From positions 1 to 64,000 of the forward strand of contig OMVY01000001.1 of NCBI GenBank assembly GCA_900314635.1: a DNA stretch of 64,000 nt. The letters are read 5' to 3'. The notes beneath the pieces were generated by a model. It saw only the letters and a program-made list of their open reading frames with translations, had not been told where the DNA came from and made no database searches. Position numbers and translations under genes: made by a program. The DNA is from an uncultured Methanobrevibacter sp. (GTDB taxonomy: Archaea > Methanobacteriota > Methanobacteria > Methanobacteriales > Methanobacteriaceae). Below are positions 1-64,000 of this stretch, one piece after another. Positions within the stretch are counted from its first letter, which is position 1; the number at the start of each line of letters is the position of its first letter.

Positions 1-197
1 GAACTTTTAATGGAGTATTGGCACGTTTTGGTCTTAAATTAAGATTTTGGGATAGGAAAATGGTTTGTTAAAAAATCACTCAAATTTGTGACAGTCCCGT
101 TAATTAAATATTATATATTAGTAAATTTAAATATAAATATAATGTAAAATTATCTTGTAATTTATCACATCTTGAGAATGGAAAGAGGAGAAATTAA

Positions 198-1202
198 ATG
201 ATTCCAAAAGTAATGATAATTCTTGGAAGTGCTTCCGATAAGGAAATAGCTATTAAATCAATAAAGATATTGGAAAAACTTCAAATCCCATATAGCTTAA
301 AAGTGGCTTCTGCACATAGAACCCATGATAAGGTTAAAAGACTCGTTATGGATGCAACTAACCTAGGAGTGGAAGTCTTCATAGGGATTGCAGGTCTCGC
401 TGCTCACTTGCCTGGAGCAATAGCTGCATATACACACAGGCCAGTTATTGGAGTTCCTGTTGACGGTGCAGTTGGAGGACTTGATGCATTGTATGCATGT
501 GTGCAAATGCCTTTCCCTACAGCGGTTACAACAGTTGGAATAAACAGGGGAGACAATGCTGCAATACTTGCTGGAGAAATCATAGCAAGCTATGATAAGG
601 AAGTTGCAGAAAGAATCTCTGCATTGCGTGTAGAATATCAGGAAAAGGTAGAATCTGGTGAAAAGGAGCTTATTGAAAGTCTTGAAGGGGAACACTTCCA
701 AAAAGACTTTTTGGCTGAAGAAAATTATGAAAAGATTGATTTTGAAGAGTTAGATGACACTCCAGATGTAATGATACTTGCAGGAAGCTATTCTGATATG
801 GAAATAGCTAAAAATGTAGCTATTTTACTTGAAAGAATGCAAATTGAATATAAATTAGATTACATTTCTCCAATCAGACATGCAAAAGACTTTGAATCCT
901 ATATGAGCAAAAGAAACAATGCTAAATTATTCATTGCCATAAGCGGTTTGTCTGCACTTGTGGCAGGATCTGTTGTTGCATTAACTGAAAAACCTGTTAT
1001 TGGAGTGCCATGTTCCAAAAAGCTAGATGGCCAAGACGCTCTCTTGACTATGGCAAATATGCCTCCAGGAGTGCCTGTTGGAACAGTTGGAATAGACAAT
1101 GGAAGAAATGCAGCAATCGTAGCAGGAGAAATCCTTGCAATATCAAATAAGCAAATTGAAGAAAACTTAAAATGGATTAAATACAAAAATGCTGACTTAT
1201 AA
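198..1202 (+). CDS. purE: PurE, tandem-domain N5-CAIR mutase / AIR carboxylase
   Basis: This enzyme acts in de novo purine synthesis, making 4-carboxy-5-aminoimidazole ribonucleotide. The 334-residue protein is two PurE domains in a row, where a bacterial PurE is about 165 residues. Domain 1 (about 5-150) has GSASD, SAHRTH and AAHLPGA, which match the substrate-binding and His motifs of the family. Domain 2 (about 190-325) keeps AGSYSD and TVGIDNGRNAA, but SAHR has become SPIRHA and AAHLPG has become SALVAG, so it has probably lost catalysis. The start is the ATG behind a strong AGAGGAG site. It is followed 70 bases later by a UbiD-family gene on the same strand. Confidence 0.93.
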   Translation: MIPKVMIILGSASDKEIAIKSIKILEKLQIPYSLKVASAHRTHDKVKRLVMDATNLGVEVFIGIAGLAAHLPGAIAAYTHRPVIGVPVDGAVGGLDALYACVQMPFPTAVTTVGINRGDNAAILAGEIIASYDKEVAERISALRVEYQEKVESGEKELIESLEGEHFQKDFLAEENYEKIDFEELDDTPDVMILAGSYSDMEIAKNVAILLERMQIEYKLDYISPIRHAKDFESYMSKRNNAKLFIAISGLSALVAGSVVALTEKPVIGVPCSKKLDGQDALLTMANMPPGVPVGTVGIDNGRNAAIVAGEILAISNKQIEENLKWIKYKNADL

Positions 1203-1272
1203 TGAATTTAATGAAATCATATAAATTAATTAAAACAAAACACTGACTAAAATTTTGAGATGAGTGATTTTT

Positions 1273-2538
1273 ATGACTAAAGATATTATTAACGTGATTC
1301 AAATTGATGAGGAACTTGATGCGGAGTATGAAGCTGCAAAAGTACTTCGTAAATATCCTAAAGACACTGTAATGTTAAACAACATTAAAGGTTATGACAT
1401 TCCAGTAGTCTCTGGAATCTGTAATACAAGAGAAAAAATAGCCCAATCTCTTGGCTGCCAAGTTGATGAAATCCTATATAAGATAATTGATGGAATGAAC
1501 AATCCAACTCCTGTAAGCAAGTTTATAGACTTGGTGGATGAATACGATAGCAAAAGAGTGGATTTAGGCAAGATTCCAATCCTTACCCATTACAAGCGTG
1601 ACGGTGGAGCATACATTACTGCAGGTGTTGTATTTGCAAGAGACCCTGAAACAGGCATTCAAAATGCTTCTATTCACAGAATGCTGGTTCTTGACAAGAA
1701 CAAATTGGCTATCCGTATCGTGCCAAGAAACCTATACACCTATTTCCAAAAGGCAAAGGATATGGGAAAGGATTTGGATATTTCAATAGCTATTGGAATG
1801 GAACCTGCCATTCTTCTTGCATGTACCACATCAATACCAATAGATGCAGATGAGATGGAAGTGGCTAACAGATTTAAAAACGGCGAATTGGAATTATTTA
1901 CCTGTAAAAATGGAATCAATGTGCCTGAAGCTGACATAATATTTGAAGGTAAAATATTGATTGATGAAACTGCTCCTGAAGGTCCATTCGTGGATTTGAC
2001 AGACACTTATGATTATGTAAGGGAAGAACCTGTAATAAAACTCTCAAAAATGTACATCAAAAAGGAAAATCCAATGTACCATGCAATTTTGCCAGCTGGA
2101 TTTGAACATAAATTGCTTCAGGGCATGCCACAGGAACCAAGAATATTCAGTGCAGTGAAAAATACTGTGCCTACTGTACAGAATGTGGTTCTCACAGAGG
2201 GAGGTTGCTGTTGGTTGCATGCAGCCGTTTCAATTAAAAAGCAAACTGAAGGTGATGGTAAAAATATCATTATGGCTGCACTTGCTGCACATCCATCATT
2301 GAAGCATGTGGTTGTAGTGGATGATGACGTGGATATCTTTGACCCACAAGACATTGAATATGCAATAGCAACACGTGTAAAAGGTGATGATGATATAATC
2401 ATTGTGCCTAAAGCAAGAGGTTCTTCATTAGATCCTAAAGCTTCTGAAATTGATGGAACAACCACTAAAGTAGGTGTAGATGCTACTAAATCAATTTTAG
2501 AGCCTGAAAAATTTGAGAGAGTTAGCTTTAGTGAATAA
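1273..2538 (+). CDS. UbiD-family decarboxylase, probable anhydromevalonate phosphate decarboxylase
   Basis: This is a 421-residue prenylated-FMN-dependent decarboxylase of the UbiD family. Visible family signatures are RDPETG and NASIHRM near residues 120-140, the [13 protein letters not shown] segment near 240, and a C-terminal DDDVDIFD segment. Its length fits the archaeal UbiD homologues shown to decarboxylate trans-anhydromevalonate 5-phosphate in the archaeal mevalonate pathway, which is my preferred role; another substrate cannot be excluded. An in-frame GTG at 1264 lies inside GAGTGATTTTTATG, which reads as the ribosome site for the ATG at 1273, so I start at the ATG. Confidence 0.85.
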
Positions 2539-2577
2539 AGATGAAATAAATATTATTGATATTTTTTAGGTGATTTT

Positions 2578-3549
2578 ATGGATAATGTGGGTATTATAGG
2601 AGCAGGAAGCCTAGGGACAGCTTTAGCTCAAATAGTAGCTCAAAATGCAGATAATGTATTTCTTTTTCTTAGAAGGGAAGAATTGGCCGATACAATTAAT
2701 TCAACCGGCATTAATAACGAATACTATCCCAATGTCAAATTGGAAAAAAATATAATTGCTACTGTCGATTATAATGATTTGAAAGGATGTAAAATAATAT
2801 TTTTATCCATTCCTTCATCTGCATTTAGAACAACATTGTCTGAAATAAGAGATTATATAGATGAAGATGCAATTCTTGTCTCTACCGCAAAAGGTATTGA
2901 ATATCCCTCATTGAAAACTATGGGAAACTTAATTGAAGAATACTTTAACGATGAATATGTTTCATTATCTGGACCTAACTTTGCATCAGAAATTGTTTTA
3001 AATCTTGCAACTGTTTCTAACATCGCATCAAAAAACAAAGAAAATGCAATGAAAGTAAAAGAGGTTTTGTCAACCCCACAATTTAAAGTAAAGATTTTAG
3101 ACGATGTTATTGGTCTTGAAATATGCGGGGTTATAAAAAATATCAATGCAATAGCTAATGGAATATGTGAAGGAATGAACATTAATGAAAATGCAAGATA
3201 TGCTGTTTTGACAAAAGGATTTGAAGAAACTAGAAAAATAATTGAAAGTGTTGGAGGAAATCCTTCTACATCTGGAGAGTACTGTGGATTTGGAGATCTT
3301 GTGCTTACTTCTACTTCTAGTGAAAGCAGAAACCATACACTTGGAATGTTATATGGGCAAAGGATAATTGTTGATGAAAAGGCAAGTGGAATTGTATTTG
3401 AAGGGAAAAACTCAATTATGGCCATAAAAGACATTTGTAAAAAAACTAATACAAAAAGCGTGATAGTTGACTTTGTATATGATATAATTGTTAATCAAAT
3501 CCCTCCTAAAATAGCTTTCAAGGATTTATGGGAGAATATTGAGAATTAA
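2578..3549 (+). CDS. gpsA: NAD(P)-dependent sn-glycerol-3-phosphate dehydrogenase (GpsA type)
   Basis: The enzyme reduces dihydroxyacetone phosphate to sn-glycerol 3-phosphate. The 323-residue protein has an N-terminal Rossmann motif (GAGSLGTALA, about 8-17), the GPNFA variant of the family GPSFA motif near 138, the catalytic-lysine segment GVIKNINAIANGICEGM near 182-198, NARYAVLTKGFEE, and GFGDLVLTSTSSESRN. All functional segments look intact. Archaeal membrane lipids use sn-glycerol 1-phosphate, so this bacterial-type enzyme is better explained as the precursor supply for the next gene, a CDP-glycerol-type cytidylyltransferase. It starts behind TAGGTGATTTT and appears to head the polymer cluster. 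Confidence 0.88.
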   Translation: MDNVGIIGAGSLGTALAQIVAQNADNVFLFLRREELADTINSTGINNEYYPNVKLEKNIIATVDYNDLKGCKIIFLSIPSSAFRTTLSEIRDYIDEDAILVSTAKGIEYPSLKTMGNLIEEYFNDEYVSLSGPNFASEIVLNLATVSNIASKNKENAMKVKEVLSTPQFKVKILDDVIGLEICGVIKNINAIANGICEGMNINENARYAVLTKGFEETRKIIESVGGNPSTSGEYCGFGDLVLTSTSSESRNHTLGMLYGQRIIVDEKASGIVFEGKNSIMAIKDICKKTNTKSVIVDFVYDIIVNQIPPKIAFKDLWENIEN

Positions 3550-3625
3550 AATCAACGGACTTGCATTGAATTGAAAAAATGAAAATGAGGCTTACTATCA
3601 ATCATTTACTAAAAGAGGTTTTACT

Positions 3626-4939
3626 ATGAAAAAAATTATTACCTATGGTACATTCGACATGTTTCACCAAGGACATTATAATATTTTGAAAAGAGCAAAA
3701 GATTATGGAGATTATCTAATTGTTGGTGTCACTGGAGAAAACTATGATATTGGAAGAGGAAAACTAAGCGTTCATGATACTCTTGCAACAAGAATTGAAA
3801 ATGTAAAAAATACCGGATTGGTAGACGAAATCATAGTTGAAGAATATCTTGGACAGAAAATTGGAGACATCATCAAATATGACATAGATTCTTTTGTAAT
3901 AGGAGATGATTGGGTTGGTAAATTCGATCATTTGTCTAGATATTGCAATATGGTCTATTTAGAAAGAACAAAAGGCATTTCAAGTACAAAACTTAGAGAA
4001 GAAACATTTGAAAAATATGACATAGGTATAATCACTGATGAAATAGATGATAATGAATTAGTGAAAGAAGCAAAATTGGTAAATGGATTTGAAGTGAAAA
4101 ATGTTTATTGTGACAGTGAAAAGACCTTGAACGGTTTCCAGGAAAAGTATAACGTTGAAAATGTTTTTGATGATTATGGTAAAATGATTGAAGCCTCAGA
4201 TATTGTTTTCGTTCGTTGCAGCATTGAAAAAAGATTCAATTATATTCGCCAAGCATTAGAATCCGGAAAACATGTTATTTATGACTCCCCTGCAACATTT
4301 AAATCTAGTGAATTAGAGGAATTGCTAGATTTATCAAAAGAAAAAAACGTTATCCTAATGGAAAACATAAAAATGGTTCATATTTATGTATTTAATCAAT
4401 TATTGTGGATGACACAAGGGGGATTGATTGGAGATATCTTGAGTTTCAATTGTTCCATTTCAAAAAATGATGAAAGCCGTTCCAACTTATTCTATGATTT
4501 AAGTGCATTAAGTCTACTTCCTATGTTAAAAATCATGGGTCAAAACTATGAAAAAGCTGATTTCAAAGTTACAAAAGATGGTGAAGAAATTGAATTTGCT
4601 TCAATGAACTTTGTATACCCAAATGGAAGAGCTGTAATTAATGTAGGAAATGTAGTCCGTGTAGATAACCAATTAGAAATTATTGGAACAAAAGGAACTA
4701 TCCGTATGAGAGGAAATTGGTGGAGAAGTAAAAACTTCAGTCTTCACAAGCCTGGAGAAATCGATGCGGAATTATATAATACAAACTTTGAAGGAAACGG
4801 ATTTAAATATTTGATTAAAGCAATGTCAACTATGTTAAAAAATAATAGTATTGATTCAATGGGTGTATTTGAAGACGAATCCTTAAAAATTGTTGAAATT
4901 TTAGAACAGGTTAAAAAGACTGATGATAATACCTTATAA
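3626..4939 (+). CDS. TagD-like cytidylyltransferase fused to a Gfo/Idh/MocA-like domain
   Basis: This is a two-domain protein of 437 residues. Residues 1-130 are a glycerol-3-phosphate cytidylyltransferase-like domain: GTFDMFHQGH holds the HxGH-type nucleotide site and RTKGISSTKLRE is the ISSTK-type motif, so it should make CDP-glycerol or a related CDP-polyol. Residues about 145-435 resemble the Gfo/Idh/MocA oxidoreductase fold, with ALESGKHVIYDSPATFKSSE aligned to the family AGKHV-EKP segment. The usual catalytic Lys of EKP is Ser here, so this half may bind a cofactor or sugar without redox activity. It lies 76 bases after gpsA and before two LicD-like genes, which suggests one operon. Confidence 0.85.
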   Translation: MKKIITYGTFDMFHQGHYNILKRAKDYGDYLIVGVTGENYDIGRGKLSVHDTLATRIENVKNTGLVDEIIVEEYLGQKIGDIIKYDIDSFVIGDDWVGKFDHLSRYCNMVYLERTKGISSTKLREETFEKYDIGIITDEIDDNELVKEAKLVNGFEVKNVYCDSEKTLNGFQEKYNVENVFDDYGKMIEASDIVFVRCSIEKRFNYIRQALESGKHVIYDSPATFKSSELEELLDLSKEKNVILMENIKMVHIYVFNQLLWMTQGGLIGDILSFNCSISKNDESRSNLFYDLSALSLLPMLKIMGQNYEKADFKVTKDGEEIEFASMNFVYPNGRAVINVGNVVRVDNQLEIIGTKGTIRMRGNWWRSKNFSLHKPGEIDAELYNTNFEGNGFKYLIKAMSTMLKNNSIDSMGVFEDESLKIVEILEQVKKTDDNTL

Positions 4940-5085
4940 TTCCTTAAAAATTGTTGAAAAAATAAAATAACTTAAAAAAACTGATGGTAATACCTTTTAA
5001 TGAATCATTAGAATTATAAAAAATAAAGGAAATTTAAAAATTTAAATCATGACATTGATGATTGTTTAAATAGGAGAAATTATTG

Positions 5086-6726
5086 ATGAATGCTTTACAT
5101 GAAAACTTGTTTAAGCTCTTGATTGAGTTAGATGATATTTGCAGCGAAAATGATATCGATTATTGTCTAGCTGGAGGAACAGCATTAGGAGCAATTAGAA
5201 ATCAATGCTTCCTACCATGGGATGATGATATAGATTTATACATTACACGGGATAATTGGATTAAATTACGTGATTTGGTTAGTGAAAATCCAGAAATATT
5301 ACCTGAAAACAGAAATTTAGTATGTATAGAAAATGCTCCATATCATAGAAATCCAATTGTTCGTTATGTTGATACAACCAAAACAACAATTTATCCAGCA
5401 CAATCAATATCTGCGAAAACATGTGGTGATCAAATTGAATTCTTTATATTAGATCCAATTCCAAATCCTGAAGATGGGCAGAAAGAGCATTTGAATCAAA
5501 TGAGAGCATTTTTAGAAATTCTTTCACCTTACTTTATGGTTTGTAAAAGCCTTCCATTAGAAGAATATGCAGCCCATAGAGATTTAGTTTTAAGCTATTA
5601 CAAAAAAATTGATAAAAAAGGGTATTCAGAAGTAATGGGCAAATTATACGATGAATTATATAATTACCCTATAGAAAAAGCAGACACTCTCTGTTTACGT
5701 TGGGGTATTCGTACATTGCTTCATAAAACAAAATTTTATAGAGAAAAACGTTATGAGGAATTGGAAGGGAGGAAATTCCCAGTAGCTTATGAATTGGAAC
5801 ATGCATTAAGGACAGATTATGGGGACACTTGGATGTATATTCCGGAAGGTGAAAGAAAATTATCTCATAATCCATTAGTGGAAGACCCAAATCGTTCATT
5901 TGAAGATTTTACAAGTATTTATCTTCAATTCATCAATCAAGATAAAGTGGTTCATGCTTATGAAATGAATAAGCGCAACAATTTAAAATTGTGGATTCCT
6001 AGAAGAAAAGTTGAACTGGAAAAAGCTAGAATGAAGGGAATCATAGCGAAAAAGGAAATAGATAAAAAAATTGAATTCAATGATTATGATTTAAATCAGC
6101 TATTAAAAGATGAGGAATATGAAATATTGAATGATCTTTTTGGCAGTTATTATTCAATTCAATTAAATCAAAACTGTAGAAAATATAATTTTCTAATAGA
6201 TATTGATAAAGAGCTGATTAAAATAGCTCTCCTAAATAAAATTAAGCAAGGGCAATATTATACAGCAAGGAATATAATAAATATTCTTGAAGTGAATTTC
6301 GAACTTGATGATGATTTCAAGCATTTGAAAGAAATGTGTATATTTTGCAAAAAATTATCCATTGCAATCTATGACGATTATGATATTGATGCAATAGAAA
6401 ACTTATTGAATGATGTTGTAGAGGATTGTGAAAACCTAGTTGATACATATAGAGCAAGATTATGGTTAAATATTAAAAAAGCAGAAAATAATACGGATTA
6501 TGAAAAGGTTATCTCAAAAGGAAGTGAAATGCTAATAGACTATCCAAAAGATGGTGAGATAATGGCTTATATAGCTGAAGCGTATTATCATTTAGGTAAT
6601 GTGGAAAAAGCAACAGAAATCTATGATGAAGCAGTACACCATACAAGAAATGGATTTGTTTGGCAATATGCAAAACGATATGTTGGTATTGATAGAATGG
6701 CGGAGGAAGAAATTGATGTTGACTAG
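5086..6726 (+). CDS. LicD-family phosphotransferase with TPR-like C-terminus
   Basis: LicD proteins transfer a phospho-substituent such as phosphocholine from a CDP-activated donor to a surface glycan. Residues about 10-60 carry the family signature: DYCLAGGTALGAIR followed by PWDDDIDLYI, with the metal-binding Asp cluster intact. The LicD region reaches about residue 270. After that come helical segments, and about 470-535 looks like tetratricopeptide repeats (AYIAEAYYHLGNVEKATEIY). The ATG at 5086 is preferred over an in-frame TTG at 5083 because of the AGGAG nine to ten bases upstream. Its 3' end overlaps the next gene by 11 bases. The natural donor is unknown; CDP-glycerol is a reasonable guess from context. 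Confidence 0.85.
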   Translation: MNALHENLFKLLIELDDICSENDIDYCLAGGTALGAIRNQCFLPWDDDIDLYITRDNWIKLRDLVSENPEILPENRNLVCIENAPYHRNPIVRYVDTTKTTIYPAQSISAKTCGDQIEFFILDPIPNPEDGQKEHLNQMRAFLEILSPYFMVCKSLPLEEYAAHRDLVLSYYKKIDKKGYSEVMGKLYDELYNYPIEKADTLCLRWGIRTLLHKTKFYREKRYEELEGRKFPVAYELEHALRTDYGDTWMYIPEGERKLSHNPLVEDPNRSFEDFTSIYLQFINQDKVVHAYEMNKRNNLKLWIPRRKVELEKARMKGIIAKKEIDKKIEFNDYDLNQLLKDEEYEILNDLFGSYYSIQLNQNCRKYNFLIDIDKELIKIALLNKIKQGQYYTARNIINILEVNFELDDDFKHLKEMCIFCKKLSIAIYDDYDIDAIENLLNDVVEDCENLVDTYRARLWLNIKKAENNTDYEKVISKGSEMLIDYPKDGEIMAYIAEAYYHLGNVEKATEIYDEAVHHTRNGFVWQYAKRYVGIDRMAEEEIDVD

Positions 6727-7891
6727 ACGAGAGATACAAATCAAATTACTTCGTAAACTCAATGAACTTTGTGAAAAAGCGGATGTTAAATATGTATTGC
6801 ACGGTCATGGAGCGTTTCTAGCATATTTTGGAGAGCCAATTGAAAATTTAGCATCATTAGAAGTGATGATGTGTCAAGGAGATGCTGAAAAAGTAGCTGA
6901 TTTGCTGGATGATGATGATTTCTATTTTGAAGATTTCAGAACAAATCCTAAGTTTGACAAACACTTTATGATGTTAGGATATAAAGACTCATTAGACTTG
7001 AAAGGAAAAGAAGTTGATTTTAGAAAGTCCAGACATATTGAAAACAATTGTATTCATATCAATATTCGTTTTATAGAACATCCCGCTCGAAAAGGAACCG
7101 GTAAAAAACTGAAATTTAAACGTAGATTATGGAAACTCAGATATTTGGATTTGGAAACAAATCACCTATGGTATTTGAACTACAGCAAAAAAGCGTTGAA
7201 TGGATTTTATCATATTACCGGAAACAAACGTTCCATTAATAGAAGATATAATGTTAAAAAAGAAAATTTTTCAATTTGGACATGGGATGAAATAAAAAAT
7301 TATCCTCTTGTGAAAATGGCTGGAACAAAAGCTATAGACTCTAATTTATTTGATAAAATAATCAAAAAAGATATAGAAGGTATTCCAGCATATATTTTTG
7401 AAGATTTTAATCGTTACGCTGAATTTTATTACGGAAAAGAATGGCGTGATAAAAAATGGAAAGGACCCACAGGATTTACAAGCAGCATAATTAATTGGGA
7501 AGAATTTTCAAATGATCCTGAAATTCAAGAGTCTTTAGATAAGATGCAAATGCTTTATGAGGAAATTTATTCCAGAAGCCCAATAGCAAAAAGACATAAA
7601 ACCGTTATTAGAGACATGAAAAGGCATGTTAAACAAAGTGGACGAGTTATCCATACACGTGAAGAGTTTATCGGGCAAAAAGAAGATATCTTGAAACTAT
7701 ATGATAATAAAAACATTGAAAAATTAACCTTAATTTTAAAACCATTAATGGAAGCACAAGAACATGGAATCCGTGTAGGATATACTTTTTCAGTTGATGA
7801 AGACATTGATGAGATTCTAGATTGGTATTTGAGAGAAACTGACAGAAAAGAATTAGCTGATAAAATTAAAAAACAGAGGATTGATATTTAA
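6716..7891 (+). CDS. LicD-like protein lacking the Asp cluster
   Basis: The 391-residue protein resembles the LicD fold: it opens with a helix and then KYVLHGHGAFLAYFGEP, which parallels the glycine-rich segment of the upstream LicD. Where that protein has WDDDID, this one has ENLASLEVMM, so the metal-binding Asp residues are not visible at the expected place. It may be a non-catalytic partner or use different residues. An open frame extends upstream to 6599, but the ATG at 6716 sits behind GCGGAGGAAG, inside the 3' end of the previous gene, indicating translational coupling. Family assignment is moderately sure, activity is not. Confidence 0.7.
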   Translation: MLTRREIQIKLLRKLNELCEKADVKYVLHGHGAFLAYFGEPIENLASLEVMMCQGDAEKVADLLDDDDFYFEDFRTNPKFDKHFMMLGYKDSLDLKGKEVDFRKSRHIENNCIHINIRFIEHPARKGTGKKLKFKRRLWKLRYLDLETNHLWYLNYSKKALNGFYHITGNKRSINRRYNVKKENFSIWTWDEIKNYPLVKMAGTKAIDSNLFDKIIKKDIEGIPAYIFEDFNRYAEFYYGKEWRDKKWKGPTGFTSSIINWEEFSNDPEIQESLDKMQMLYEEIYSRSPIAKRHKTVIRDMKRHVKQSGRVIHTREEFIGQKEDILKLYDNKNIEKLTLILKPLMEAQEHGIRVGYTFSVDEDIDEILDWYLRETDRKELADKIKKQRIDI

Positions 7892-8021
7892 TTTAATTAT
7901 CTGATTAACTAATTTCCTAAATTAATTAATTATTAAAATTTAATTAATTAATAGCTAAAATTGAATAGAATTAATAAATTTAATAAAATAAGCAAGGGCA
8001 TTAATCTGTAGGAGGAATTGT

Positions 8022-9083
8022 ATGTATTATATAAATAAAAATGTGGAGGATTTATTTAGAATTTTTGATCAAAATTCAAGAGATGGATATATTCGTATGG
8101 ACTTAAACGAAAATCCTGTTGGATTATCACAAGAGTTTATTGATGAAGTCCTTTCAAAAGTTACACCAGAGTTCGTTGCAAAATATCCTGAACAACTGGA
8201 ATTCACTACAAAACTAGCAGAATTCATAGGTGTTGAAATAGAAAACATTTGTTTAGTGAATGGTTCTGCTGAAGGTATTCGTTATGTTATTCAAGCATAT
8301 AGTAGACCTGGAGGAAAAGTCCTATCAGTCACCCCATCATATGCAATGTATGATGTCTACTGTGAAATGTATGGAAGAGAAAGTGTTCATGTTGAGTATG
8401 ACGAAAATTTAAATATGGATGTTGATGATATCATCAATGCAATAAGCGATGATATTGATTTGGTGATCATATTAAACCCAAATAATCCAGTTGGCGATGT
8501 CTACTCCTATGAAGAAGCAGATAGAATATTAGAAGCTTGTAAAAAACATGAATGTACCTTATTGATTGATGAAGCATATTTCTACTTCTATCCAAATTCA
8601 TTTATCAAATATGCATTGGAAAATGATCACGTATTATTAACAAGAACATTTTCAAAGGTATTTTCCTTAGCAGGTGGCCGTTTAGGATATGTTGTTGGTC
8701 AGCCAAAAGAAATAGCTACTGTACAAAAATTATGCACTCCTCATAATGTGAATGCATTTGGAATGTTATTTGCTCAATCAATTATGGAAAAAGAAGGTAT
8801 GATTGATGAATTGGTAGAAAAGCAATTAACCGGTAAACAACATTTAATTGATACCTTAATTGAAAAAGGATATACTGTAAGTGCTAAGGAAGGAAACTTT
8901 ATATTTATTAAACCCAAAAAAGTGGATGCTTCTGAAATCGTTGAAAGAATGAAAGAAGAAAAGAAAATTTTAATAAAAGTATACAAGGATGTTCCTGACT
9001 TAGGAGATTGCTTACGTGTTTCTATTGGAGAAAGTGAGGTTATGGACATATTCATTGAAGCATTAGAAGATATTGATCAATAA
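8022..9083 (+). CDS. HisC-like PLP-dependent aminotransferase
   Basis: This is a class I/II, fold-type I aminotransferase of 353 residues, closest in look to histidinol-phosphate aminotransferases. RMDLNENPVG near the N-terminus, LNPNNPVGDV near 152, DEAYFYFYP near 186, the PLP-lysine segment TRTFSKVFSLAGGRLGY near 206-222 and the C-terminal RVSIGESE with its carboxylate-binding Arg are all present. No histidine genes adjoin it; it sits in the polymer cluster behind its own AGGAGG site. A role in making an amino-substituted building block is more likely than histidine synthesis, but the substrate cannot be read from sequence. Confidence 0.82.
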   Translation: MYYINKNVEDLFRIFDQNSRDGYIRMDLNENPVGLSQEFIDEVLSKVTPEFVAKYPEQLEFTTKLAEFIGVEIENICLVNGSAEGIRYVIQAYSRPGGKVLSVTPSYAMYDVYCEMYGRESVHVEYDENLNMDVDDIINAISDDIDLVIILNPNNPVGDVYSYEEADRILEACKKHECTLLIDEAYFYFYPNSFIKYALENDHVLLTRTFSKVFSLAGGRLGYVVGQPKEIATVQKLCTPHNVNAFGMLFAQSIMEKEGMIDELVEKQLTGKQHLIDTLIEKGYTVSAKEGNFIFIKPKKVDASEIVERMKEEKKILIKVYKDVPDLGDCLRVSIGESEVMDIFIEALEDIDQ

Positions 9084-9238
9084 AAATATATAATTTAATT
9101 TACAATTCTATTTAGAAAATACAAGAATGTTTACGATTCAAATTAAAAATAATTAATGTTTAATATTCAATTAAAACTAAGTGAATTATCAAATTATTTT
9201 CTGTTAAATTAAAAAAAGGGATAAAAGGAATGATTTAA

Positions 9239-10354
9239 ATGAAGATTTGTATTGTCGGAGCAGGTAATATTGGTTTAGTATTAGCTAGTACAATAGCTCT
9301 ACTTAAAAAACATGAAGTTGTAATATACACTCATAAGGAATTTGATGTTTCTAAATTAGTATTTGAAGATGTTGAAAATGGAAAAAAATATACAAATCTT
9401 GATATTAAAATAGAAACTGATCTTAAAAAAGCTTTAGATAATGCAAGTTACGTATTCTGCACATATCCAGCATTCTTAAGAAAAGACTTTATTAAAGAAA
9501 GTAAGGAATTCTATCCAAAAGGATGTAAACTAGGTTTCTTGCCAGGATATGGTGGAGCAGAATATATGTGTAAAGAACTAGTTGAAGATGGCATTAGTGT
9601 ATTTGGCTTACAGCGCGTTCCTTTTGTTGCAAGACAATCCAATAAGGAAATAGCTAGTTGCCTATCAAGAAAAACAAATTTATACCTTGCATCAATTCCT
9701 AAAAATAAATCAGAAGAAATTTGTAAAGAGATTGAGGAATTGATTTCCATTCCTACCATCCCATTGAATGAATACTTGGCAGTGACATTAGCTCCATCCA
9801 ACCCATTATTACACTTATCAGGAGTATATAATGTATTTAAGGATTATAACGAGGGAGATTCATACGATAGACAATTAATGTTCTATGAAGAATGGAATGA
9901 TGAAACTTCCAAATTATTGTTAAAATACGATGAAGAACTTCAAGAAATATGCAATCGTATGAAGCCATTAAACCTAGAAGAGGTAGTTTCATTAAAAATT
10001 TATTATGAATCACCTACTGCAGAGGCAATGACTAAAAAATTAAAAAGCATAAAAGCATTTGAAGTTGTTCAGGTCCCATTGATTGAAAAAGAAGGAAAAT
10101 TCTATCCTGATTTCAATTCAAGAATGTTTTTAGAAGATTTCCCATATGGAATTGCAATTATTAAATACTTCGCAATATTAACTGATGTTGAAACTCCAGC
10201 AATAGACACAATTTTAAAATTCTATGAAGATAAGCAAGGAATTTGCTATTTCAATGAAGATGGTAGTCCAGGAAAAGACTTTGAAAACTCTGGAATTCCA
10301 GCAAATTACGGTTTAGATAGTTTAGAGTCTATTATAAATTATTATAGAATATAA
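9239..10354 (+). CDS. Octopine/nopaline (opine) dehydrogenase-family protein
   Basis: Opine dehydrogenases join an amino acid and a 2-oxo acid by reductive amination. The 371-residue protein has an N-terminal Rossmann motif (IVGAGNIGLVLA), FLPGYGGAEYMCKE near 101-114, GLQRVPFVAR near 123, and the C-terminal-domain segment APSNPLLHLSGVY near 182-194, whose His fits the catalytic His of the family; FYEEWNDETS follows. It directly follows an aminotransferase, so the two may supply and condense an amino acid for a polymer substituent. This is inference; the substrates are unknown. An A-rich leader with GGAATGATTT precedes the ATG. Confidence 0.8.
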   Translation: MKICIVGAGNIGLVLASTIALLKKHEVVIYTHKEFDVSKLVFEDVENGKKYTNLDIKIETDLKKALDNASYVFCTYPAFLRKDFIKESKEFYPKGCKLGFLPGYGGAEYMCKELVEDGISVFGLQRVPFVARQSNKEIASCLSRKTNLYLASIPKNKSEEICKEIEELISIPTIPLNEYLAVTLAPSNPLLHLSGVYNVFKDYNEGDSYDRQLMFYEEWNDETSKLLLKYDEELQEICNRMKPLNLEEVVSLKIYYESPTAEAMTKKLKSIKAFEVVQVPLIEKEGKFYPDFNSRMFLEDFPYGIAIIKYFAILTDVETPAIDTILKFYEDKQGICYFNEDGSPGKDFENSGIPANYGLDSLESIINYYRI

Positions 10355-10435
10355 TTATTAAAAAAATAAGAAATCATACAAATTCAAAAATATGTCTTAA
10401 TAAAGAGGCTAACTATATTTAAGTGAAAAAGTGAT

Positions 10436-12481
10436 ATGATGAAAAATCCTAAAATTTCAGTTATTGTACCTATTTATAATATTGAAGAGTATCTAGAAGA
10501 TGCCCTAGATTGTCTGACAAAACAAAGTTTTATAGAAAATATGGAAGTTTTAATGATTGATGATGGGAGCACTGATAATTCTAGATACATTATAGAAAAA
10601 TATGCACTAGACTTTGATAATTTTTTTGCATACCATAAAGAAAATGAAGGACCTACAGTAGCTAGAAATTATGCAATAGAATTTGCTAAAGGAGAGTATA
10701 TTACTTTTTTTGATGGTGATGATCATATAAATAGAGATATTTATGAAAAACTTTACAATATGGCTAAAAAAAATGATTCAGATATATCTATTGCTAATAG
10801 TATAAGATTAAGAAGGTATAATTTGGTTGATAGCTTATTTTTTAAAAAGAGTTTTGAGAACATTGACAAAGATATAGATTGCACAAATTTAGAAGAAACC
10901 CCTGATTTATTATGGGATCTATTTTTATGGAATAAATTATTTAAAAGAGAATTGATTTTAGATAATAATATTAGGTTTATTGACGAAAAATGTTATTATG
11001 CTGATGCTCCATTTACCCTAAAAGCGTATGCTTATGCAAAGAGGATATCTGTATCAAAAGATATTTTTTATTACTGGAGATACAGAGAAAATAAAAATTT
11101 ATCTATTACTCAAAAAAGTTCATCCATAAATAATTTTTATGACAGAATAAAAATAATAGATTTGTGTTTTGATGTAATAAAAACTGGTCTATTGAACGAA
11201 AGTTTAATCAAAGATTTATATTCAAAAATATTAAATCATGATTTACATGTTCATTTAAAAAAATTTTATCAATACGATGAAGTATATTACCCAGATATAG
11301 TAGAGAAGGTTTCTAAAATAATTAGTATCATTCCTAATGAAATAAAAGACGATTTAAACTCTTTTAAGAAAATAATATACAAAATGGTAGAAAATAAAGA
11401 TTACGATGGATTATACAATTTCTCATCACTATACTTAGAGTTAATGAAAAATCCACACATTCCTAAAGATTTAGATGAAAAATACATTAAATTTATTGAT
11501 TTTGAAAAAGATGCAATAGATGAAGAATTAATTGTTAAAAAGGAAAATATCTATTATGATAATGAAAACATTTACATCGATTTTACTGAAAAAATAAATT
11601 ATCTAAAAGATGATACCATTCATAAAACAAACGCGTACATTATTTCTAATGACGATGAGAAATATAAATTAGAATTAAATGATTTAAGCAATATAGATAA
11701 AGATGAGGTAGAAGAGGATGAACCTGAAAGAAAATCCAAACAGATTAGAATTCCTATCAATTTTATCTCAAATAAAAAACATATGCGAATAAAAGTTGAA
11801 TACATAGGTAAAAAATTAAAAAAAGAAGCATTTTTAAGAAATTCAAAACGAGAGGTGTTGAGTTTTAAAAATTTTGATGCAGAAATAGGAATTGGAATTA
11901 ACAGAATACTTTATATAGATATAAGACCGACTAATGACTTAAAGATTAAAATTAAAAATGTCGAATTTGTAGATGAGGTATTAGAGTTTTATGGAATTTC
12001 TGATAATAAAATAGATAATGTTTATATTGAAAATGTAGTTACTTTTGAAAAAATCAAATATCCCGTTTTAAACTATGAAAAAGAAAATAAATACACATTC
12101 AAGTTTTCAATACCCTATAATGAAATCCTGGAAAGGCCAATTAGAAAATGGGAATTAAAAACTGAAAGAACATTTAAAACTATAGAATTAGATAAAAAAT
12201 TTGAATTTTATACTCTAAGAAATAAGATAAGAGTATTGAACACTAGAAATAAAATTTTAATTTCAGACGACTTTTATAATTCGAATAAAACATTAGAAGA
12301 AGATTTTGATGAAATATTAAGATTAAAAAATGAGAAAAGTAAACTAAAACAAATGAATAAAAAGTTAAAAAAAGAAAATAAACATTTGAAAGAAGAAAAT
12401 AAAGCATTAGAAAAAACTATAGAAAAATATAAGTCTAGATTTGTTGTAAAAACAACTGATAAAATCAAAAAGATATTATAA
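10436..12481 (+). CDS. GT2 glycosyltransferase with long C-terminal extension and coiled coil
   Basis: The N-terminal 230 residues are a GT-A family 2 glycosyltransferase: ISVIVPIYNIEEYLEDAL, MIDDGSTDNS, and FFDGDDH as the DxD metal site. The remaining 450 residues are not a recognised catalytic domain. Residues about 370-600 are Asp/Lys/Asn-rich and probably beta-rich, and about 610-665 is a strongly charged coiled coil (KKLKKENKHLKEENKALEKT). Similar extended GT2 proteins occur in teichoic-acid-type loci, which fits the location. The protein probably works at the inner membrane face on a lipid-linked acceptor. A GTG-ATATG arrangement precedes the ATG-ATG start. Confidence 0.82.
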   Translation: MMKNPKISVIVPIYNIEEYLEDALDCLTKQSFIENMEVLMIDDGSTDNSRYIIEKYALDFDNFFAYHKENEGPTVARNYAIEFAKGEYITFFDGDDHINRDIYEKLYNMAKKNDSDISIANSIRLRRYNLVDSLFFKKSFENIDKDIDCTNLEETPDLLWDLFLWNKLFKRELILDNNIRFIDEKCYYADAPFTLKAYAYAKRISVSKDIFYYWRYRENKNLSITQKSSSINNFYDRIKIIDLCFDVIKTGLLNESLIKDLYSKILNHDLHVHLKKFYQYDEVYYPDIVEKVSKIISIIPNEIKDDLNSFKKIIYKMVENKDYDGLYNFSSLYLELMKNPHIPKDLDEKYIKFIDFEKDAIDEELIVKKENIYYDNENIYIDFTEKINYLKDDTIHKTNAYIISNDDEKYKLELNDLSNIDKDEVEEDEPERKSKQIRIPINFISNKKHMRIKVEYIGKKLKKEAFLRNSKREVLSFKNFDAEIGIGINRILYIDIRPTNDLKIKIKNVEFVDEVLEFYGISDNKIDNVYIENVVTFEKIKYPVLNYEKENKYTFKFSIPYNEILERPIRKWELKTERTFKTIELDKKFEFYTLRNKIRVLNTRNKILISDDFYNSNKTLEEDFDEILRLKNEKSKLKQMNKKLKKENKHLKEENKALEKTIEKYKSRFVVKTTDKIKKIL

Positions 12482-12585
12482 AAATCTTAAAACATTAAAA
12501 ACCAAAAAATTATAATATCTGAAAAAATATTAAAAATCTGTTTTAACATTACAGAAAGTATGAGAAATATCAAAATAGTGATAAA

Positions 12586-13353
12586 ATGATTGGTGTGATA
12601 TTGGCCGCAGGAATGGGTACTAGACTAATGCCTCTAACTAAAGAAATTCCTAAAGCATTGCTTGAAATAAATGAAATGACATTGCTTGAGAGAATGATTA
12701 AAAACTGTATAAATGCAGATATAAAAAAATTTATTGTTGTTGTAGGATACAATAAAGAAAAAGTAATGGGTTTATGCCCCTTAATAGCTGAAAAGTATGA
12801 TATAGAAATAAAAACTATTGTAAATGAAAAATATGATGTGACAAACACTTCCGTGTCAACTTATCTTGCCAGTAAATTCATTGAGGAAAATGATTTGGAT
12901 GATTTTATTTTAGTAAATGGAGATAATGTTGTAGATCCGGAAATCATTTCTAAATTAGTTGCTTCTAAAAATACTGGAATGATAATAGACAATTTTAAAG
13001 AACTGAATGAAGAATCATTCAAACTTATAATTGATGATGAATCATTAAATGATGAGAAAACAATAGCTAATGGTAAAATTAATTCAATAGGCAAACAATT
13101 GGATATTCCATCATCCAGCGGAGAATTTATTGGAGTATCAAAAGTACTTTATGATGATGTGGCAGAATTCAATAGAATTTTAGAGGGATTAATAGAAGAT
13201 GATCCTCAAAACTATTATGATTTTGCATATAAAGATTTAAGCATTATTAAAACAATTGATTTTGTTTTAACAAATGGTTTAAAATGGACTGAAATAGATG
13301 ACCATAACGACTGGAAAAATGCCAAGGCACTAATAAAAGAATTAGAAGGATAA
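12586..13353 (+). CDS. LicC-like nucleotidyltransferase
   Basis: This 255-residue protein has the nucleotidyltransferase signature at its N-terminus: VILAAGMGTRLMPLTKEIPKA, with the G-x-G-T-R and PK elements. GDNVVDPEII near 107 is the metal-binding Asp segment, and DFAYKDLS and KWTEIDDHNDW near the C-terminus match choline-phosphate cytidylyltransferase-like (LicC) enzymes. LicC-type enzymes make the CDP-activated donor that LicD proteins use, which matches the two LicD-like genes upstream. A sugar-1-phosphate substrate remains possible. GTGATAAA precedes the start, and the next gene begins 20 bases after the stop. Confidence 0.8.
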   Translation: MIGVILAAGMGTRLMPLTKEIPKALLEINEMTLLERMIKNCINADIKKFIVVVGYNKEKVMGLCPLIAEKYDIEIKTIVNEKYDVTNTSVSTYLASKFIEENDLDDFILVNGDNVVDPEIISKLVASKNTGMIIDNFKELNEESFKLIIDDESLNDEKTIANGKINSIGKQLDIPSSSGEFIGVSKVLYDDVAEFNRILEGLIEDDPQNYYDFAYKDLSIIKTIDFVLTNGLKWTEIDDHNDWKNAKALIKELEG

Positions 13354-13372
13354 TAAGGATATAAGGGATAAT

Positions 13373-14584
13373 ATGGCCGTAATAATTAATAAAATAAAAA
13401 AAATTGTTTTAAATATAGGCAAACATTTAGTCAGAGGACTATACATTATCGGATCATATATTATTCCTGTTAATGATAAGATTATTCTCTTTGAATCAAG
13501 TAATGGCCGAAATTTTACTGGAAATCCTAAATCCATCTATGAAGAAATATTAAATCAGGGATTAGACAATGAATTCAAATGTGTATGGGTATTTACAGAT
13601 ACAAATACTAAAACAAATGGAAATCCAATAAAAGTTAAAAAATCATTTTTTAAATTTCTATATTACACCCTTAGAAGCGGAACTTGGGTTTTCGATTCAA
13701 GGCATTTATACTACCTTAGGAAAAATAAGAAAACAAAGTATATTCAAACATGGCATGGAACACCCCTTAAAAAACTAGCACTGGACATGGATTACATAGA
13801 TATGAGCGGCAATCAAGACATAAGCCAGTACCATGATGACTTTAAGAAAAATACTGCATTGTGGGAGTATCTGATTTCACAAAACAGCTATTCCTCTGAG
13901 ATTTTCAAAAGAGCTTTCGATTTTAAGGGTGAGATGCTGGAAATTGGATATCCGCGTAATGACATTCTAATAAACAAAAACAAGCCGGAAGACATTGAGG
14001 AGATAAAAACCAGATTGAATATTCCTAAAGATAAAAAGATTATTCTTTATGCTCCTACCTGGAGAGACAATGAGTATTATGCAAAAGGAGAATACAAATT
14101 CGCTACAGAAATGGATTTCGACAAAATGTATAAGGAATTGAAGGATGATTACATTTTAATCGTTAAATTCCATTATTTAGTAAAAGAAAACATTGATTGG
14201 AGCAAATATGATGATTTTGTAATTGAATGCGATGCTGATTGGGATATTCAGGAATTATACTTGATTTCAGATATGATGATAACAGATTACTCATCAGTGA
14301 TGTTTGATTATTCCATTTTAAAAAGGCCTATGATATTCTTCACATATGACTTGGAAAATTATAAAAACAATTTAAGAGATTTCTATTTCGATATGGTTGC
14401 AGAAGTCCCCGGGCCTATATGCGAAACCAATGATGAAATGATTGATTTCATAAAAAATTACACCGAAGAGGATTATGCATCAGAATTCGGTGAAAAATAT
14501 AAGAAATGGAATGAAAAGTTCAATCCATTTGACGATGGAAACGCATCTAAAAAGATCATTGAATTAATTAGAACTAAAAAATAA
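13373..14584 (+). CDS. CDP-glycerol glycerophosphotransferase-family protein (TagB/TagF-like)
   Basis: The family (Glyphos_transf) moves glycerol phosphate from CDP-glycerol to a prenyl-linked primer or growing chain in bacterial teichoic acid synthesis. In this 403-residue protein the key signatures are QTWHGTPLKKLALDMD near residues 122-137, where the His is catalytic in TagF, then IGYPRNDIL near 187, LYAPTWRDNEY near 219, KFHYLVKEN near 262, and the nucleotide-site segment MITDYSSVMFDYSIL near 301. It closes the cluster that begins with gpsA and tagD-like genes, so the route glycerol-3-phosphate, CDP-glycerol, poly-glycerol-phosphate is complete in principle. It starts behind AAGGGATAAT. 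Confidence 0.88.
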   Translation: MAVIINKIKKIVLNIGKHLVRGLYIIGSYIIPVNDKIILFESSNGRNFTGNPKSIYEEILNQGLDNEFKCVWVFTDTNTKTNGNPIKVKKSFFKFLYYTLRSGTWVFDSRHLYYLRKNKKTKYIQTWHGTPLKKLALDMDYIDMSGNQDISQYHDDFKKNTALWEYLISQNSYSSEIFKRAFDFKGEMLEIGYPRNDILINKNKPEDIEEIKTRLNIPKDKKIILYAPTWRDNEYYAKGEYKFATEMDFDKMYKELKDDYILIVKFHYLVKENIDWSKYDDFVIECDADWDIQELYLISDMMITDYSSVMFDYSILKRPMIFFTYDLENYKNNLRDFYFDMVAEVPGPICETNDEMIDFIKNYTEEDYASEFGEKYKKWNEKFNPFDDGNASKKIIELIRTKK

Positions 14585-14609
14585 ACCTAAAAAAATAAAT
14601 CAAGAATAA

Positions 14610-14712
14610 AATTTATTAAAACTAAAAAAAAATAAATTTAAAAAAATTATTCAAAAATTAAATTTATTAAAACTAAAAAAAATAAATTTAAAAAAATTAT
14701 TCAAAAATTAAA
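14610..14712. repeat. Two-copy 51-bp AT-rich direct repeat
   Basis: A unit starting AATTTATTAAAACTAAAA begins at 14610 and again at 14661, a period of 51 bases. The second copy runs into the 3' end and stop codon of the convergent radical SAM gene. It occupies the convergent spacer and may serve as a bidirectional transcript end. Confidence 0.6.
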
Positions 14713-15734
14713 TTGATTTTATGGCCACAATTAATGCAATGGCCATCCTTTATTCTATTTTTATCGCTGTTGCAATATCTTTCCCTTGCTATCAAAAGCT
14801 CACCGCAATTAGGGCAATAGGTATTGTTGTCAGCAGGCATGTTTCCCAAATAAACATATTCCATTCCCATATCAATGGCTATTTCCTTAGCTCTTAAAAG
14901 ATAATCTATTTTTGTTGGACTCTCATCACTCATCTTATGCATTGGGAAAAACCTTGAAAAGTGAATGGGAACCTCTTCTCCCAATTCCTCCAATATGAAA
15001 TTGCAGATTGATCTTATGTGGTCCTCATCTGTATTCAAGTCATTGATCAAAAGAGTGGTTATTTCCAAATGAGTACCATATTTATTTTTCGCCTCATAAA
15101 TGATTTTTAGATTGTCAAGAACAATGCCCAATTTACCGCCGCAAATTTCCCTATAGAGCCTGTCATCAAAGAACTTCAAGTCAATGTTAAAGGCATCGAT
15201 AAATTTCACTGTTTCCTCTAATGATTCCTCACTCATATACCCATTTGAAACATATGCATTTTTAAGATTTTCTCTATGTGAAATCAAAGAGGTTTCACGG
15301 GCGAAGTCAAAGTATAGCGTAGGTTCATTATAGGTCCAAGAAATCGATAGGCAATTGTCATTAATAGCATTTTTAACGATGGTTTCTGGTAGTATTTGAG
15401 TTGAGTTGAATTCATCATAAGAATTCATTGAAAGCATATAGTTCTGACAGTTCAAACATGAGAAATTACACCCAAAACCACCTATTGAGTATGTTGAAGA
15501 GCCTGGCAAGAAGTGATACAAAGGCTTCTTTTCAATAGGATCTGTATGGCATGAAGCCATTCTATGATAATTTAAAGAATATAATTTTCCATCGATGTTT
15601 TTTTGAGTGTTGCAGAATCCTAAACCTTCATTGGATATCTTACACATCCTTCCGCATAGATTGCATTTGACTGGTTTTTCACTTGACGAATTCCCTTCAT
15701 ATAATTTAGTGTAAAAGCTGGATTCCTTCATCAT
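14697..15734 (-). CDS. amrS: AmmeMemoRadiSam-system radical SAM enzyme (AmrS)
   Basis: This 345-residue protein resembles pyruvate formate-lyase activating enzymes and belongs to the AmrS family. The cluster-binding motif is GGFGCNFSCLNCQN near residue 92, a Cx3Cx2C site for the radical SAM 4Fe-4S cluster. A four-cysteine zinc-ribbon-like set is seen at the N-terminus (CNLCGRMC) and another at the C-terminus (CPNCGEL, CINCGH). DIDLKFF-type and ITTLLI segments fit the TIM barrel. The substrate of AmrS is not established; its usual partners (AMMECR1, Memo) are not in this window. The start lies behind GGTGTTTTT. Confidence 0.87.
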   Translation of the reverse strand: MMKESSFYTKLYEGNSSSEKPVKCNLCGRMCKISNEGLGFCNTQKNIDGKLYSLNYHRMASCHTDPIEKKPLYHFLPGSSTYSIGGFGCNFSCLNCQNYMLSMNSYDEFNSTQILPETIVKNAINDNCLSISWTYNEPTLYFDFARETSLISHRENLKNAYVSNGYMSEESLEETVKFIDAFNIDLKFFDDRLYREICGGKLGIVLDNLKIIYEAKNKYGTHLEITTLLINDLNTDEDHIRSICNFILEELGEEVPIHFSRFFPMHKMSDESPTKIDYLLRAKEIAIDMGMEYVYLGNMPADNNTYCPNCGELLIARERYCNSDKNRIKDGHCINCGHKINLIFE

Positions 15735-15811
15735 AAAAACACCTGAGATAATTGTTTAGAAATAATAATGATTGATATAAATTCAATTAATCAAACTAGG
15801 TTAAGCATTGT

Positions 15812-16939
15812 CTATTTGAGATGTTGATAACCTCTTGAGCTTATTTTTTGAATTTGACCATTTGAGAGTAGTATTTCAACTGTATTATTGTCAGTGATTT
15901 CACCTATAGCATAATAATGCATTTCTCTTGACAATTGATCCTCTAATTCTTTGTTTATAGTAAACAAAAATTCAAAATCCTCTCCTACATGCAGGAATAG
16001 GTCAAGGTAATTCAAGCCTAAAATATCAGCTATTTCCTTGAATTCATCCTCAACAGGAAGCTTTTCCTCATAGATTCTTATTCCTTTGGAATAGGAATTT
16101 GATGAAATGCTGTCATTAAGCTTAATATACTTCTTGTCAGAATTCAATATTTCATAAAATTCGCTTGCAAGGCCATCTGTAATGTCTGTTGCAGATATTC
16201 TGTTGTTGGCTGTATTATGTTCCCTTAAAATATGGCCTTCATCATATTTCGCTTCTGGCTTTAATGCCTTTAGAAGAGCCAAATCAATGATTGTAGAATC
16301 TATTTCCTTGATTTCATCGATCTTTTCCTGATATAGATTCGGATCTTTTTCCTTAAGAGACAATAATTCAAATCCAAGTGCAGCATATCCCAATTCATCA
16401 CTTATGCAAACCATGTCTCCCTTTTCAAATCCATATTTCATCAATGCCTTGTCCTTGTCAACCTGGCCAATTGCTGTTCCTGAAATTATTATCTCATTTG
16501 CCTCATTGGTGTCGCCACCTATGAGGGGAATCTTGTAATTGTCACAGGCCCTAATGACCCCACATATCAAATCGTCAAAGTCATCAAGCAGCATATCCTT
16601 TGGAATAGCTATGTTCAATAGAAATCCAATATTCTCTGCACCCATGCTTGCAAGGTCGCTTACATTGACCACTACTGATTTGTATCCCATCTGAAAATAA
16701 GTCATGCCTTTTGGGAAGTGGCTTGATTGAATAAGCATGTCTGTAGAAGTGACCAAATAGCTATTGTCATCCATATTAACGTTTGTCAGTGCAGAGTCGT
16801 CTCCGATTGATGTTGCAAAGTTAGAAAAATCAGTGTGAATGTCAAATCCGCAAGAGGAACATGTTCTGGATTTTTCTATGATTCTTTCAATAAGGCCTTT
16901 CTCACCAATTTCAGAGACTTTGATTTGGCTTGATTTCAT
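15812..16939 (-). CDS. thiL: Thiamine-monophosphate kinase
   Basis: ThiL phosphorylates thiamine monophosphate to the diphosphate cofactor. The 375-residue protein shows the family order: SEIGEKGLIERI near residue 10, SIGDDSAL near 49 (metal-binding Asp pair), TSTDMLIQSSHF near 69, a glycine/alanine segment VNVSDLASMGAE, IGGDTNEANEI near 142, and ATDITDGLASEF near 245. It is longer than the usual 310-330 residues because of a Lys/Glu-rich insertion in the middle and a CSSCGF insert near 36-41. It is 77 bases upstream of amrS on the same strand. The Shine-Dalgarno is weak (AATAATTTCAT), so the start is less certain than the family. Confidence 0.85.
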   Translation of the reverse strand: MKSSQIKVSEIGEKGLIERIIEKSRTCSSCGFDIHTDFSNFATSIGDDSALTNVNMDDNSYLVTSTDMLIQSSHFPKGMTYFQMGYKSVVVNVSDLASMGAENIGFLLNIAIPKDMLLDDFDDLICGVIRACDNYKIPLIGGDTNEANEIIISGTAIGQVDKDKALMKYGFEKGDMVCISDELGYAALGFELLSLKEKDPNLYQEKIDEIKEIDSTIIDLALLKALKPEAKYDEGHILREHNTANNRISATDITDGLASEFYEILNSDKKYIKLNDSISSNSYSKGIRIYEEKLPVEDEFKEIADILGLNYLDLFLHVGEDFEFLFTINKELEDQLSREMHYYAIGEITDNNTVEILLSNGQIQKISSRGYQHLK

Positions 16940-17032
16940 ATGAAATTATTTGATTTTTTTAATATAAAAAATATTCTTAAATAAAAAAATTAAAAAAAAG
17001 AGTAAAATAATCTTAGGATAAATAGGATTCGA

Positions 17033-17494
17033 TTAGAAAATCATGGATTTGAACTGTTTTTTCATGCATATGCACAAATCGTCTCCTTCAAATATACCGA
17101 AATTATCAACTATCTCATAATCCAATTTCCTATATAGATTGATGGCTGCTTCGTTGTCACGGCCTGTTTCGATAACAGAGTACTTGAAATTCTCTTCCAT
17201 TGCCAATTTTTCAAGCTGCTTTATAAGCTTATATGCAATCCCTTTTCTTCTGTATCTCTTCTTGACATACACCCTTCTGATTTCAATTGTGTCCTTGTCA
17301 ATCAATCTGAAACTGGCGCAGGCAATCGGCTTTCCCCAATTCAAGGCAAGAATAACAATATGAGGATCTGTCAATGCATTGTAGTCAAGATATCTTTCAA
17401 CTACATCCCCAAGCTTGAAAAAGTATTCATTGTCCAACTGCCTTGTAAGTTCAATGAACCTTTCATCCTTTTCATTTGTAATGACTGATTCCAT
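17033..17494 (-). CDS. GNAT-family N-acetyltransferase
   Basis: This 153-residue single-domain acetyltransferase has the acetyl-CoA loop at about 75-100: RRVYVKKRYRRKGIAYKLIK, matching the Q/RxxGxG/A pattern of GNAT proteins, followed by NEAAINLYRKLDYEIVDNFG, the typical C-terminal strand/helix. The acceptor is not predictable. GTGAGAAT precedes the ATG. It lies 13 bases after the deaminase gene upstream, so the two are probably co-transcribed. Confidence 0.85.
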   Translation of the reverse strand: MESVITNEKDERFIELTRQLDNEYFFKLGDVVERYLDYNALTDPHIVILALNWGKPIACASFRLIDKDTIEIRRVYVKKRYRRKGIAYKLIKQLEKLAMEENFKYSVIETGRDNEAAINLYRKLDYEIVDNFGIFEGDDLCICMKKQFKSMIF

Positions 17495-17507
17495 ATTCTC
17501 ACTTCAT

Positions 17508-17975
17508 TCATTTCTTTAGCTCTGTAGTGTTTCCTACCTTTGCAAGCTCATGCTCCCAAATTCCTGGGTTTTCCATTACGAACTTTTCAAATAGCTCCTT
17601 GCATCTTGAATCGTTTAAAACGATGATTTCTACATCATTGTCCTTCAAGAGACTTTCGGCTCCCATCAATGTTGTGTTGTCACCTATTACCACTCTTGGA
17701 ATATTGTATAGGAGCACTGCTCCAGAACACATTGGACAAGGTGAAAGTGTTGTGTAAAGGGTGCATTTTCTATAATCCTCATAATTAAGGCCCTTTGCAT
17801 TTTCAATTGCATCCATTTCACCATGAAGAATCACAGAATTGTTTTGAATAAGTCTATTATGGCCTCTGGAAATTATTTCATTATCCTTTACAAGAACTGC
17901 ACCGATAGGTATTCCACCTTCTGACAATGATATTTCGGCCTCTTTGATTGCTTCATCCATAAATTTCTTATGCAT
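17508..17975 (-). CDS. Cytosine deaminase-like nucleobase deaminase
   Basis: This is a zinc-dependent cytidine-deaminase-fold enzyme of 155 residues. HGEMDAIEN supplies the zinc His and catalytic Glu, and TLSPCPMCSGAVLLYNIPRVV the two zinc Cys. The segment after it (VVIGDN, then NDSRCKELFEKF and a Trp-Glu C-terminus) resembles yeast-type cytosine deaminase more than tRNA adenosine deaminase TadA, so cytosine salvage is the preferred call. The open frame extends to 18050, but that adds a hydrophobic leader without homology; the ATG at 17975 lies behind ATGGGGTATTTT and gives the usual length. Confidence 0.82.
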   Translation of the reverse strand: MHKKFMDEAIKEAEISLSEGGIPIGAVLVKDNEIISRGHNRLIQNNSVILHGEMDAIENAKGLNYEDYRKCTLYTTLSPCPMCSGAVLLYNIPRVVIGDNTTLMGAESLLKDNDVEIIVLNDSRCKELFEKFVMENPGIWEHELAKVGNTTELKK

Positions 17976-18139
17976 AAAATACCCCATAATCGAGTTTGTT
18001 ATTTTTAATATTATATTTAAAAAAAGACTAATAATAATTTTACTAAACAAGAATAGAAATTAAAAAAAGATAAAAAAGACAAGAGTATTGAAAACAATAC
18101 AGCATGTTAAAAAAAAAGAAAATAAGGAATTAGAAAGGA

Positions 18140-19123
18140 TTATTCTAATGCCTCTTTAACTATGTCTTCAAGGATTTCAATTAGGATGTCATCATCACAG
18201 ATTGGGTCTGGGTATAATATTTCCCCGTCAAATTCCATTTTGACATCATCATGTCCATGATGATGGTGATGATGTCCATGAGAATGACTATGGCCATGAT
18301 CATGGTCGTGGTCATGACTGTGTTCATGGTCATGGGAGTGAGAATGTCCATGGTCGTGATGATGGTGATGGTGATGGCCAGTTCCATCATCTTCAATGAA
18401 TCCTAAAATGGTTGGAATATCCCTTGTAGTGTGTGCTCCAGGAGCAATGAATACAGGTACAACAACCAATCTGTCCACTTCGTTTTCACTTACAAGCTTG
18501 TTGATGGAAGTAGGAATGTTAGGATCTACAAGTTCCATGAATCCAAAGTCACATGGATAATCAGTTTGTGCTTCAAATTGTCCGAATAAGTCTGTGATAA
18601 ATTCCTTGCTGTAATTCAATCTGCTTCCATGTACAACAAGCAAGACACCGGTTTTTGCATCTGCGTCAAGTTCTGATTCTTCAAGTGCGCCGCTTATTTT
18701 GCTGTTGATAATTTTCAATAGCTTTGGATTAGGGCCAATAGGACCTAATAAGTCAATTTCTCCATCGAAATCAACCTCTTCGAGGCCGTATAAATAATGT
18801 CCTTCAGGATAGATTCCATCTGGTTGTCTTGGATCTGTTTCCTTAGGTTCAAGACCAAGTATGATTGGTATGTCAATGTTAGTGTGAATTCCAGCAGCTA
18901 AAAATACTGGAGTAGCTATAATGCGTTTTAAGTTAGGATTGCGTTCTTTTAAAATGTTAATGGCTTCAGGTAAGTTTGGACGAGCCACTTTCATGTATCC
19001 TACTTCAGCATCGAATTCTGTCTTTGCCTTAAACTTAGCGCATATCTTTTTAAAAACTTCCTCTGCATAGGGAAGAGTACTTCCATGGCTTAACAATAAT
19101 ACAGCAGTGTCTTCATAAGTCAT
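18140..19123 (-). CDS. cfbA: Sirohydrochlorin chelatase, tandem CbiX domains with His-rich stretch (CfbA)
   Basis: In methanogens CfbA inserts nickel into sirohydrochlorin on the way to coenzyme F430; the same enzyme can serve cobalamin. The 327-residue protein has two CbiX domains. Domain 1 (about 7-90) has LLSHGS and AAGIHTNIDIP; domain 2 (about 160-245) has VVHGSR and PGAHTTRDIP. Each thus has the two metal-site His residues that single-domain archaeal CbiX proteins of about 130 residues use as homodimers. Residues about 248-292 are almost pure His/Asp/Gly/Ser, a probable nickel store or metal-loading tail, followed by a 35-residue acidic end. GTGATATT precedes the ATG. Confidence 0.88.
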   Translation of the reverse strand: MTYEDTAVLLLSHGSTLPYAEEVFKKICAKFKAKTEFDAEVGYMKVARPNLPEAINILKERNPNLKRIIATPVFLAAGIHTNIDIPIILGLEPKETDPRQPDGIYPEGHYLYGLEEVDFDGEIDLLGPIGPNPKLLKIINSKISGALEESELDADAKTGVLLVVHGSRLNYSKEFITDLFGQFEAQTDYPCDFGFMELVDPNIPTSINKLVSENEVDRLVVVPVFIAPGAHTTRDIPTILGFIEDDGTGHHHHHHHDHGHSHSHDHEHSHDHDHDHGHSHSHGHHHHHHGHDDVKMEFDGEILYPDPICDDDILIEILEDIVKEALE

Positions 19124-19235
19124 AATATCACAGTTTTACGTATTTTTAAACACATATCTAAATAAATTTTAATATTTGATAATAATAAGAAAGTATTACT
19201 TTATAATAATAATTTGAAAAAAAGTATTACTCAAG

Positions 19236-19270
19236 GTTTATAAAAAAATAAATAGCTAAAAAGCTATTTA
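19236..19270 (-). terminator. AAATAGCT-AAAA-AGCTATTT hairpin and T-run
   Basis: A perfect 8-bp stem (19250-19257 with 19262-19269) and a 4-base loop lie just after the stop of the DUF35 gene. On the minus strand it is followed by a T-rich run. The same stem sequence recurs at other gene ends in the window. Confidence 0.6.
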
Positions 19271-19275
19271 AAAAA

Positions 19276-19674
19276 TTATTTTACAATTTTAAATTTGAAT
19301 CCGTATGAAATTACACCATCAGGGCCGTCTTCACGGATTTTTCTAAAGACCATTTCTACAGGGTCTCCGATTTGAATATCATCAACATCTGCGTCAACGA
19401 TTTGTGCAGTTACTTTAGCACATTCTTCAAGTTCAATGATAGCTACAGCATAAGGAGCTATTTTCTTAAAGTCAGAAGTAGGTGTTCTAATTACAGAATA
19501 GGTAAATATTTTTCCTTTTCCTGAAAATTGAATATCTTCAATGTTTCCTTTTCTTCTACAATCAGGACAGATTACTCTAGATGGGAAATAAACTTTTCCA
19601 CAAGTGTTACATTTGGTTCCAACAAGATTGTATCTCTGCTGGATATGACGCCATGTTCTTACAATATCAGACAT
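19276..19674 (-). CDS. Zn-ribbon/OB-fold protein (DUF35 family)
   Basis: This 132-residue protein has an N-terminal rubredoxin-like zinc ribbon (GTKCNTCGKVYFP and VICPDCRRKG) followed by an OB-fold of about 80 residues (GKGKIFTYSVIRTPTSDF). Archaeal DUF35 proteins bridge acetoacetyl-CoA thiolase and HMG-CoA synthase in the mevalonate pathway and channel the intermediate. Those two genes would be expected upstream of it but are not adjacent here, so in this genome it is either separated or serves another thiolase. The start follows a strong GGAGGAATTTA. Confidence 0.88.
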   Translation of the reverse strand: MSDIVRTWRHIQQRYNLVGTKCNTCGKVYFPSRVICPDCRRKGNIEDIQFSGKGKIFTYSVIRTPTSDFKKIAPYAVAIIELEECAKVTAQIVDADVDDIQIGDPVEMVFRKIREDGPDGVISYGFKFKIVK

Positions 19675-20045
19675 TAAATTCCTCCATTATATAATAAAAA
19701 TGATTAATGAATTTAAAAAATCAATTTTTTGATTTATAATATTACTTTATTTATACTTCATATCTAATAAATCTTTAAGGTTTTTTAAAAAATTTAAAAA
19801 ATAAAGCATTGAAAAAAGGCTATTTTTTTAATATGAGAAAATAAAATTGTTTTAAAAATAAAACCTTCTAAAGGAAAATTTTAATAAAAACTTGTTAAAT
19901 TGCTCCAAATTTGAAAAATTTTATAAAATTATAATATTATCATCTAATTAACAAAATAATAAGAGTATATTAAATTTACATTGATTTAATAAAATTGTAT
20001 CAAAAATAAGTCAGTTTTAAATAGTTAAAATACAAAATAAACTTA
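19675..20045. promoter_or_regulatory. Divergent AT-rich promoter region
   Basis: This 371-base spacer separates the DUF35 gene (minus) from an exported-protein gene (plus). I see no open frame with a ribosome site. A TATA-like AGTATAAATAAAG on the minus strand (19745-19757) could serve the DUF35 gene. No clear element was picked for the plus-strand gene. Confidence 0.35.
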
Positions 20046-21095
20046 ATGAAATCAAAAAACAATAAAAACAGCTATTTTAAAAAGCTTAAAAAACATCATG
20101 TAAAGAAGATAAAACTCTACAAGAAAGCCTGGAAGGATTCCAAAGGAAATATTTCAATAGTAGCTGCGGCCCTGATTCTAATTTCATTTTTAATCCTGTC
20201 AATAATAATCCTAAATGTCTCTTTGGATGAAATTCACTCAAATGAAGAAGCCATATCCTCCAATCAGTATGAATACATACTTAACGACTACAGGCGCAAT
20301 CTTCCCTTGCTTGAGAGGGAGGCTTTAGAGGAATTATCCGAAGAAGTTATAAAGAAAAAAACACCCTGCACCGATTCAAAAGAGGATTTGAAGAAGATAA
20401 TTGATGAAAAATTGAAAGCGGAAAATGATGAGTACTATAAGGATTACGGCATCAGAATCGAATCTCACGTTTCAAGCATAGAAAACAGCTCGAACCCTTT
20501 TGCAGTAAAAATCAAGACCTATATTTCAAGTGTAAAAGGGGATTTAAGCTACAAAAATGTACTGGAGGATGATGTTAGTGTAGAAGGCCTTAGAGACCCT
20601 GTTCCCATTTTAATATGTGGAAAAGATCCATCATTCAAATACAATGAAACTATTGTGGAATATGGATATTCCCTTTCAAACTATTTGAAAGATAATGGAG
20701 TTGCAAACTATTCATGTTATATCAATGCCACAGTTCCAAACATAGTTAAAAAATGTCCATATGACCCCTACAAACACCATGGAGATGGATATGCCATGAA
20801 GAACTGCAGAGATAACGGATACTACCATGAAAGCAGAGACGGAGCCTGTTACATGTGCCGCCTTGAGGCAAAGGCCGGATGCGAACATTACGGATTTGAA
20901 ACATTCATCATTCCCCACCCTACAAATGAGACAAATCTGACCTCGGCATGCGGATCTGACCATGTCATCTTCAGCGATGATATCTATCCGGGAGTAGAGG
21001 TTTCCTATTATAGTGAAAATGGCATGAATGAGATTTTATTCCTGGATCCAAACGGCCACAGGGTGAAATATGGAATGACTAATCATACAATATGA
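20046..21095 (+). CDS. Membrane-anchored, Cys-containing extracellular protein, pilin-like N-terminus
   Basis: I do not recognise a named family. The 349-residue protein has a basic, Lys-rich first 37 residues and one strong hydrophobic segment at about 38-59 (NISIVAAALILISFLILSII), preceded by a KG dipeptide, as in archaeal pilin-like or TadE-type signal anchors. The rest is predicted outside the cell. It holds several N-glycosylation-type sequons (NYS, NAT, NLT) and seven or so Cys in the 225-310 region (NCRDNGYYHESRDGACYMC), suggesting disulphides or metal binding. No clear ribosome site precedes the ATG, so a leaderless transcript is possible. The next gene has a similar layout. Confidence 0.7.
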   Translation: MKSKNNKNSYFKKLKKHHVKKIKLYKKAWKDSKGNISIVAAALILISFLILSIIILNVSLDEIHSNEEAISSNQYEYILNDYRRNLPLLEREALEELSEEVIKKKTPCTDSKEDLKKIIDEKLKAENDEYYKDYGIRIESHVSSIENSSNPFAVKIKTYISSVKGDLSYKNVLEDDVSVEGLRDPVPILICGKDPSFKYNETIVEYGYSLSNYLKDNGVANYSCYINATVPNIVKKCPYDPYKHHGDGYAMKNCRDNGYYHESRDGACYMCRLEAKAGCEHYGFETFIIPHPTNETNLTSACGSDHVIFSDDIYPGVEVSYYSENGMNEILFLDPNGHRVKYGMTNHTI

Positions 21096-21132
21096 CTCTA
21101 AAATTTTAAATATAAGATTCAAGGAGCTTAGA

Positions 21133-22188
21133 ATGAATTTAAAACAAAGATTTGAAAAAGACAATTACGGCCTTGTTTACTCAACTGAACTCCTGTTAAG
21201 CATTATAATATTGTTCGTTATTATAGCAATGGTTATCAATTTATCTGGAGTTTTGAATGAAAAGACATTGAGCGTGGAAGAACTGTCAAACCTTGAAAAA
21301 ATAAGTGTTGAATCATCAGAGCTTCTTTTAAACAATCCAGGAGTTCCAGAGGATTGGGAAAATATCATTGAAGATGATGCAAGCAAAAACATTATACCAG
21401 GTCTTGCACTAAAGACAAAGAATGTTAGAAATGGAGAATTTAGAGATGAAAGCGCAGAAAGCGAAGAACTTGTGCCAAACATCATCTCTTATAGAAAATT
21501 ATTGAAACTGAGCAGCTGTTATGATGATTTAGTAAATAAAAACCTCTTCAACAATAGCTATAAAAGCTCAATAGCTGTTTATCCTTTAAATCCAAAATTG
21601 GATTCCATTGTCATGGGAGATGATTTATCGAGGACAGGTAAAGATGTGATTGTAATAAACAGAACCGTGAAATGCGATTATCTCTCTGGTTTTGTCATTT
21701 ACAGCTTCAACGACTTTGAACTTGAAGGGGAAAACTATGTTAAAACTGAATCCTGCAATCATGACAATGTATGGAATCTGACAAGCCATGAATGCGATAA
21801 TAATGATTTCTGGCTTTGCAGAAGCTTTAGAATTTATAAAAAATCACTTGAGAATTATGATTTCTATTTATTAAGCCCTGATATGATTAAAACCGCAGAT
21901 GTCTATTACACGATAGAAAATCTAAACAAGGCTTCAGACAAAGTTTACAGACTTGATGATGAGGTTTTGGAACTTGATGATTTTTTCCTAAATGATTTGG
22001 AGAATGCTTCAAGCAGTATTTACACAATCCATTTCAAAGTTCCAAAAAGAAGTGCTGATGAATTTAAAAGTGCTTTAGTAGCTGTTCCAACTAATATGAG
22101 TGAAGATTTGAAAAACAGGAATCAGCTGGATTATGAATATTTCACAATCCAGGATGTTAATTTTGTCATGAAGACATCTTATAAGTAG
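21133..22188 (+). CDS. Membrane-anchored extracellular protein, pilin-like N-terminus
   Basis: The family is not recognised. The 351-residue protein has a short charged start, then YSTELLLSIIILFVIIAMVI at about 17-36, with S-T-E before the hydrophobic stretch as in class III (pilin-type) signal peptides, and a long extracellular part with several Asn sequons and Cys residues (CDYLSG, CNHDN, CDNND, CRSF). It starts behind CAAGGAGCTTAG, 37 bases after the preceding gene, and shares its plan, so the pair probably forms one surface structure or adhesin assembly. Function is unknown. Confidence 0.7.
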   Translation: MNLKQRFEKDNYGLVYSTELLLSIIILFVIIAMVINLSGVLNEKTLSVEELSNLEKISVESSELLLNNPGVPEDWENIIEDDASKNIIPGLALKTKNVRNGEFRDESAESEELVPNIISYRKLLKLSSCYDDLVNKNLFNNSYKSSIAVYPLNPKLDSIVMGDDLSRTGKDVIVINRTVKCDYLSGFVIYSFNDFELEGENYVKTESCNHDNVWNLTSHECDNNDFWLCRSFRIYKKSLENYDFYLLSPDMIKTADVYYTIENLNKASDKVYRLDDEVLELDDFFLNDLENASSSIYTIHFKVPKRSADEFKSALVAVPTNMSEDLKNRNQLDYEYFTIQDVNFVMKTSYK

Positions 22189-22239
22189 TAGTTTTAAGGC
22201 AGCACGGCCATTAACTCCTAAAAAATAAAATAGCTATAA

Positions 22240-22255
22240 GGCCGTGGATACGGCC
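22240..22255. terminator. GGCCGT-GGAT-ACGGCC hairpin between convergent genes
   Basis: A 6-bp GC-rich stem with a 4-base loop lies in the 70-base spacer between a plus-strand and a minus-strand stop codon. In this AT-rich sequence the GC stem is conspicuous and could end transcription both ways, although no long T-run follows. Confidence 0.45.
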
Positions 22256-22258
22256 GTA

Positions 22259-23596
22259 TTATAATGCCAATATGATTAAGGAAACCACAACCAGAACAAG
22301 AGTTGAAATTGAGTCTGTCAGGCTTGTGGAAAGCGGAATAACAATATTATCAGGATCCAGTCCCTTTCTATATGAGATTGTTGAAATATAGAATACTATT
22401 AAAAGCATGACCCCGACTACAATCATTCCTGCAATCAGGCTGATTAGAATCGCATTAAGATAATTCACTCCGGCATTTCCCAGCACTGTTGTGGAAGCCT
22501 CTGCTAAAAATCCGATTACCGGAAACATGATCAAAGACAGGAAAAGGACTATGCTGAAATTTTCCAAAGTGACCTTTCCAGGCTTGAGCTCGGCTTCAAT
22601 AAGACCAGAATGGAGACCTGATGAAAGCCTTGCACTTAAAACGCTGACCAATCCTCCACTTTCACCTGAGAAAAGAGGTACCAGGGTAAGCAATGTCTGG
22701 CTTTTAAGAAGAGTTGTGATGGAGCCGTTCAATATTCCACCTGCAAGGGTTCCCAGAATGGAACATACAAAGAGCACTGGAGTGGACTGCCTTACAATGT
22801 TTCTTATTTCCTTGTCTGAAGTATAGCCTGCCACAAGGGCCAGTAATGTGGAAATGATAACCAAAGCAAACAATATCTTTTCAACTATCGGCACTATTTT
22901 TACAAAGTGTACGATATGAATAGCTGCGATAATGGCCGGCAGTGTGAAGAAATCGCCGAATGCTGCAATCAAAGGTGTTGTGATATTATCAGGATCCCAG
23001 CCGTTTTCAAAACTCTTCAAGGAAATGAACATTGTGATTGGAAGCATTACAATGCTTGAAATCAATCCTGCAATAAAGGAAATCAATACAAAATCGAAAA
23101 GGCTTATGCTTGGGAAATTAAATATGATGCAGACCGCCTTTGCAATTATTCCAAGCAAGACTGACAAGACCATGGTGAGGATTATTGAAGAGGTAATATT
23201 CTCAGTCAGGATGTCTGAACGCTTGAATTCTGGAGACAATGTACCAATATGGAGGTGTGTGCTCAATCTGGAACCGAAGGATCCGAAAATGTTTCCCCTC
23301 ATTCCAATAGCTCCAGGAATGATTACCATGAGCCCTGGGAATGTTTCCAGGTAAAATTCCATGTTTCCAAGTATTATTCCTGTAAAGAGGCATCCGAAAG
23401 CGCATATTAAAAGAGATATCAGGCTTTCTGTGATTACAGAGTTGGTATCCTCTAAAAAAGACCTTAAAGTAGCTGCCAATAGGGATGGAAGCTCTATTAT
23501 CTTCCTTATAATGTTAAATAAAAACAGTATGAAGTTGACAACAAGCATGACGGTGGAGTGTCCAAATTGACGAATCATCTTCATTAGATTTCTCAA
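22259..23596 (-). CDS. MgtE/SLC41-type divalent cation transporter
   Basis: The protein (445 residues) is two MgtE integral-membrane domains in tandem, each about 180 residues and five hydrophobic segments. The repeats are visible as LMVIIPGAIGMRGNIFGSFG with SRLSTHLHIG in the first half and FSGESGGLVSVLSARLSSGL in the second, and as ENGWDPDNITTPL against RKGLDPDNIVIPL, the ion-path signature. The cytosolic N and CBS domains of bacterial MgtE are absent, as in SLC41-like archaeal forms. A GTG at 23605 lies inside GGGAGGTGAG, so I prefer the TTG at 23596. The next gene encodes a PhoU/RCK_C protein, a usual partner. Confidence 0.87.
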   Translation of the reverse strand: MRNLMKMIRQFGHSTVMLVVNFILFLFNIIRKIIELPSLLAATLRSFLEDTNSVITESLISLLICAFGCLFTGIILGNMEFYLETFPGLMVIIPGAIGMRGNIFGSFGSRLSTHLHIGTLSPEFKRSDILTENITSSIILTMVLSVLLGIIAKAVCIIFNFPSISLFDFVLISFIAGLISSIVMLPITMFISLKSFENGWDPDNITTPLIAAFGDFFTLPAIIAAIHIVHFVKIVPIVEKILFALVIISTLLALVAGYTSDKEIRNIVRQSTPVLFVCSILGTLAGGILNGSITTLLKSQTLLTLVPLFSGESGGLVSVLSARLSSGLHSGLIEAELKPGKVTLENFSIVLFLSLIMFPVIGFLAEASTTVLGNAGVNYLNAILISLIAGMIVVGVMLLIVFYISTISYRKGLDPDNIVIPLSTSLTDSISTLVLVVVSLIILAL

Positions 23597-23605
23597 TTGG
23601 CTCAC

Positions 23606-23834
23606 CTCCCATCATATTATCATCATCCCCATTAATTTTGTAAATTATATCAATAAATAATATTTTCCTATTTTCTAAAAAATTTCAATAAATTAAATTT
23701 CATTAATATTTCTTAAATTTCATAATTAATTTAAATTTCATTAATATTTCTTAAATTTTATAAAAATTTAAATTTCATTAATATTTCATGAAATAATCCT
23801 TTCTTAAAGGATTAAATAAATTTTGAATTGACGC
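23606..23834. repeat. AT-rich spacer with three TAAATTTCATTAATATTTC repeats
   Basis: The word TAAATTTCATTAATATTTC begins at 23694, 23732 and 23769, a period of 37-38 bases. The array lies between the PhoU/RCK_C gene and the transporter gene, both minus strand. No gene is seen in it. Confidence 0.6.
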
Positions 23835-24446
23835 TTAATCGTCTTCATCAATGAATTCTTCCACATTAGCCAGATCGTCCAATCTGATTTCTCCGCTGAC
23901 TAGTTTTTCTAAAATCTCAGTTCCTGTTTCAGTTCCTTTCGCAATCAGGAAATCGTCTGCTAAAATCACAGTATTCTTGTCAGGGCCGTAAATCCAGGAT
24001 TCTCCGCGTCTAATTGAAATAATTCTCATACCGGTACGGTTTAATAATAATAAATCTCCCAGAGACTCGTTAGCCAGATCTGATTCTTCTTTAACTTTCA
24101 AACGTATGATATTCCTTTCACTTTCTTCCATAACCGCCCTGAATACAGGGTGAGGCTCGAAGCCCTTTAAAGTTAAATCAGCCAGGTCCTTTGCCGCATT
24201 TCCCATTGATTCTGCTGCTTCTGCAATTTCAAGAAGTGTGGTTAGTTTTTCCGCATCTTCAAGAGAACGGGCAGCTACTAGAGATTGTTTTTTAATCTCG
24301 TAATTCATGCTGTTGAGTCTGTTTTCAAGAGTCAGAACTTCTTCTGCAGCATCTTTGTTATTAAATAAAACTGCAGAATAAGCTAAATCCACCATTAATT
24401 CCGACATGTCTTTCATTTCTATTAAAATATCCTTAACACTTGGCAA
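23835..24446 (-). CDS. PhoU-RCK_C (TrkA-C) regulatory protein
   Basis: The first 120 residues of this 203-residue protein form a helical PhoU-like domain ([16 protein letters not shown], then [16 protein letters not shown]). The last 75 form an RCK_C/TrkA-C ligand-binding domain ([20 protein letters not shown], then [17 protein letters not shown]). Such proteins accompany MgtE/SLC41-like transporters in archaea and are thought to gate or regulate transport by sensing a small ligand. It precedes the transporter gene on the same strand. The start is TTG behind AGAAGGTTATT; no ATG fits. Confidence 0.85.
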
Positions 24447-24586
24447 TTTAATAACCTTCTAATAATAAATTTAATTAAATATCTAAAAGCAAAAAATTTT
24501 AATCAATTTTATAAGTAAAAAAACTCAATTCTTCTAACTAAGATAAAAACTTTAATATTTTGCCTAATAAACTGAAAACTTAATAT

Positions 24587-25660
24587 TCACTCTAATTTTA
24601 CGTTTAACAAGCATTCTCGTCTTATTTTCAACAGCTCTTCATGCTTGTTTTTCACATCATCCACTTCGTTTAAAATGCTGTCAATCCTCGGCCTGATGAA
24701 TTCAACCACTTCCTTGCGGTGCACCCAGTCGCAGGCCATGCAGCTCCAAACATTTTTCTCTTTTATCCAGACACCACCAGTCAGGTTGTCAGCACAGGGA
24801 TAGAAAGGACAATAGCAATAATCGCAAGTCTCCAGAATCTCATGGCATGGTAAAAACTCGCATTCCTCGTCGATGCCCCGAGGGCTTTCTCCATTCATGT
24901 ACTTTTCATAGAATTCACGAGAGCTTTGCATGAATGGATTTTCCAAAAGATACTCGCATCCTGTAACCATGTATCCTTCTGTCAAATGAGTCATGCTGTT
25001 TCCAACAACAAGCAGGGAGTCTTCTTGAACCATGTCTTCATTTAAATCGGCTAATTGAATTATTTTAAAGTCAGCATCGCTGTTTACAACAGCTACTAGA
25101 GTGGTATCTCCCCTGATGTTTTTGAATATGTCCTTAAACAGATTAAAACGTTCAAATTCAATATCCTCATCCACAACTCCCACAGGACTGTAAAGAGCCA
25201 ACACAAGATTGGATTTAGCTGTTGTTTCAAGCTTGTTCTCAATTTCAGACAATGGACTTAGAGGATTGTTCAACTTGATTACAGCATAATCATCAAAAGG
25301 AGCTCCCAATATGGAAGCTGCAAAGTCAACTGATGAAATGGCCGGATAAATCTTCAATTCCACATCTTTGAATTTTGAGCTTACATTAATTAAAAGATTG
25401 GATAAATGAACATTGGAATAATCGGCACTTAAAAAAGCTATGTTTTTACCTTCTCTAGACGCTGAAACAGCTAATTCGATTTTAGAAGTATTATCGCCCA
25501 AATCATCTCCGATTACCTCTTTCACCATTATGTAATCAAACATGAATGCTGACGGCTTGAAATTCACATCCTTTATTATGACATCTGCATCTTTAATAGC
25601 TTTAAGTGCATTAAAACTTATATTTCCCTCATCTACTCCAATACCTATAAGACTAATCAT
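24587..25660 (-). CDS. CobJ/CbiH-like tetrapyrrole methylase with C-terminal Cys-rich domain
   Basis: The protein is 357 residues. The N-terminal 240 have the tetrapyrrole (corrin/porphyrin) methylase plan: ISLIGIGVDEGNIS, a central SADYSNVHLSNL segment and KIYPAISSVDFAASILGAPF, then LLVVGNSM near 225. This fits precorrin-3B C17-methyltransferase-like enzymes of cobalamin synthesis. The last 110 residues carry a cysteine-rich small domain: CHEILETCDYCYCPFYPC and SCMACDWVHRKEV. The glycine loop that binds S-adenosylmethionine is weaker than in typical CbiH, so activity should be tested. CbiB is encoded 5 kb away. The start lies behind AGGTGAG. Confidence 0.75.
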   Translation of the reverse strand: MISLIGIGVDEGNISFNALKAIKDADVIIKDVNFKPSAFMFDYIMVKEVIGDDLGDNTSKIELAVSASREGKNIAFLSADYSNVHLSNLLINVSSKFKDVELKIYPAISSVDFAASILGAPFDDYAVIKLNNPLSPLSEIENKLETTAKSNLVLALYSPVGVVDEDIEFERFNLFKDIFKNIRGDTTLVAVVNSDADFKIIQLADLNEDMVQEDSLLVVGNSMTHLTEGYMVTGCEYLLENPFMQSSREFYEKYMNGESPRGIDEECEFLPCHEILETCDYCYCPFYPCADNLTGGVWIKEKNVWSCMACDWVHRKEVVEFIRPRIDSILNEVDDVKNKHEELLKIRRECLLNVKLE

Positions 25661-25818
25661 TTAACTCACCTGCAAGATAAATAACTAATAAACAGCTATA
25701 AAAAGCAAAAGCTAATATTATACTGACTAGAATTAGCTAAAGCCAAATAATTACCGACTATGGCTAAAGCCAAATAATTCCGACTAGAAAATTGATTAAA
25801 GTCAATTTAAAAAACTGA

Positions 25819-26604
25819 TTAATTTAAAGCAAATAACGGCCTTAATAAATCCATTGTAATCTCCAATCCACTGCCGGAACTTCCACCAGAACTGCTTGAA
25901 CCTCCAGAACCACTGGAACCACCAGAACTGCTTGAACCTCCAGAACTGCTTGAAGAGGAATCAGTTGAAGACGCTGAACCGCTGGAACTGCCAGAACTTC
26001 CAGAGCTACTTGAACTGCTGGAACTGCTTGAAGATGAGCTGTAACTATTGGACTTATAGCCTGAATAACTGGAAGTATTATTTCCCATGCTTAAAGAATT
26101 GCTGTCGTCAGTATTTTGCAATTTTAAAATTGACTCTATTTCAATTGAGTCAAGATCAACCATGATACCATTGACACCATTTACAGCCTTGGCTTTTGCA
26201 ATGATTTTGTAATTTGGCTCTCCACTTATAACAATTGTAGTGGAACTGCTTTTTGGTGAAGCATAACCATAAGCGGTAATTTCCACAGTGAAATTTCCTT
26301 CATTTATATCATCGGCTGTTGTGACTGTGAAATTATCCAAATTGACCCCGTCAACCTGGGCCTTTTCTGAAAGGGCATCCGCCAATTCATATTTATTAGT
26401 TACATTCAATTCATTAGGGTCTTTAATAAGTACGCTGCCTACATTTTCTGGAGAAAAGATAGAAGTAATTGTATTTACCTGCATGTCTATCAATTCCTGG
26501 ATATCTGGAACTTCTGATGTCACTATTGTATAGGATGAGAAGATTCCAATCTCAAAAAATGCAATAAAAAGTATTATAATAAGTATAATTCTTGATACCT
26601 TCAT
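25819..26604 (-). CDS. Membrane-anchored protein with Ser/Gly-rich tail
   Basis: The family is not recognised. The 261-residue protein starts with a membrane anchor or signal (about 5-29, IILIIILFIAFFEIGIFSSY), followed by an ordered domain of about 140 residues rich in beta-type sequence (NFTVTTADDINEGNFTVEIT). Residues about 180-247 are almost only Ser and Gly, first SYSSSSSSS then repeats such as SSSGGSSGSG, before a short hydrophobic end. The tail is a probable cell-wall spacer or O-glycosylated linker. The codon pattern is repetitive, so its length may vary between strains. AAAAGGGATAAA precedes the ATG. Confidence 0.7.
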   Translation of the reverse strand: MKVSRIILIIILFIAFFEIGIFSSYTIVTSEVPDIQELIDMQVNTITSIFSPENVGSVLIKDPNELNVTNKYELADALSEKAQVDGVNLDNFTVTTADDINEGNFTVEITAYGYASPKSSSTTIVISGEPNYKIIAKAKAVNGVNGIMVDLDSIEIESILKLQNTDDSNSLSMGNNTSSYSGYKSNSYSSSSSSSSSSSSSGSSGSSSGSASSTDSSSSSSGGSSSSGGSSGSGGSSSSGGSSGSGLEITMDLLRPLFALN

Positions 26605-26648
26605 TTTATCCCTTTTTTGAATTAATAATTATAAATAAACAAACCTAG

Positions 26649-26667
26649 GCTATTTATGATAAATAGC
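26649..26667. promoter_or_regulatory. GCTATTTA-TGA-TAAATAGC palindrome in divergent promoter region
   Basis: An 8-bp inverted repeat with a 3-base spacer lies between the minus-strand Ser/Gly-rich gene and the plus-strand DP1 gene. TATA-like TTATATATAATAAA follows at about 26706-26719. It uses the same AGCTATTT-type stem seen at gene ends, but here it is upstream of both genes, so an operator is possible. Confidence 0.35.
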
Positions 26668-26808
26668 TATAAAAGGCATAACTTTATAATAATATCATTA
26701 TATTATTTATATATAATAAAATTATCGAAAATCAGAAAAATTTATCTTATAGATAATTTTTATTAAGTAAAAAAAAGATAATATATGAATAGATAATTCA
26801 TTTTAAAA

Positions 26809-28821
26809 ATGATTGATTTCAGGACTAGAATTAATATAAAAACAATATATCAACACTTTATTAAAAACGATAACATGACTAATAAGATTATTACAAAATT
26901 TGCAAAAAAAGGAATCAACTTATCTCCTGACGCTTATTTTATCATTAAAAATTCAAAAAGGCCTGTTGATCTCTCTTCAAATATCATCATAAAATTAAAG
27001 AGCGGAAAATACTCAGATGATGATTTGATTTCAGTCGATGAGAAAATAGTCAAGGAGATAATGCATGATTTGGGCATGGATATTGCTGGTGCAAAAGATT
27101 TAAAACAAGAAAACCGGGATAAAATTGTTTCTAAAGCTTCTGAAGGAAAACCCGCTGTTGAAAACAAAACAACCCAAAGACCTATGCACAAGCCTGCTGA
27201 ATCTCAAACTCAAAGCAAACCCCTAGATGCAAAGCCGGAAGTAGAAGCAAAACCAACAAATATTTCAAAGCCTGCTGAAATAAAACCTTCTACTACTCCA
27301 AAACCAGCAGAAATACAAGCCACAACAACTCCAAAACCAGCAGAAATACAAGCCACAACAACTCCAAAACCAGCAGAAATACAAGCCACAACAACTCCAA
27401 AACCAGCGGAAAATAAATCTGCTACTGCTCCAAAACCAGCAGAAATAAAACATACTCTAGGTCCAAACAAGGCGGATAAGGAACTCACTCTCGAGCAAAA
27501 TCCTTCCTATCCAAGCGAACATGTGGTAACAATCGAGCAGAAGGAAGCAAGCGAAGAAGAAAAGCATCATTACGTTCGAAATGATATGGAAATAACAGCC
27601 AATTTCGACAATTTCAAAATTATAAAAGACACAAGCAACAAATCCTACACAAACGGAGACATAGGAAACCTCATTGAATATTTCCAAAGCAGATACAACA
27701 AATTATCAGGAATCCTGTCTAAAAGGCCGGAGCTTAGGACATTCCAGAAAATCAATGAATTAAATGAAGACCAGACAGATTTAAATCTCATATTGATGAT
27801 TACAGAGATAAGAACCACTAAAAACGGCCATTATCTCTTGGAATGCGAGGACGATACAGGCTCCATCACACTTCTCATAAGCAAGGACAATGCGGAACTC
27901 ATGGAATCCGCTGTCAAGCTCATGAAAGATGAAGTCATCGGCGTTATTGCAGAGCGCCGAAAAGGAAACGACCTCGCCATTTGCCAAAGAATTATAGATC
28001 CTGGAGTTCCTAGAATGCCTAAAAAGGATATGGACTTTGGAGTGGTCTTTACTTCAGACATTCACATTGGAAGCACAACATTTCTGGATGATGCCTATTC
28101 AAGATTCATAAAATGGATCAACGGAGATTTTGGAAACGAGGAACAGATGGAAATGGCCAACAATGTCAAGTACATGATTGTGGGTGGAGATATAGTAGAC
28201 GGCATCGGAGTTTATCCAAACCAGGATGCAGAACTTGCTATAAAAGACATCACAGCCCAGTATGATGAAGCTGCAAGGTTCCTCGGAGACGTCAGAAGCG
28301 ATGTAAAAATCATCATCACTCCAGGAAACCACGATGCCTCCAGAGTGGCTGAACCACAGCCGGCGGTGCCTGAAAAATATGCAAAATCACTGTACGAACT
28401 TAAAAACACAGAATTCATTTCAAACCCAGGTGTTGTAAGCCTGGATGGAATCAATGTGCTTATCTATCATGGAAGAGGCATAGATGACATGGTAATGGGT
28501 CCGAATGAATTTTCACACGAGAGAAACGACCTGGTAATGAAGGAGTTCCTTAATAAAAGACATCTTGCTCCTTTATATGGTGAGAGAACACCTCTTGCAT
28601 CAGAACTTGAAGACCATTTGGTAATAGACCAGGTTCCAGACGTCCTGCACACCGGCCATGTTCATATTAATACTTATACCAATTACAAAGGCATTCACTG
28701 CATAAATTCAGGGACTTTCCAGACTCAAACAGAGTTCCAGAAGATCCACAACATCATGCCGACACCTGCAGAAGTGCCTATTTTAAACAATGGAGTTTAC
28801 AAACAGCTTAAATTTATTTAA
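26809..28821 (+). CDS. dp1: DNA polymerase D (PolII) small subunit DP1
   Basis: DP1 is the 3'-5' exonuclease subunit of the archaeal replicative polymerase PolD. The 670-residue protein has a short helical N-terminal domain (1-90), a low-complexity linker (about 100-225) with 11-residue repeats of the type [11 protein letters not shown], an OB-fold (about 300-400), and a calcineurin-like phosphodiesterase domain (about 405-665) with [34 protein letters not shown] and HTGHVHIN, so all metal ligands are present. No Shine-Dalgarno is seen before the ATG. The DP2 gene is not in the window; Orc1/Cdc6 is 4.3 kb downstream. Confidence 0.93.
27295..27459 (+). repeat. In-frame 33-bp tandem repeat in the DP1 linker
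   Basis: Units starting ACTCCAAAACCAGCAGAAAT begin at 27295, 27328, 27361 and 27394, with a fifth diverged unit at 27427. The 33-base period adds 11 residues per unit and keeps the frame, giving a Pro/Lys/Ala/Glu/Thr linker. Near identity between units suggests recent slippage-type expansion. Confidence 0.9.
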
Positions 28822-28977
28822 ATTAAAAAAAATAATTTAATATTTTTTAAAATTCCGCAAACTAATTAAAAAAAAATTAATTTAATTTTTATTAAAATTA
28901 TCCTAAAATTAACTAAAAATTATTAATTTATTAAAATATCCAAAAACTAATAAAAAATTATTCTTATAGATGATAAA

Positions 28978-29553
28978 ATGAAGGAAATTGTAAAATCAGT
29001 CGTTGAAGTGTCCAAATACATATTTAAAAGAGGATTAGTTCCAGGCAAGGCTGGAAATGTAAGTGCCAGAATAAATGGCGAAGATGGATTCATAATTGCA
29101 ATCACACCTACATTAGTGTCTTTGCAGGACTTGAATGAAGATGACATAGTCCTAGTCAAGGACAATGGTGAAATATTATCCAAGGGAAAGCCTTCTTCTG
29201 AAGTCAACATGCATCTGGCTATCTACAGAGAAAAGCCAGAGATTAATGGAATAGTCCATGCCCATTCTCCATATGCTACAGGTTTTGCATTCTCAAACAA
29301 GAAGCTGAAACGCCTGGAAGGATTTGGAGCCATAAAATCAGAATATATAGCAGAAGTGCCATATGAAAAACCAGGATCCATTGAACTGGCTCAAAAAGCT
29401 GCACAAGCCTTAAAGGAAGAAGATTTGGTTATTTTAAAAAATCATGGTGTAATAGCCACAGGCGAGACAATTGAAGAGGCATCCGGCCTTATTGAATTTG
29501 CTGAAGGAATAGCTAAAACCCAGTTTGTAACCCACATGTTAAATTCTATTTAA
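28978..29553 (+). CDS. Class II aldolase, fuculose-1-phosphate aldolase type
   Basis: This 191-residue protein has the class II aldolase/adducin fold: GKAGNVSARI near residue 20, KPSSEVNMHLAIYREKP near 69, the zinc His pair HAHSPYATG near 92, and LKNHGVIATG near 150 with the third His. Archaeal members split L-fuculose 1-phosphate into dihydroxyacetone phosphate and lactaldehyde; in methanogens this can feed lactate for coenzyme F420. The exact substrate is inferred from family. The gene stands alone in a run of AT-rich spacers, and its Shine-Dalgarno (GATGATAAA) is weak. Confidence 0.85.
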   Translation: MKEIVKSVVEVSKYIFKRGLVPGKAGNVSARINGEDGFIIAITPTLVSLQDLNEDDIVLVKDNGEILSKGKPSSEVNMHLAIYREKPEINGIVHAHSPYATGFAFSNKKLKRLEGFGAIKSEYIAEVPYEKPGSIELAQKAAQALKEEDLVILKNHGVIATGETIEEASGLIEFAEGIAKTQFVTHMLNSI

Positions 29554-29826
29554 TTTAAATAAGGATTTTTTAAAGCGCTTGTTTTAAAACATTTTTAAAA
29601 GCTGATTTTTTTAATAAAAAAAGATTAATTTTTCTTTTTTTCTCTTTATTTAATTTTTAATAATTTAAAACTTCAAAATAATGTTTTTCTTGATTAAAAA
29701 AAGTTCTATTAATAAATAAATATATATAGTTTGAAAATTATAATTAATAATTGTTATATATTTACTATTTTTTGGAGATTATCTTGTAATTTAATTCAAA
29801 AGATTGATAAATAAGGAGGAATAAAC

Positions 29827-30084
29827 ATGAGCGATGAATCATTTGATGAAGTATCAGAAATCTTAAAATACATTATGGAAAACCCTAGTGTACCACGTAA
29901 TATCAGAAGAGCTGCAGATGAATCCTATAATACTTTAAATGACGACAGCGAGGATTCTACAGTAAGAGCAAGCGCAGTTATATTAAAATTAGATGAAATC
30001 AGCAATGACCCAAATATTCCTATCCATGCAAGAACCTTGATTTGGGAAATTCTAAGTAAGCTGGAAGCTAGATCTGTAATTTAA
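29827..30084 (+). CDS. UPF0147 family protein
   Basis: This is a small, acidic, all-helical archaeal protein of 85 residues with the conserved order [20 protein letters not shown] and [27 protein letters not shown] that defines UPF0147. Its function is not known. It has one of the best translation signals in the window (AAGGAGGAATAAAC before the ATG) and a TATA-like AAATATATATAG about 110 bases upstream (near 29717), so it is probably well expressed as a single gene. Confidence 0.93.
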
Positions 30085-30454
30085 TTTTTATTATTTTTCT
30101 TTATTTTATACTCTTTTTTTAATATTTCATACTTTTTAAATTATTAAACTATTTTCAACTATAATTCACTTTTTTAACTAAAAAACTAAAATTAAACTAT
30201 TTTCAACTATAATTCACTGTTTTTAACTAAAAAACTAAAATTAAACTATTTTCAACTATAATTCACTGTTTTTAACTAAAAAACTAAAATTAAACTATTT
30301 TCAACTAAAAATTCACTTTTTTAACTAAAAAACTAAAATTAAACTATTTTCAACTAAAAATTTCAAAGTGTTACTATAAATCTCAAACAGTTTAACTAAA
30401 AATCTAAAAAGCATTATATCATATTTTATTAAAAAATAGAAAAATATTGATTAT
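30085..30454. repeat. AT-rich spacer with 49-bp tandem repeat
   Basis: Units starting ATTAAACTATTTTCAACTA begin at 30143, 30191, 30240, 30289 and 30338 (the last partial), a period of 48-49 bases. The unit contains TTTTTAACTAAAAAACTAAA. A T-rich run right after the UPF0147 stop probably ends its transcript. There is no gene in the spacer. Confidence 0.9.
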
Positions 30455-31477
30455 TTAAATCAATATCAATAGTATGTCAAGCAATACAGCGACAAGGAAC
30501 AAAGTAGCTAGAAATATGGTAAATCGTGTTATGTCTATTGCCTTTTCAATGCATTCTGTTTCAATCTTGTGAACAGGATCGCCTAATGTATAAACATTCT
30601 CCTTTTCAAGCTGGATATTCAAGGCTCCTGCAACAGCAGACATTGTGTATCCTGAATTCGGACTAGGGCCTGCCCTGGCATCACGCCTCATTATAAAATA
30701 GCTGTTTCTCCAATTCAAGCCCATGGCAAGTGATGCGACAACAATCAAAGCGCCACTGAAGCGTGCTGGAATATAATTGACAATATCATCAAGTTTTGCC
30801 GGAACATAACCTATATTAATCAGCTCATCGGTTTCATATCCGACCATTGAGTCAAGAGTGTCTATTATTCTATGGATGAATGCAGCCAGAATTGCTATTA
30901 TTACCGCATCAAAATCATTAAATCCTATAAAGTATGCAATCACTCCAAAGAGGACATAATAAAACATTGTGGAAACATAAGAATCAGGTATGTTTTCAGT
31001 TAATGTCTCAATGGTTGCTGATATGACATGCTCCTTGCTCAATTCACTTGTTTTACGGCTTACCAGATAGGAGACACGCTCTCTTGCGACTTTAAGGTTT
31101 CCTCTCTTCAAATCATCCTCAACCTCACATGCTGAACTGAGCAGAAGTTTCACTGAAAAACAGCTTGATAAGAGCAGCAATGCAACAAGCTTGAATACAT
31201 ATTCCGTCATATCATTGATTATAAACATTCTAAATATTAGAAGAGGAACAAGGATTATCAATGATCCAAATGCAATGACGCATATGGTTAGAAACAGTCC
31301 TGCAGTCCTGCTGTTGTATTTTATCAACCTGTCTTTAAAAAAGCTGATTATTCCGCCTACCAAGACCACAGGGTGAATCCGGGCCGGAAATTCACCTATT
31401 AAAAGGTCAAAGGCAAGTGAAAAGATCATTATTGTTAAAAGCATATAGATTGCATTTGCATATAGTTCAATTATCAT
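30455..31477 (-). CDS. cbiB: Adenosylcobinamide-phosphate synthase CbiB
   Basis: CbiB attaches the aminopropanol arm (or its phosphate) to adenosylcobyric acid in cobalamin synthesis, at the membrane. The 340-residue protein has several hydrophobic segments and the family landmarks FDLLIGEFPARIHPVVLVGG near residue 23, ATIETLTENIPDSYVSTMFY near 152, YETDELINIGYVPAKLDDI near 214, and RRDARAGPSPNSGYTMSAVA near 264. The length fits CbiB/CobD of other methanogens. It is a single minus-strand gene, with only weak Shine-Dalgarno signals (AAGTAATTCTA). Confidence 0.92.
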   Translation of the reverse strand: MIIELYANAIYMLLTIMIFSLAFDLLIGEFPARIHPVVLVGGIISFFKDRLIKYNSRTAGLFLTICVIAFGSLIILVPLLIFRMFIINDMTEYVFKLVALLLLSSCFSVKLLLSSACEVEDDLKRGNLKVARERVSYLVSRKTSELSKEHVISATIETLTENIPDSYVSTMFYYVLFGVIAYFIGFNDFDAVIIAILAAFIHRIIDTLDSMVGYETDELINIGYVPAKLDDIVNYIPARFSGALIVVASLAMGLNWRNSYFIMRRDARAGPSPNSGYTMSAVAGALNIQLEKENVYTLGDPVHKIETECIEKAIDITRFTIFLATLFLVAVLLDILLILI

Positions 31478-31676
31478 TAGAATTACTTTATATGATAAAT
31501 ATTATATATTTTATGAAAAAAGGAAAATTAATAATGACAGCTTAGAAAAATGAATACAAAATTTTAAAAAATGAATCATTTAAACATATTGAAAATATGT
31601 ATTAATAATAAAAAAAAGTTTTATTAATTAATAAAAATAAATATAAGTCTGTTTATAAATTACTAGGAATAATAAC

Positions 31677-32165
31677 ATGATAGATGAAAAACAAATTCAA
31701 GACTGGCTGGTAGAAGAAGGGATATTCAGACAAAAGATACCAGATGACAATTCAAATTTTCATTTTTTAATAAATTATCCAAACAACAATGCATTGGATG
31801 TTATCTGTCCAAAGGGTAAGGATGATCAAATAATAATCGGCTGTGCCACAGAAGTGTCACAACAGGAACAGGCTTTAATCCACAACACAAAAAAAGCCGT
31901 AAACCAGGAGTTTATCTGGAATATCAGATTTGCACTAAACAGTTTCATGCTTGACTTTGAACTTGAACATCCAAATGATGAATTGAAGCGTTTCATCATA
32001 ACAGACTTCATATTTGAAGATGGATTGACAAAAGACCGATTGATTTCAACCATTAAAAAAATATTCAAAGGCAAATTGCATTGCATTTGGCTTTTAGGTA
32101 AAACATACGGCCATGTAAATCCTAATTCAGAAGCCCCTGCTTCACGCGACAGCATGTTTGTATAA
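31677..32165 (+). CDS. DUF2299 family protein
   Basis: This 162-residue protein fits DUF2299, a family of small archaeal proteins of unknown function. It starts with a short helix (EKQIQDWLVEEGIF), then beta strands (NFHFLINYPN, LDVICPKGKDDQIIIGCATE), and a second half with LKRFIITDFIFEDGLTKDRL. No catalytic motif is evident. The ATG follows TAGGAATAATAAC. It is the last gene before the origin-like region. Confidence 0.75.
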   Translation: MIDEKQIQDWLVEEGIFRQKIPDDNSNFHFLINYPNNNALDVICPKGKDDQIIIGCATEVSQQEQALIHNTKKAVNQEFIWNIRFALNSFMLDFELEHPNDELKRFIITDFIFEDGLTKDRLISTIKKIFKGKLHCIWLLGKTYGHVNPNSEAPASRDSMFV

Positions 32166-33089
32166 TAATTTATTTTTATTTATTTTTTATTTTATAATTA
32201 TTAAAAAACTATTTTTATTAAATTTATTTTTTATTTTTAATTAGCTATTTTGAATCAATATATGATTAATAATTGATTTCAATAATTAGTTGCTATTATG
32301 ATGAAAATTTTTTTTATTGATTTTAGAGAGTGAGAGGTGCGTTTCAAGTGAAACGTAAACGAGGGTCCTGAAAAATTTAAGAGGTATATTTCATCTGTAA
32401 AAAAATTGAAATAAACCTCTCTTTGACTTTTGAAATTTTTTAAAAAATAAAGATTTTTACGACTTGTTTTTTGATTTTAACTCATAAACACAATTTTTAA
32501 TTTTTAGCTATTGAATTTTTACACTTGAAACATATCTCTTCATTTTGGCTTCCTGCATGATAATGCTTTCACTTGAAATAAACCTCTCTCACTATATTGA
32601 AATTGATAGAAATTCCCATCATTTCCATATGTTTTTTTAAAATTTTAAAAGATTTAAAAATCTTTAATTTTCTTAATTTTTCAAAATATCTAATAATTTT
32701 ATAATTTAATATGAATATTTTAATTCAATATCATTTTTAGCATGATTTTTTAAAATAATTTCAATTTGTAAAAATTCCATTAATTAATAACAAGAAAAAA
32801 AATATATTTCAAATGTATTTTTTAATTTAAAAAATTTTAATTGCTTTTTTACACTTGAAACAGTACTCTAAATTTTCCAATTTTCACGATTTTTTTTAAA
32901 AAAATCAGCTATTTAAAAAATCTAAAACTTTAAATATGAAATCTTATAAATCATATTAATACAGTTGAAGTTGTACTTTTTCAAATGAAACTATTTTTAA
33001 TATAATTTGTTTAAATTAAGAAAAAACTTCAAATTGAGCTTTAATTATTTATTTAAATATTCATTATTTTATTATAAAGAAGGGATTAT
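32166..33089. other. Probable replication origin with mini-ORB repeats
   Basis: This 924-base AT-rich region directly precedes orc1/cdc6. The 13-mer TTTACACTTGAAA occurs perfectly at 32518-32530 and 32848-32860. Variants are TTTCACTTGAAA at 32567-32578, an inverted GTTTCAAGTGAAAC at 32341-32354, a degenerate AAATTGAAATAAACCTCTC near 32403 and TTTCAAATGAAA at 32979-32990. Three copies are flanked by a CCTCTC-type block. This matches the mini origin-recognition boxes described for Methanothermobacter Cdc6. The long A/T tracts between boxes fit an unwinding element. No gene is visible here. Confidence 0.8.
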
Positions 33090-34247
33090 GTGGAAAATAT
33101 TTTTGATAATTTAGAAGGTAGAAAAACAATATTCAAAGACAAGAAGTCTTTGGATCACAGGTTCTTGCCGGAACACCTGCCTCACAGGAGTGAGCAGATA
33201 ACTTCCATTGCAAAATACTGGGTGGAAGCATTGAACAACATCACTCCGTCCAATATTACAATTTATGGAAAAACAGGAACAGGTAAAACCGCAGCAGCAA
33301 AATTTGCAAAGGAGCAGCTGCTGGAAGCATCTGAAGACAAGAATGTTTTCATCAGAGTGGAATATATCAGATGCACTGATTTTACAACAGAGTATCAGGT
33401 CATAGCACACTTATGTCAAAAGCTGGGCCGTGATGTTCCAAACAGAGGATGGACAAAGGCGGAAATCATAAAAGCCTTTGATGACATATTCAAAAGAACA
33501 GTCTTCGGCAAGAAATTGATTTTGATAGTAATTCTCGATGAAGTGGACATATTGCTTTCCAAGGATGGAGATGGTATTTTATACACTCTTTCAAGAACAC
33601 CTAATGTATCCATTCTCTCCATCAGCAATTACCTGGACTTCAAACAGTTCATCAAATCCAGAGTATCTTCATCACTTTCGGATAAGGAGATAGTATTCCC
33701 TCCATATGATGCTGAACAATTGGCCGACATCCTCAACGAGCGTTCCAAACTGTCATTCAAAGAAGGAGTTCTTGAAGACAGCGTCATTCCTCTATGTGCT
33801 GCAATGGCCGCAAAGGAGGAAGGTGATGCGAGATATGCTTTAGATTTACTTCAAACAGCTGGTGAGATTGCTGATGACAAGGAATCAGACATGATTTACG
33901 GATCATATGTCAAGGAAGCTAAAAACATAATTGAATATAACAAGGTCAATGAAGTAATCATGACACTTCCAACCCAACAGCAAAGGCTTCTTGCATCTAT
34001 TTTAAAGCTTACCGAGGACAAGGAGGAAATCACTTCAGGAAAGCTGTATGAAGTTTATTCCGAAATTTCAAAAGGAGATGCTGTGACTTACAGAAGGATA
34101 TTTGACTTTATCAACGAGCTTGAGCTGCTTGGAATCATCTCTACAAACACTGTTTCCCGCGGTCGTGCAAAGGGAAGAACAAATATCATCACACTTCAGT
34201 GTGATACAGAACTTCTGGAAGAGAATTTAGCTCATATTTTATATTAA
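33090..34247 (+). CDS. cdc6: Orc1/Cdc6 origin-binding initiator ATPase
   Basis: This AAA+ protein of 385 residues recognises origin boxes and loads the replicative helicase. Walker A is [15 protein letters not shown] near residue 60, Walker [13 protein letters not shown] near 148, sensor 1 LSISNYLDF near 177, and an arginine-finger-type region [18 protein letters not shown] follows. The C-terminal 100 residues are a winged helix ([19 protein letters not shown]), which binds the box. The start is GTG at 33090 behind AAGAAGGGATTAT; the overlapping ATG is out of frame. The adjoining box-rich region makes its role as origin initiator likely. Confidence 0.94.
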
Positions 34248-34750
34248 ATTCTCTACCTTTTTTTTTAAAAAAAATAGTTGTATTAAAAGCTAAAAATCTA
34301 AAAATTTAAAAAATAAGAATTACAACTATTTATTCAAATTGTTGCTTAAAAGAGAATAATAGCTGTTTATTCGAATTGCTATAAAAAGAGAATAACAGCT
34401 AATTCAAATTAATATAAAGAGAGAATAACAGCTAATTCAAATTAATATAAAGAGAGAATAACAGCTAATTCAAATTAATATAAAAAAAAGAAAGCTATTA
34501 ATTATATAATTATACAATTTTCACATGGTTCGTTGAGGCCCATTTTTGCATTTTAGTATAAAACGAAACGCCTAATTTTTTTAATCATGCACTTAGAAAA
34601 TGATAAATAACCAATAATATTTTTTACGCTTATAATTGGATTTTCATAAGTTTTATAATCTGAAGAATACTCCAACACTCTTGAAACTCTTTAAGGATTT
34701 CAAATTTTAGTGATAATAATATTTAATATAATTTAAAGATAAGTAATCTA
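34248..34750. repeat. Spacer with 33-bp tandem repeats after cdc6
   Basis: The cdc6 stop is followed by a T-run (34258-34266), a likely terminator. Units GAGAATAACAGCTAATTCAA begin at 34388, 34421 and 34454 (period 33), with a diverged unit at 34352. From 34500 to 34750 no gene is seen. A short minus-strand frame there (about 34512-34583), ending in KWASTNHVKIV, could be the tail of a lost gene. Confidence 0.8.
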
Positions 34751-35287
34751 TTAATTGAGTATTTTTTCTAATTTTTCAATGAAATATTTAAATGAATTAT
34801 TCCTTTTGGTTGCCAAATCAAAATCATATGATTTAGAAATTTCTTTCATTAAATCAATACGAGAATCAAAACGACTATTGTCCAACATGTCATTAAACAT
34901 TTCCTTTGTTATACCTTCAGTATCATCAGGTACGTTAAATTCAGCAAATATCTCCAAATCAGTATTCATACCTGCTAAAAACCAGCTTTCAATCTCATCT
35001 TTGACAATGAAAATAACATCCTTATTTAAATGATTAAAATCATCTATTAAATCCTCTTTTTTCAAAGTAATACAGTCATCCGAAGAATCATAATCCCCCA
35101 ATAGAATATACTTATGATTTTTTGCATCTAATTTTTGAATTGTTTTATCAACATCAACTTTTCTTTCTTCAGCATATTTAATTGTTAAAATCATCGAAGG
35201 TTTAATTTTTGAAATATATGGGCGGATAACATTATCGATGAATCTTTGATCATCATTTCCTTCAAGCAATATTCTCAAACTACTCAT
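34751..35287 (-). CDS. TOPRIM-fold protein paired with AAA ATPase
   Basis: This 178-residue protein has the TOPRIM layout: RILLEGNDDQRFIDNVI at residues 5-21 with the catalytic Glu, and YILLGDYDSSDD near 60 with the DxD pair, so metal-dependent nuclease chemistry is possible. The rest is helical. I cannot name a family with certainty; split OLD-like and PARIS-type (AriA/AriB) ATPase/TOPRIM defence pairs are the closest concept, but this protein is shorter than usual AriB. Its first codons overlap the end of the ATPase gene by 8 bases, which shows tight co-expression. Confidence 0.65.
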   Translation of the reverse strand: MSSLRILLEGNDDQRFIDNVIRPYISKIKPSMILTIKYAEERKVDVDKTIQKLDAKNHKYILLGDYDSSDDCITLKKEDLIDDFNHLNKDVIFIVKDEIESWFLAGMNTDLEIFAEFNVPDDTEGITKEMFNDMLDNSRFDSRIDLMKEISKSYDFDLATKRNNSFKYFIEKLEKILN

Positions 35288-36551
35288 CTTCCCACTCCAG
35301 ATAATTGTCTATGAATATTTTATCAATACCCAATTCTTCAATGAATGGAACAACAGTCTCATTATTTATTGGTTTGGAAATTTTTGAAAATCCTTCCCTG
35401 TCCTTTGAAATAAACAGAACATCATTCAAATTCATATATTTTAAAATCTCTGGACTATGAGTAGTTACAAAAATTTGTTTATTATTTGAAGCTTCACCAA
35501 TCATATCTACAACTTTAGAAAGTAGGGAAGGGTGAATATTCCTTTCAGGTTCTTCTATAAATAAATATCTGGAATCATTAAAATATAATGATACTATTAA
35601 TGAAATAACATTACTGGTTCCATCAGAAATGAAAAATGAAGGAATTTCAATCATATTATTCACTTCAGTAATTGAATACATCATTTGGTTATCATTTAAT
35701 TGATTTATTCGAATATCCTCAATGTATGGAAGTAAATCATTAACTAAATTCAGGAATTTACGCTTATTATCCTCATCTTTAAATATTTTATTTAAAATGG
35801 CTGCTAAATTCTCACCATATTTCGCTAAATTATTGTCTCCATTAATTTCACTAACTCCTTTGGAAAATTGCGGATTGAAATTATAACATTCAATATCTTT
35901 AAAAGTGAATTCTAATGGAATAGGAAATGAAGATAATGGAGAGTTAATTAATGGGATTTTTCTCAGTTTAAAATTATTTTTCACTACATCCAACATTGCT
36001 TCGGGAATAAGATTAGTTATTGTGAAATATTCCTCTTCTTTTTTTAATTCAGCTGTAAATTCCCCATGAATATTGTTTATATAAAGAGTATTTTGAGAAA
36101 TAATTTCAAAATCCCCTTCACTAAATTTGTATACATCAAAATTATACACTAATTTTTCAGATAGGATTTCATAATCCAATTCTTTGAAATTAACACATAT
36201 TTCATAGAAGAAATCTTTAAACTGTAGAGTGATGCTTTCATTTTCATTTAATTCTTTTTGAAGGTCTGACAAACCTAAACCAATACCTCCAAATTCTTTA
36301 TCGTCAAATGAAATTTTCAAACATGTTGGATTGTCATCTGAGTTTAAATTAAGATTTTTTAAGTATGGTCCACCATGTTTTCTATATGCTTTATCAAAAT
36401 CCTGTGATAAGTCTTTTAAAAAATCAAAAATTTCAACAAAATTGGATTTACCTGCAGCACAAGATCCTATTAACAGATTAGATTTATTAAATTCTACAGA
36501 TACATCTTTAAAAGTTTTAAAATTTTTAACTTCAATATTTGACAATCTCAT
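35280..36551 (-). CDS. AAA family (ABC/RecF-like) ATPase
   Basis: The 423-residue protein starts with RLSNIEVKNFKTFKDVSVEF, the classic opening of RecF/SMC/OLD-type ATPases, then Walker A LIGSCAAGKSNFVEIF near 30. Near the end, YLFIEEPERNIHPSLL is Walker B with the catalytic Glu and FVTTHSPEILKYM the H-loop; FISDGTSNVIS before it is a signature-like element. The middle (about 90-260) is a variable insert. An in-frame GTG at 36560 sits in GTGATTTTCATG and acts as ribosome site for the ATG at 36551. With the overlapping TOPRIM gene it forms a two-gene defence-like unit. Confidence 0.8.
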   Translation of the reverse strand: MRLSNIEVKNFKTFKDVSVEFNKSNLLIGSCAAGKSNFVEIFDFLKDLSQDFDKAYRKHGGPYLKNLNLNSDDNPTCLKISFDDKEFGGIGLGLSDLQKELNENESITLQFKDFFYEICVNFKELDYEILSEKLVYNFDVYKFSEGDFEIISQNTLYINNIHGEFTAELKKEEEYFTITNLIPEAMLDVVKNNFKLRKIPLINSPLSSFPIPLEFTFKDIECYNFNPQFSKGVSEINGDNNLAKYGENLAAILNKIFKDEDNKRKFLNLVNDLLPYIEDIRINQLNDNQMMYSITEVNNMIEIPSFFISDGTSNVISLIVSLYFNDSRYLFIEEPERNIHPSLLSKVVDMIGEASNNKQIFVTTHSPEILKYMNLNDVLFISKDREGFSKISKPINNETVVPFIEELGIDKIFIDNYLEWEDE

Positions 36552-36995
36552 GAAAATCACAACAACTTTTTTTGTAAATTTAAAATAATTTATGATTATG
36601 AATGTATATAAACATAATCATTATATAAAGAATTCGTTGAAAAATCTTTTTTAAATGCCCATTAGACAGCCTAGCTAAAAAATAACTGATTGTATGGCGT
36701 GAAACTAAATTTTTCAAAGGATTGTTAATTAAAATTTCTCAATGCCCATCAGATTTACAACCAAAATAGGTTAACCCTGTTGATATTATCTATAGTGTAA
36801 ACTGTGTTGACAACTTTTATATCAGACATATAGAAGACAAATCCAAAGCATACCAATAAATTTAACATCAATATCAAAAGATTAATTATGAATATCAAAA
36901 ATAAATCATACATGAAAAAAGATTTCAAAGGCCCGGTAAGTATCAGATAATTCAGATGCTACTATTAAAATAGCTATTTTTTTGCTTGTTTTTAA
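36552..36995. other. Spacer between AAA ATPase and pyrB; possible gene relic
   Basis: No intact gene is visible in 444 bases. Base composition from about 36660 to 36930 is less AT-biased than the flanks, and a short plus-strand frame (about 36775-36861) reads NPVDIIYSVNCVDNF then RHIEDKSKAYQ before a stop. This may be debris of a lost gene. AAAATAGCTATTTT at 36967-36980 is a perfect palindrome just after the pyrB stop and may end its transcript. Confidence 0.35.
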
Positions 36996-37919
36996 TCATT
37001 CATATCTATGAGTAATCAAATTCCTCAAGATAGCCATTCTGACAGGAATAGCATTAGCTGCCTGTTCGAAATACTTGTTGTATTCTGTATTGTCAACATC
37101 ATAGTCTATCTCATCAACCCTAGGCAGAGGGTGCATAACAATCAGTTCCCTGCCATGAAGAAGATCCTTGTTAATCAGATATGCTCCTTTTATTTTTTCA
37201 TACTCTTCAATGTCCGGGAAACGCTCTTTTTGAATTCTGGTTACATATAATACATCCACATGATCGATGACTTCCTTTAAATCATCGGTTTCAGTATATT
37301 TGATATTGTTATTTTCAAGGTCGTGCAATGTTTCTTTAGGCATTCTAAGTTCCTTTGGAGATATGAATGTCATTTTAACATCATACATACCCAGCGCATA
37401 TGCAAGAGAGTGTACAGTACGGCCGTATTTCAAATCCCCGATAAGCGCTATGTTCAATCCATCGATTTTTCCGAAATGCTTCCTTATTGTGTACAAGTCG
37501 AGCAGTGTCTGTGTTGGATGCTGGCCTGCACCATCTCCTGCGTTAATTACAGGAATATCCACGATGTCTGTTATGAAACGGGAGACCCCTTCCAGATCAT
37601 GTCTTATTACAAGGGCGTCGCAGTATGCTTCAAACATTTTAGCAGTATCCGCTATGCTTTCACCTTTTGCAACGGATGAGCTTGTGGCAGGTCCAAGACT
37701 TATGCATTCTCCTCCAAGTCTCTTCATAGAGGTTTCAAAGGATAGTCTTGTTCTTGTAGACGGTTCAAAAAAGAGCAATCCGAGTATTTTGCCTTCAAGT
37801 TCAAGAGATTTCTCGCGAGAATTTGCAATATCTTCGAGTTTGCTTGCTTCATCTAAAATAAACTCGATATCATCTTTTGTGAAGTCTTTTAATGATATTA
37901 CATTATTAAGTTTGAAAAT
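36996..37919 (-). CDS. pyrB: Aspartate carbamoyltransferase catalytic chain, apparent ATT start
   Basis: PyrB makes carbamoyl-aspartate in pyrimidine synthesis. It has [20 protein letters not shown] (carbamoyl-phosphate site), [28 protein letters not shown], and [16 protein letters not shown]. Using only ATG, GTG or TTG, the frame opens at 37778 and would lack about 47 conserved residues. The frame continues upstream through [20 protein letters not shown], normal for the family, to an ATT at 37919 with GGGAG seven bases before it. An ATT start gives 307 residues, the usual catalytic-chain length. A base error in an ATG is the alternative. The regulatory chain PyrI gene is not next to it. Confidence 0.85.
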
Positions 37920-38150
37920 AATTACACTCCCTTAAAATTTCTTTCTATCTTTTTATTTATTCATATTGTTTAATAAATTTAATTAAAATTTTTAAAGCAA
38001 GCTTTTTTTTTAAAAAAGAATTTTTCATATAATGAAATATTTTTTTATATTGAGCCAATATCTTCCCTTATTTTATTAAATTTATGTTTTTTGAAATTTA
38101 GTTTAAGTGGTTTTTTTTAAGTGGATTTTTCTTTATTTTTTTTTAAGCGC

Positions 38151-38645
38151 CTATTTCTTTATTTTATTATTTATTTCATTTGTAAAATGTTCAATGCGTT
38201 CCATTTTTATTTCAGGAATCCTGTCCTTGTTTTTCCATTTTTTAATGATCCTTTTTGTCTTCTGGCGAGTTATGTAACTGCCTTCATTAGGATTCAGTTC
38301 TCCTCCAAATGTATCTGCAATGAATGCCGCTTCCACAATATCCTCTCCAAAGGAATTCATCAGATATTTTTCACCCTTGGTTTCACTCAAGCAGGATAAG
38401 TAAAGGCCGTAATTGATTCCTTTCAATGTCTTTGAGTTTCGTGATACATAGGATTTGATTGAGGACTGTATCCTGCCGCTGTGAATGGATCCTCCGATAA
38501 TGATGAAATCGTACTTTAAAAGGCAGGCGTCCTTTGCTTTGGATATAGGTATTGTTATGACTTCGCCTTTGAGTTTGGAAGCTATTATTTTAGCTATTTT
38601 ACGGCTTGTTCCTGTAGTAGTTCCATATATTATCGCGGTTTTCAT
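38151..38645 (-). CDS. Flavodoxin-domain protein
   Basis: This 164-residue protein has the flavodoxin-like FMN phosphate loop at the N-terminus (IIYGTTTGTSRKIAKIIA) and YDFIIIGGSIHSGRIQSSI near 49, as in HemG-like and other single-domain flavodoxins. The C-terminal 40 residues are Lys/Arg-rich (RQKTKRIIKKWKNKDRIP). Methanogens use such proteins as electron carriers or menaquinone-independent oxidoreductases; the partner is not evident. GTGAAAAC precedes the ATG. Confidence 0.85.
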   Translation of the reverse strand: MKTAIIYGTTTGTSRKIAKIIASKLKGEVITIPISKAKDACLLKYDFIIIGGSIHSGRIQSSIKSYVSRNSKTLKGINYGLYLSCLSETKGEKYLMNSFGEDIVEAAFIADTFGGELNPNEGSYITRQKTKRIIKKWKNKDRIPEIKMERIEHFTNEINNKIKK

Positions 38646-38809
38646 GTTTTCACATATTAAATAGCAGATGCTTTTTAAATATTTGGTGGTTTTTTAGAAT
38701 ATCATGTCGTTTTTTAAAGCTCTAGTGGTTTTTTAGAATATCTGCTGGTTTTTTTAAATATCTAGTAGTTTTTTTAAATCACTTCTTAACACTTTAGTAA
38801 AAAAAAGAA

Positions 38810-39595
38810 TCAATCTTCCCTTATCAATTTATTAGACAATGTTCCAATGCCTTCTATTTTTATATCAACAGTTCCATCTGCAGTTATTGGCCCAACTCCT
38901 GGAGGAGTTCCAGTAGCTATCACATCACCTGCTTTTAATGTCATGACATTTGACATGTAGCTTAGAAGCTCGAATGGTGAGAAGATCATGTTTGAAATAT
39001 TGGAATCCTGTCTTCTTTCACCATTTACAAATGATTGGATCTTCTTATCCTCTGGAATAAATTCATTTTCGATAACCGGCCCTATCGGACAGAAGGTATC
39101 ATAGCTTTTTGATCTTGTCCACTGGTCATCGTATTCCTGAAGGTCTCTTGCTGTTATATCATTCACGATTGTATAGCCGAATATGTAATCTGCGGCTTCA
39201 TCAACTGAAACTCTCCTGCAGTCCTTTCCAATCACAACTCCAAGCTCCGCTTCGTAATCAACCTGTTTTGATTCAGGAGGATTGACAATGTTTTCATCAG
39301 GGCCGATGACAGCTGACGGCGGCTTTATGAATATGATTGGATGGTCTGGAAGAGTCATTTCCAGCTCATCTGCATGGTCTTTGTAATTAAGGCCGACACA
39401 GACTACTTTTGATGGATCGACAGGCTTTGTTATTTCAATATCATCTACTGGGTGAGATTTGACAGTATCCTCCTCGATTTTATCATTGTCTGCATTGAAA
39501 TAGTCCAGGATGTCTCCTTGAAGTTCAATAACCTTCTCTTCACTCAGATATCCCGTTTTTATTTCATCATTGTGTTTAAATCTTAAAAATTTCAT
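38810..39595 (-). CDS. Fumarylacetoacetate hydrolase-family protein
   Basis: This 261-residue protein has an N-terminal small domain (FKHNDEIKTGYLSEE) and a FAH-type catalytic domain: VCVGLNYKDHADE near 65, IFIKPPSAVIGP near 86, VDYEAELGVVIG near 111 with the metal-binding Glu pair, GYTIVNDITARDLQ near 144, and IATGTPPGVGP near the end. Members hydrolyse or decarboxylate beta-keto acids such as oxaloacetate or acylpyruvates. The archaeal substrate is not known. It is 54 bases downstream of hisG on the same strand, but no histidine role is implied. Confidence 0.88.
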   Translation of the reverse strand: MKFLRFKHNDEIKTGYLSEEKVIELQGDILDYFNADNDKIEEDTVKSHPVDDIEITKPVDPSKVVCVGLNYKDHADELEMTLPDHPIIFIKPPSAVIGPDENIVNPPESKQVDYEAELGVVIGKDCRRVSVDEAADYIFGYTIVNDITARDLQEYDDQWTRSKSYDTFCPIGPVIENEFIPEDKKIQSFVNGERRQDSNISNMIFSPFELLSYMSNVMTLKAGDVIATGTPPGVGPITADGTVDIKIEGIGTLSNKLIRED

Positions 39596-39649
39596 GTTTC
39601 GGCCTTTTTTTAGATTATATAAAAGTTCATATTTTTAAAAAGAATATAA

Positions 39650-40510
39650 TTAAATAATCCTCTCTATTGGAACTATTAAAATATCTCGAGCTCCAGCATT
39701 CTTCAGTCTGTTTACAAGCTCGAATACCTCCTCTTCATCAACCACAGCCTGAACGGCAACAGTCGCTTCGGATGAAAGCACTTCAGATACTGTAGGTCCG
39801 CTCATCGCTGGCATTACCTTTTGAACATCGCAGAGTTTATCCTTTGCAACATTCATCATTACCAGCTTCTTCCTGTCAGCTTCAATAACCCCTTCGATGC
39901 TTGTGTTTACCGCTTCAACAAGATTTGTCTTGGTTTTCAATGAATCCTTGTTTGAAATAAGCTTGATTGAGCTTTCAAGTATCACATCAACCACTTTCAA
40001 ATGATTCATGTTCAATGTGGTTCCTGTGCTGGTCAAATCAGTTATGGCATCAGCTATTCCAATGAATGGAGCTATTTCTGTTGAACCTGTCAATTTGACT
40101 ATTTTTATATTCAGGCCATTCTCTTTGAGGTATTTTCTTGTCAGATTTGGAAATTCAGTAGCTATTGTCATTCCATCCTTCAAATCCTCTTTGGAATTTA
40201 TTTTTGAATCCTCTGGAGATGCAAGCACGAGTTTGGTATGGCCGAATTCCAAGTCTGAAAGTATTTCAACTTCCGCATCGGCTTCCCGAATCAGGTCAAG
40301 GCCTGAAATTCCCATATCGCATACTCCTTCTTCAACGAATTCTGGAATGTCTGCTGCACGGGCAAACATCACATCTATGTTCTTGTTGTAAGTGGAAGCG
40401 AACAGTTTTCTATTGGTCGCATTTTTAAGTCCAAGTCCGGCTTTTTCCAATATATTCACAGCCGGATCACTGATTCTGCCTTTTGAAGGTACGGCAATTG
40501 TAAGTTTCAT
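39650..40510 (-). CDS. hisG: ATP phosphoribosyltransferase, long form
   Basis: HisG catalyses the first step of histidine synthesis, joining ATP and PRPP. The 286-residue protein is the long form: residues about 1-205 are the catalytic domain with IAVPSKGRISDP, EEGVCDMGISGLDLIRE near 61-77 and IADAITDLTSTGTTL near 151-165 (the PRPP-binding element), and about 210-285 is the HisG_C regulatory domain that binds histidine (MMNVAKDKLCDVQKVMPAM). Long HisG works as a hexamer without HisZ. CGTGATAAC precedes the ATG. Confidence 0.93.
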   Translation of the reverse strand: MKLTIAVPSKGRISDPAVNILEKAGLGLKNATNRKLFASTYNKNIDVMFARAADIPEFVEEGVCDMGISGLDLIREADAEVEILSDLEFGHTKLVLASPEDSKINSKEDLKDGMTIATEFPNLTRKYLKENGLNIKIVKLTGSTEIAPFIGIADAITDLTSTGTTLNMNHLKVVDVILESSIKLISNKDSLKTKTNLVEAVNTSIEGVIEADRKKLVMMNVAKDKLCDVQKVMPAMSGPTVSEVLSSEATVAVQAVVDEEEVFELVNRLKNAGARDILIVPIERII

Positions 40511-41035
40511 GTTATCACGTTATAAATGTTAAATTTTAATTTTTAAAAGATGATTATACTATTTTATTATATTTGATTTAATATAAAACATTTGTTTAAT
40601 ATGATTTTAAAATTCTTTAAATAAATCGACAATTATCAATGATTATTTTTCACAAGAATATCTGCTTAAAACACTCCATTTATCCCAATACTTGATTAAA
40701 TTTTTAGGTATAACTAAATTAGATTTTATAATTCTTATTTTTATTATTAACAAGTATTTTTTATTATTTTTAATAAATAAAAGAGTATTACTATTATACA
40801 TTATAAACAATGATAAATATTACTTAATAATTTATTTAATTGATTTTAATCGATTTTCATAGAAAAGTTTAAATATTAATTATTTATTAAATAATAATAC
40901 TTATAGATAAGTTTATTCGACGATTCAATCTTTGATTAAAAACCTTGATTGATTAAATCGTTTTGAATATTTATTTTAATAAAACCTTAATTTTAGTTAT
41001 ATTCTATAAGATAATTTAATGGAGAATTGATAATC
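40511..41035. promoter_or_regulatory. AT-rich promoter region of the histone gene
   Basis: There is no gene in this 525-base spacer between divergently read hisG and the histone. A TATA-like AAAGTTTAAATATT at about 40864-40877 lies 160 bases before the histone start; a start of transcription some 25 bases after it would leave a long leader. GGAG at 41021 is the histone ribosome site. Confidence 0.35.
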
Positions 41036-41242
41036 ATGGCAAGAATACCTATTGCTCCTGTTGGAAGAATCATAAAGGAATCCGGTGCTGAGAGAGTAAG
41101 TGAAGATGCTAAGGTGGCTTTGGAAGCATACTTGGAAGAAAAGGCTGAAGAAGTATCCAGAGAATCTATCAAATTGGCAGCTCTTGCAAAACGCAAAACC
41201 GTAAAAGCTGAAGATATTGAACTTGCTATTAAAAACTTATAA
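41036..41242 (+). CDS. Archaeal histone (HMf family)
   Basis: This 68-residue protein is a minimal histone fold. It opens with ARIPIAPVGRIIKESGAERV, the first helix and DNA-contacting Pro/Arg positions of HMf-type histones, then DAKVALEAYLEEKAEEVSRE as the long middle helix, and ends with AKRKTVKAEDIELAIKNL. It binds and wraps DNA as dimers and longer stacks. Upstream in-frame TTG codons exist, but GGAGAATTGATAATC sets the ATG at 41036. Its separate promoter fits high expression. Confidence 0.96.
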   Translation: MARIPIAPVGRIIKESGAERVSEDAKVALEAYLEEKAEEVSRESIKLAALAKRKTVKAEDIELAIKNL

Positions 41243-41478
41243 TTTATATTTAAATTATTTCCATTGTTTTAAATTAGAAATTAAATAATTTCTTTTTAAA
41301 ACTTCTTTTTACTTGTTAATTAGTATTACCCTATTTTAAATATCTGATTTTCACACTTTTTTAAAATTAAAAATTTTCACTATTTTTTTACACAATATTT
41401 AAATTAATTCAATTAAAATATAATATTGTAATGCTTATAAATCAAAAACTATTTAATACTTGATTGATTGGTGATTAA

Positions 41479-42801
41479 ATGCAGGAAGACATATTAATTA
41501 AAAATGCAAAAATTTTAAATCCTTTGGGAAATGGTCAATGCGAAGAGAAAAAAGCTTCAGTTTTAATCAGCGAAGGCAAGATAGCTGAAATTTCAGAAGA
41601 TATTGAAAATGCTGATGCAGAAAAAATCATTGACGCACAAGACAAGATCCTGATGCCTGGACTTGTAAACACTCACACTCATATTTCAATGTCACTCTTC
41701 AGGGGACTGGCTGACGATCTGGCTCTTGACAGCTGGCTGAATGACCACATATGGCCGATGGAGGCTCACCTTACAAAGGAATACACATATATTGGAGCTC
41801 TTCTCGGTGCGATTGAAATGATTAAATCAGGAACCACCACTTTTTCCGACATGTACTTCTACATGGATGGAGTAGCTCAAGCTGTGGAGGAATCCGGTAT
41901 CAGATCAGTTCTTTCATATGGAATGATTGATTTTGGAGACGCCGAGAAGCGTGAAAACGAGTTCAAGGAAAACATTTCCCTGATTAAGAATTTCAACAAC
42001 ACCGCTGATGGCAGAATAACCACAATGTTCGGTCCACACTCAGTCTACACAGCATCAGTTGACCTCCTTGAGAGAGTCAGAAAGGAAGCAGATAAATACA
42101 ATGTTGGAATCCATATTCATATGAACGAAACCCAGAAGGAAATTAATGACTGCATGGAAGAACATGATAATAAAAGACCCTTCGAGCTATTAGATAGCAT
42201 CGACTTCTTAGGCGATGATGTTGTTGCCGCTCACGGTGTATGGTTAGGGGAAAATGAGATAAACTTGATAAAAGAGAATGATGTCAAGATTTCACACAAC
42301 CCATGCAGTAACATGAAGCTGGCTTCAGGTGCTGCTCCAACAGGTAAATTATTATCTGAAGGAATATGTGTCGGACTTGGTACCGACGGCGCCTCTTCCA
42401 ACAACAACCTCGATATGTTTGATGAGATGAAATTTGCAGCCCTTCTTGCGAAGGTTTCCAGTTTGAATCCTGAGCTTTTAAGCGCAAACGAGGTAATAAA
42501 CATGGCAACATTCAACGGTGCAAAGGCTTTGGGAATCAATGCAGGATCCATTGAAGTTGGAAAGGCAGCTGATTTGATATTAGTTGATGCGAAAGCTCCA
42601 AATATGACTCCTCAAAGCGGAATACTTGCATCCAACCTTGTCTATGCAGCTAATGGTTCAAATGTGGATACTACAATTGTAAATGGTCAGGTACTGATGG
42701 AAAACAGAGAGCTCACCCTTTTAGATGAGGAAGAAGTTCTTGAGAAGGCCGTTCAAGCAATTGGTGAAATGAAAGAGCTCAGAGCCCAGGATGTTGAATA
42801 G
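41479..42801 (+). CDS. mtaD: MTA/SAH/5'-deoxyadenosine deaminase
   Basis: This zinc amidohydrolase of 440 residues deaminates 5'-methylthioadenosine, S-adenosylhomocysteine or 5'-deoxyadenosine. In methanogens the related DadD enzyme serves radical SAM by-product removal. Landmarks are MPGLVNTHTHISMSLFRG near 58 (HxH), HIHMNETQKE near 211, VVAAHGVWL near 250, SHNPCSNMKLASG near 273, and LGTDGASSNNNLDMF near 301 (metal Asp). All ligands are present. GGTGATTAA precedes the ATG. Confidence 0.92.
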   Translation: MQEDILIKNAKILNPLGNGQCEEKKASVLISEGKIAEISEDIENADAEKIIDAQDKILMPGLVNTHTHISMSLFRGLADDLALDSWLNDHIWPMEAHLTKEYTYIGALLGAIEMIKSGTTTFSDMYFYMDGVAQAVEESGIRSVLSYGMIDFGDAEKRENEFKENISLIKNFNNTADGRITTMFGPHSVYTASVDLLERVRKEADKYNVGIHIHMNETQKEINDCMEEHDNKRPFELLDSIDFLGDDVVAAHGVWLGENEINLIKENDVKISHNPCSNMKLASGAAPTGKLLSEGICVGLGTDGASSNNNLDMFDEMKFAALLAKVSSLNPELLSANEVINMATFNGAKALGINAGSIEVGKAADLILVDAKAPNMTPQSGILASNLVYAANGSNVDTTIVNGQVLMENRELTLLDEEEVLEKAVQAIGEMKELRAQDVE

Positions 42802-42812
42802 TTTTTGTTTTA

Positions 42813-42900
42813 AATAGCTTTTTAGCTATTATTTTTTCTATTTCTTTTAATTATTTTTAGCTATTATTTTTTTATTTTTTTGCTTTTTTTATTATTTAGA
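42813..42900 (+). terminator. AATAGCT-TTTT-AGCTATT hairpin followed by T-runs
   Basis: A perfect 7-bp stem (42813-42819 with 42824-42830) lies 12 bases after the mtaD stop and is followed by several runs of six to eight T. This is the clearest transcription end in the window and shares its stem sequence with those at 19250 and 46920. Confidence 0.7.
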
Positions 42901-43183
42901 TTATATAACTATTTTAAGAGTTGAATCTATAATTATTCAAAAATCACTTTAATAAAAATAGTATTCATAGTATTAAAATTATTTATTTCAAATCCAGTTA
43001 AATCTTGAAATTAATAATGTTTTTTAAGGTCAGATTTTTGATTGCATAGTATTATAAATATGTGGTCAGATTTTAAAGCTATGTAAAAAAAGGATGGAAA
43101 AATAAGTTTTATTGTAAAGGATTGTTAAAATACATGGAGATTACTTTTATTCTAAAAAAATAAACACCAAATTATACCGGTTA
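42901..43183. other. AT-rich convergent spacer, nothing recognised
   Basis: Together with the preceding terminator, this spacer covers 382 bases between mtaD (plus) and hepT (minus). The word GGTCAGATTTT occurs twice (43029 and 43063). I see no coding frame with a ribosome site and no structured RNA. Confidence 0.5.
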
Positions 43184-43516
43184 TTATATTAATAATAACA
43201 TTTCTTTTAATTCTGGAAGTTCTTCGGTTATAGTATGCCATAACACTTCAAATTCAATATGTTCATATTGGTGAGCAGCAAAGTTTCTCATGCCTTTGAT
43301 TTTTCTCCATGGAATGTTGTCATGGCTTTCCTTAAATTCATCAGACAATCTAGAAACATATTCTCCAATTTGAAGAATGCACATGCTTGTAGATAACTGA
43401 AAAGATTTGGATGATTTGAATAGTAAATAATCCCTTTCATATTCATCTAATAAACTCTCAGCAATGTCGCAGTATTCAATAATCTTTTGAATATATAGGG
43501 CATCATTGTTTTTCAT
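43184..43516 (-). CDS. hepT: HepT-type toxin of HepT/MntA system (DUF86)
   Basis: HepT is the HEPN-domain ribonuclease of a toxin-antitoxin pair. The 110-residue helical protein carries RNFAAHQY near residues 82-89, the Rx4HxY active-site motif of HEPN nucleases, so it should be functional unless modified. MntA-type antitoxins polyadenylate the Tyr of this motif in other systems. The gene starts inside the end of mntA with a 14-base overlap, and GGAG nine bases upstream sets its ATG. Confidence 0.87.
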   Translation of the reverse strand: MKNNDALYIQKIIEYCDIAESLLDEYERDYLLFKSSKSFQLSTSMCILQIGEYVSRLSDEFKESHDNIPWRKIKGMRNFAAHQYEHIEFEVLWHTITEELPELKEMLLLI

Positions 43517-43799
43517 AAATTAGAACTCCATCTTTTTTAATTATTGCTAAAAAGGATTTATCTTCAATTCCTGTTGATACAACATCAACATGGCAGTGAA
43601 AAATATCTTCCAGGTCTTGAACAAATCCAATGTAATCCAATAATCCTTTTATATCTCCACGATCGATGAAAAAATCTAAATCACTATCCTCGCTTGCTTC
43701 ACCACGAGCATAAGATCCGAATAGGCTCATGCTATCAACGCCATACTCCTGGGCAATTGGAATAGCTTTCTGTTTAATTTCTTCAATGGTATAAATCAT
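43503..43799 (-). CDS. mntA: MntA-type nucleotidyltransferase antitoxin
   Basis: This 98-residue minimal nucleotidyltransferase has FGSYARGEASEDSDLDFFID near residues 28-47, which is the GSx10DxD motif of antitoxin adenylyltransferases with both metal Asp residues. It probably neutralises the downstream HepT by transferring AMP to it. An in-frame GTG at 43808 belongs to the ribosome-site sequence GTGATTTTCATG; I use the ATG at 43799. The system is bicistronic, in the order antitoxin then toxin. Confidence 0.87.
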   Translation of the reverse strand: MIYTIEEIKQKAIPIAQEYGVDSMSLFGSYARGEASEDSDLDFFIDRGDIKGLLDYIGFVQDLEDIFHCHVDVVSTGIEDKSFLAIIKKDGVLIYEKQ

Positions 43800-44135
43800 G
43801 AAAATCACCTATAGTAATAATTATTATTATATTCATCTATAATAAATCCTTTGAAAATTCTAAAAATATTATTCACACAAATAGATTATTCTAACTACTA
43901 ATACATTAGTTGCTCGTTTCAATCCATCATTATATTTTTAAAGCAAGAATGGTTTCTTAATATTATTAATAATTTTTAATAGTTGTCATAGTAAACATTA
44001 TATATTTTGAGATTCAAAATTTATTTTATAATAATAGAACTAGATTATTAATAAATGCTTAGATTTAGCTATTTACTTATTAATATGATATTTTTATTTT
44101 AGAGATGGATATAATTTTTGAGAGAGGAGATTGAC
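43800..44135. other. Divergent promoter spacer, AT-rich
   Basis: This 336-base spacer lies between mntA (minus) and the aldo/keto reductase (plus). A TATA-like ACATTATATATTTTG at about 43993-44007 faces the reductase. No gene or structured element was seen. Confidence 0.4.
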
Positions 44136-45266
44136 ATGACTAGAATAGCATTTGGAATGATGAGACTGCCACTTTTTGATGAGGAAGATCAAACAAGCGT
44201 TGATTTTAAACACGTGGACAGGATGGTCGAGCTCTGTATGGAAAAAGGAGTGAACTTCTTTGACAGCGCCTACCCATACCACTTCGGTGAAAGTGAAAAA
44301 GCCATAAAAAGAGCTGTTGTGGAAAGATACCCACGAGATTCATACATAGTATCAGATAAATTCCCTACAATGATCATTCAGGAAGAATCACAACTTCAGC
44401 CTATTTTTGACGAACAATTGGAGAGAACAGGACTTGACTACTTCGACTACTATATGGTTCACAATGTAAGCGAGTTTTCACAGCACGGCTGGAAGGACAT
44501 TGATTCATTTTCATTCTGCAAAAGGATGAAGGATGAAGGCAAGATTAAAAAACTGGGACTCTCTTCACATGCACAACCTAAGGAGCTGGATGAGATTTTA
44601 AATGACCACCCTGAGATGGAGTTCATACTGCTTCAGCTCAACTATCTCGACTGGGAGAATGAAAGCATACAATCCAAAGGCGTATACGAAGTCGCACGCA
44701 AGCACAATCTTCCTATTTTTGTAATGGAGCCTTTAAAAGGAGGTATTCTGGCAAATGTGCCTCCTGAAGCTGAAAAGCTCATGAGAGACTGCAACGGTCA
44801 GTCTCCTGTTGTATGGGCCCTTAGATATTTCATGGGTCTTGAAGGTGTTGAAGTTGTTTTAAGCGGTGCAAGCACATACGAGCAGCTGGAAGAGAATATT
44901 GGAATATTTGAAACTGCAGAGCCTTTGAACGATGAGGAGATGGAGGTAATAAAACAGGTCGTTGAAATCATCAACAACAACATAGCTGTAGACTGCACAA
45001 AATGCAATTACTGTCTTGACTACTGCCCTACCGATATAAACATTCCTAAACTGTTTGAGTTTTACAACAGCGACAATATCATCGGAGTTGAGGACTGGAC
45101 ACCTGTTGGAAATGCATACATAAACTATGCAAGGACAGGCCATCCTATTGCATCAGACTGCATTGAATGCGAGGCTTGTGTGAATGAATGTCCACAGCAC
45201 CTGCCTATTCCTGACCTGCTTCAGGATGTTGCAAAACACTTTGAAACTCCAAACAACGGATTTTAA
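44136..45266 (+). CDS. Aldo/keto reductase with two C-terminal 4Fe-4S motifs
   Basis: The 376-residue protein has an aldo/keto reductase barrel (1-280): FDSAYPYHFGESEKAI near 39 with Asp and Tyr, SDKFPT with the Lys, and YYMVHN with the active-site His. After it comes CTKCNYCLDYCPTDINIP near 286 and CIECEACVNECPQHLPIP near 342, two ferredoxin-type Cx2Cx2Cx3CP sites. Such proteins are common in strict anaerobes and probably exchange electrons with a ferredoxin; the substrate is unknown. The frame extends to TTG at 44118, but AGAGAGGAG marks the ATG at 44136. Confidence 0.9.
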   Translation: MTRIAFGMMRLPLFDEEDQTSVDFKHVDRMVELCMEKGVNFFDSAYPYHFGESEKAIKRAVVERYPRDSYIVSDKFPTMIIQEESQLQPIFDEQLERTGLDYFDYYMVHNVSEFSQHGWKDIDSFSFCKRMKDEGKIKKLGLSSHAQPKELDEILNDHPEMEFILLQLNYLDWENESIQSKGVYEVARKHNLPIFVMEPLKGGILANVPPEAEKLMRDCNGQSPVVWALRYFMGLEGVEVVLSGASTYEQLEENIGIFETAEPLNDEEMEVIKQVVEIINNNIAVDCTKCNYCLDYCPTDINIPKLFEFYNSDNIIGVEDWTPVGNAYINYARTGHPIASDCIECEACVNECPQHLPIPDLLQDVAKHFETPNNGF

Positions 45267-45286
45267 ATTTAATGCTTTTTTTAAGA

Positions 45287-45320
45287 GGAAACAATTTTTG
45301 TTTCCATTTATTTTTCATTT
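45287..45320 (+). terminator. GGAAAC-GTTTCC hairpin and T-rich tail
   Basis: A 6-bp stem (45287-45292 with 45300-45305), a 7-base loop and a T-rich tail lie about 20 bases after the aldo/keto reductase stop. It looks like a transcription end. Confidence 0.55.
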
Positions 45321-45499
45321 ACATTTTTTTAACTATTTTTCTCGAATTTTTAAAATTTTAAAATTTTTCACATCTTGTTTTCTGCACTTTGGCACTCGAT
45401 TTTCGCATCTTGGTAAAAGTCATGATTAGCCATTTATATGTATTTTAACCAAGTAATATTATCTGACAAGTAAAATTCAAAAAATAATTGGTGATTATC

Positions 45500-45778
45500 A
45501 TGAGCGAATATATTTATGAAAAAGCAGAAAAAAGAGCAAATGAGAAAATTGATTTTTTCAAGCATTTATACAGTTATCTGGTGGTAAACTTCATTCTTTT
45601 TGCACTCAATTTCCTGACATCTCCAAATGACTGGTGGTTCATGTGGGTATCATTTTTCTGGGGCATAGGTCTCTTTTCCCATTTTGTAAGAGTCTTCATA
45701 ATTGATGATAAACTTTTAAAGAGCTACCGCGAAAGAATGGTTGAAAAAGAGGTGGAAAACATTAGAAAAAATTATTAG
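45500..45778 (+). CDS. 2TM domain protein
   Basis: This 92-residue membrane protein fits the 2TM domain family: a charged N-terminal helix (YEKAEKRANEKIDFFKHL), a first transmembrane segment (YLVVNFILFALNFL), a short loop rich in aromatic residues (NDWWFMWVSFFWG), a second segment, and a charged tail. In bacteria such proteins occur beside LytTR regulators, and a LytTR gene follows here. GGTGATTATC sets the ATG at 45500 over in-frame upstream codons. Confidence 0.82.
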   Translation: MSEYIYEKAEKRANEKIDFFKHLYSYLVVNFILFALNFLTSPNDWWFMWVSFFWGIGLFSHFVRVFIIDDKLLKSYRERMVEKEVENIRKNY

Positions 45779-45859
45779 ATTCTTTTCATATAGTTTTAAT
45801 CAAGTTAATAATCTTATGTTTAGTTTGATTTGTTTTTTAATTATGACAAGGTTGTTTTT

Positions 45860-46321
45860 ATGAAGGTTCAGTTGTTTGTATCAAAGGATCTAGAAGAATC
45901 CCATGCTGAAATTTACACGGATATATTGACAGACAATATTCAAAAGGCCATGGTTCTTCTTGAAGACGAAGATATGGAAGGAAATATAGATGGTAAGAAC
46001 TCTATTTTAGCTGTAAAAAAAGGCAAGGATATTGTTATTTTGGAATTTGATGATATTTACATGTTCAGAGTAGAAGACAAGCAATTAAAGGTTTTCACTG
46101 AAAAAAGCGAATATCTGCTTAAAAAACCTTTATATCAAATCGAAGATGATCTGGATTCAAATTTTGTCCGCATCTCCAAGTCAACTATTGTAAATATGAG
46201 AAAAATAGAGCGTGTCGCCCCAAGCTTGAAGGGAATGATGTTTATCAGCTTGAAAAACGGCTTGAAGGACAATATTTCAAGAAAATATCTGCCGGATTTT
46301 AAAAATGCTTTGGGGTTATAG
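45860..46321 (+). CDS. LytTR-family DNA-binding regulator
   Basis: The 153-residue protein has a short N-terminal region (1-50) and a LytTR DNA-binding domain (about 55-150): DIYMFRVEDKQLKVFTEKSE, NFVRISKSTIVNMRKIERV and SLKNGLKDNISRKYLPDFK. LytTR domains bind direct repeats in promoters and are rare in archaea. The next gene encodes a DUF3021 membrane protein, and this LytTR/DUF3021 pairing is a known Gram-positive arrangement in which the membrane protein restrains the regulator. The gene is therefore a good candidate for transfer from rumen or gut Firmicutes. Start is the ATG behind AAGGTTGTTTTT. Confidence 0.85.
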   Translation: MKVQLFVSKDLEESHAEIYTDILTDNIQKAMVLLEDEDMEGNIDGKNSILAVKKGKDIVILEFDDIYMFRVEDKQLKVFTEKSEYLLKKPLYQIEDDLDSNFVRISKSTIVNMRKIERVAPSLKGMMFISLKNGLKDNISRKYLPDFKNALGL

Positions 46322-46422
46322 GAAATTTGCTTGAATGTTTAGAAAATTTATTGAGATATTTTGTTGTTTAATTAGTAAGAAATTGATATAATTTTATTGG
46401 TTTTGTTTAAAAAGGTGGTTTT

Positions 46423-46857
46423 ATGGATTTAAAAGATATTATTGAAAGTCTGGCTTTAGGAGCTTTTGTAGGCTGCTTTATACTATGCCTGGTTGAAATC
46501 ATGATTTCATTGATTGCAGGGCCGGAGAACATTAGCTTTTCAGGTACTGATATTATCAATGGAGTATTAGGGTCAATTGTAGCAGGATTTGGATTTTCCC
46601 TGCCTTCATTTATTTATGAAAGAGAAGATATTCCCCTTCCTATTCAAGTCTTGTTCCAGATGGGAATTGGAATGGTGGTACTCTTTGCAATAGCTATCTA
46701 TCTTGGATGGATGACTATAACCATGGGAATCGGCCCTATCTTAGAATGGGTTGTCATAGCATTTATTTTTGGTGCGATATTCTGGATAGGATTTTACTTG
46801 TACTATTCCTATGAGGCAAAAGAGATAAATAAAAAACTGAAAGATTTTTCAGATTAA
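46423..46857 (+). CDS. DUF3021 membrane protein
   Basis: This 144-residue protein has four hydrophobic segments (about 10-33, 45-66, 78-98 and 103-127) and a charged C-terminal tail (YEAKEINKKLKDFSD). Its size, topology and position after a LytTR gene fit DUF3021. It is probably the membrane-bound inhibitor or sensor for the LytTR protein, with the ABC exporter genes next door as possible targets; both points are inference. AAAGGTGGTTTT precedes the ATG. Confidence 0.78.
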   Translation: MDLKDIIESLALGAFVGCFILCLVEIMISLIAGPENISFSGTDIINGVLGSIVAGFGFSLPSFIYEREDIPLPIQVLFQMGIGMVVLFAIAIYLGWMTITMGIGPILEWVVIAFIFGAIFWIGFYLYYSYEAKEINKKLKDFSD

Positions 46858-46919
46858 ATATTTAAAAAAAGTTAAAATTTAATTATAGCTTTTGTTTAAA
46901 TTATAAAAAAAGAAAAAAC

Positions 46920-46940
46920 AGCTATTTAAAATAGCTATTT
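46920..46940. terminator. AGCTATTT/AAATAGCT palindromes between convergent genes
   Basis: An AGCTATTT (46920-46927) and AAATAGCT (46929-46936) pair, followed by another ATTT, forms overlapping palindromes in the 90-base spacer between two stop codons. It fits a bidirectional transcript end. Confidence 0.5.
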
Positions 46941-46947
46941 AAAAATT

Positions 46948-48060
46948 TTATTGTTCTTCGTCTATGTCATCTAAAAACTTGGCATAGACTTCTTCTTTTA
47001 AGTCTTTTTCTTCACTATCACTATCATAGTCGATGTATACATCATCCTGGCTATAATATTCATCCAGAGCTTCAGGATCGTATTCAGCCTCATTATGTAT
47101 TGGAATGATCCAGTCGTCGGAGTCGTCTATGTAGACATATTCGCCATCGTCATAGTCTGTTTCATATTCAGGATAGTATTCATCTTCATAGTAATGGTCA
47201 TCAGCTCTTGAGGTGGCATTTTCAAGACTCATGGCACGGTTTCTAAATCTTTGCGCCTTGTCATCTTCGTAAAGTTCCTCACGGCCGTATGCTTCAGGAT
47301 AGGCATCATCTTCGTAAAGTTCTTTACGGCGGTGTGCCTCTTCGTTGTATCGCTCTTTATAAGCGTATTTTTCAGGTTTGTTTATCACATCTTCGATAAT
47401 GCGACCGTCACGGATTTTAATAGTCCTGTTTGCCATTGCAGCTACTTCCGGATCGTGGGTTACGATAATCAAGGTCACATTATTGTTTTCCTGAATGTTT
47501 CTTAGAAGATCAAGGATTCTAGCTCCTGTTTTAGTGTCAAGGGAACCTGTAGGCTCATCTGCTAGAATAATGGATGGATTGTTCACCAAGGCTCTTGCAA
47601 TAGCTATTCTTTGTCTTTGACCGCCTGAAAGCTTGTTAGGCTTCTGCTTCATTCTATCTCCAAGGCCGACGGCTTCAAGAAGATATTTGGCCCTTTGCTT
47701 CATTTCCTTTTCCTTCATGCCTGTACCGATAAGCGGAATCTCCACATTGTCCAAGGCATTCAGATTAGGTATCAGATTGTGCAATTGGAAGATGAAACCT
47801 ACTTTAGCGCTTCTCAGTTCGCTTAGGTCCTTTTCCTTGGTTATGTCCACGCCGTCTATTATCACTGTTCCTGATGTTGGCTTGTCAAGACCTCCAAGCA
47901 TGTTTAAAAGGGTGGATTTGCCTGAACCTGACGGACCTATGATTGAGACGAAATCTCCTCGTTCTATAACAAGATTAACTCCATCCAAAGCTTTGATGGA
48001 TCCTTTCTCATAGCTTTTTGTCAGATTTTCTGTAAAAATCACCGGGAAATCATCATTCAT
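46948..48060 (-). CDS. MacB/LolD-type ABC transporter ATPase with acidic tail
   Basis: Residues 1-225 are a standard ABC ATPase of the MacB/LolD class: GPSGSGKSTLLNMLGGLD (Walker A), the Q-loop FIFQLHNLIPNLNA, signature LSGGQRQRIAIARAL, Walker B IILADEPTGSLDTKTG and the H-loop VTHDPEVA. Residues about 235-370 are unusual: an Asp/Glu/Tyr-rich tail (YYEDEYYPEYETDYDDGEYV) that includes two ELYEDD copies. The tail has no known function; it could bind the permease, lipid head groups or cations. It is followed by its permease gene upstream on the same strand, and the protein probably exports a lipid, peptide or cell-wall compound. Confidence 0.88.
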   Translation of the reverse strand: MNDDFPVIFTENLTKSYEKGSIKALDGVNLVIERGDFVSIIGPSGSGKSTLLNMLGGLDKPTSGTVIIDGVDITKEKDLSELRSAKVGFIFQLHNLIPNLNALDNVEIPLIGTGMKEKEMKQRAKYLLEAVGLGDRMKQKPNKLSGGQRQRIAIARALVNNPSIILADEPTGSLDTKTGARILDLLRNIQENNNVTLIIVTHDPEVAAMANRTIKIRDGRIIEDVINKPEKYAYKERYNEEAHRRKELYEDDAYPEAYGREELYEDDKAQRFRNRAMSLENATSRADDHYYEDEYYPEYETDYDDGEYVYIDDSDDWIIPIHNEAEYDPEALDEYYSQDDVYIDYDSDSEEKDLKEEVYAKFLDDIDEEQ

Positions 48061-48081
48061 TTAAATTACCCCTCTAAATGT

Positions 48082-48094
48082 TTTACACTTGAAA
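48082..48094 (+). other. Isolated origin-box match TTTACACTTGAAA
   Basis: This 13-mer is identical to the two perfect boxes of the origin region 15 kb away. It lies in the short spacer between the ABC permease and ATPase genes, with CCCCTCT ten bases before it. It may be a single Orc1/Cdc6 site, or chance. Confidence 0.5.
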
Positions 48095-48137
48095 CTTAAG
48101 TTTTTTGAGTCATTGTTTGTTAAAGACATAATCTCAC

Positions 48138-49271
48138 CTACTCATACCTTAAAGCTTCTGTTGGAGCGAGCTTGCTTGCCTTGTATGCCGGATATATTCC
48201 GCCGAGAACGCCGACTATGATGGCAACTGCAAATGCTGTAATAAAGGTTTCAGGATGATATGCAAGTGAGAATGCATTGTTTGCATTGCCGATAAGCCTT
48301 ATTCCTATTTCACTTATGGCTATTCCCCCTATTATTCCAACAATTGCTGACAAGGTGGTCAATACCAGGGTTTCTCCAATTATCATCATCAATATTCTTC
48401 TGCTTTTCCATCCTACAGCCCTGAGTACTCCTATTTCCTTTGTACGTTCATATACAGCCATGATCATGGTGTTGATTATTCCTATTCCTCCAATGATAAT
48501 TGCCAGTGCTGAAATCGCATAAGTGACAAGGTCCAGGATGGAAGTGATCTGGCTCATCATTTGAACCTGCTCTTCTGTTGTGAATGTTAAAAGATCCTCT
48601 CCGTACTTGTCTTCGATTTCATCAGCTATTTTGGTATCGTTCACATTCTCATTGGTTTTAATCAGGATTTGAGTCAAGTGGTCCTTGCCTGTTATTTCCT
48701 GAAGTTTCTCTTTAGACACGTAAAGACTGTTGTCGCTTAAAAGGCTTCCTGTTTCAAACTCCCCAACTATCTTGAATTCATGGCCTTGAATAGTTATAGT
48801 GTCTCCAATTGTTTTGTTTCTAGTTTCTGCAAAGGATTTTCCCATAATAGCTTCTGAAGAGTTTTCCTCAAAGAGCGATCCATTCACATCCTCGATTCCG
48901 ACAAGGTCCAGCTTGTCTCTGTCTATTCCATAAGCGGTAATGCTTGTCCGCTCTCCGTTCATCATTTCTTTAAGATTTATTTCTTGTATCCGCAGCAGCC
49001 CTGCCGTTTCATTCACCCCGCTTATATTCGCCAGCGTGTCCAGATAAGATGTGTTGATATCCTTGGTATTTGCTTCACTATCAATAGCTCCAGTGACTGT
49101 GATTTCTGCTCCTCCACTGTTTAAAGTGGTTTGAATTGATTCATCCAATCCGTCTGTGATAAGGCCAAGAGCTACAATGGTGGCTATTCCAATAGCTATC
49201 CCTAAAACAGACAATGCAGTTCTTGTCTTGTTTCTAAACGGATTTTTTAAAATCAGAGTTATATATCTCAT
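48138..49271 (-). CDS. MacB-like ABC transporter permease (FtsX domain)
   Basis: This 377-residue permease has an N-terminal transmembrane segment (about 16-36, LSVLGIAIGIATIVALGLIT), a large extracellular MacB periplasmic core-like domain (about 40-235), and three C-terminal transmembrane segments of the FtsX domain (about 245-275, 300-325, 340-365). GIGIINTMIMAVYERTKEIG and LRAVGWKSRRILMMI are the family coupling segments, and PAYKASKLAPTEALRYE is the conserved end. It pairs with the ATPase downstream. GAGTGATAAA precedes the ATG. Confidence 0.92.
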   Translation of the reverse strand: MRYITLILKNPFRNKTRTALSVLGIAIGIATIVALGLITDGLDESIQTTLNSGGAEITVTGAIDSEANTKDINTSYLDTLANISGVNETAGLLRIQEINLKEMMNGERTSITAYGIDRDKLDLVGIEDVNGSLFEENSSEAIMGKSFAETRNKTIGDTITIQGHEFKIVGEFETGSLLSDNSLYVSKEKLQEITGKDHLTQILIKTNENVNDTKIADEIEDKYGEDLLTFTTEEQVQMMSQITSILDLVTYAISALAIIIGGIGIINTMIMAVYERTKEIGVLRAVGWKSRRILMMIIGETLVLTTLSAIVGIIGGIAISEIGIRLIGNANNAFSLAYHPETFITAFAVAIIVGVLGGIYPAYKASKLAPTEALRYE

Positions 49272-49695
49272 TTTATCACTCGAATTTTCATAAGATTTAA
49301 AATTTTCAGGGTTATTTACTTGTTTTTCATATGAGTATTTTTTAATAGCTATGTGTTCATCATATGATTTATTTTTTAATAGTTTATCTGCTTGATTTTC
49401 AAGGTTTAATTTTCAAGGGTTTAATTAATTTTTACAAGTTCTATTAAACTTAATTTTTACAAGTTCTATTAAACTTAATTTTTACAAGTTCTATTAAACT
49501 AAATTTTTTTTTAAAAATTCAAGTTTTAATCATGATAAACAATTTTAAACAAGTTTTATATATTAATATTATTTATAATAAACCTTTGGATTAAAATTTC
49601 AAAATTCTCTAAAAGCGATGATATTTGGTTGTTTTAATAAATATTATGGAAAGAGTACTTTTATTATTAATCCAAATATATAATCAAGTGATATT
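49272..49695. repeat. AT-rich spacer with 25-bp triple repeat
   Basis: The 25-base unit TAATTTTTACAAGTTCTATT plus AAACT occurs three times in tandem, at 49426, 49451 and 49476. The spacer separates the ABC permease (minus) from an unknown gene (plus). A TATA-like TTTTATATATTAATATT at about 49553-49569 faces the plus strand. No gene is present. Confidence 0.85.
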
Positions 49696-50211
49696 ATGTT
49701 TGCAGATTCCGCCCTAATAATCAAAAGCTATGAAAAATACTCTTACAAAGAACTGCTGAAGGTCCGCGACGACCTGGTTGAAGATATGAGAAATTTTGAA
49801 AATGACAGGTTTCCACCAGATTTGTGGCAATCCGATGCAAAGCCGGATGAGGCATATGAAATTACTGCGGAAATACTTATGGGCATTTTGAAATTAATGA
49901 TGGAGAAGTTTTGTGAAGATGATTATCCCCCATCATATCATGGAACAGATAGTATTCCAAACAGCATTGTTATAAAAAGAGAAGATGAAGAGGGGGCATT
50001 GTTAAGTGTGGAAGAATATATGAAGCAGTTTGAACATGCTTCAGGCGATATTATAGAGCAGGAAATCAATGGATTATTGGATTCGATTCGGGATTTGGAG
50101 GACAATATTTCAAAAACAGATGATAAGGAAAATTCAAAGGAATATGACCAGTATATGCACTATCAAGCATATTTAAGCGAGCTTGAAAATTTATTTTATC
50201 AAATGAATTAA
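49696..50211 (+). CDS. Hypothetical helical protein
   Basis: I do not recognise this 171-residue protein. It looks soluble, acidic and largely helical, with a central Pro-rich stretch (DDYPPSYHGTDSIPN) and a charged helix near the end (NGLLDSIRDLEDNISKTDDK). No Cys cluster, membrane segment or catalytic motif is seen. GTGATATT precedes the ATG. The next gene follows 32 bases later on the same strand and encodes a HEAT-repeat protein, so a two-gene operon is likely. Confidence 0.7.
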   Translation: MFADSALIIKSYEKYSYKELLKVRDDLVEDMRNFENDRFPPDLWQSDAKPDEAYEITAEILMGILKLMMEKFCEDDYPPSYHGTDSIPNSIVIKREDEEGALLSVEEYMKQFEHASGDIIEQEINGLLDSIRDLEDNISKTDDKENSKEYDQYMHYQAYLSELENLFYQMN

Positions 50212-50243
50212 TATTCTAAGGAACAAAGGTTAGAGGAAATCGA

Positions 50244-50885
50244 ATGTCAGGAACAGAAGAGAAGATAATATTGAAAAAATTAAGAGAGATTACAAAGGAC
50301 AAGGATCATTGGAGCGAATCAATTGCTTATGTTGGAGAGAAGCTTGATGAAAAGTATTCAGTTGAAGTAAGGGCGAAGGCATTATGGCTTCTTGGTGAGA
50401 TGGGTCTGAATTATCCCATGCAGGTGAATCCATATCTTGAAGACATTGCCGATTATATGGATGATAATCATCCTAAATTAAGGGAGAGGTCTCTCAATGC
50501 ATTGGGAAGAATAGGAAGAGCTGATAAGAATTTAATTCTCCCATATTTCGATGAATTTATGACTATGGGAAATGATGAGTCTGATGATGTTCGTCTTGCT
50601 TTTATCTGGGCTTGTGAAAACATTGCCACAAATGCTCCGGAGCTATTTTGCGAAAGTCTGGGCATATTTTATGAATTGCTGTTCGACTCTGGAGAAAGAG
50701 TTCGCATGGAAGCGCCTGAAATGTTTAGAGTCATGGGAAAAAGAAAGAGCGAATGTGTGATGCCTTATCTTGAAAAACTCGAATGGATCAGTGAAAATGA
50801 TGAACACCGAGTTGTTCGCATTCACAGCGCAGGGGCTGTGAGAGTTACTAAAAGGGCATTGGAGAAATCAAATAAAAATAGTTAA
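50244..50885 (+). CDS. HEAT-repeat protein
   Basis: This 213-residue alpha-solenoid has about five HEAT-type helix pairs, visible as VRAKALWLLGEMGLNYP, LRERSLNALGRIGRADKN, DVRLAFIWACENIATNAP and VRMEAPEMFRVMGKRKSE. There is no enzymatic domain. Such proteins are binding scaffolds; some archaeal ones act in taxis or enzyme maturation. Its partner is probably the unknown protein just upstream. AGGAAATCGA precedes the ATG. Confidence 0.8.
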   Translation: MSGTEEKIILKKLREITKDKDHWSESIAYVGEKLDEKYSVEVRAKALWLLGEMGLNYPMQVNPYLEDIADYMDDNHPKLRERSLNALGRIGRADKNLILPYFDEFMTMGNDESDDVRLAFIWACENIATNAPELFCESLGIFYELLFDSGERVRMEAPEMFRVMGKRKSECVMPYLEKLEWISENDEHRVVRIHSAGAVRVTKRALEKSNKNS

Positions 50886-51047
50886 AATTGTGTAATTAAA
50901 AATATAAATTTTAACAAGAATTATTTTAAAAATATAAAAAGTTTTAAGAATGAATTTTTTTTAAAAAATAGTACTGTTATCTAGTTGTACTAGATAACTT
51001 ATTCAATATTGAATTTAGAGTTTAGCCCTGTTTAAGGGACTAGAAAA

Positions 51048-52718
51048 TTATTCAATATCATATTCTCGTTTTAAGAATTTGACTCTGTTTTTGCCCATGA
51101 CAATGCTCTTTTTCCAAGTGTCATCGGACTGTGGGAAGTCTTCCCTGTAGTGGGCTCCACGACTTTCACGTCTTAAAATAGCTGATTTTACAATCAAAAT
51201 ACATATATCAACCATATTTGTGACTTCAAGAGCGGTTATCAAGGATTCATTATACTGTTTAACATTTTTCACATCGAGGTCCTTCAATTCTTCACGCATC
51301 TTCATGAGCCTTTTAAGAGCATGCCTCAGCTTGAATTCGTTTCTAACAATTGATACATTGTCCCACATCAACTGCTGAATCTCCTTCTTCATGTCCTGAG
51401 GCTTTATAGAGCCTTCCTTTATCATGGACTTGATGCGGTTTTCCTCTTCTTCAATGTCTGGAATATTGAATTCATAGTCTGAAATGTCACATGCAAGAGC
51501 CGCTGTAAATCCAGCGCGCTTTCCAAAGACCTGTGTGTCAGCCAATGCATTTCCGCCGAGACGGTTTCCTCCATGGACTCCTCCGCATACCTCTCCACAT
51601 GCAAAGAGGTTTTCAATTGTAGTACGGCCGTCTTCATCGATTCTAACTCCGCCCATGTGGTGGTGTGCTGTCGGAGCCACCTCCATAGGTTCGGTTTTAA
51701 TATCTACTCCTGCATCTTCAAACTGGATAACCATGGTTTCAAGTTTTTCATCGATGTAGTCAGAATCGAGGTGGGCTACTGTCAGATATACTCCTCCATG
51801 TTCGCTTCCACGGCCTTCCTGGATTTCGTTGTATATGGCCCTGGCTACAACATCACGGCTTGCAAGCTCCATCCTATCATCATAATTGCTCATGAAGCGC
51901 TCTCCTTCGCTGTTTATGAGCCTTCCACCTTCTGCTCTCACAGCTTCGGTTACAAGCACTCCTTTTTTGGATTCGGGATGAACCATTCCAGTCGGGTGGA
52001 ACTGTATTTCTTCCATGTCAAGAAGTTCAGCTCCGGCTCTGTAAGCAAGCGCGAAGCCATCTCCGTTTTTCTGGGTGGTATTTGAAGTTACCGGGAACAG
52101 CTGTCCTGCCCCTCCGGTTGCAAGTATCACAGCTTTGGATTGGAAATAAATGGTTTCGGATGTCTTGAGGTCGACGCCGATTGCTCCAATGACTTTAGGC
52201 ATCAGTGCATCCCTGTCGTTCAGGATGAGGGAGGTAATCATTACCTCGTCGATGGTTTTGATTCCTCTTTTGACTATTTCCTCTTTCAGAGCGGTCATGA
52301 TTTCATGCCCGGTTCTGTCTCCCTGGAAGCATGTTCTTCTATAGGTCTGTGCGCCGAATGGCCTTTGATTGAGCTCTCCGGATTCCTGTCTGTCGAACAA
52401 TGCTCCATACTCTTCAAGGTCATGCAGTCTCTCTGGAGATTCCCGTGTGAGAATATTTACTAAATCAGGGTCATTCAAATAGCTTCCGCCTTTTATTGTA
52501 TCCTTGTAATGAGCTTCAAAACTGTCATCAGGGTCAACCAGTTTCAACACGGCATTGTATCCTCCTTCGGCCATGCCGGTGCATCCGGACCTGAATGACA
52601 GTCCCTTTGACACTATAAGCGGCTCTTTTCCTTCATTGGATACTTCTATGGCGGCTCTGCAGCCGGATCCACCGGAACCAATAATCAAAACCTCTGATTT
52701 AATAATTCTGCTTTCCAT
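51048..52718 (-). CDS. tfrA: Thiol:fumarate reductase subunit A (flavoprotein)
   Basis: TfrA is the FAD subunit that reduces fumarate with coenzyme M and coenzyme B in Methanobacteriales, feeding succinate to synthesis. The 556-residue protein has the FAD site VLIIGSGGSGCRAAIEVS at residues about 10-28, SGCTGMAEGGYN near 44, IQFHPTGMVHPE near 240, RAEGGRLINSEGERFM, HHMGGVRIDEDGRT near 348, and GGVHGGNRLGGNALADTQVF near 376. The C-terminal helical domain ends in SRGAHYREDFP. GTGATTGAA precedes the ATG at 52718; a longer frame to 52727 is less likely. TfrB is not in the window. Confidence 0.9.
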   Translation of the reverse strand: MESRIIKSEVLIIGSGGSGCRAAIEVSNEGKEPLIVSKGLSFRSGCTGMAEGGYNAVLKLVDPDDSFEAHYKDTIKGGSYLNDPDLVNILTRESPERLHDLEEYGALFDRQESGELNQRPFGAQTYRRTCFQGDRTGHEIMTALKEEIVKRGIKTIDEVMITSLILNDRDALMPKVIGAIGVDLKTSETIYFQSKAVILATGGAGQLFPVTSNTTQKNGDGFALAYRAGAELLDMEEIQFHPTGMVHPESKKGVLVTEAVRAEGGRLINSEGERFMSNYDDRMELASRDVVARAIYNEIQEGRGSEHGGVYLTVAHLDSDYIDEKLETMVIQFEDAGVDIKTEPMEVAPTAHHHMGGVRIDEDGRTTIENLFACGEVCGGVHGGNRLGGNALADTQVFGKRAGFTAALACDISDYEFNIPDIEEEENRIKSMIKEGSIKPQDMKKEIQQLMWDNVSIVRNEFKLRHALKRLMKMREELKDLDVKNVKQYNESLITALEVTNMVDICILIVKSAILRRESRGAHYREDFPQSDDTWKKSIVMGKNRVKFLKREYDIE

Positions 52719-52785
52719 TTCAATCACTCTAAGCTGTTATTTAATTTTCAAAGCCAAAAACATGGCTCTATGGATAAGTTTATAT

Positions 52786-53427
52786 TTACAAGTTGTTGTC
52801 TTTTCTGTATTTTATTATGTCTTCAATTGTAACAACAGGCATGTCATGCTCTTTTGAAAACTCGATGACATCAGGCATTCTGGCCATTGTTCCATTAGGC
52901 AGTGTGACTTCACATAAGACTCCAGCAGGATTCAATCCTGCAAGTTTCATGAGATCGATTGTCGCCTCTGTATGGCCGTCCCTTTCAAGCACTCCTCCTG
53001 CTTTTGCTCTAAGAGGGAATACATGGCCTGGATGGCTTAAATCCTCAGGCTTTGCATCAGGATTTGCAGCTGCTTTTACAGTGGTTACCCTGTCGGCGGC
53101 TGATACGCCAGTGGTTACTCCTTCTGCCGCTTCGATTGATATTGTAAATCCGGTTCCATATGCGCTTGTATTGTTTTCGACCATCATTGGAAGCTCCAAT
53201 TCATCGCACTTTTCCGGAGTAAGGCAGAGGCAGACGATTCCGCTTCCTTCTCTAATTAAAAGGGCCATCTGTTTTTCAGTCAGGTTTTCAGCTGAGAAGA
53301 TCATGTCTCCTTCGTTTTCTCTATCTTCATTATCTGTAACAAGAACTCCGTTTCCTTCTTTTATAGCATTCAAAGCTATTTCCACACGTTCTTCGGAAGT
53401 TCCTTTAAGCAAGTTTTCTTGATTCAT
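52786..53427 (-). CDS. ribB: 3,4-dihydroxy-2-butanone 4-phosphate synthase
   Basis: RibB turns ribulose 5-phosphate into dihydroxybutanone phosphate, the four-carbon unit of riboflavin. The 213-residue protein has the acidic loop [17 protein letters not shown] near 31-47, [15 protein letters not shown] near 70, the conserved [16 protein letters not shown] near 106, and [20 protein letters not shown] near 140-159, so all metal and substrate residues are present. GGAGACACTGCT precedes the ATG. An FMN riboswitch lies 175 bases upstream on the same strand, so its product probably controls it. Confidence 0.94.
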
Positions 53428-53602
53428 AGCAGTGTCTCCTAAAATAAAAAAATGTCTTGATTTAACTAGAATCAGGGCAAAAAAAGGATATTTTTAAATT
53501 AAGCAATTAAATTCAAATAGTTATAATCATCAAATGCCTTCCATGGCAGAAATAATTTTTTTCTTATAGCTATTTAGATATTTTCTAAAATACTTAATAT
53601 CT

Positions 53603-53733
53603 GATATTCTCTTTCATCCGGACTGTCACCGTCGGTTTTGGACTTTCACCAAATCAACGCTTGTAGCGCTCGCGGACTTATCTAATTTAGAATCACCACC
53701 GGTGGAGAATTTCACTCCGCCCTGAGAACATAT
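53603..53733 (-). promoter_or_regulatory. FMN riboswitch (RFN element) upstream of ribB
   Basis: Read on the minus strand, the element has the RFN order: P1 5' strand (TATGTTCTC), then AGGGCGGAGTGAAATTCTCC, ACCGGTGGTGAT, AGTCCGCGAGCGCT, GATTTGGTGAAAGTCCA, AACCGACGGTGACAGTC, CGGATGAAAGAGAATATC with the P1 3' strand. These match the RFN core words (GGGTGAAATTCCC, ACCGGCGGTGAT, GCCCGCGAGCG, CCAAAACCGACRGT, GTCYGGATGRRAGA). A TATA-like ATTCATATATAAAAGT at about 53765-53780 fits a transcript start near 53740. The expression platform would be the 175 bases up to ribB. Confidence 0.93.
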
Positions 53734-53780
53734 ATTTATTATATATACTAACTAATTAAAATACTTTTATATATGAATTG

Positions 53781-53920
53781 AGTTTTCACTCAACTGAAAT
53801 CTTTTTTGATTTTTGCTTGTAGTTTTCAGTCAACTGAAATCTTTTTTGATTTTTGCTTGTAGTTTTCAGTCAACTGAAATCTTTTTTGATTTTTGCTTGT
53901 AGTTTTCAGTCAACTGAAAA
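53781..53920 (+). repeat. Four 40-bp repeats, each with a TTTCAGT-CA-ACTGAAA palindrome
   Basis: Units starting AGTTTTCASTCAACTGAAA begin at 53781, 53821, 53861 and 53901, exactly 40 bases apart, with a fixed TCTTTTTTGATTTTTGCTTG between them. In the last copy the palindrome is perfect over 9 bases each side (GTTTTCAGT-CA-ACTGAAAAC). The array ends about 46 bases before the start of the DUF4143 ATPase gene and looks like stacked operator sites. Confidence 0.92.
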
Positions 53921-53966
53921 CTTTATATGAATGTTTCTATAAAGTAATAATTGACACGGTGGTTTC

Positions 53967-55169
53967 ATGATTATTAAAAGAGAGGAATATATAGATAAAA
54001 TCAAGCCTTTTATGGATAAACACATTATTAAAGTTTTAATAGGTATCAGGCGTTCAGGTAAATCCACAATATTAAAACAAATAATTGACTCGTTAATTGA
54101 TGATGGAATTCCTCCTGAGAATATTGTATGGATAAATTTTGAGCTCAGTGATTATTTTGAATTAAACACTATTGAAAAACTCGAGGAATTCATTTCAAGC
54201 AAAGTGGAGGGTGTAGAGGGAAAAATCTATTTATTTTTTGATGAGATACAGGTTGTTCCCAAATGGGAGAAGCTGATTAATTCATATTTTGCAAAAGGTG
54301 GCTACGATATATACATAACAGGCTCCAACTCAAAATTGTTGTCCGGAGAATTTGCAAGCTACTTGTCTGGCCGATATGTGGAATTAAACATCTACCCATT
54401 CTCATTTAAGGAATATTTAAAGTATCATGAGGTTTCACAAGACTTCAAACAATATTTTTACAAGTATCTTGATGACGGTGGAATGCCTTCCACATTTGAT
54501 TACGAAGGAGACAACAGGAAATTAATAATCAGGGATTTATACAACTCAATAGTTCTAAAAGACATAATCCAAAGAAACAATGTACAAAATGCCGACCTGC
54601 TGGACCGCATCATGAGATTTGTAATGTATAATATCGGCCAGCCCTTCTCAGCAAACAAAATCCATAACAGATTAAAGCAGGACATGGTGAATGTATCAGT
54701 AAACACAATCTACAACTATTTGAGGTTCTTTGAAAACGCATGCCTGATTTATCAAGCCAAACGCGAGGACCTTAAAGGCAAAAAAATATTAAAGCACGAT
54801 GAAAAATATTACCTCTGCGATTTGGGATTTCGCCAGTCAATAATAGGCAACAATCAAAGAGACATTACAAGGGCAATGGAAAACATGGTTTACATGGAGC
54901 TGTTGAGAAGGGGATATGAAATCACAATAGGAAAAGTAGATAGTCTGGAAGTTGATTTCGTATGTAGAAAGCAGTCAAGGCCTATTTACATTCAGGTTTC
55001 ATATTTGCTTGCAAGCGAAGAGACTATTGAAAGGGAATTCAAGCCACTGAAAAACATAAATGACAACTATCCAAAATATGTGATAACAATGGATGAAGCC
55101 GACATGTCTCATGATGGAATTGAACACTTGAATTTAATAGACTTCCTATTGGATGATGAAAATATCTAG
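53967..55169 (+). CDS. AAA ATPase with DUF4143 C-terminal domain
   Basis: The 400-residue protein has an AAA_14 domain with Walker A IGIRRSGKSTILKQI near residue 26, Walker B YLFFDEIQVVPKWEKLI near 92 and TGSNSKLLSGEFASYLSGRY near 116. A DUF4143 domain follows (winged helix about 215-285, then GKVDSLEVDFVCRKQSRPIY near 330), which resembles a restriction-endonuclease fold; the usual terminal Lys is not clear (IQVSY). Such ATPases are common in archaea with unknown roles. The palindromic repeat array just upstream suggests tight regulation, perhaps by the protein itself through its winged helix. CACGGTGGTTTC precedes the ATG. Confidence 0.87.
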   Translation: MIIKREEYIDKIKPFMDKHIIKVLIGIRRSGKSTILKQIIDSLIDDGIPPENIVWINFELSDYFELNTIEKLEEFISSKVEGVEGKIYLFFDEIQVVPKWEKLINSYFAKGGYDIYITGSNSKLLSGEFASYLSGRYVELNIYPFSFKEYLKYHEVSQDFKQYFYKYLDDGGMPSTFDYEGDNRKLIIRDLYNSIVLKDIIQRNNVQNADLLDRIMRFVMYNIGQPFSANKIHNRLKQDMVNVSVNTIYNYLRFFENACLIYQAKREDLKGKKILKHDEKYYLCDLGFRQSIIGNNQRDITRAMENMVYMELLRRGYEITIGKVDSLEVDFVCRKQSRPIYIQVSYLLASEETIEREFKPLKNINDNYPKYVITMDEADMSHDGIEHLNLIDFLLDDENI

Positions 55170-55369
55170 CATAATATCTTCAGTTTCCAATTTTTATATT
55201 TAAAGATGGAATTAATTAAAAAGAGCAAAAAATCAAAATCCAAGGGATTTTAATTTTTTTAATTATTAAAAACGAGTAATAATAAAATTCAAGAGATTTT
55301 AATTTTTTTAATTATAAAAAAAGAGTAAAACAATAAAATCCAAGGGGATTTTAAAGTTTTTTTAAAAAC
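55170..55369. repeat. Convergent spacer with three diverged repeats
   Basis: A segment of the type AAATCCAAGGGATTTTAATTT recurs at about 55236, 55286 and 55337 with drift between copies. It lies between the convergent DUF4143 and marker-protein genes. No gene is seen. Confidence 0.55.
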
Positions 55370-56308
55370 CTAATAATAGACCTTTACGGCCTCGTCGCAA
55401 TCGTCATACAATCCAAGTGCGGCAAGAGCGCCTACTTTGCCCTGCTCGCCTGTGACTGCAATCAAAGGAATGCCCAATTCATCAGCTACTTTTTCAGCTG
55501 TTTCAACATCCATCATTCCGGTTTTTGTAGCCATTGCATATTCCCTAAGCTTTTGCGGAATGCCAATGCCTTCCAGAATGGCTATTGCGGTCTTGTCTGA
55601 CAAAGTGTCATGCTTCAGGATTTCAATAAGCCTTTCTATGAGCCTTTCCTTGTCCTCTTCTAAAACAGCGAATGTCAATGCAATTGAAACGCAGTTCTGT
55701 GTCTTGTGAGGGTTGTGAGGATATAATTGACAGATAATATGGTCAAGATATTCAAATCCTTCATCCTTCAGCTGGCTGCCTATATTGTGGGCCATTGTCC
55801 AGGTAGCTCCTGCATCCTTTACATCGGTGTCGTCTATGCCTATAACAAGTTTTTCATATTTTGGGGTTACAACAGTGGCTTTTCCTTCTTTTGAGCCTCC
55901 TCCTACTTCGAGAAGTTCTACGTACTTTACGCCTTCACCCATTCCTCTGCACATTCCAGCTCCAACTCCTGCTCCTGCAAGTCCGCCGTGAGTGACTTTG
56001 ACTTCGTTCTTCTCATCATCCACAACAATCTCCTCGATTCCTGCGGCGTTTATGCTTGCCTTGAGGTCGATTGGCTTGCGGCCGGTTTTGCACATGTAAA
56101 CATGCTTGTTGCCATCCCTTCTTGCACTCATGATAAGCTCGCTGCTGTGCTGGTACTGGTATAAGAGCCAGTGGGAGCCTGAAGGACATGGGTGGTATTC
56201 TATAAGCTCCACAGTATCTCCATCAACCATTGTTATGACTTTTTCATATGGTGCAATCCAAGGATCTGAAAATTTTTCTTTTAATTCTTCAGGTTTTAAA
56301 ATTTCCAT
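55370..56308 (-). CDS. Methanogenesis marker protein 11
   Basis: This protein family is found in methanogens and close relatives; its biochemical role is not settled. The 312-residue protein shows YHPCPSGSHWLLYQYQHSSE near 38, a Gly-rich segment GGLAGAGVGAGMCRGMGEGV near 108, and LVIGIDDTDVKDAGATWTMA near 150, the IDDTD motif shared with TiaS-like proteins. The end, ALAALGLYDDCDEAV, is typical. An in-frame GTG at 56317 lies in GTGATATTTATG, so the start is the ATG at 56308. Its presence supports a methanogen source. Confidence 0.9.
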   Translation of the reverse strand: MEILKPEELKEKFSDPWIAPYEKVITMVDGDTVELIEYHPCPSGSHWLLYQYQHSSELIMSARRDGNKHVYMCKTGRKPIDLKASINAAGIEEIVVDDEKNEVKVTHGGLAGAGVGAGMCRGMGEGVKYVELLEVGGGSKEGKATVVTPKYEKLVIGIDDTDVKDAGATWTMAHNIGSQLKDEGFEYLDHIICQLYPHNPHKTQNCVSIALTFAVLEEDKERLIERLIEILKHDTLSDKTAIAILEGIGIPQKLREYAMATKTGMMDVETAEKVADELGIPLIAVTGEQGKVGALAALGLYDDCDEAVKVYY

Positions 56309-56527
56309 AAATATCACTAGATATAAAAATAATGAGTATTGAAAACAATTGATTTTTGAACTTTTACATTATTGTCGAAAAACTTTTTTCAAGGTTTATA
56401 GAATAAACTTATTTTATAAGATTATAAAATTATAAACTTTATTCAAATAGCTAAAAACAGTTTTTTAATAAAATAAAAGCTTAAAATAATTTTTTAAAAA
56501 ATAAAAAATAAATAGAATTTATTAATT

Positions 56528-56950
56528 CTATTCGTCAAGTTCTTTTAATCTATCGCACATCTTGATAGCTGCTTCAACTGCGCTTTTACCGTAGGTTACT
56601 CTTCTATGAGCATCTAAACGGGTCATGCCAGGGCCGGAAATTCCAAGTGCCACAGGCTTTTCATATTGCACAGACAAATCAGTGATTAAACGGGAAGCAT
56701 GGGATGCTACGATTTGATCGTGGTCTGTTGCACCTTCGATAACACTGCCCAAGGTGATGACAGCATCGATATCATCCTTTTGGATTAATTTCTTAATGGC
56801 AAGAGGCATGTCAAATACTCCAGGTACCATTACAACACGGGTTACTTCACAATCACGATTCTTAGCTTCGGATTTTGCAAGTTCCAACATCATTTGATTA
56901 ATGTCAAAGTTAAATTCTGCGACAACTGCGCCTATTCTGTATTTCACCAT
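56528..56950 (-). CDS. ribH: 6,7-dimethyl-8-ribityllumazine synthase
   Basis: RibH condenses the dihydroxybutanone phosphate made by RibB with the pyrimidine to form lumazine, the riboflavin precursor, usually in large capsids. The 140-residue protein has the substrate segments VAEFNFDINQMM near 9-20, PGVFDMPLAIKKLI near 44 (with GVFD), LGSVIEGATDHDQIVASHAS near 71 with the catalytic His, and GISGPGMTRLDAHRR near 104. An ATG five codons upstream lies in the ribosome site ATGGAGAAATTAAAA, so the ATG at 56950 is used. It is 3 kb from ribB. Confidence 0.93.
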   Translation of the reverse strand: MVKYRIGAVVAEFNFDINQMMLELAKSEAKNRDCEVTRVVMVPGVFDMPLAIKKLIQKDDIDAVITLGSVIEGATDHDQIVASHASRLITDLSVQYEKPVALGISGPGMTRLDAHRRVTYGKSAVEAAIKMCDRLKELDE

Positions 56951-56993
56951 TTTTAATTTCTCCATATGTTTGTAATTTAAAAATTTTCATCGC

Positions 56994-57080
56994 TTACATT
57001 ACATAGGTAATAAAGGTTGCAACACCGCTTAATACCATAATAAGTATAATAAATATAGCTGCTGCTTTTGCAACATTCAT
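56994..57080 (-). CDS. 28-residue single-pass membrane microprotein
   Basis: A short frame of 28 codons reads MNVAKAAAIFIILIMVLSGV and then ATFITYVM before TAA. It has a strong GGAG nine bases upstream of the ATG (ATGGAGTTGCTAAA) and one central hydrophobic helix, like known small subunits of membrane complexes. TATA-like elements lie farther upstream on the minus strand (TTAACATATTATATTAAC, about 57099-57116). It is too short for routine gene finding. Function is unknown; it may help a membrane enzyme. I rate it real because frame, ribosome site and helix all agree. Confidence 0.65.
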   Translation of the reverse strand: MNVAKAAAIFIILIMVLSGVATFITYVM

Positions 57081-57671
57081 TTTAGCAACTCCATTTTTTG
57101 TTAATATAATATGTTAATATATTTGAATAATAACTTATAAAGTTTATTTTTTTTCAAGCAATATGCAATTTTTTAAAAATAGTTCAAGCTTGAGTGGGAA
57201 TTAACTAATTAAAATAGATGGATTTAAAAAATAGTGACTTCAGACAAATCAAAGAAGCCAATATTCCTCCCAAGACGCCATAAAACATGAATCCTAAAAG
57301 AAAGGGAAAGGCTTCTTTAAATTTGCCGCATAAAATATTTTATGTTTGTTTTAATAAATTTTCTGATGATTCAAAATTTATTACGTGTTTAAAAATTTTA
57401 TTGTTCTTTGCTTTTGTTTAAAAATATAAAGTGTATAAACACTTTACAATTAATAATATAACATTATAATATTTAAATCTTTTTGAGTCTAGTTAATTTC
57501 GTTTAAAATCTTTTTTAATTTTAGCATTAATATGATATTTATTTTTTAGTTTTTTACGGCATTTTTTAGGTAGTATAATCCTTTAACAATAGTTATTAAA
57601 TAATTTTAAGACTTTTACAATCGTTTTTTTCAAAAAACAAGACATATTTGCATTTTAAATTATGATTTCAC
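57081..57671. other. Long AT-rich spacer with possible gene relic
   Basis: This spacer is 591 bases. From 57205 to 57336, on the minus strand, there is an open stretch of 43 codons without start signal, read as KEAFPFLLGFMFYGVLGGIL and on to a stop, which looks like the end of a membrane protein. The remainder is A/T-rich. A promoter for the microprotein gene lies at the left edge. Confidence 0.4.
57205..57336 (-). pseudogene. Possible C-terminal relic of a membrane protein
   Basis: A 43-codon open stretch with a hydrophobic, glycine-spaced segment (FLLGFMFYGVLGGILASLI) has a stop right before it and no ATG or ribosome site at its beginning. The base composition is clearly less AT-rich than the surrounding spacer. 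It could be debris of a deleted gene, or chance. Confidence 0.3.
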
Positions 57672-58667
57672 TTAATAAATATTGTCATTGAACTCTTTGA
57701 ATTCACTGTAGCTATTTGATTTTAAAATATCAAGGAAGAATTTCCTCTTTTTAGGACCCAGGTTGTCTAGGAAATCCTCATAGTACTCGCTTTTTTTGAT
57801 AATCTCGTAGTCTTCCTTTATCAAATCAAACAAGTCATCTCTATAATCATCTACAATGCTTGCAAGAGCCATTCTAGGCCCGTTTATTTTATATGCAATA
57901 AGATCGAACTTGTAGTCTTCGTAAAATCCGCATTCGATGAATCTCTTGAACAATTCCTGACCTGCCGGCACGGTATCCAGGAATTTGGCATCTATCTCTT
58001 CTGTTATTGAATTGTCATGCTTTCTTCTGATATAGAGATGTTTTCTGATTATGTTTATTCTCTTGGCATTCAGGAACACATGGTAGAAAAACGGCATGTC
58101 TTCGAAATAGATTCCTTCTGGAAAGCTTGCATTTATTGATTTTAAAAAGCGGTTCCTGTAGATTTTCTGACAGGCGCTCACTGATGAATCGAAGAGAACG
58201 TCATGAGCTTCGCTTGGGGTAAAAACCCTGTTGTCAAAGTTTTCATCAAAGTTTTTCAAGTTGAACCAGTCGCTTTCATGAAATGTTTTCGAATAATCAT
58301 CAAAGCTGATTATCTGAAACATGGTCATGTCGGTGTCGTTCTCTTTTGCGCTGTTGTAGCTTGTCTGGCACATCTTCTCATCCAGCCAGTCATCGGCATC
58401 GAGAAATGCTATGTATTCTCCCTCTGCAAGACTCATTGCCCTGTTCCGGCTTGCTCCAAGCCCCATGTTTTCCTGAGTGAATATTCTGATTCTCTCATCG
58501 CTGTAGCTATTTAGAATTTCAAGAGTGGAGTCTGTGGAACCATCATCGATTACTATTATTTCTATATCCTCGAGGGTTTGAGCTATTGCGCTGTCTATGG
58601 CGTCTTTGATGTATTCTTCTCCATTGTAAACGCATATGAGAATGGATATTTTCACTTTGCTTGTCAT
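57672..58667 (-). CDS. GT2 glycosyltransferase
   Basis: This is a family 2 glycosyltransferase of 331 residues. VKISILICVYNGEEYIKDAI, IIVIDDGSTDSTLEIL and AFLDADDWLD (DxD site) form the GT-A domain, and the C-terminal 130 residues are helical, as in other wall-polymer transferases. It acts on a nucleotide sugar in the cytosol, donor unknown. The frame runs to a TTG at 58700; the ATG at 58667 (MTSKVKISI) starts the conserved domain best, though its ribosome site (AAAGATCAAC) is weak. It is separate from the main polymer cluster. Confidence 0.85.
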   Translation of the reverse strand: MTSKVKISILICVYNGEEYIKDAIDSAIAQTLEDIEIIVIDDGSTDSTLEILNSYSDERIRIFTQENMGLGASRNRAMSLAEGEYIAFLDADDWLDEKMCQTSYNSAKENDTDMTMFQIISFDDYSKTFHESDWFNLKNFDENFDNRVFTPSEAHDVLFDSSVSACQKIYRNRFLKSINASFPEGIYFEDMPFFYHVFLNAKRINIIRKHLYIRRKHDNSITEEIDAKFLDTVPAGQELFKRFIECGFYEDYKFDLIAYKINGPRMALASIVDDYRDDLFDLIKEDYEIIKKSEYYEDFLDNLGPKKRKFFLDILKSNSYSEFKEFNDNIY

Positions 58668-58725
58668 GTTGATCTTTAAAAGGTTTTTGTGAAATTGCAA
58701 AATTCGGATTTATTAGTTTTAATGA

Positions 58726-58850
58726 ATTACGACCATTAGGTAAATTTGTGAGTTTTTTATGAATTACGGCCATATTAGAGTTTATTATGTATTACGGCCG
58801 TATTGAATTGTAAAATTTTAAAGGTTCATATGATAATTACGGCCGTAAAT
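58726..58850. repeat. Four ATTACGGCC-type words in a short spacer
   Basis: ATTACGACC at 58726 and ATTACGGCC at 58763, 58791 and 58836 lie between leuB and the GT2 gene. The last two extend to the palindrome TACGGCCGTA. GC-rich cores in a spacer that is otherwise nearly all A/T are conspicuous; they may be protein-binding sites or decayed repeats. Confidence 0.6.
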
Positions 58851-58854
58851 ATGA

Positions 58855-59841
58855 TTATAAAGCATTTTTAACCGCTTCAGTCACTTCCATGGTTGATGCT
58901 TCTCCTCCTAGGTCGGGAGTAAGTGTTTTGGCTTCTTCAAGGACTTTCACTACGGCGCTGCTTAGTTTTTGGGCGCTTTCATGCTCATGAAGGAAATCCA
59001 GCATCATAGCTGCTGAGAGAATCATTGCAAATGGATTAGCTATTCCCTGACCTGCAATATCCGGTGCTGAACCGTGCACAGGTTCAAACAGTCCGGTATC
59101 TTCGCCGATGTTTCCTGATGGAATCATTCCAAGGCCGCCTACAAGACCGGCGCCTTCATCTGAAAGGATGTCTCCAAAGAGATTGGTTGTTACAATGACT
59201 TCAAAGCTTTGAGGCCTTGTAATGAGATACATTGCAGTTGCATCCACATAGAAATCCTCTACATCTATGTCATCGTATCTTGATGCGACTTCATATAATG
59301 CCTCTTTGAACAGTCCGTCGGTTTTCTTAAGCACATTTGCCTTGTGAACCCCTGTGACCTTGGACCTGTTTGTATTTCTTGCATACTGGAATGCATAGTC
59401 GATGATGCGCTCGGATGCTGATTTTGTTATGATTCTTTTAGCTACTGCTCCTTCTTCTGTGTACTCTTCCTCTTTTGCAATATACATTCCTTCTGTGTTT
59501 TCCCTTACAATCATGAAATCAAGGCCGTCGAACAATGCGTTTGTATTAGGATAGGATTTGACAGGCCTCAGGTTTGCAAAGAGCCTGAGCTCCTGGCGAA
59601 GTCTTACTATAACATCTGCAGCTGTTTCACCAACTGCGCCAAAGAGACAGGCGTCTGAGTTTTTTGCAAGCTCGATTGTTTCATCAGGAAGAGCTGTTCC
59701 TGTTTTTGAAAGGCATTCATCACCTGCTTCGGCAAATGTAAAATTAAATTCAATATCCGGAAGAGCTTTCAAAACTGTTAAAGCAGCTTCCATAACCTCT
59801 TTTCCAATTCCATCTCCAGGAATTACAGCTATTTCATACAT
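58855..59841 (-). CDS. leuB: 3-isopropylmalate dehydrogenase (LeuB type)
   Basis: LeuB oxidises 3-isopropylmalate in leucine synthesis. The 328-residue protein has [29 protein letters not shown] near 83, [11 protein letters not shown] near 109, [16 protein letters not shown] near 164 and the metal/NAD region [20 protein letters not shown] near 217. In methanogens paralogues act on homoisocitrate or 3-isopropylmalate; linkage to leuC/leuD here favours the leucine, or 2-ketobutyrate, route. The GTG at 59847 is inside the ribosome site GGTGTGAAA, so the ATG at 59841 is the start. Confidence 0.88.
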
Positions 59842-59927
59842 TTTCACACCTTTAAATTCTATATTTTTTCATTTTTTAATAATTTTCAGCGAAAGTGTTT
59901 TTGGATTTTTAAATTTCAAATTTTAAT

Positions 59928-60422
59928 TTATTGCGGCTCGATATTCGGATTTTTCTTTAGATAATTAATAAGTCCCCCTTCTTCAAGTATTCCCATCATG
60001 AAAGGAGGCAGTTTCTTAAACTCGATTCTGTTTTCTCCTGCAATAATTACTCCAGTATCCATGTCGATTTGGATTTTGTCTCCTTCTTTCACATATTGGC
60101 TGATTCCAGGGGCTTCAATGAGTGTCAGCCCGACATTTGTTGAGTTTCTATAAAAGATTCTTGCAAATGATTCAGCTATTACCGCACGGATTCCACACCC
60201 TTTAATAGCTATTGGGGCATGTTCTCTGCTGGATCCGCATCCGAAGTTCTTTCCTGCGACTATGAAATCTCCATTATCCACCTTGTTTGGAAATTCTGAA
60301 TCCAGCCCTTCCATGCAATGCTGGCTGAGGCGCTCCTCATCGGTATAAATCAGGTATCTTCCAGGCAATATGATATCTGTGTCAATATCATCTCCGAATT
60401 TCCATACTTTTCCTTCCATCAT
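59928..60422 (-). CDS. leuD: 3-isopropylmalate dehydratase small subunit
   Basis: This small (swivel-domain) subunit of the aconitase-like isomerase has 164 residues. [20 protein letters not shown] at the start and [18 protein letters not shown] near 62 are family signatures. The loop after PGR reads YLIY, close to the YLVY seen in isopropylmalate-type enzymes and unlike the YLRT of homoaconitase, so leucine (and citramalate) specificity is favoured. An ATG at 60437 precedes GGGAGAT, the ribosome site for the ATG at 60422. It sits between leuC and leuB. Confidence 0.88.
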
Positions 60423-60514
60423 TTCAATATCTCCCATGATATTTTAATTAAATCAGTTTTTATAATATTTATTAAATTCATTTAAATTCGAGTCAAAATT
60501 TGTTTTTAAAACGA

Positions 60515-61789
60515 TTAAAGCTCAGGCACGCTTATCCTGCCTTCAATAGCTGATTTTGCAGCTACTTTTGCTGAGCAAAGATATACCTCACCTTCAGGGC
60601 TTCCCTGACGGCCTTTGAAGTTTCTATTGGATGTGGAAAGGCTTGTCTCTCCAGGACCTATGATTCCTGTATGTCCTCCAAGACATGGACCGCAGCATGG
60701 TGCGGAAACAAGTGCTCCAGCTTCAACAAAGATTTTAATCAGTCCTTCATCCAATGCCTTCATATAAGTTTCGCGTGAAGCTGGAATAACAAGCATTCTA
60801 GTTGAATCAGCTATTGTCTCGCCTTTCAATATTCGAGCGGCATCCCTCAGGTCTTCGATTCTGCCGTTTGTACAGGAGCCTAGGAATACCTGGTCTATTT
60901 CAACATCCACTTCGCTGGCAGGTTTCACATTATCAACATTGTGGGGACATGATAGGAGAGGCTCCAGCTCATCCACATCAATGTCCCGGATTTCCAGTGA
61001 TGGAGATTCCAGATCTGTGATGAATCTCTTTTGTTCGGCCTTCAATCGGTTGATTGTGGACTTTCCACCTTTCACTCTGCCTTCAAGGTACTGATAGGTC
61101 TTTTCATCACTCTCCACCATTCCGGTCTTTCCACCCATTTCAATAGCCATGTTGGAGAGGACCATTCTATCAGATATACTCATCTTTTCAACGGTTTCTC
61201 CTGCATATTCACAAGCCTTGTATGTTGCGCCGTCAGCGCCGGTTTCACCTAGTATGTGGAGAATGACATCCTTGGCGGAGACGTTTGAGGCCAGTTCTCC
61301 AGTGATGTTGAATCTGATTGTCTCAGGAACCTTGAACCATAATTTGCCTGTGGCGAAGACCATTGCCATGTCTGTTGAACCTATTCCTGTTGCAAATGCT
61401 CCAAGCGCGCCATGTGTGCAGGTATGGGAGTCCGCACCTACTATGACTGTTCCAGGCAGAACATGGCCGAGTTCAGGAAGTATCTGGTGGCATACGCCCT
61501 GCTTCACATCATAGAAATTCTCTATTTTCTGACTTCTAACGAATTCTCTCATTAGAATATGATTGTTTGCTGAATCAAGGCTGTCAGCTGGAACCTGGTG
61601 GTCGAAGGGAATGACTATCTTGCTTGGATCCCATACCTTTCCAGTTCCTATTTTCTCAAATGACTCAACGGCAAGAGGGCCGGTTAAGTCATGGGTCATG
61701 GCTATGTCGATATCAGCAATAATGATGTCCCCTGCTTCCACTTTATCTTTTTTAGAAGCCTTTGCTAGTATTTTTTCTGCTTTTGTCAT
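60515..61789 (-). CDS. leuC: 3-isopropylmalate dehydratase large subunit
   Basis: This 424-residue catalytic subunit carries the 4Fe-4S cluster. Cluster ligands are in [14 protein letters not shown] near 295 and [15 protein letters not shown] near 358. [20 protein letters not shown] near 114 and [15 protein letters not shown] near 63 are substrate-site elements. It is the archaeal two-subunit type. With leuD (93 bases) and leuB downstream it forms the leucine operon of this window; isopropylmalate synthase is not included. An in-frame codon at 61798 lies in TGGTGATTAAAATG, so I start at the ATG 61789. Confidence 0.9.
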
Positions 61790-62034
61790 TTTAATCACCA
61801 GATGATTAAATAAAAGTTGAATAGTAATTGTAGTTAAAGGAATAATTGTGAATTTTTTAGTTTTTCACACTTTTTCAAAACAAAGTAAAAATAGGATGAT
61901 TTTATAAATAAAAGGGAATAGTTATAAAATTTGTATTTTCACTTGATTTTTTAAGATGATAATTATTATTTCTTAAAGTTTTTCTTAAGAGAATAATTTA
62001 TTAAAGTTTTTTTTTTTAAAATGCTATTCAATAA

Positions 62035-63291
62035 TTAAATTTGATATAAATTACCGTAATTGAATAATTCAATCTCTTCCGGACAGTTTTTAATTATATT
62101 CTTGGTATCGAATATTATAGGGTTTTTCATCTTTGAAAGGACCAGATCATAGTCCAGCTCTTTGAATTCATTATGGTCTGCTAGAATAAGAGCTATTGAA
62201 GCGGACTCAAGAGCTTCCTCAAGACCCACATAATGATTGTTTTTTATGTGAGGGTCGTGGATGGCTATTTCATAGCCGTTTGACTCGAGGCGCTGGATGA
62301 TTTCAAATGCCGGAGATTCTCTTGCATCTCCTGTATTTCCCTTGTATGCAACTCCTAGAACAGCTATTTTTGGCTTGTACATGCTGGTATGGTTTTTAAT
62401 TATTTCACGGGTTTTTTCCGCAACGAATTTCGGCATGCTGTTGTTTGTATCCCTTGCAAGCTTGATGATCCTTGCAGTATCCGGAGCTTCGGAATATATG
62501 AAGTATGGGTCTATTGCAAGGCAATGTCCTCCTACTCCCGGTCCCGGAGTGTGTATGTTTACTCTAGGGTGCTTGTTGGCCATTTCTATTACATCAAGGG
62601 CGTTTACTCCGATTTCAGCGCATATTTTTGCAAGCTCGTTTGCAAGTGCGATATTGACGTCTCTAAAGGTATTTTCCATACATTTGCTCATTTCAGCTGT
62701 TTTAGCTTCTGTTTTCATCAGCTTGCCTTTTACAAATGTTGCATAGACTTCAGCCGCCTTGTCGCTGCATTCCGGAGTGATTCCTCCAATGATTCTGTCG
62801 TTGTGTATAAGCTCCTCTATTATCTTTCCAGGCAGGACCCTTTCAGGGCAGTGTGCAAGATACAAGTCTGTTCCGATTTTAAAGCCAGCCTCTTCAAATA
62901 TAGGCTTTATCTGATTGTCGGTTGACATCGGAGCTATTGTTGATTCTATAATGACCACGTTTCCCTTCTTTAAAAATGGAACAATGGACCTGCAGCCGTT
63001 TACAACATAGCTCAAGTCGCAGCTCAAGTCATCTGCTATGAATGGTGTCGGAACTGTTATTATGAACACATCAGCTTCCTCAGGCTTTAGTGAGGCATGA
63101 TAGCTTCCGGATTTTGCCGCCTTGTTTATAATCTGCTGGATTCCAGGCTCTTCGATATGGATTTTGCCTTCATTTAATGTCCTGATTATATCTTCATTGA
63201 TGTCCACTCCAACCACTTCACATCCATTGTCAGCGAAGAGCGCTGCGGTAGGAAGACCGATATAACCCTGACCTATTATACAAATTTTCAT
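62035..63291 (-). CDS. wecC: UDP-N-acetyl-D-mannosamine dehydrogenase-like nucleotide-sugar dehydrogenase
   Basis: The enzyme oxidises a UDP-N-acetylhexosamine at C6 to the uronic acid, for surface polysaccharide or glycoprotein glycans. The 418-residue protein has the NAD site ICIIGQGYIGLPTAALFADN, ITVPTPF near 79, IIESTIAPMST near 114, AHCPERVLPG near 145, the catalytic-Lys region AEMSKCMENTFRDVNIAL near 204, and the catalytic Cys in TPGPGVGGHCLAIDPYF near 249. The GHCLAIDPYF form is typical of the WecC group. GAGGGAAATT precedes the ATG. Confidence 0.9.
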   Translation of the reverse strand: MKICIIGQGYIGLPTAALFADNGCEVVGVDINEDIIRTLNEGKIHIEEPGIQQIINKAAKSGSYHASLKPEEADVFIITVPTPFIADDLSCDLSYVVNGCRSIVPFLKKGNVVIIESTIAPMSTDNQIKPIFEEAGFKIGTDLYLAHCPERVLPGKIIEELIHNDRIIGGITPECSDKAAEVYATFVKGKLMKTEAKTAEMSKCMENTFRDVNIALANELAKICAEIGVNALDVIEMANKHPRVNIHTPGPGVGGHCLAIDPYFIYSEAPDTARIIKLARDTNNSMPKFVAEKTREIIKNHTSMYKPKIAVLGVAYKGNTGDARESPAFEIIQRLESNGYEIAIHDPHIKNNHYVGLEEALESASIALILADHNEFKELDYDLVLSKMKNPIIFDTKNIIKNCPEEIELFNYGNLYQI

Positions 63292-63552
63292 AATTTCCCT
63301 CTATTTAAATGATTATCAATAGTAATTATCTTTCTTATTCTATATATTAGTTTATTATTTTTAAATCCCCAATTAAATAGAATCAAATATCTATTCACGA
63401 TGTTGAAAGAAATTCTCATCCATATAACGATATTTTTCAATTCTTATTGAACTTGATTTTAAAATTTTAACAATATTTATTATTTATAAATTATAAACCT
63501 AATATCAATATAAATTTTAAATTATCAATTTTATTTTTTTACAGGTGCTTAT

Positions 63553-64000
63553 ATGAAAATTTTAATAACCGGTGCTTATGGAATGCTGGGCTCTGATTTG
63601 AGGGATGTTCTCTCATCCCATGATGTAATAGCTGCTGGAAGCAAGGACTTAGATATCACCGACCGTGAAAAGGTTCTGGAATTTGTTAAGGAAAATTTTC
63701 CGGATATTGTTATTAATGCAGCGGCATATACTGCTGTGGATGATTGTGAAACCAATTTTGATGAAGCCTATCAAGTAAATGCAATAGGCCCTCGAAATCT
63801 TGCCATTGCATGCAGGGAAATAGATTCTCCTTTGGTCCACATCAGCACAGATTATGTCTTTGACGGCAGCAAGAAAACTCCTTTGGTGGAGGATGATCCA
63901 ATCGGACCCAAGAGCGCTTACGGAAAGACCAAGCTTGAAGGGGAGAAGTTCATTGAAGAGATATTGGATAAATATTTCATTCTCAGGACAGCCTGGCTCT
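63553..64000 (+). CDS. rfbD: dTDP-4-dehydrorhamnose reductase, truncated by window end
   Basis: The first 149 codons are present; the gene continues beyond the window. The product is a short-chain dehydrogenase with ILITGAYGMLGSDLRDVL at the start, NAAAYTAVDDCETNFDEAYQ near 57, HISTDYVFDGSKKTP near 96 with the catalytic Thr/Asp region, and SAYGKTKLEGEKF near 121 with the Tyr and Lys of the active site. It makes dTDP-L-rhamnose for surface glycans. ACAGGTGCTTAT precedes the ATG. The other rhamnose genes are likely to lie just outside. Confidence 0.92.
   Translation, partial: MKILITGAYGMLGSDLRDVLSSHDVIAAGSKDLDITDREKVLEFVKENFPDIVINAAAYTAVDDCETNFDEAYQVNAIGPRNLAIACREIDSPLVHISTDYVFDGSKKTPLVEDDPIGPKSAYGKTKLEGEKFIEEILDKYFILRTAWL

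What the first reader, a model, noticed from the sequence alone, without database searches (positions are those of the whole stretch)
3626..4939. Cytidylyltransferase fused to a Gfo/Idh/MocA domain without the catalytic lysine
The TagD-like half is intact, while the second half has DSP where active family members have EKP. A cytidylyltransferase joined to a redox-fold domain could couple substrate sensing or channelling to activation, for example by reducing a keto-polyol first or by binding the CDP product.
Basis: partly seen in the sequence, partly recalled or inferred. Interest (0 to 1): 0.6.

Follow-up and report, generated by a model that had tools for sequence, protein, structure and literature searches.

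The report
Nucleotidyltransferase carrying a dead reductase domain
A gut methanogen has a surface-polymer enzyme that joins an apparently working cytidylyltransferase to a reductase-like domain that has lost all its redox machinery yet is strongly conserved, and across gut bacteria and archaea such dead versions usually sit beside an aminotransferase gene, which hints at an undescribed amino-polyol activation pathway.

Summary
In detail: ORF 3626-4939 (+, 437 aa) is a TagD-type cytidylyltransferase (res 1-125) fused to a Gfo/Idh/MocA-fold domain with YDSP in place of CEKP. Fold prediction confirms the MocA fold. The fusion is not unique: 43 of 139 family genomes, 37 of 392 Lachnospirales genomes, Prevotella, Erysipelotrichaceae, a Ruminococcus plasmid. 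Many relatives keep an intact redox site (34 of 94 classified), so the ancestor was probably a bifunctional reductase-cytidylyltransferase. Redox residues were lost at least twice, yet the dead half is under strong purifying selection. Dead copies sit near an aminotransferase (47/60, always same strand); intact ones do not (1/34). Amine-modifying enzymes and LicD are also enriched. Best reading: the dead domain is kept as a ligand-binding or assembly platform for a cytidylyltransferase that makes a CDP-activated amino-polyol (or CDP-glycerol) for LicD transferases. Anatomy, phylogeny and gene association are shown; the substrate is inferred. Redox coupling in the window protein is not supported. 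With only two independent losses, the association is suggestive, not proven causal.

The parts
3626..4000 (+). TagD-type cytidylyltransferase half (res 1-125)
   Evidence: PF01467 8.3e-17; 1COZ alignment 1.2e-33; TIGR01518 111.6 bits, below its 165.4 cut-off
4001..4936 (+). Gfo/Idh/MocA-fold half (res 126-437) without redox residues
   Evidence: PF01408 2.8e-11; AF2 pLDDT 83; Foldseek 3evn TMt 0.85, KijD10 TMt 0.79-0.82
4019..4063 (+). Degenerate NAD(P) glycine loop, DIGIITDEIDDNELV (res 132-146)
   Evidence: Alignment column comparison
4280..4291 (+). YDSP replacing CEKP (res 219-222; S221 aligns with catalytic K102 of KijD10)
   Evidence: the K102A/K102E/Y186F mutant entries are named
4370..4372 (+). 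K249, Lys/Arg in nearly all fused relatives, Trp in stand-alone outgroup MocA
2578..3549 (+). GpsA-type glycerol-3-phosphate dehydrogenase, 76 bp upstream
   Evidence: PF01210/PF07479; NF000942 over cut-off
5083..6726 (+). LicD-family phosphotransferase with C-terminal TPR
   Evidence: PF04991 1.4e-19
6716..7891 (+). Second LicD-like gene (ORF listed from 6599; ATG at 6716 is the likely start)
   Evidence: no Pfam family above cut-off of its own; homologue L133:6042-7199 hits PF04991 2.7e-7
8022..9083 (+). HisC-like aminotransferase; a paralogue, the genome's true HisC lies elsewhere
   Evidence: PF00155; TIGR01141 241.8 bits, under the 276.55 cut-off, versus 358 for the true HisC; clusters with other C-group ATs
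9239..10354 (+). Opine (octopine)-dehydrogenase-like protein
   Evidence: PF02317 1.5e-22
10436..12481 (+). Family 2 glycosyltransferase with coiled-coil tail
   Evidence: PF00535 3.3e-29
12586..13353 (+). LicC-like nucleotidyltransferase
   Evidence: PF00483 8.5e-17
13373..14584 (+). CDP-glycerol glycerophosphotransferase family (TarF-like)
   Evidence: PF04464 9e-115; NF041712 343 bits, under its cut-off

Best explanation
The protein is a cytidylyltransferase carrying a pseudo-reductase domain. Its lineage began as a bifunctional reductase-cytidylyltransferase for a CDP-polyol, the state still seen in EKP relatives (inferred from the tree). In two lineages the reductase half lost cofactor binding and catalysis (shown by sequence) but kept its fold and above all its C-terminal substrate-side domain (shown: purifying selection). 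The most likely job of the dead half is to hold the phospho-polyol or CDP-polyol and/or keep the enzyme assembled (inferred). In most dead forms the missing reduction seems to be replaced by transamination: a neighbouring aminotransferase would turn the keto-polyol phosphate (or its CDP adduct) into an amino-polyol, the TagD half would give the CDP derivative, opine-DH/OCD, GNAT or methyltransferase neighbours would modify the amine, and LicD proteins would transfer it to a surface glycopolymer (inferred). In the window itself, G3P from the adjacent GpsA giving CDP-glycerol remains possible.
For: MocA fold by AF2 and Foldseek. Same fusion with intact GxGRIA loop, EKP and GG..Y in archaea and many bacteria; Lys lost in two clades by parsimony. 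dN/dS of the dead half about 0.02-0.16 where dS is measurable; C-terminal domain more conserved than the Rossmann lobe in dead groups (76 v 61%, 65 v 48%) but hardly so in intact ones (54 v 50%). Aminotransferase within 5 genes: 47/60 dead v 1/34 intact, all 47 on the same strand, 38 of the 60 with one directly adjacent; holds when only LicD loci are compared (44/50 v 1/14). Two AT classes (V and HisC-like) substitute for each other in the same module. N-modifying neighbours 31/60 v 2/34. The window's HisC-like AT is not the genome's HisC. Genomes G044, G064, G075 and G126 have the dead fusion as their only strong TagD-type gene yet no GpsA and no glycerol kinase. DHAP to (S)-serinol-P transamination by Cj1437 is known (PMC11800397).
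Against: Only two independent losses, so the AT association cannot be tested phylogenetically (at most 2 independent pairs). The bacterial cousins of the window clade (L133-135) are dead but have no AT within 5 genes. In the window the AT is third downstream, not adjacent, and GpsA is adjacent. No substrate, ligand or oligomer evidence; model coordinates could not be inspected. dS is saturated in many pairs. 13 of 60 dead-fusion loci carry no detected AT, some because the contig ends.
Confidence: 0.4

Rival explanations
1. Plain CDP-glycerol synthase: GpsA (2578-3549) makes sn-glycerol 3-phosphate, the TagD half makes CDP-glycerol, TarF-like (13373-14584) and LicD proteins use it; the dead MocA half is only structural.
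For: GpsA lies within five genes in 7 of 18 window-clade loci and a PF04464 transferase ends the same run of genes; the fusion is the only TagD-type protein above 100 bits in the genome; closest solved homologue is G3P cytidylyltransferase. M. ruminantium walls are phosphate-rich and its genome has teichoic-acid-like genes (PMC2812497).
Against: TIGR01518 score is below its cut-off in 15 of 15 fused genomes tested; near-complete genomes G044, G064, G075, G126 with the fusion lack both GpsA and glycerol kinase; does not explain the aminotransferase link. A LicC-like gene, not this one, abuts the TarF-like gene. Nearly all genomes of the window's genus carry GpsA, so adjacency is partly taxonomic.
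Confidence: 0.28
2. The TagD half activates sn-glycerol 1-phosphate, the lipid precursor that every archaeon has, giving an enantiomeric CDP-glycerol; the dead half is structural.
For: Would remove the need for GpsA in the GpsA-less archaea; archaeal G1P is established knowledge.
Against: The same family is common in bacteria, which generally lack G1P; no explanation for the aminotransferases.
Confidence: 0.08
3. The MocA half is a sensor or allosteric domain (as the MocA-fold protein Gal80 is in yeast): it binds a metabolite and switches the cytidylyltransferase.
For: Dead enzyme fold under purifying selection; Lys at beta-6 and C-terminal domain retained.
Against: No regulatory partner or ligand known; Gal80 (from memory) still binds NAD(P), whereas the loop is destroyed here.
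Confidence: 0.14
4. The second half is an active oxidoreductase using K249 and an unusual cofactor site.
For: K249 is near-invariant in fused proteins and lies at the end of beta-6.
Against: K249 co-exists with the EKP Lys in 24 of 34 intact relatives; Lys and GG..Y are lost together in nearly all dead forms, and the Gly loop is lost in the whole window clade.
Confidence: 0.04

Closest known systems
Bcs1, CDP-ribitol synthase of H. influenzae, and TarI/TarJ (refs 48-49 in PMC10918830)
   Same: Reductase and cytidylyltransferase for one CDP-polyol, fused in one chain in Bcs1; the intact EKP relatives look like the same idea.
   Different: As I recall, built from IspD-type and SDR/ADH-type domains, not TagD and MocA; the window's reductase half is dead.
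C. jejuni HS5.18/HS5.17 CDP-6-D-glucitol pathway (PMC10918830)
   Same: A cytidylyltransferase paired with a reductase, here acting on the CDP-linked ketose.
   Different: PF01128 plus SDR (PF01370), separate genes, both active.
TagD / GCT (1COZ, TIGR01518)
   Same: N-terminal half homologous end to end, catalytic motifs kept.
   Different: Below the TIGR01518 cut-off; the ENW.QK segment and the lysine-rich loop of TagD read EEY.GQK and RGK here; carries an extra domain.
KijD10 and other Gfo/Idh/MocA enzymes (3rc1, 3evn)
   Same: Fold of the second half; KijD10 structures hold a TDP ligand.
   Different: Active members keep the Gly loop, Lys and Tyr; the window does not.
Cj1437, DHAP aminotransferase giving (S)-serinol-P (PMC11800397)
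   Same: Model for the inferred transamination step; I recall it as HisC-like, as the window's AT is.
   Different: In C. jejuni the serinol-P is amidated onto a glycan, not known to be CDP-activated.
PDB 6PD1 nucleotidyltransferase/class V aminotransferase fusion (I recall it as PntC-AEPT)
   Same: A nucleotidyltransferase coupled to a class V aminotransferase related to the ones here.
   Different: As I recall, a LicC-type domain making CMP-aminoethylphosphonate; the window's genome has no PEP mutase.
Gal80 (yeast; from memory)
   Same: Non-enzymatic MocA-fold protein.
   Different: Binds NAD(P) and regulates transcription.

Membership tests
Gfo/Idh/MocA oxidoreductases | Rossmann plus C-terminal alpha/beta fold | tested here: met
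   AF2 and Foldseek, TMt up to 0.85
Gfo/Idh/MocA oxidoreductases | Glycine-rich NAD(P)-binding loop | tested here: not met
   DIGIITDEIDDNEL; absent in the whole window clade
Gfo/Idh/MocA oxidoreductases | Catalytic Lys of EKP | tested here: not met
   S221 in the window, Pro or Ser in its clade
Gfo/Idh/MocA oxidoreductases | GG...Y (KijD10 Y186) region | tested here: not met
   SRSNLFYDLSALSL, Leu at the Tyr column in the window
Gfo/Idh/MocA oxidoreductases | NAD(P)-dependent activity | not testable with these tools
   needs assay
Glycerol-3-phosphate cytidylyltransferase (TIGR01518) | CTP_transf_like fold with HxGH and RTxGIS motifs | tested here: met
Glycerol-3-phosphate cytidylyltransferase (TIGR01518) | Score above the equivalog cut-off | tested here: not met
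   111.6 v 165.4 bits
Glycerol-3-phosphate cytidylyltransferase (TIGR01518) | G3P as substrate | tested here: inconclusive
   GpsA adjacent in the window, but GpsA and glycerol kinase absent in several genomes with the fusion
Bifunctional CDP-polyol synthase (Bcs1-like in function) | Active reductase and active cytidylyltransferase in one chain | tested here: not met
   reductase motifs lost in the window; kept in EKP relatives
TagD-MocA fusion family defined here | Same domain order, junction and beta-6 Lys across relatives | tested here: met

The most novel reading that the evidence does not exclude
A widespread, undescribed gut bacterial and archaeal pathway makes CDP-activated amino-polyols: an ancestral one-chain keto-polyol reductase-cytidylyltransferase lost its reductase chemistry twice and had it replaced in trans by an aminotransferase, while the dead domain was kept to bind the shared intermediate.
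Probability: 0.33. Interest if true: 0.75.

Novelty: new variant of a known kind. Interest (0 to 1): 0.55.

Why it matters
No paper found in the searched library describes this fusion. It offers a natural series, intact to half-lost to fully lost redox site in one fused family, for asking why a dead enzyme domain is kept. It also marks gene clusters in rumen and gut microbes that probably make CDP-linked building blocks not yet known. For methanogens it bears on the old, unexplained phosphate-rich wall polymer (PMC2812497), and the substrate question can be settled with a few purified enzymes.

Tried and rejected
Replacement Lys (K249): rejected, because it co-exists with EKP in intact relatives. 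Aminoethylphosphonate pathway: rejected for the window genome, which has no PEP mutase; the neighbouring TPP enzymes elsewhere are MenD-like or acetolactate-synthase-like, not phosphonopyruvate decarboxylase. 'GpsA replaces the lost reductase': GpsA is near 11/60 dead and 0/34 intact copies, but its genus-wide presence and its absence from several dead-fusion genomes make this weak. Some 'HisC' neighbours of intact copies turned out to be LicC-CobD-like fusions and were removed from the AT count. A regex-based motif call misfiled a few intact copies; it was replaced by alignment columns. The phylogenetic independent-pairs test had no power. Literature searches for the fusion or CDP-2-glycerol found nothing.

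Full report
CHECKING THE OBSERVATION. The ORF at 3626-4939 (+) is real and is 437 aa long. Its first 125 residues are a TagD-type cytidylyltransferase (PF01467) that aligns end to end with B. subtilis glycerol-3-phosphate cytidylyltransferase 1COZ (1.2e-33), with HxGH and the RTxGIS-type motif. The rest matches PF01408, but only from profile position 24 on. An AlphaFold2 model (pLDDT 83) has Gfo/Idh/MocA-fold proteins as its best matches of known structure (3evn TMt 0.85, 3e9m 0.82-0.84, KijD10 0.79-0.82). The junction (res 116-128) and parts of the TagD half are modelled with low confidence.

Aligned to relatives, S221 of YDSP sits at the catalytic Lys (K102 of KijD10, whose K102A/K102E/Y186F mutants are among the matches). 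The NAD(P) loop reads DIGIITDEIDDNEL instead of NIGCVGAGRIAKRM, and the GG..Y region reads ESRSNLFYDLSALSL instead of TQGGGSISELISYPL. K249 at the end of beta-6 is near-invariant in fused proteins; in the 34 EKP-intact relatives the column holds Lys in 24 and Arg in 10, and stand-alone outgroup MocA has Trp. It is therefore not a relocated catalytic Lys.

THE FAMILY. The same fusion occurs in 43 of 139 genomes of the window's family at E<=1e-20 (about three of these are fragmentary matches), 37 of 392 Lachnospirales genomes, Prevotella, Erysipelotrichaceae and others, and a Ruminococcus albus plasmid. Ninety-four fusions with context were classified by alignment column: 34 are intact (loop, EKP, usually GG..Y), 37 form an ESP clade B, 18 the window's archaeal clade C, 3 are bacterial cousins of C (L133-135, 44-46% identical to the window protein), and 2 are odd (L034 ETP, L037 EPP). 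The tree (an earlier one) puts clade C plus its bacterial cousins (SH-aLRT 99) and clade B (100) apart. Parsimony gives two changes of the Lys state on the tree. The stem of clade C is long in the MocA half (2.58 changes per site) and its exact position is not secure.

THE DEAD HALF IS KEPT. Between close species dN/dS in the dead half is about 0.02-0.16 where dS can be measured; many pairs are saturated. In dead groups the C-terminal domain is clearly more conserved than the Rossmann lobe (76 v 61% in C, 65 v 48% in B), whereas in intact ones the two are alike (54 v 50%). This is what one expects if the cofactor lobe lost its job and the substrate or interface side did not (inference).

NEIGHBOURS. 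Dead copies have an aminotransferase within five genes in 47 of 60 cases, all on the same strand, with 38 directly adjacent; intact copies in 1 of 34. Restricting to loci with LicD gives 44/50 against 1/14. The aminotransferase is class V (PhnW/BhcA-like, below all equivalog cut-offs) in most, and HisC-like in the window and some others. The class V enzymes of B and C form separate clades, so each loss is tied to its own lineage of enzyme. Amine-modifying neighbours are also enriched: GNAT, OCD/mu-crystallin dehydrogenase, octopine-DH-like in the window, NodS-like methyltransferase in archaeal B loci (31/60 v 2/34). In several clade C loci the pair is OCD + class V AT; in the window it is octopine-DH-like + HisC-like AT. 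Intact copies instead sit with a stand-alone MocA gene (11/34 v 0/60) and more often with a PF04464 transferase (11/34 v 6/60); four have a separate TagD nearby. Because there were only two losses, the Fisher p-values (about 1e-13) are not evidence of independent repetition; the independent-pairs test has no power. The bacterial C cousins have no AT nearby, which counts against a strict replacement story.

SUBSTRATE. In the window GpsA lies 76 bp upstream and a TarF-like PF04464 gene ends the gene run, so CDP-glycerol is plausible. Against it as the general answer: the TIGR01518 score is below cut-off in all 15 genomes tested and the fusion is the only strong TagD-type gene there, and G044, G064, G075 and G126 (95-99% complete) have neither GpsA nor glycerol kinase. 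A phosphonate route is excluded for the window genome by the absence of PEP mutase (the assembly is 97% complete). The HisC-like AT is not the genome's HisC. DHAP transamination to (S)-serinol-P is a known reaction (Cj1437, PMC11800397), and cytidylylation of a ketose phosphate before reduction is known too (PMC10918830).

MECHANISM, WITH STATUS OF EACH STEP. Shown: fusion, fold, loss of all redox signatures, family with intact members, purifying selection, gene association. Inferred: ancestral reductase-cytidylyltransferase; dead half binds the phospho- or CDP-polyol or holds the complex together; aminotransferase supplies an amino-polyol phosphate or aminates the CDP adduct; amine modification; LicD transfer to a wall polymer. 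I put about 0.4 on this as a whole, and about 0.85 on the narrower claim that the window's second half is a non-redox domain under selection.

ORGANISM. The window lies in a 2.29-Mb genome whose near relatives all carry archaeal gene sets; archaeal-type genes in the window (for example an Orc1/Cdc6-like ORF at 33090-34247, by eye) and the relatives point to a Methanobrevibacter-like methanogen (inference, not named by any tool).

VERDICT. New variant of a known kind (CDP-polyol reductase-cytidylyltransferase pairs).

Noticed in passing
window 198-1202: Two PurE (AIR carboxylase) domains in tandem in one 334-aa ORF.
   Followed up: no
window 6599-7891: LicD-like second gene whose listed start overlaps the upstream LicD gene by 128 bases; ATG at 6716 is the more likely start.
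   Followed up: partly
window 8022-10354: HisC-like aminotransferase followed by an octopine-dehydrogenase-like gene; in sister loci a class V aminotransferase and an OCD/mu-crystallin dehydrogenase take these roles.
   Followed up: partly
L160 9549-11378, L142 11802-13637: LicC-type nucleotidyltransferase fused to a CobD/HisC-like PLP domain beside LicD genes.
   Followed up: no
L040 10960-12015, L137 7894-8880: Stand-alone MocA oxidoreductase directly downstream of intact fusions, never seen near dead ones.
   Followed up: partly
L032 11995-13269: The fusion is carried on a mobilizable Ruminococcus albus plasmid, pRUMAL01.
   Followed up: no
window 18140-19123: CbiX/sirohydrochlorin-chelatase-like ORF with a long His-rich stretch (by eye).
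   Followed up: no
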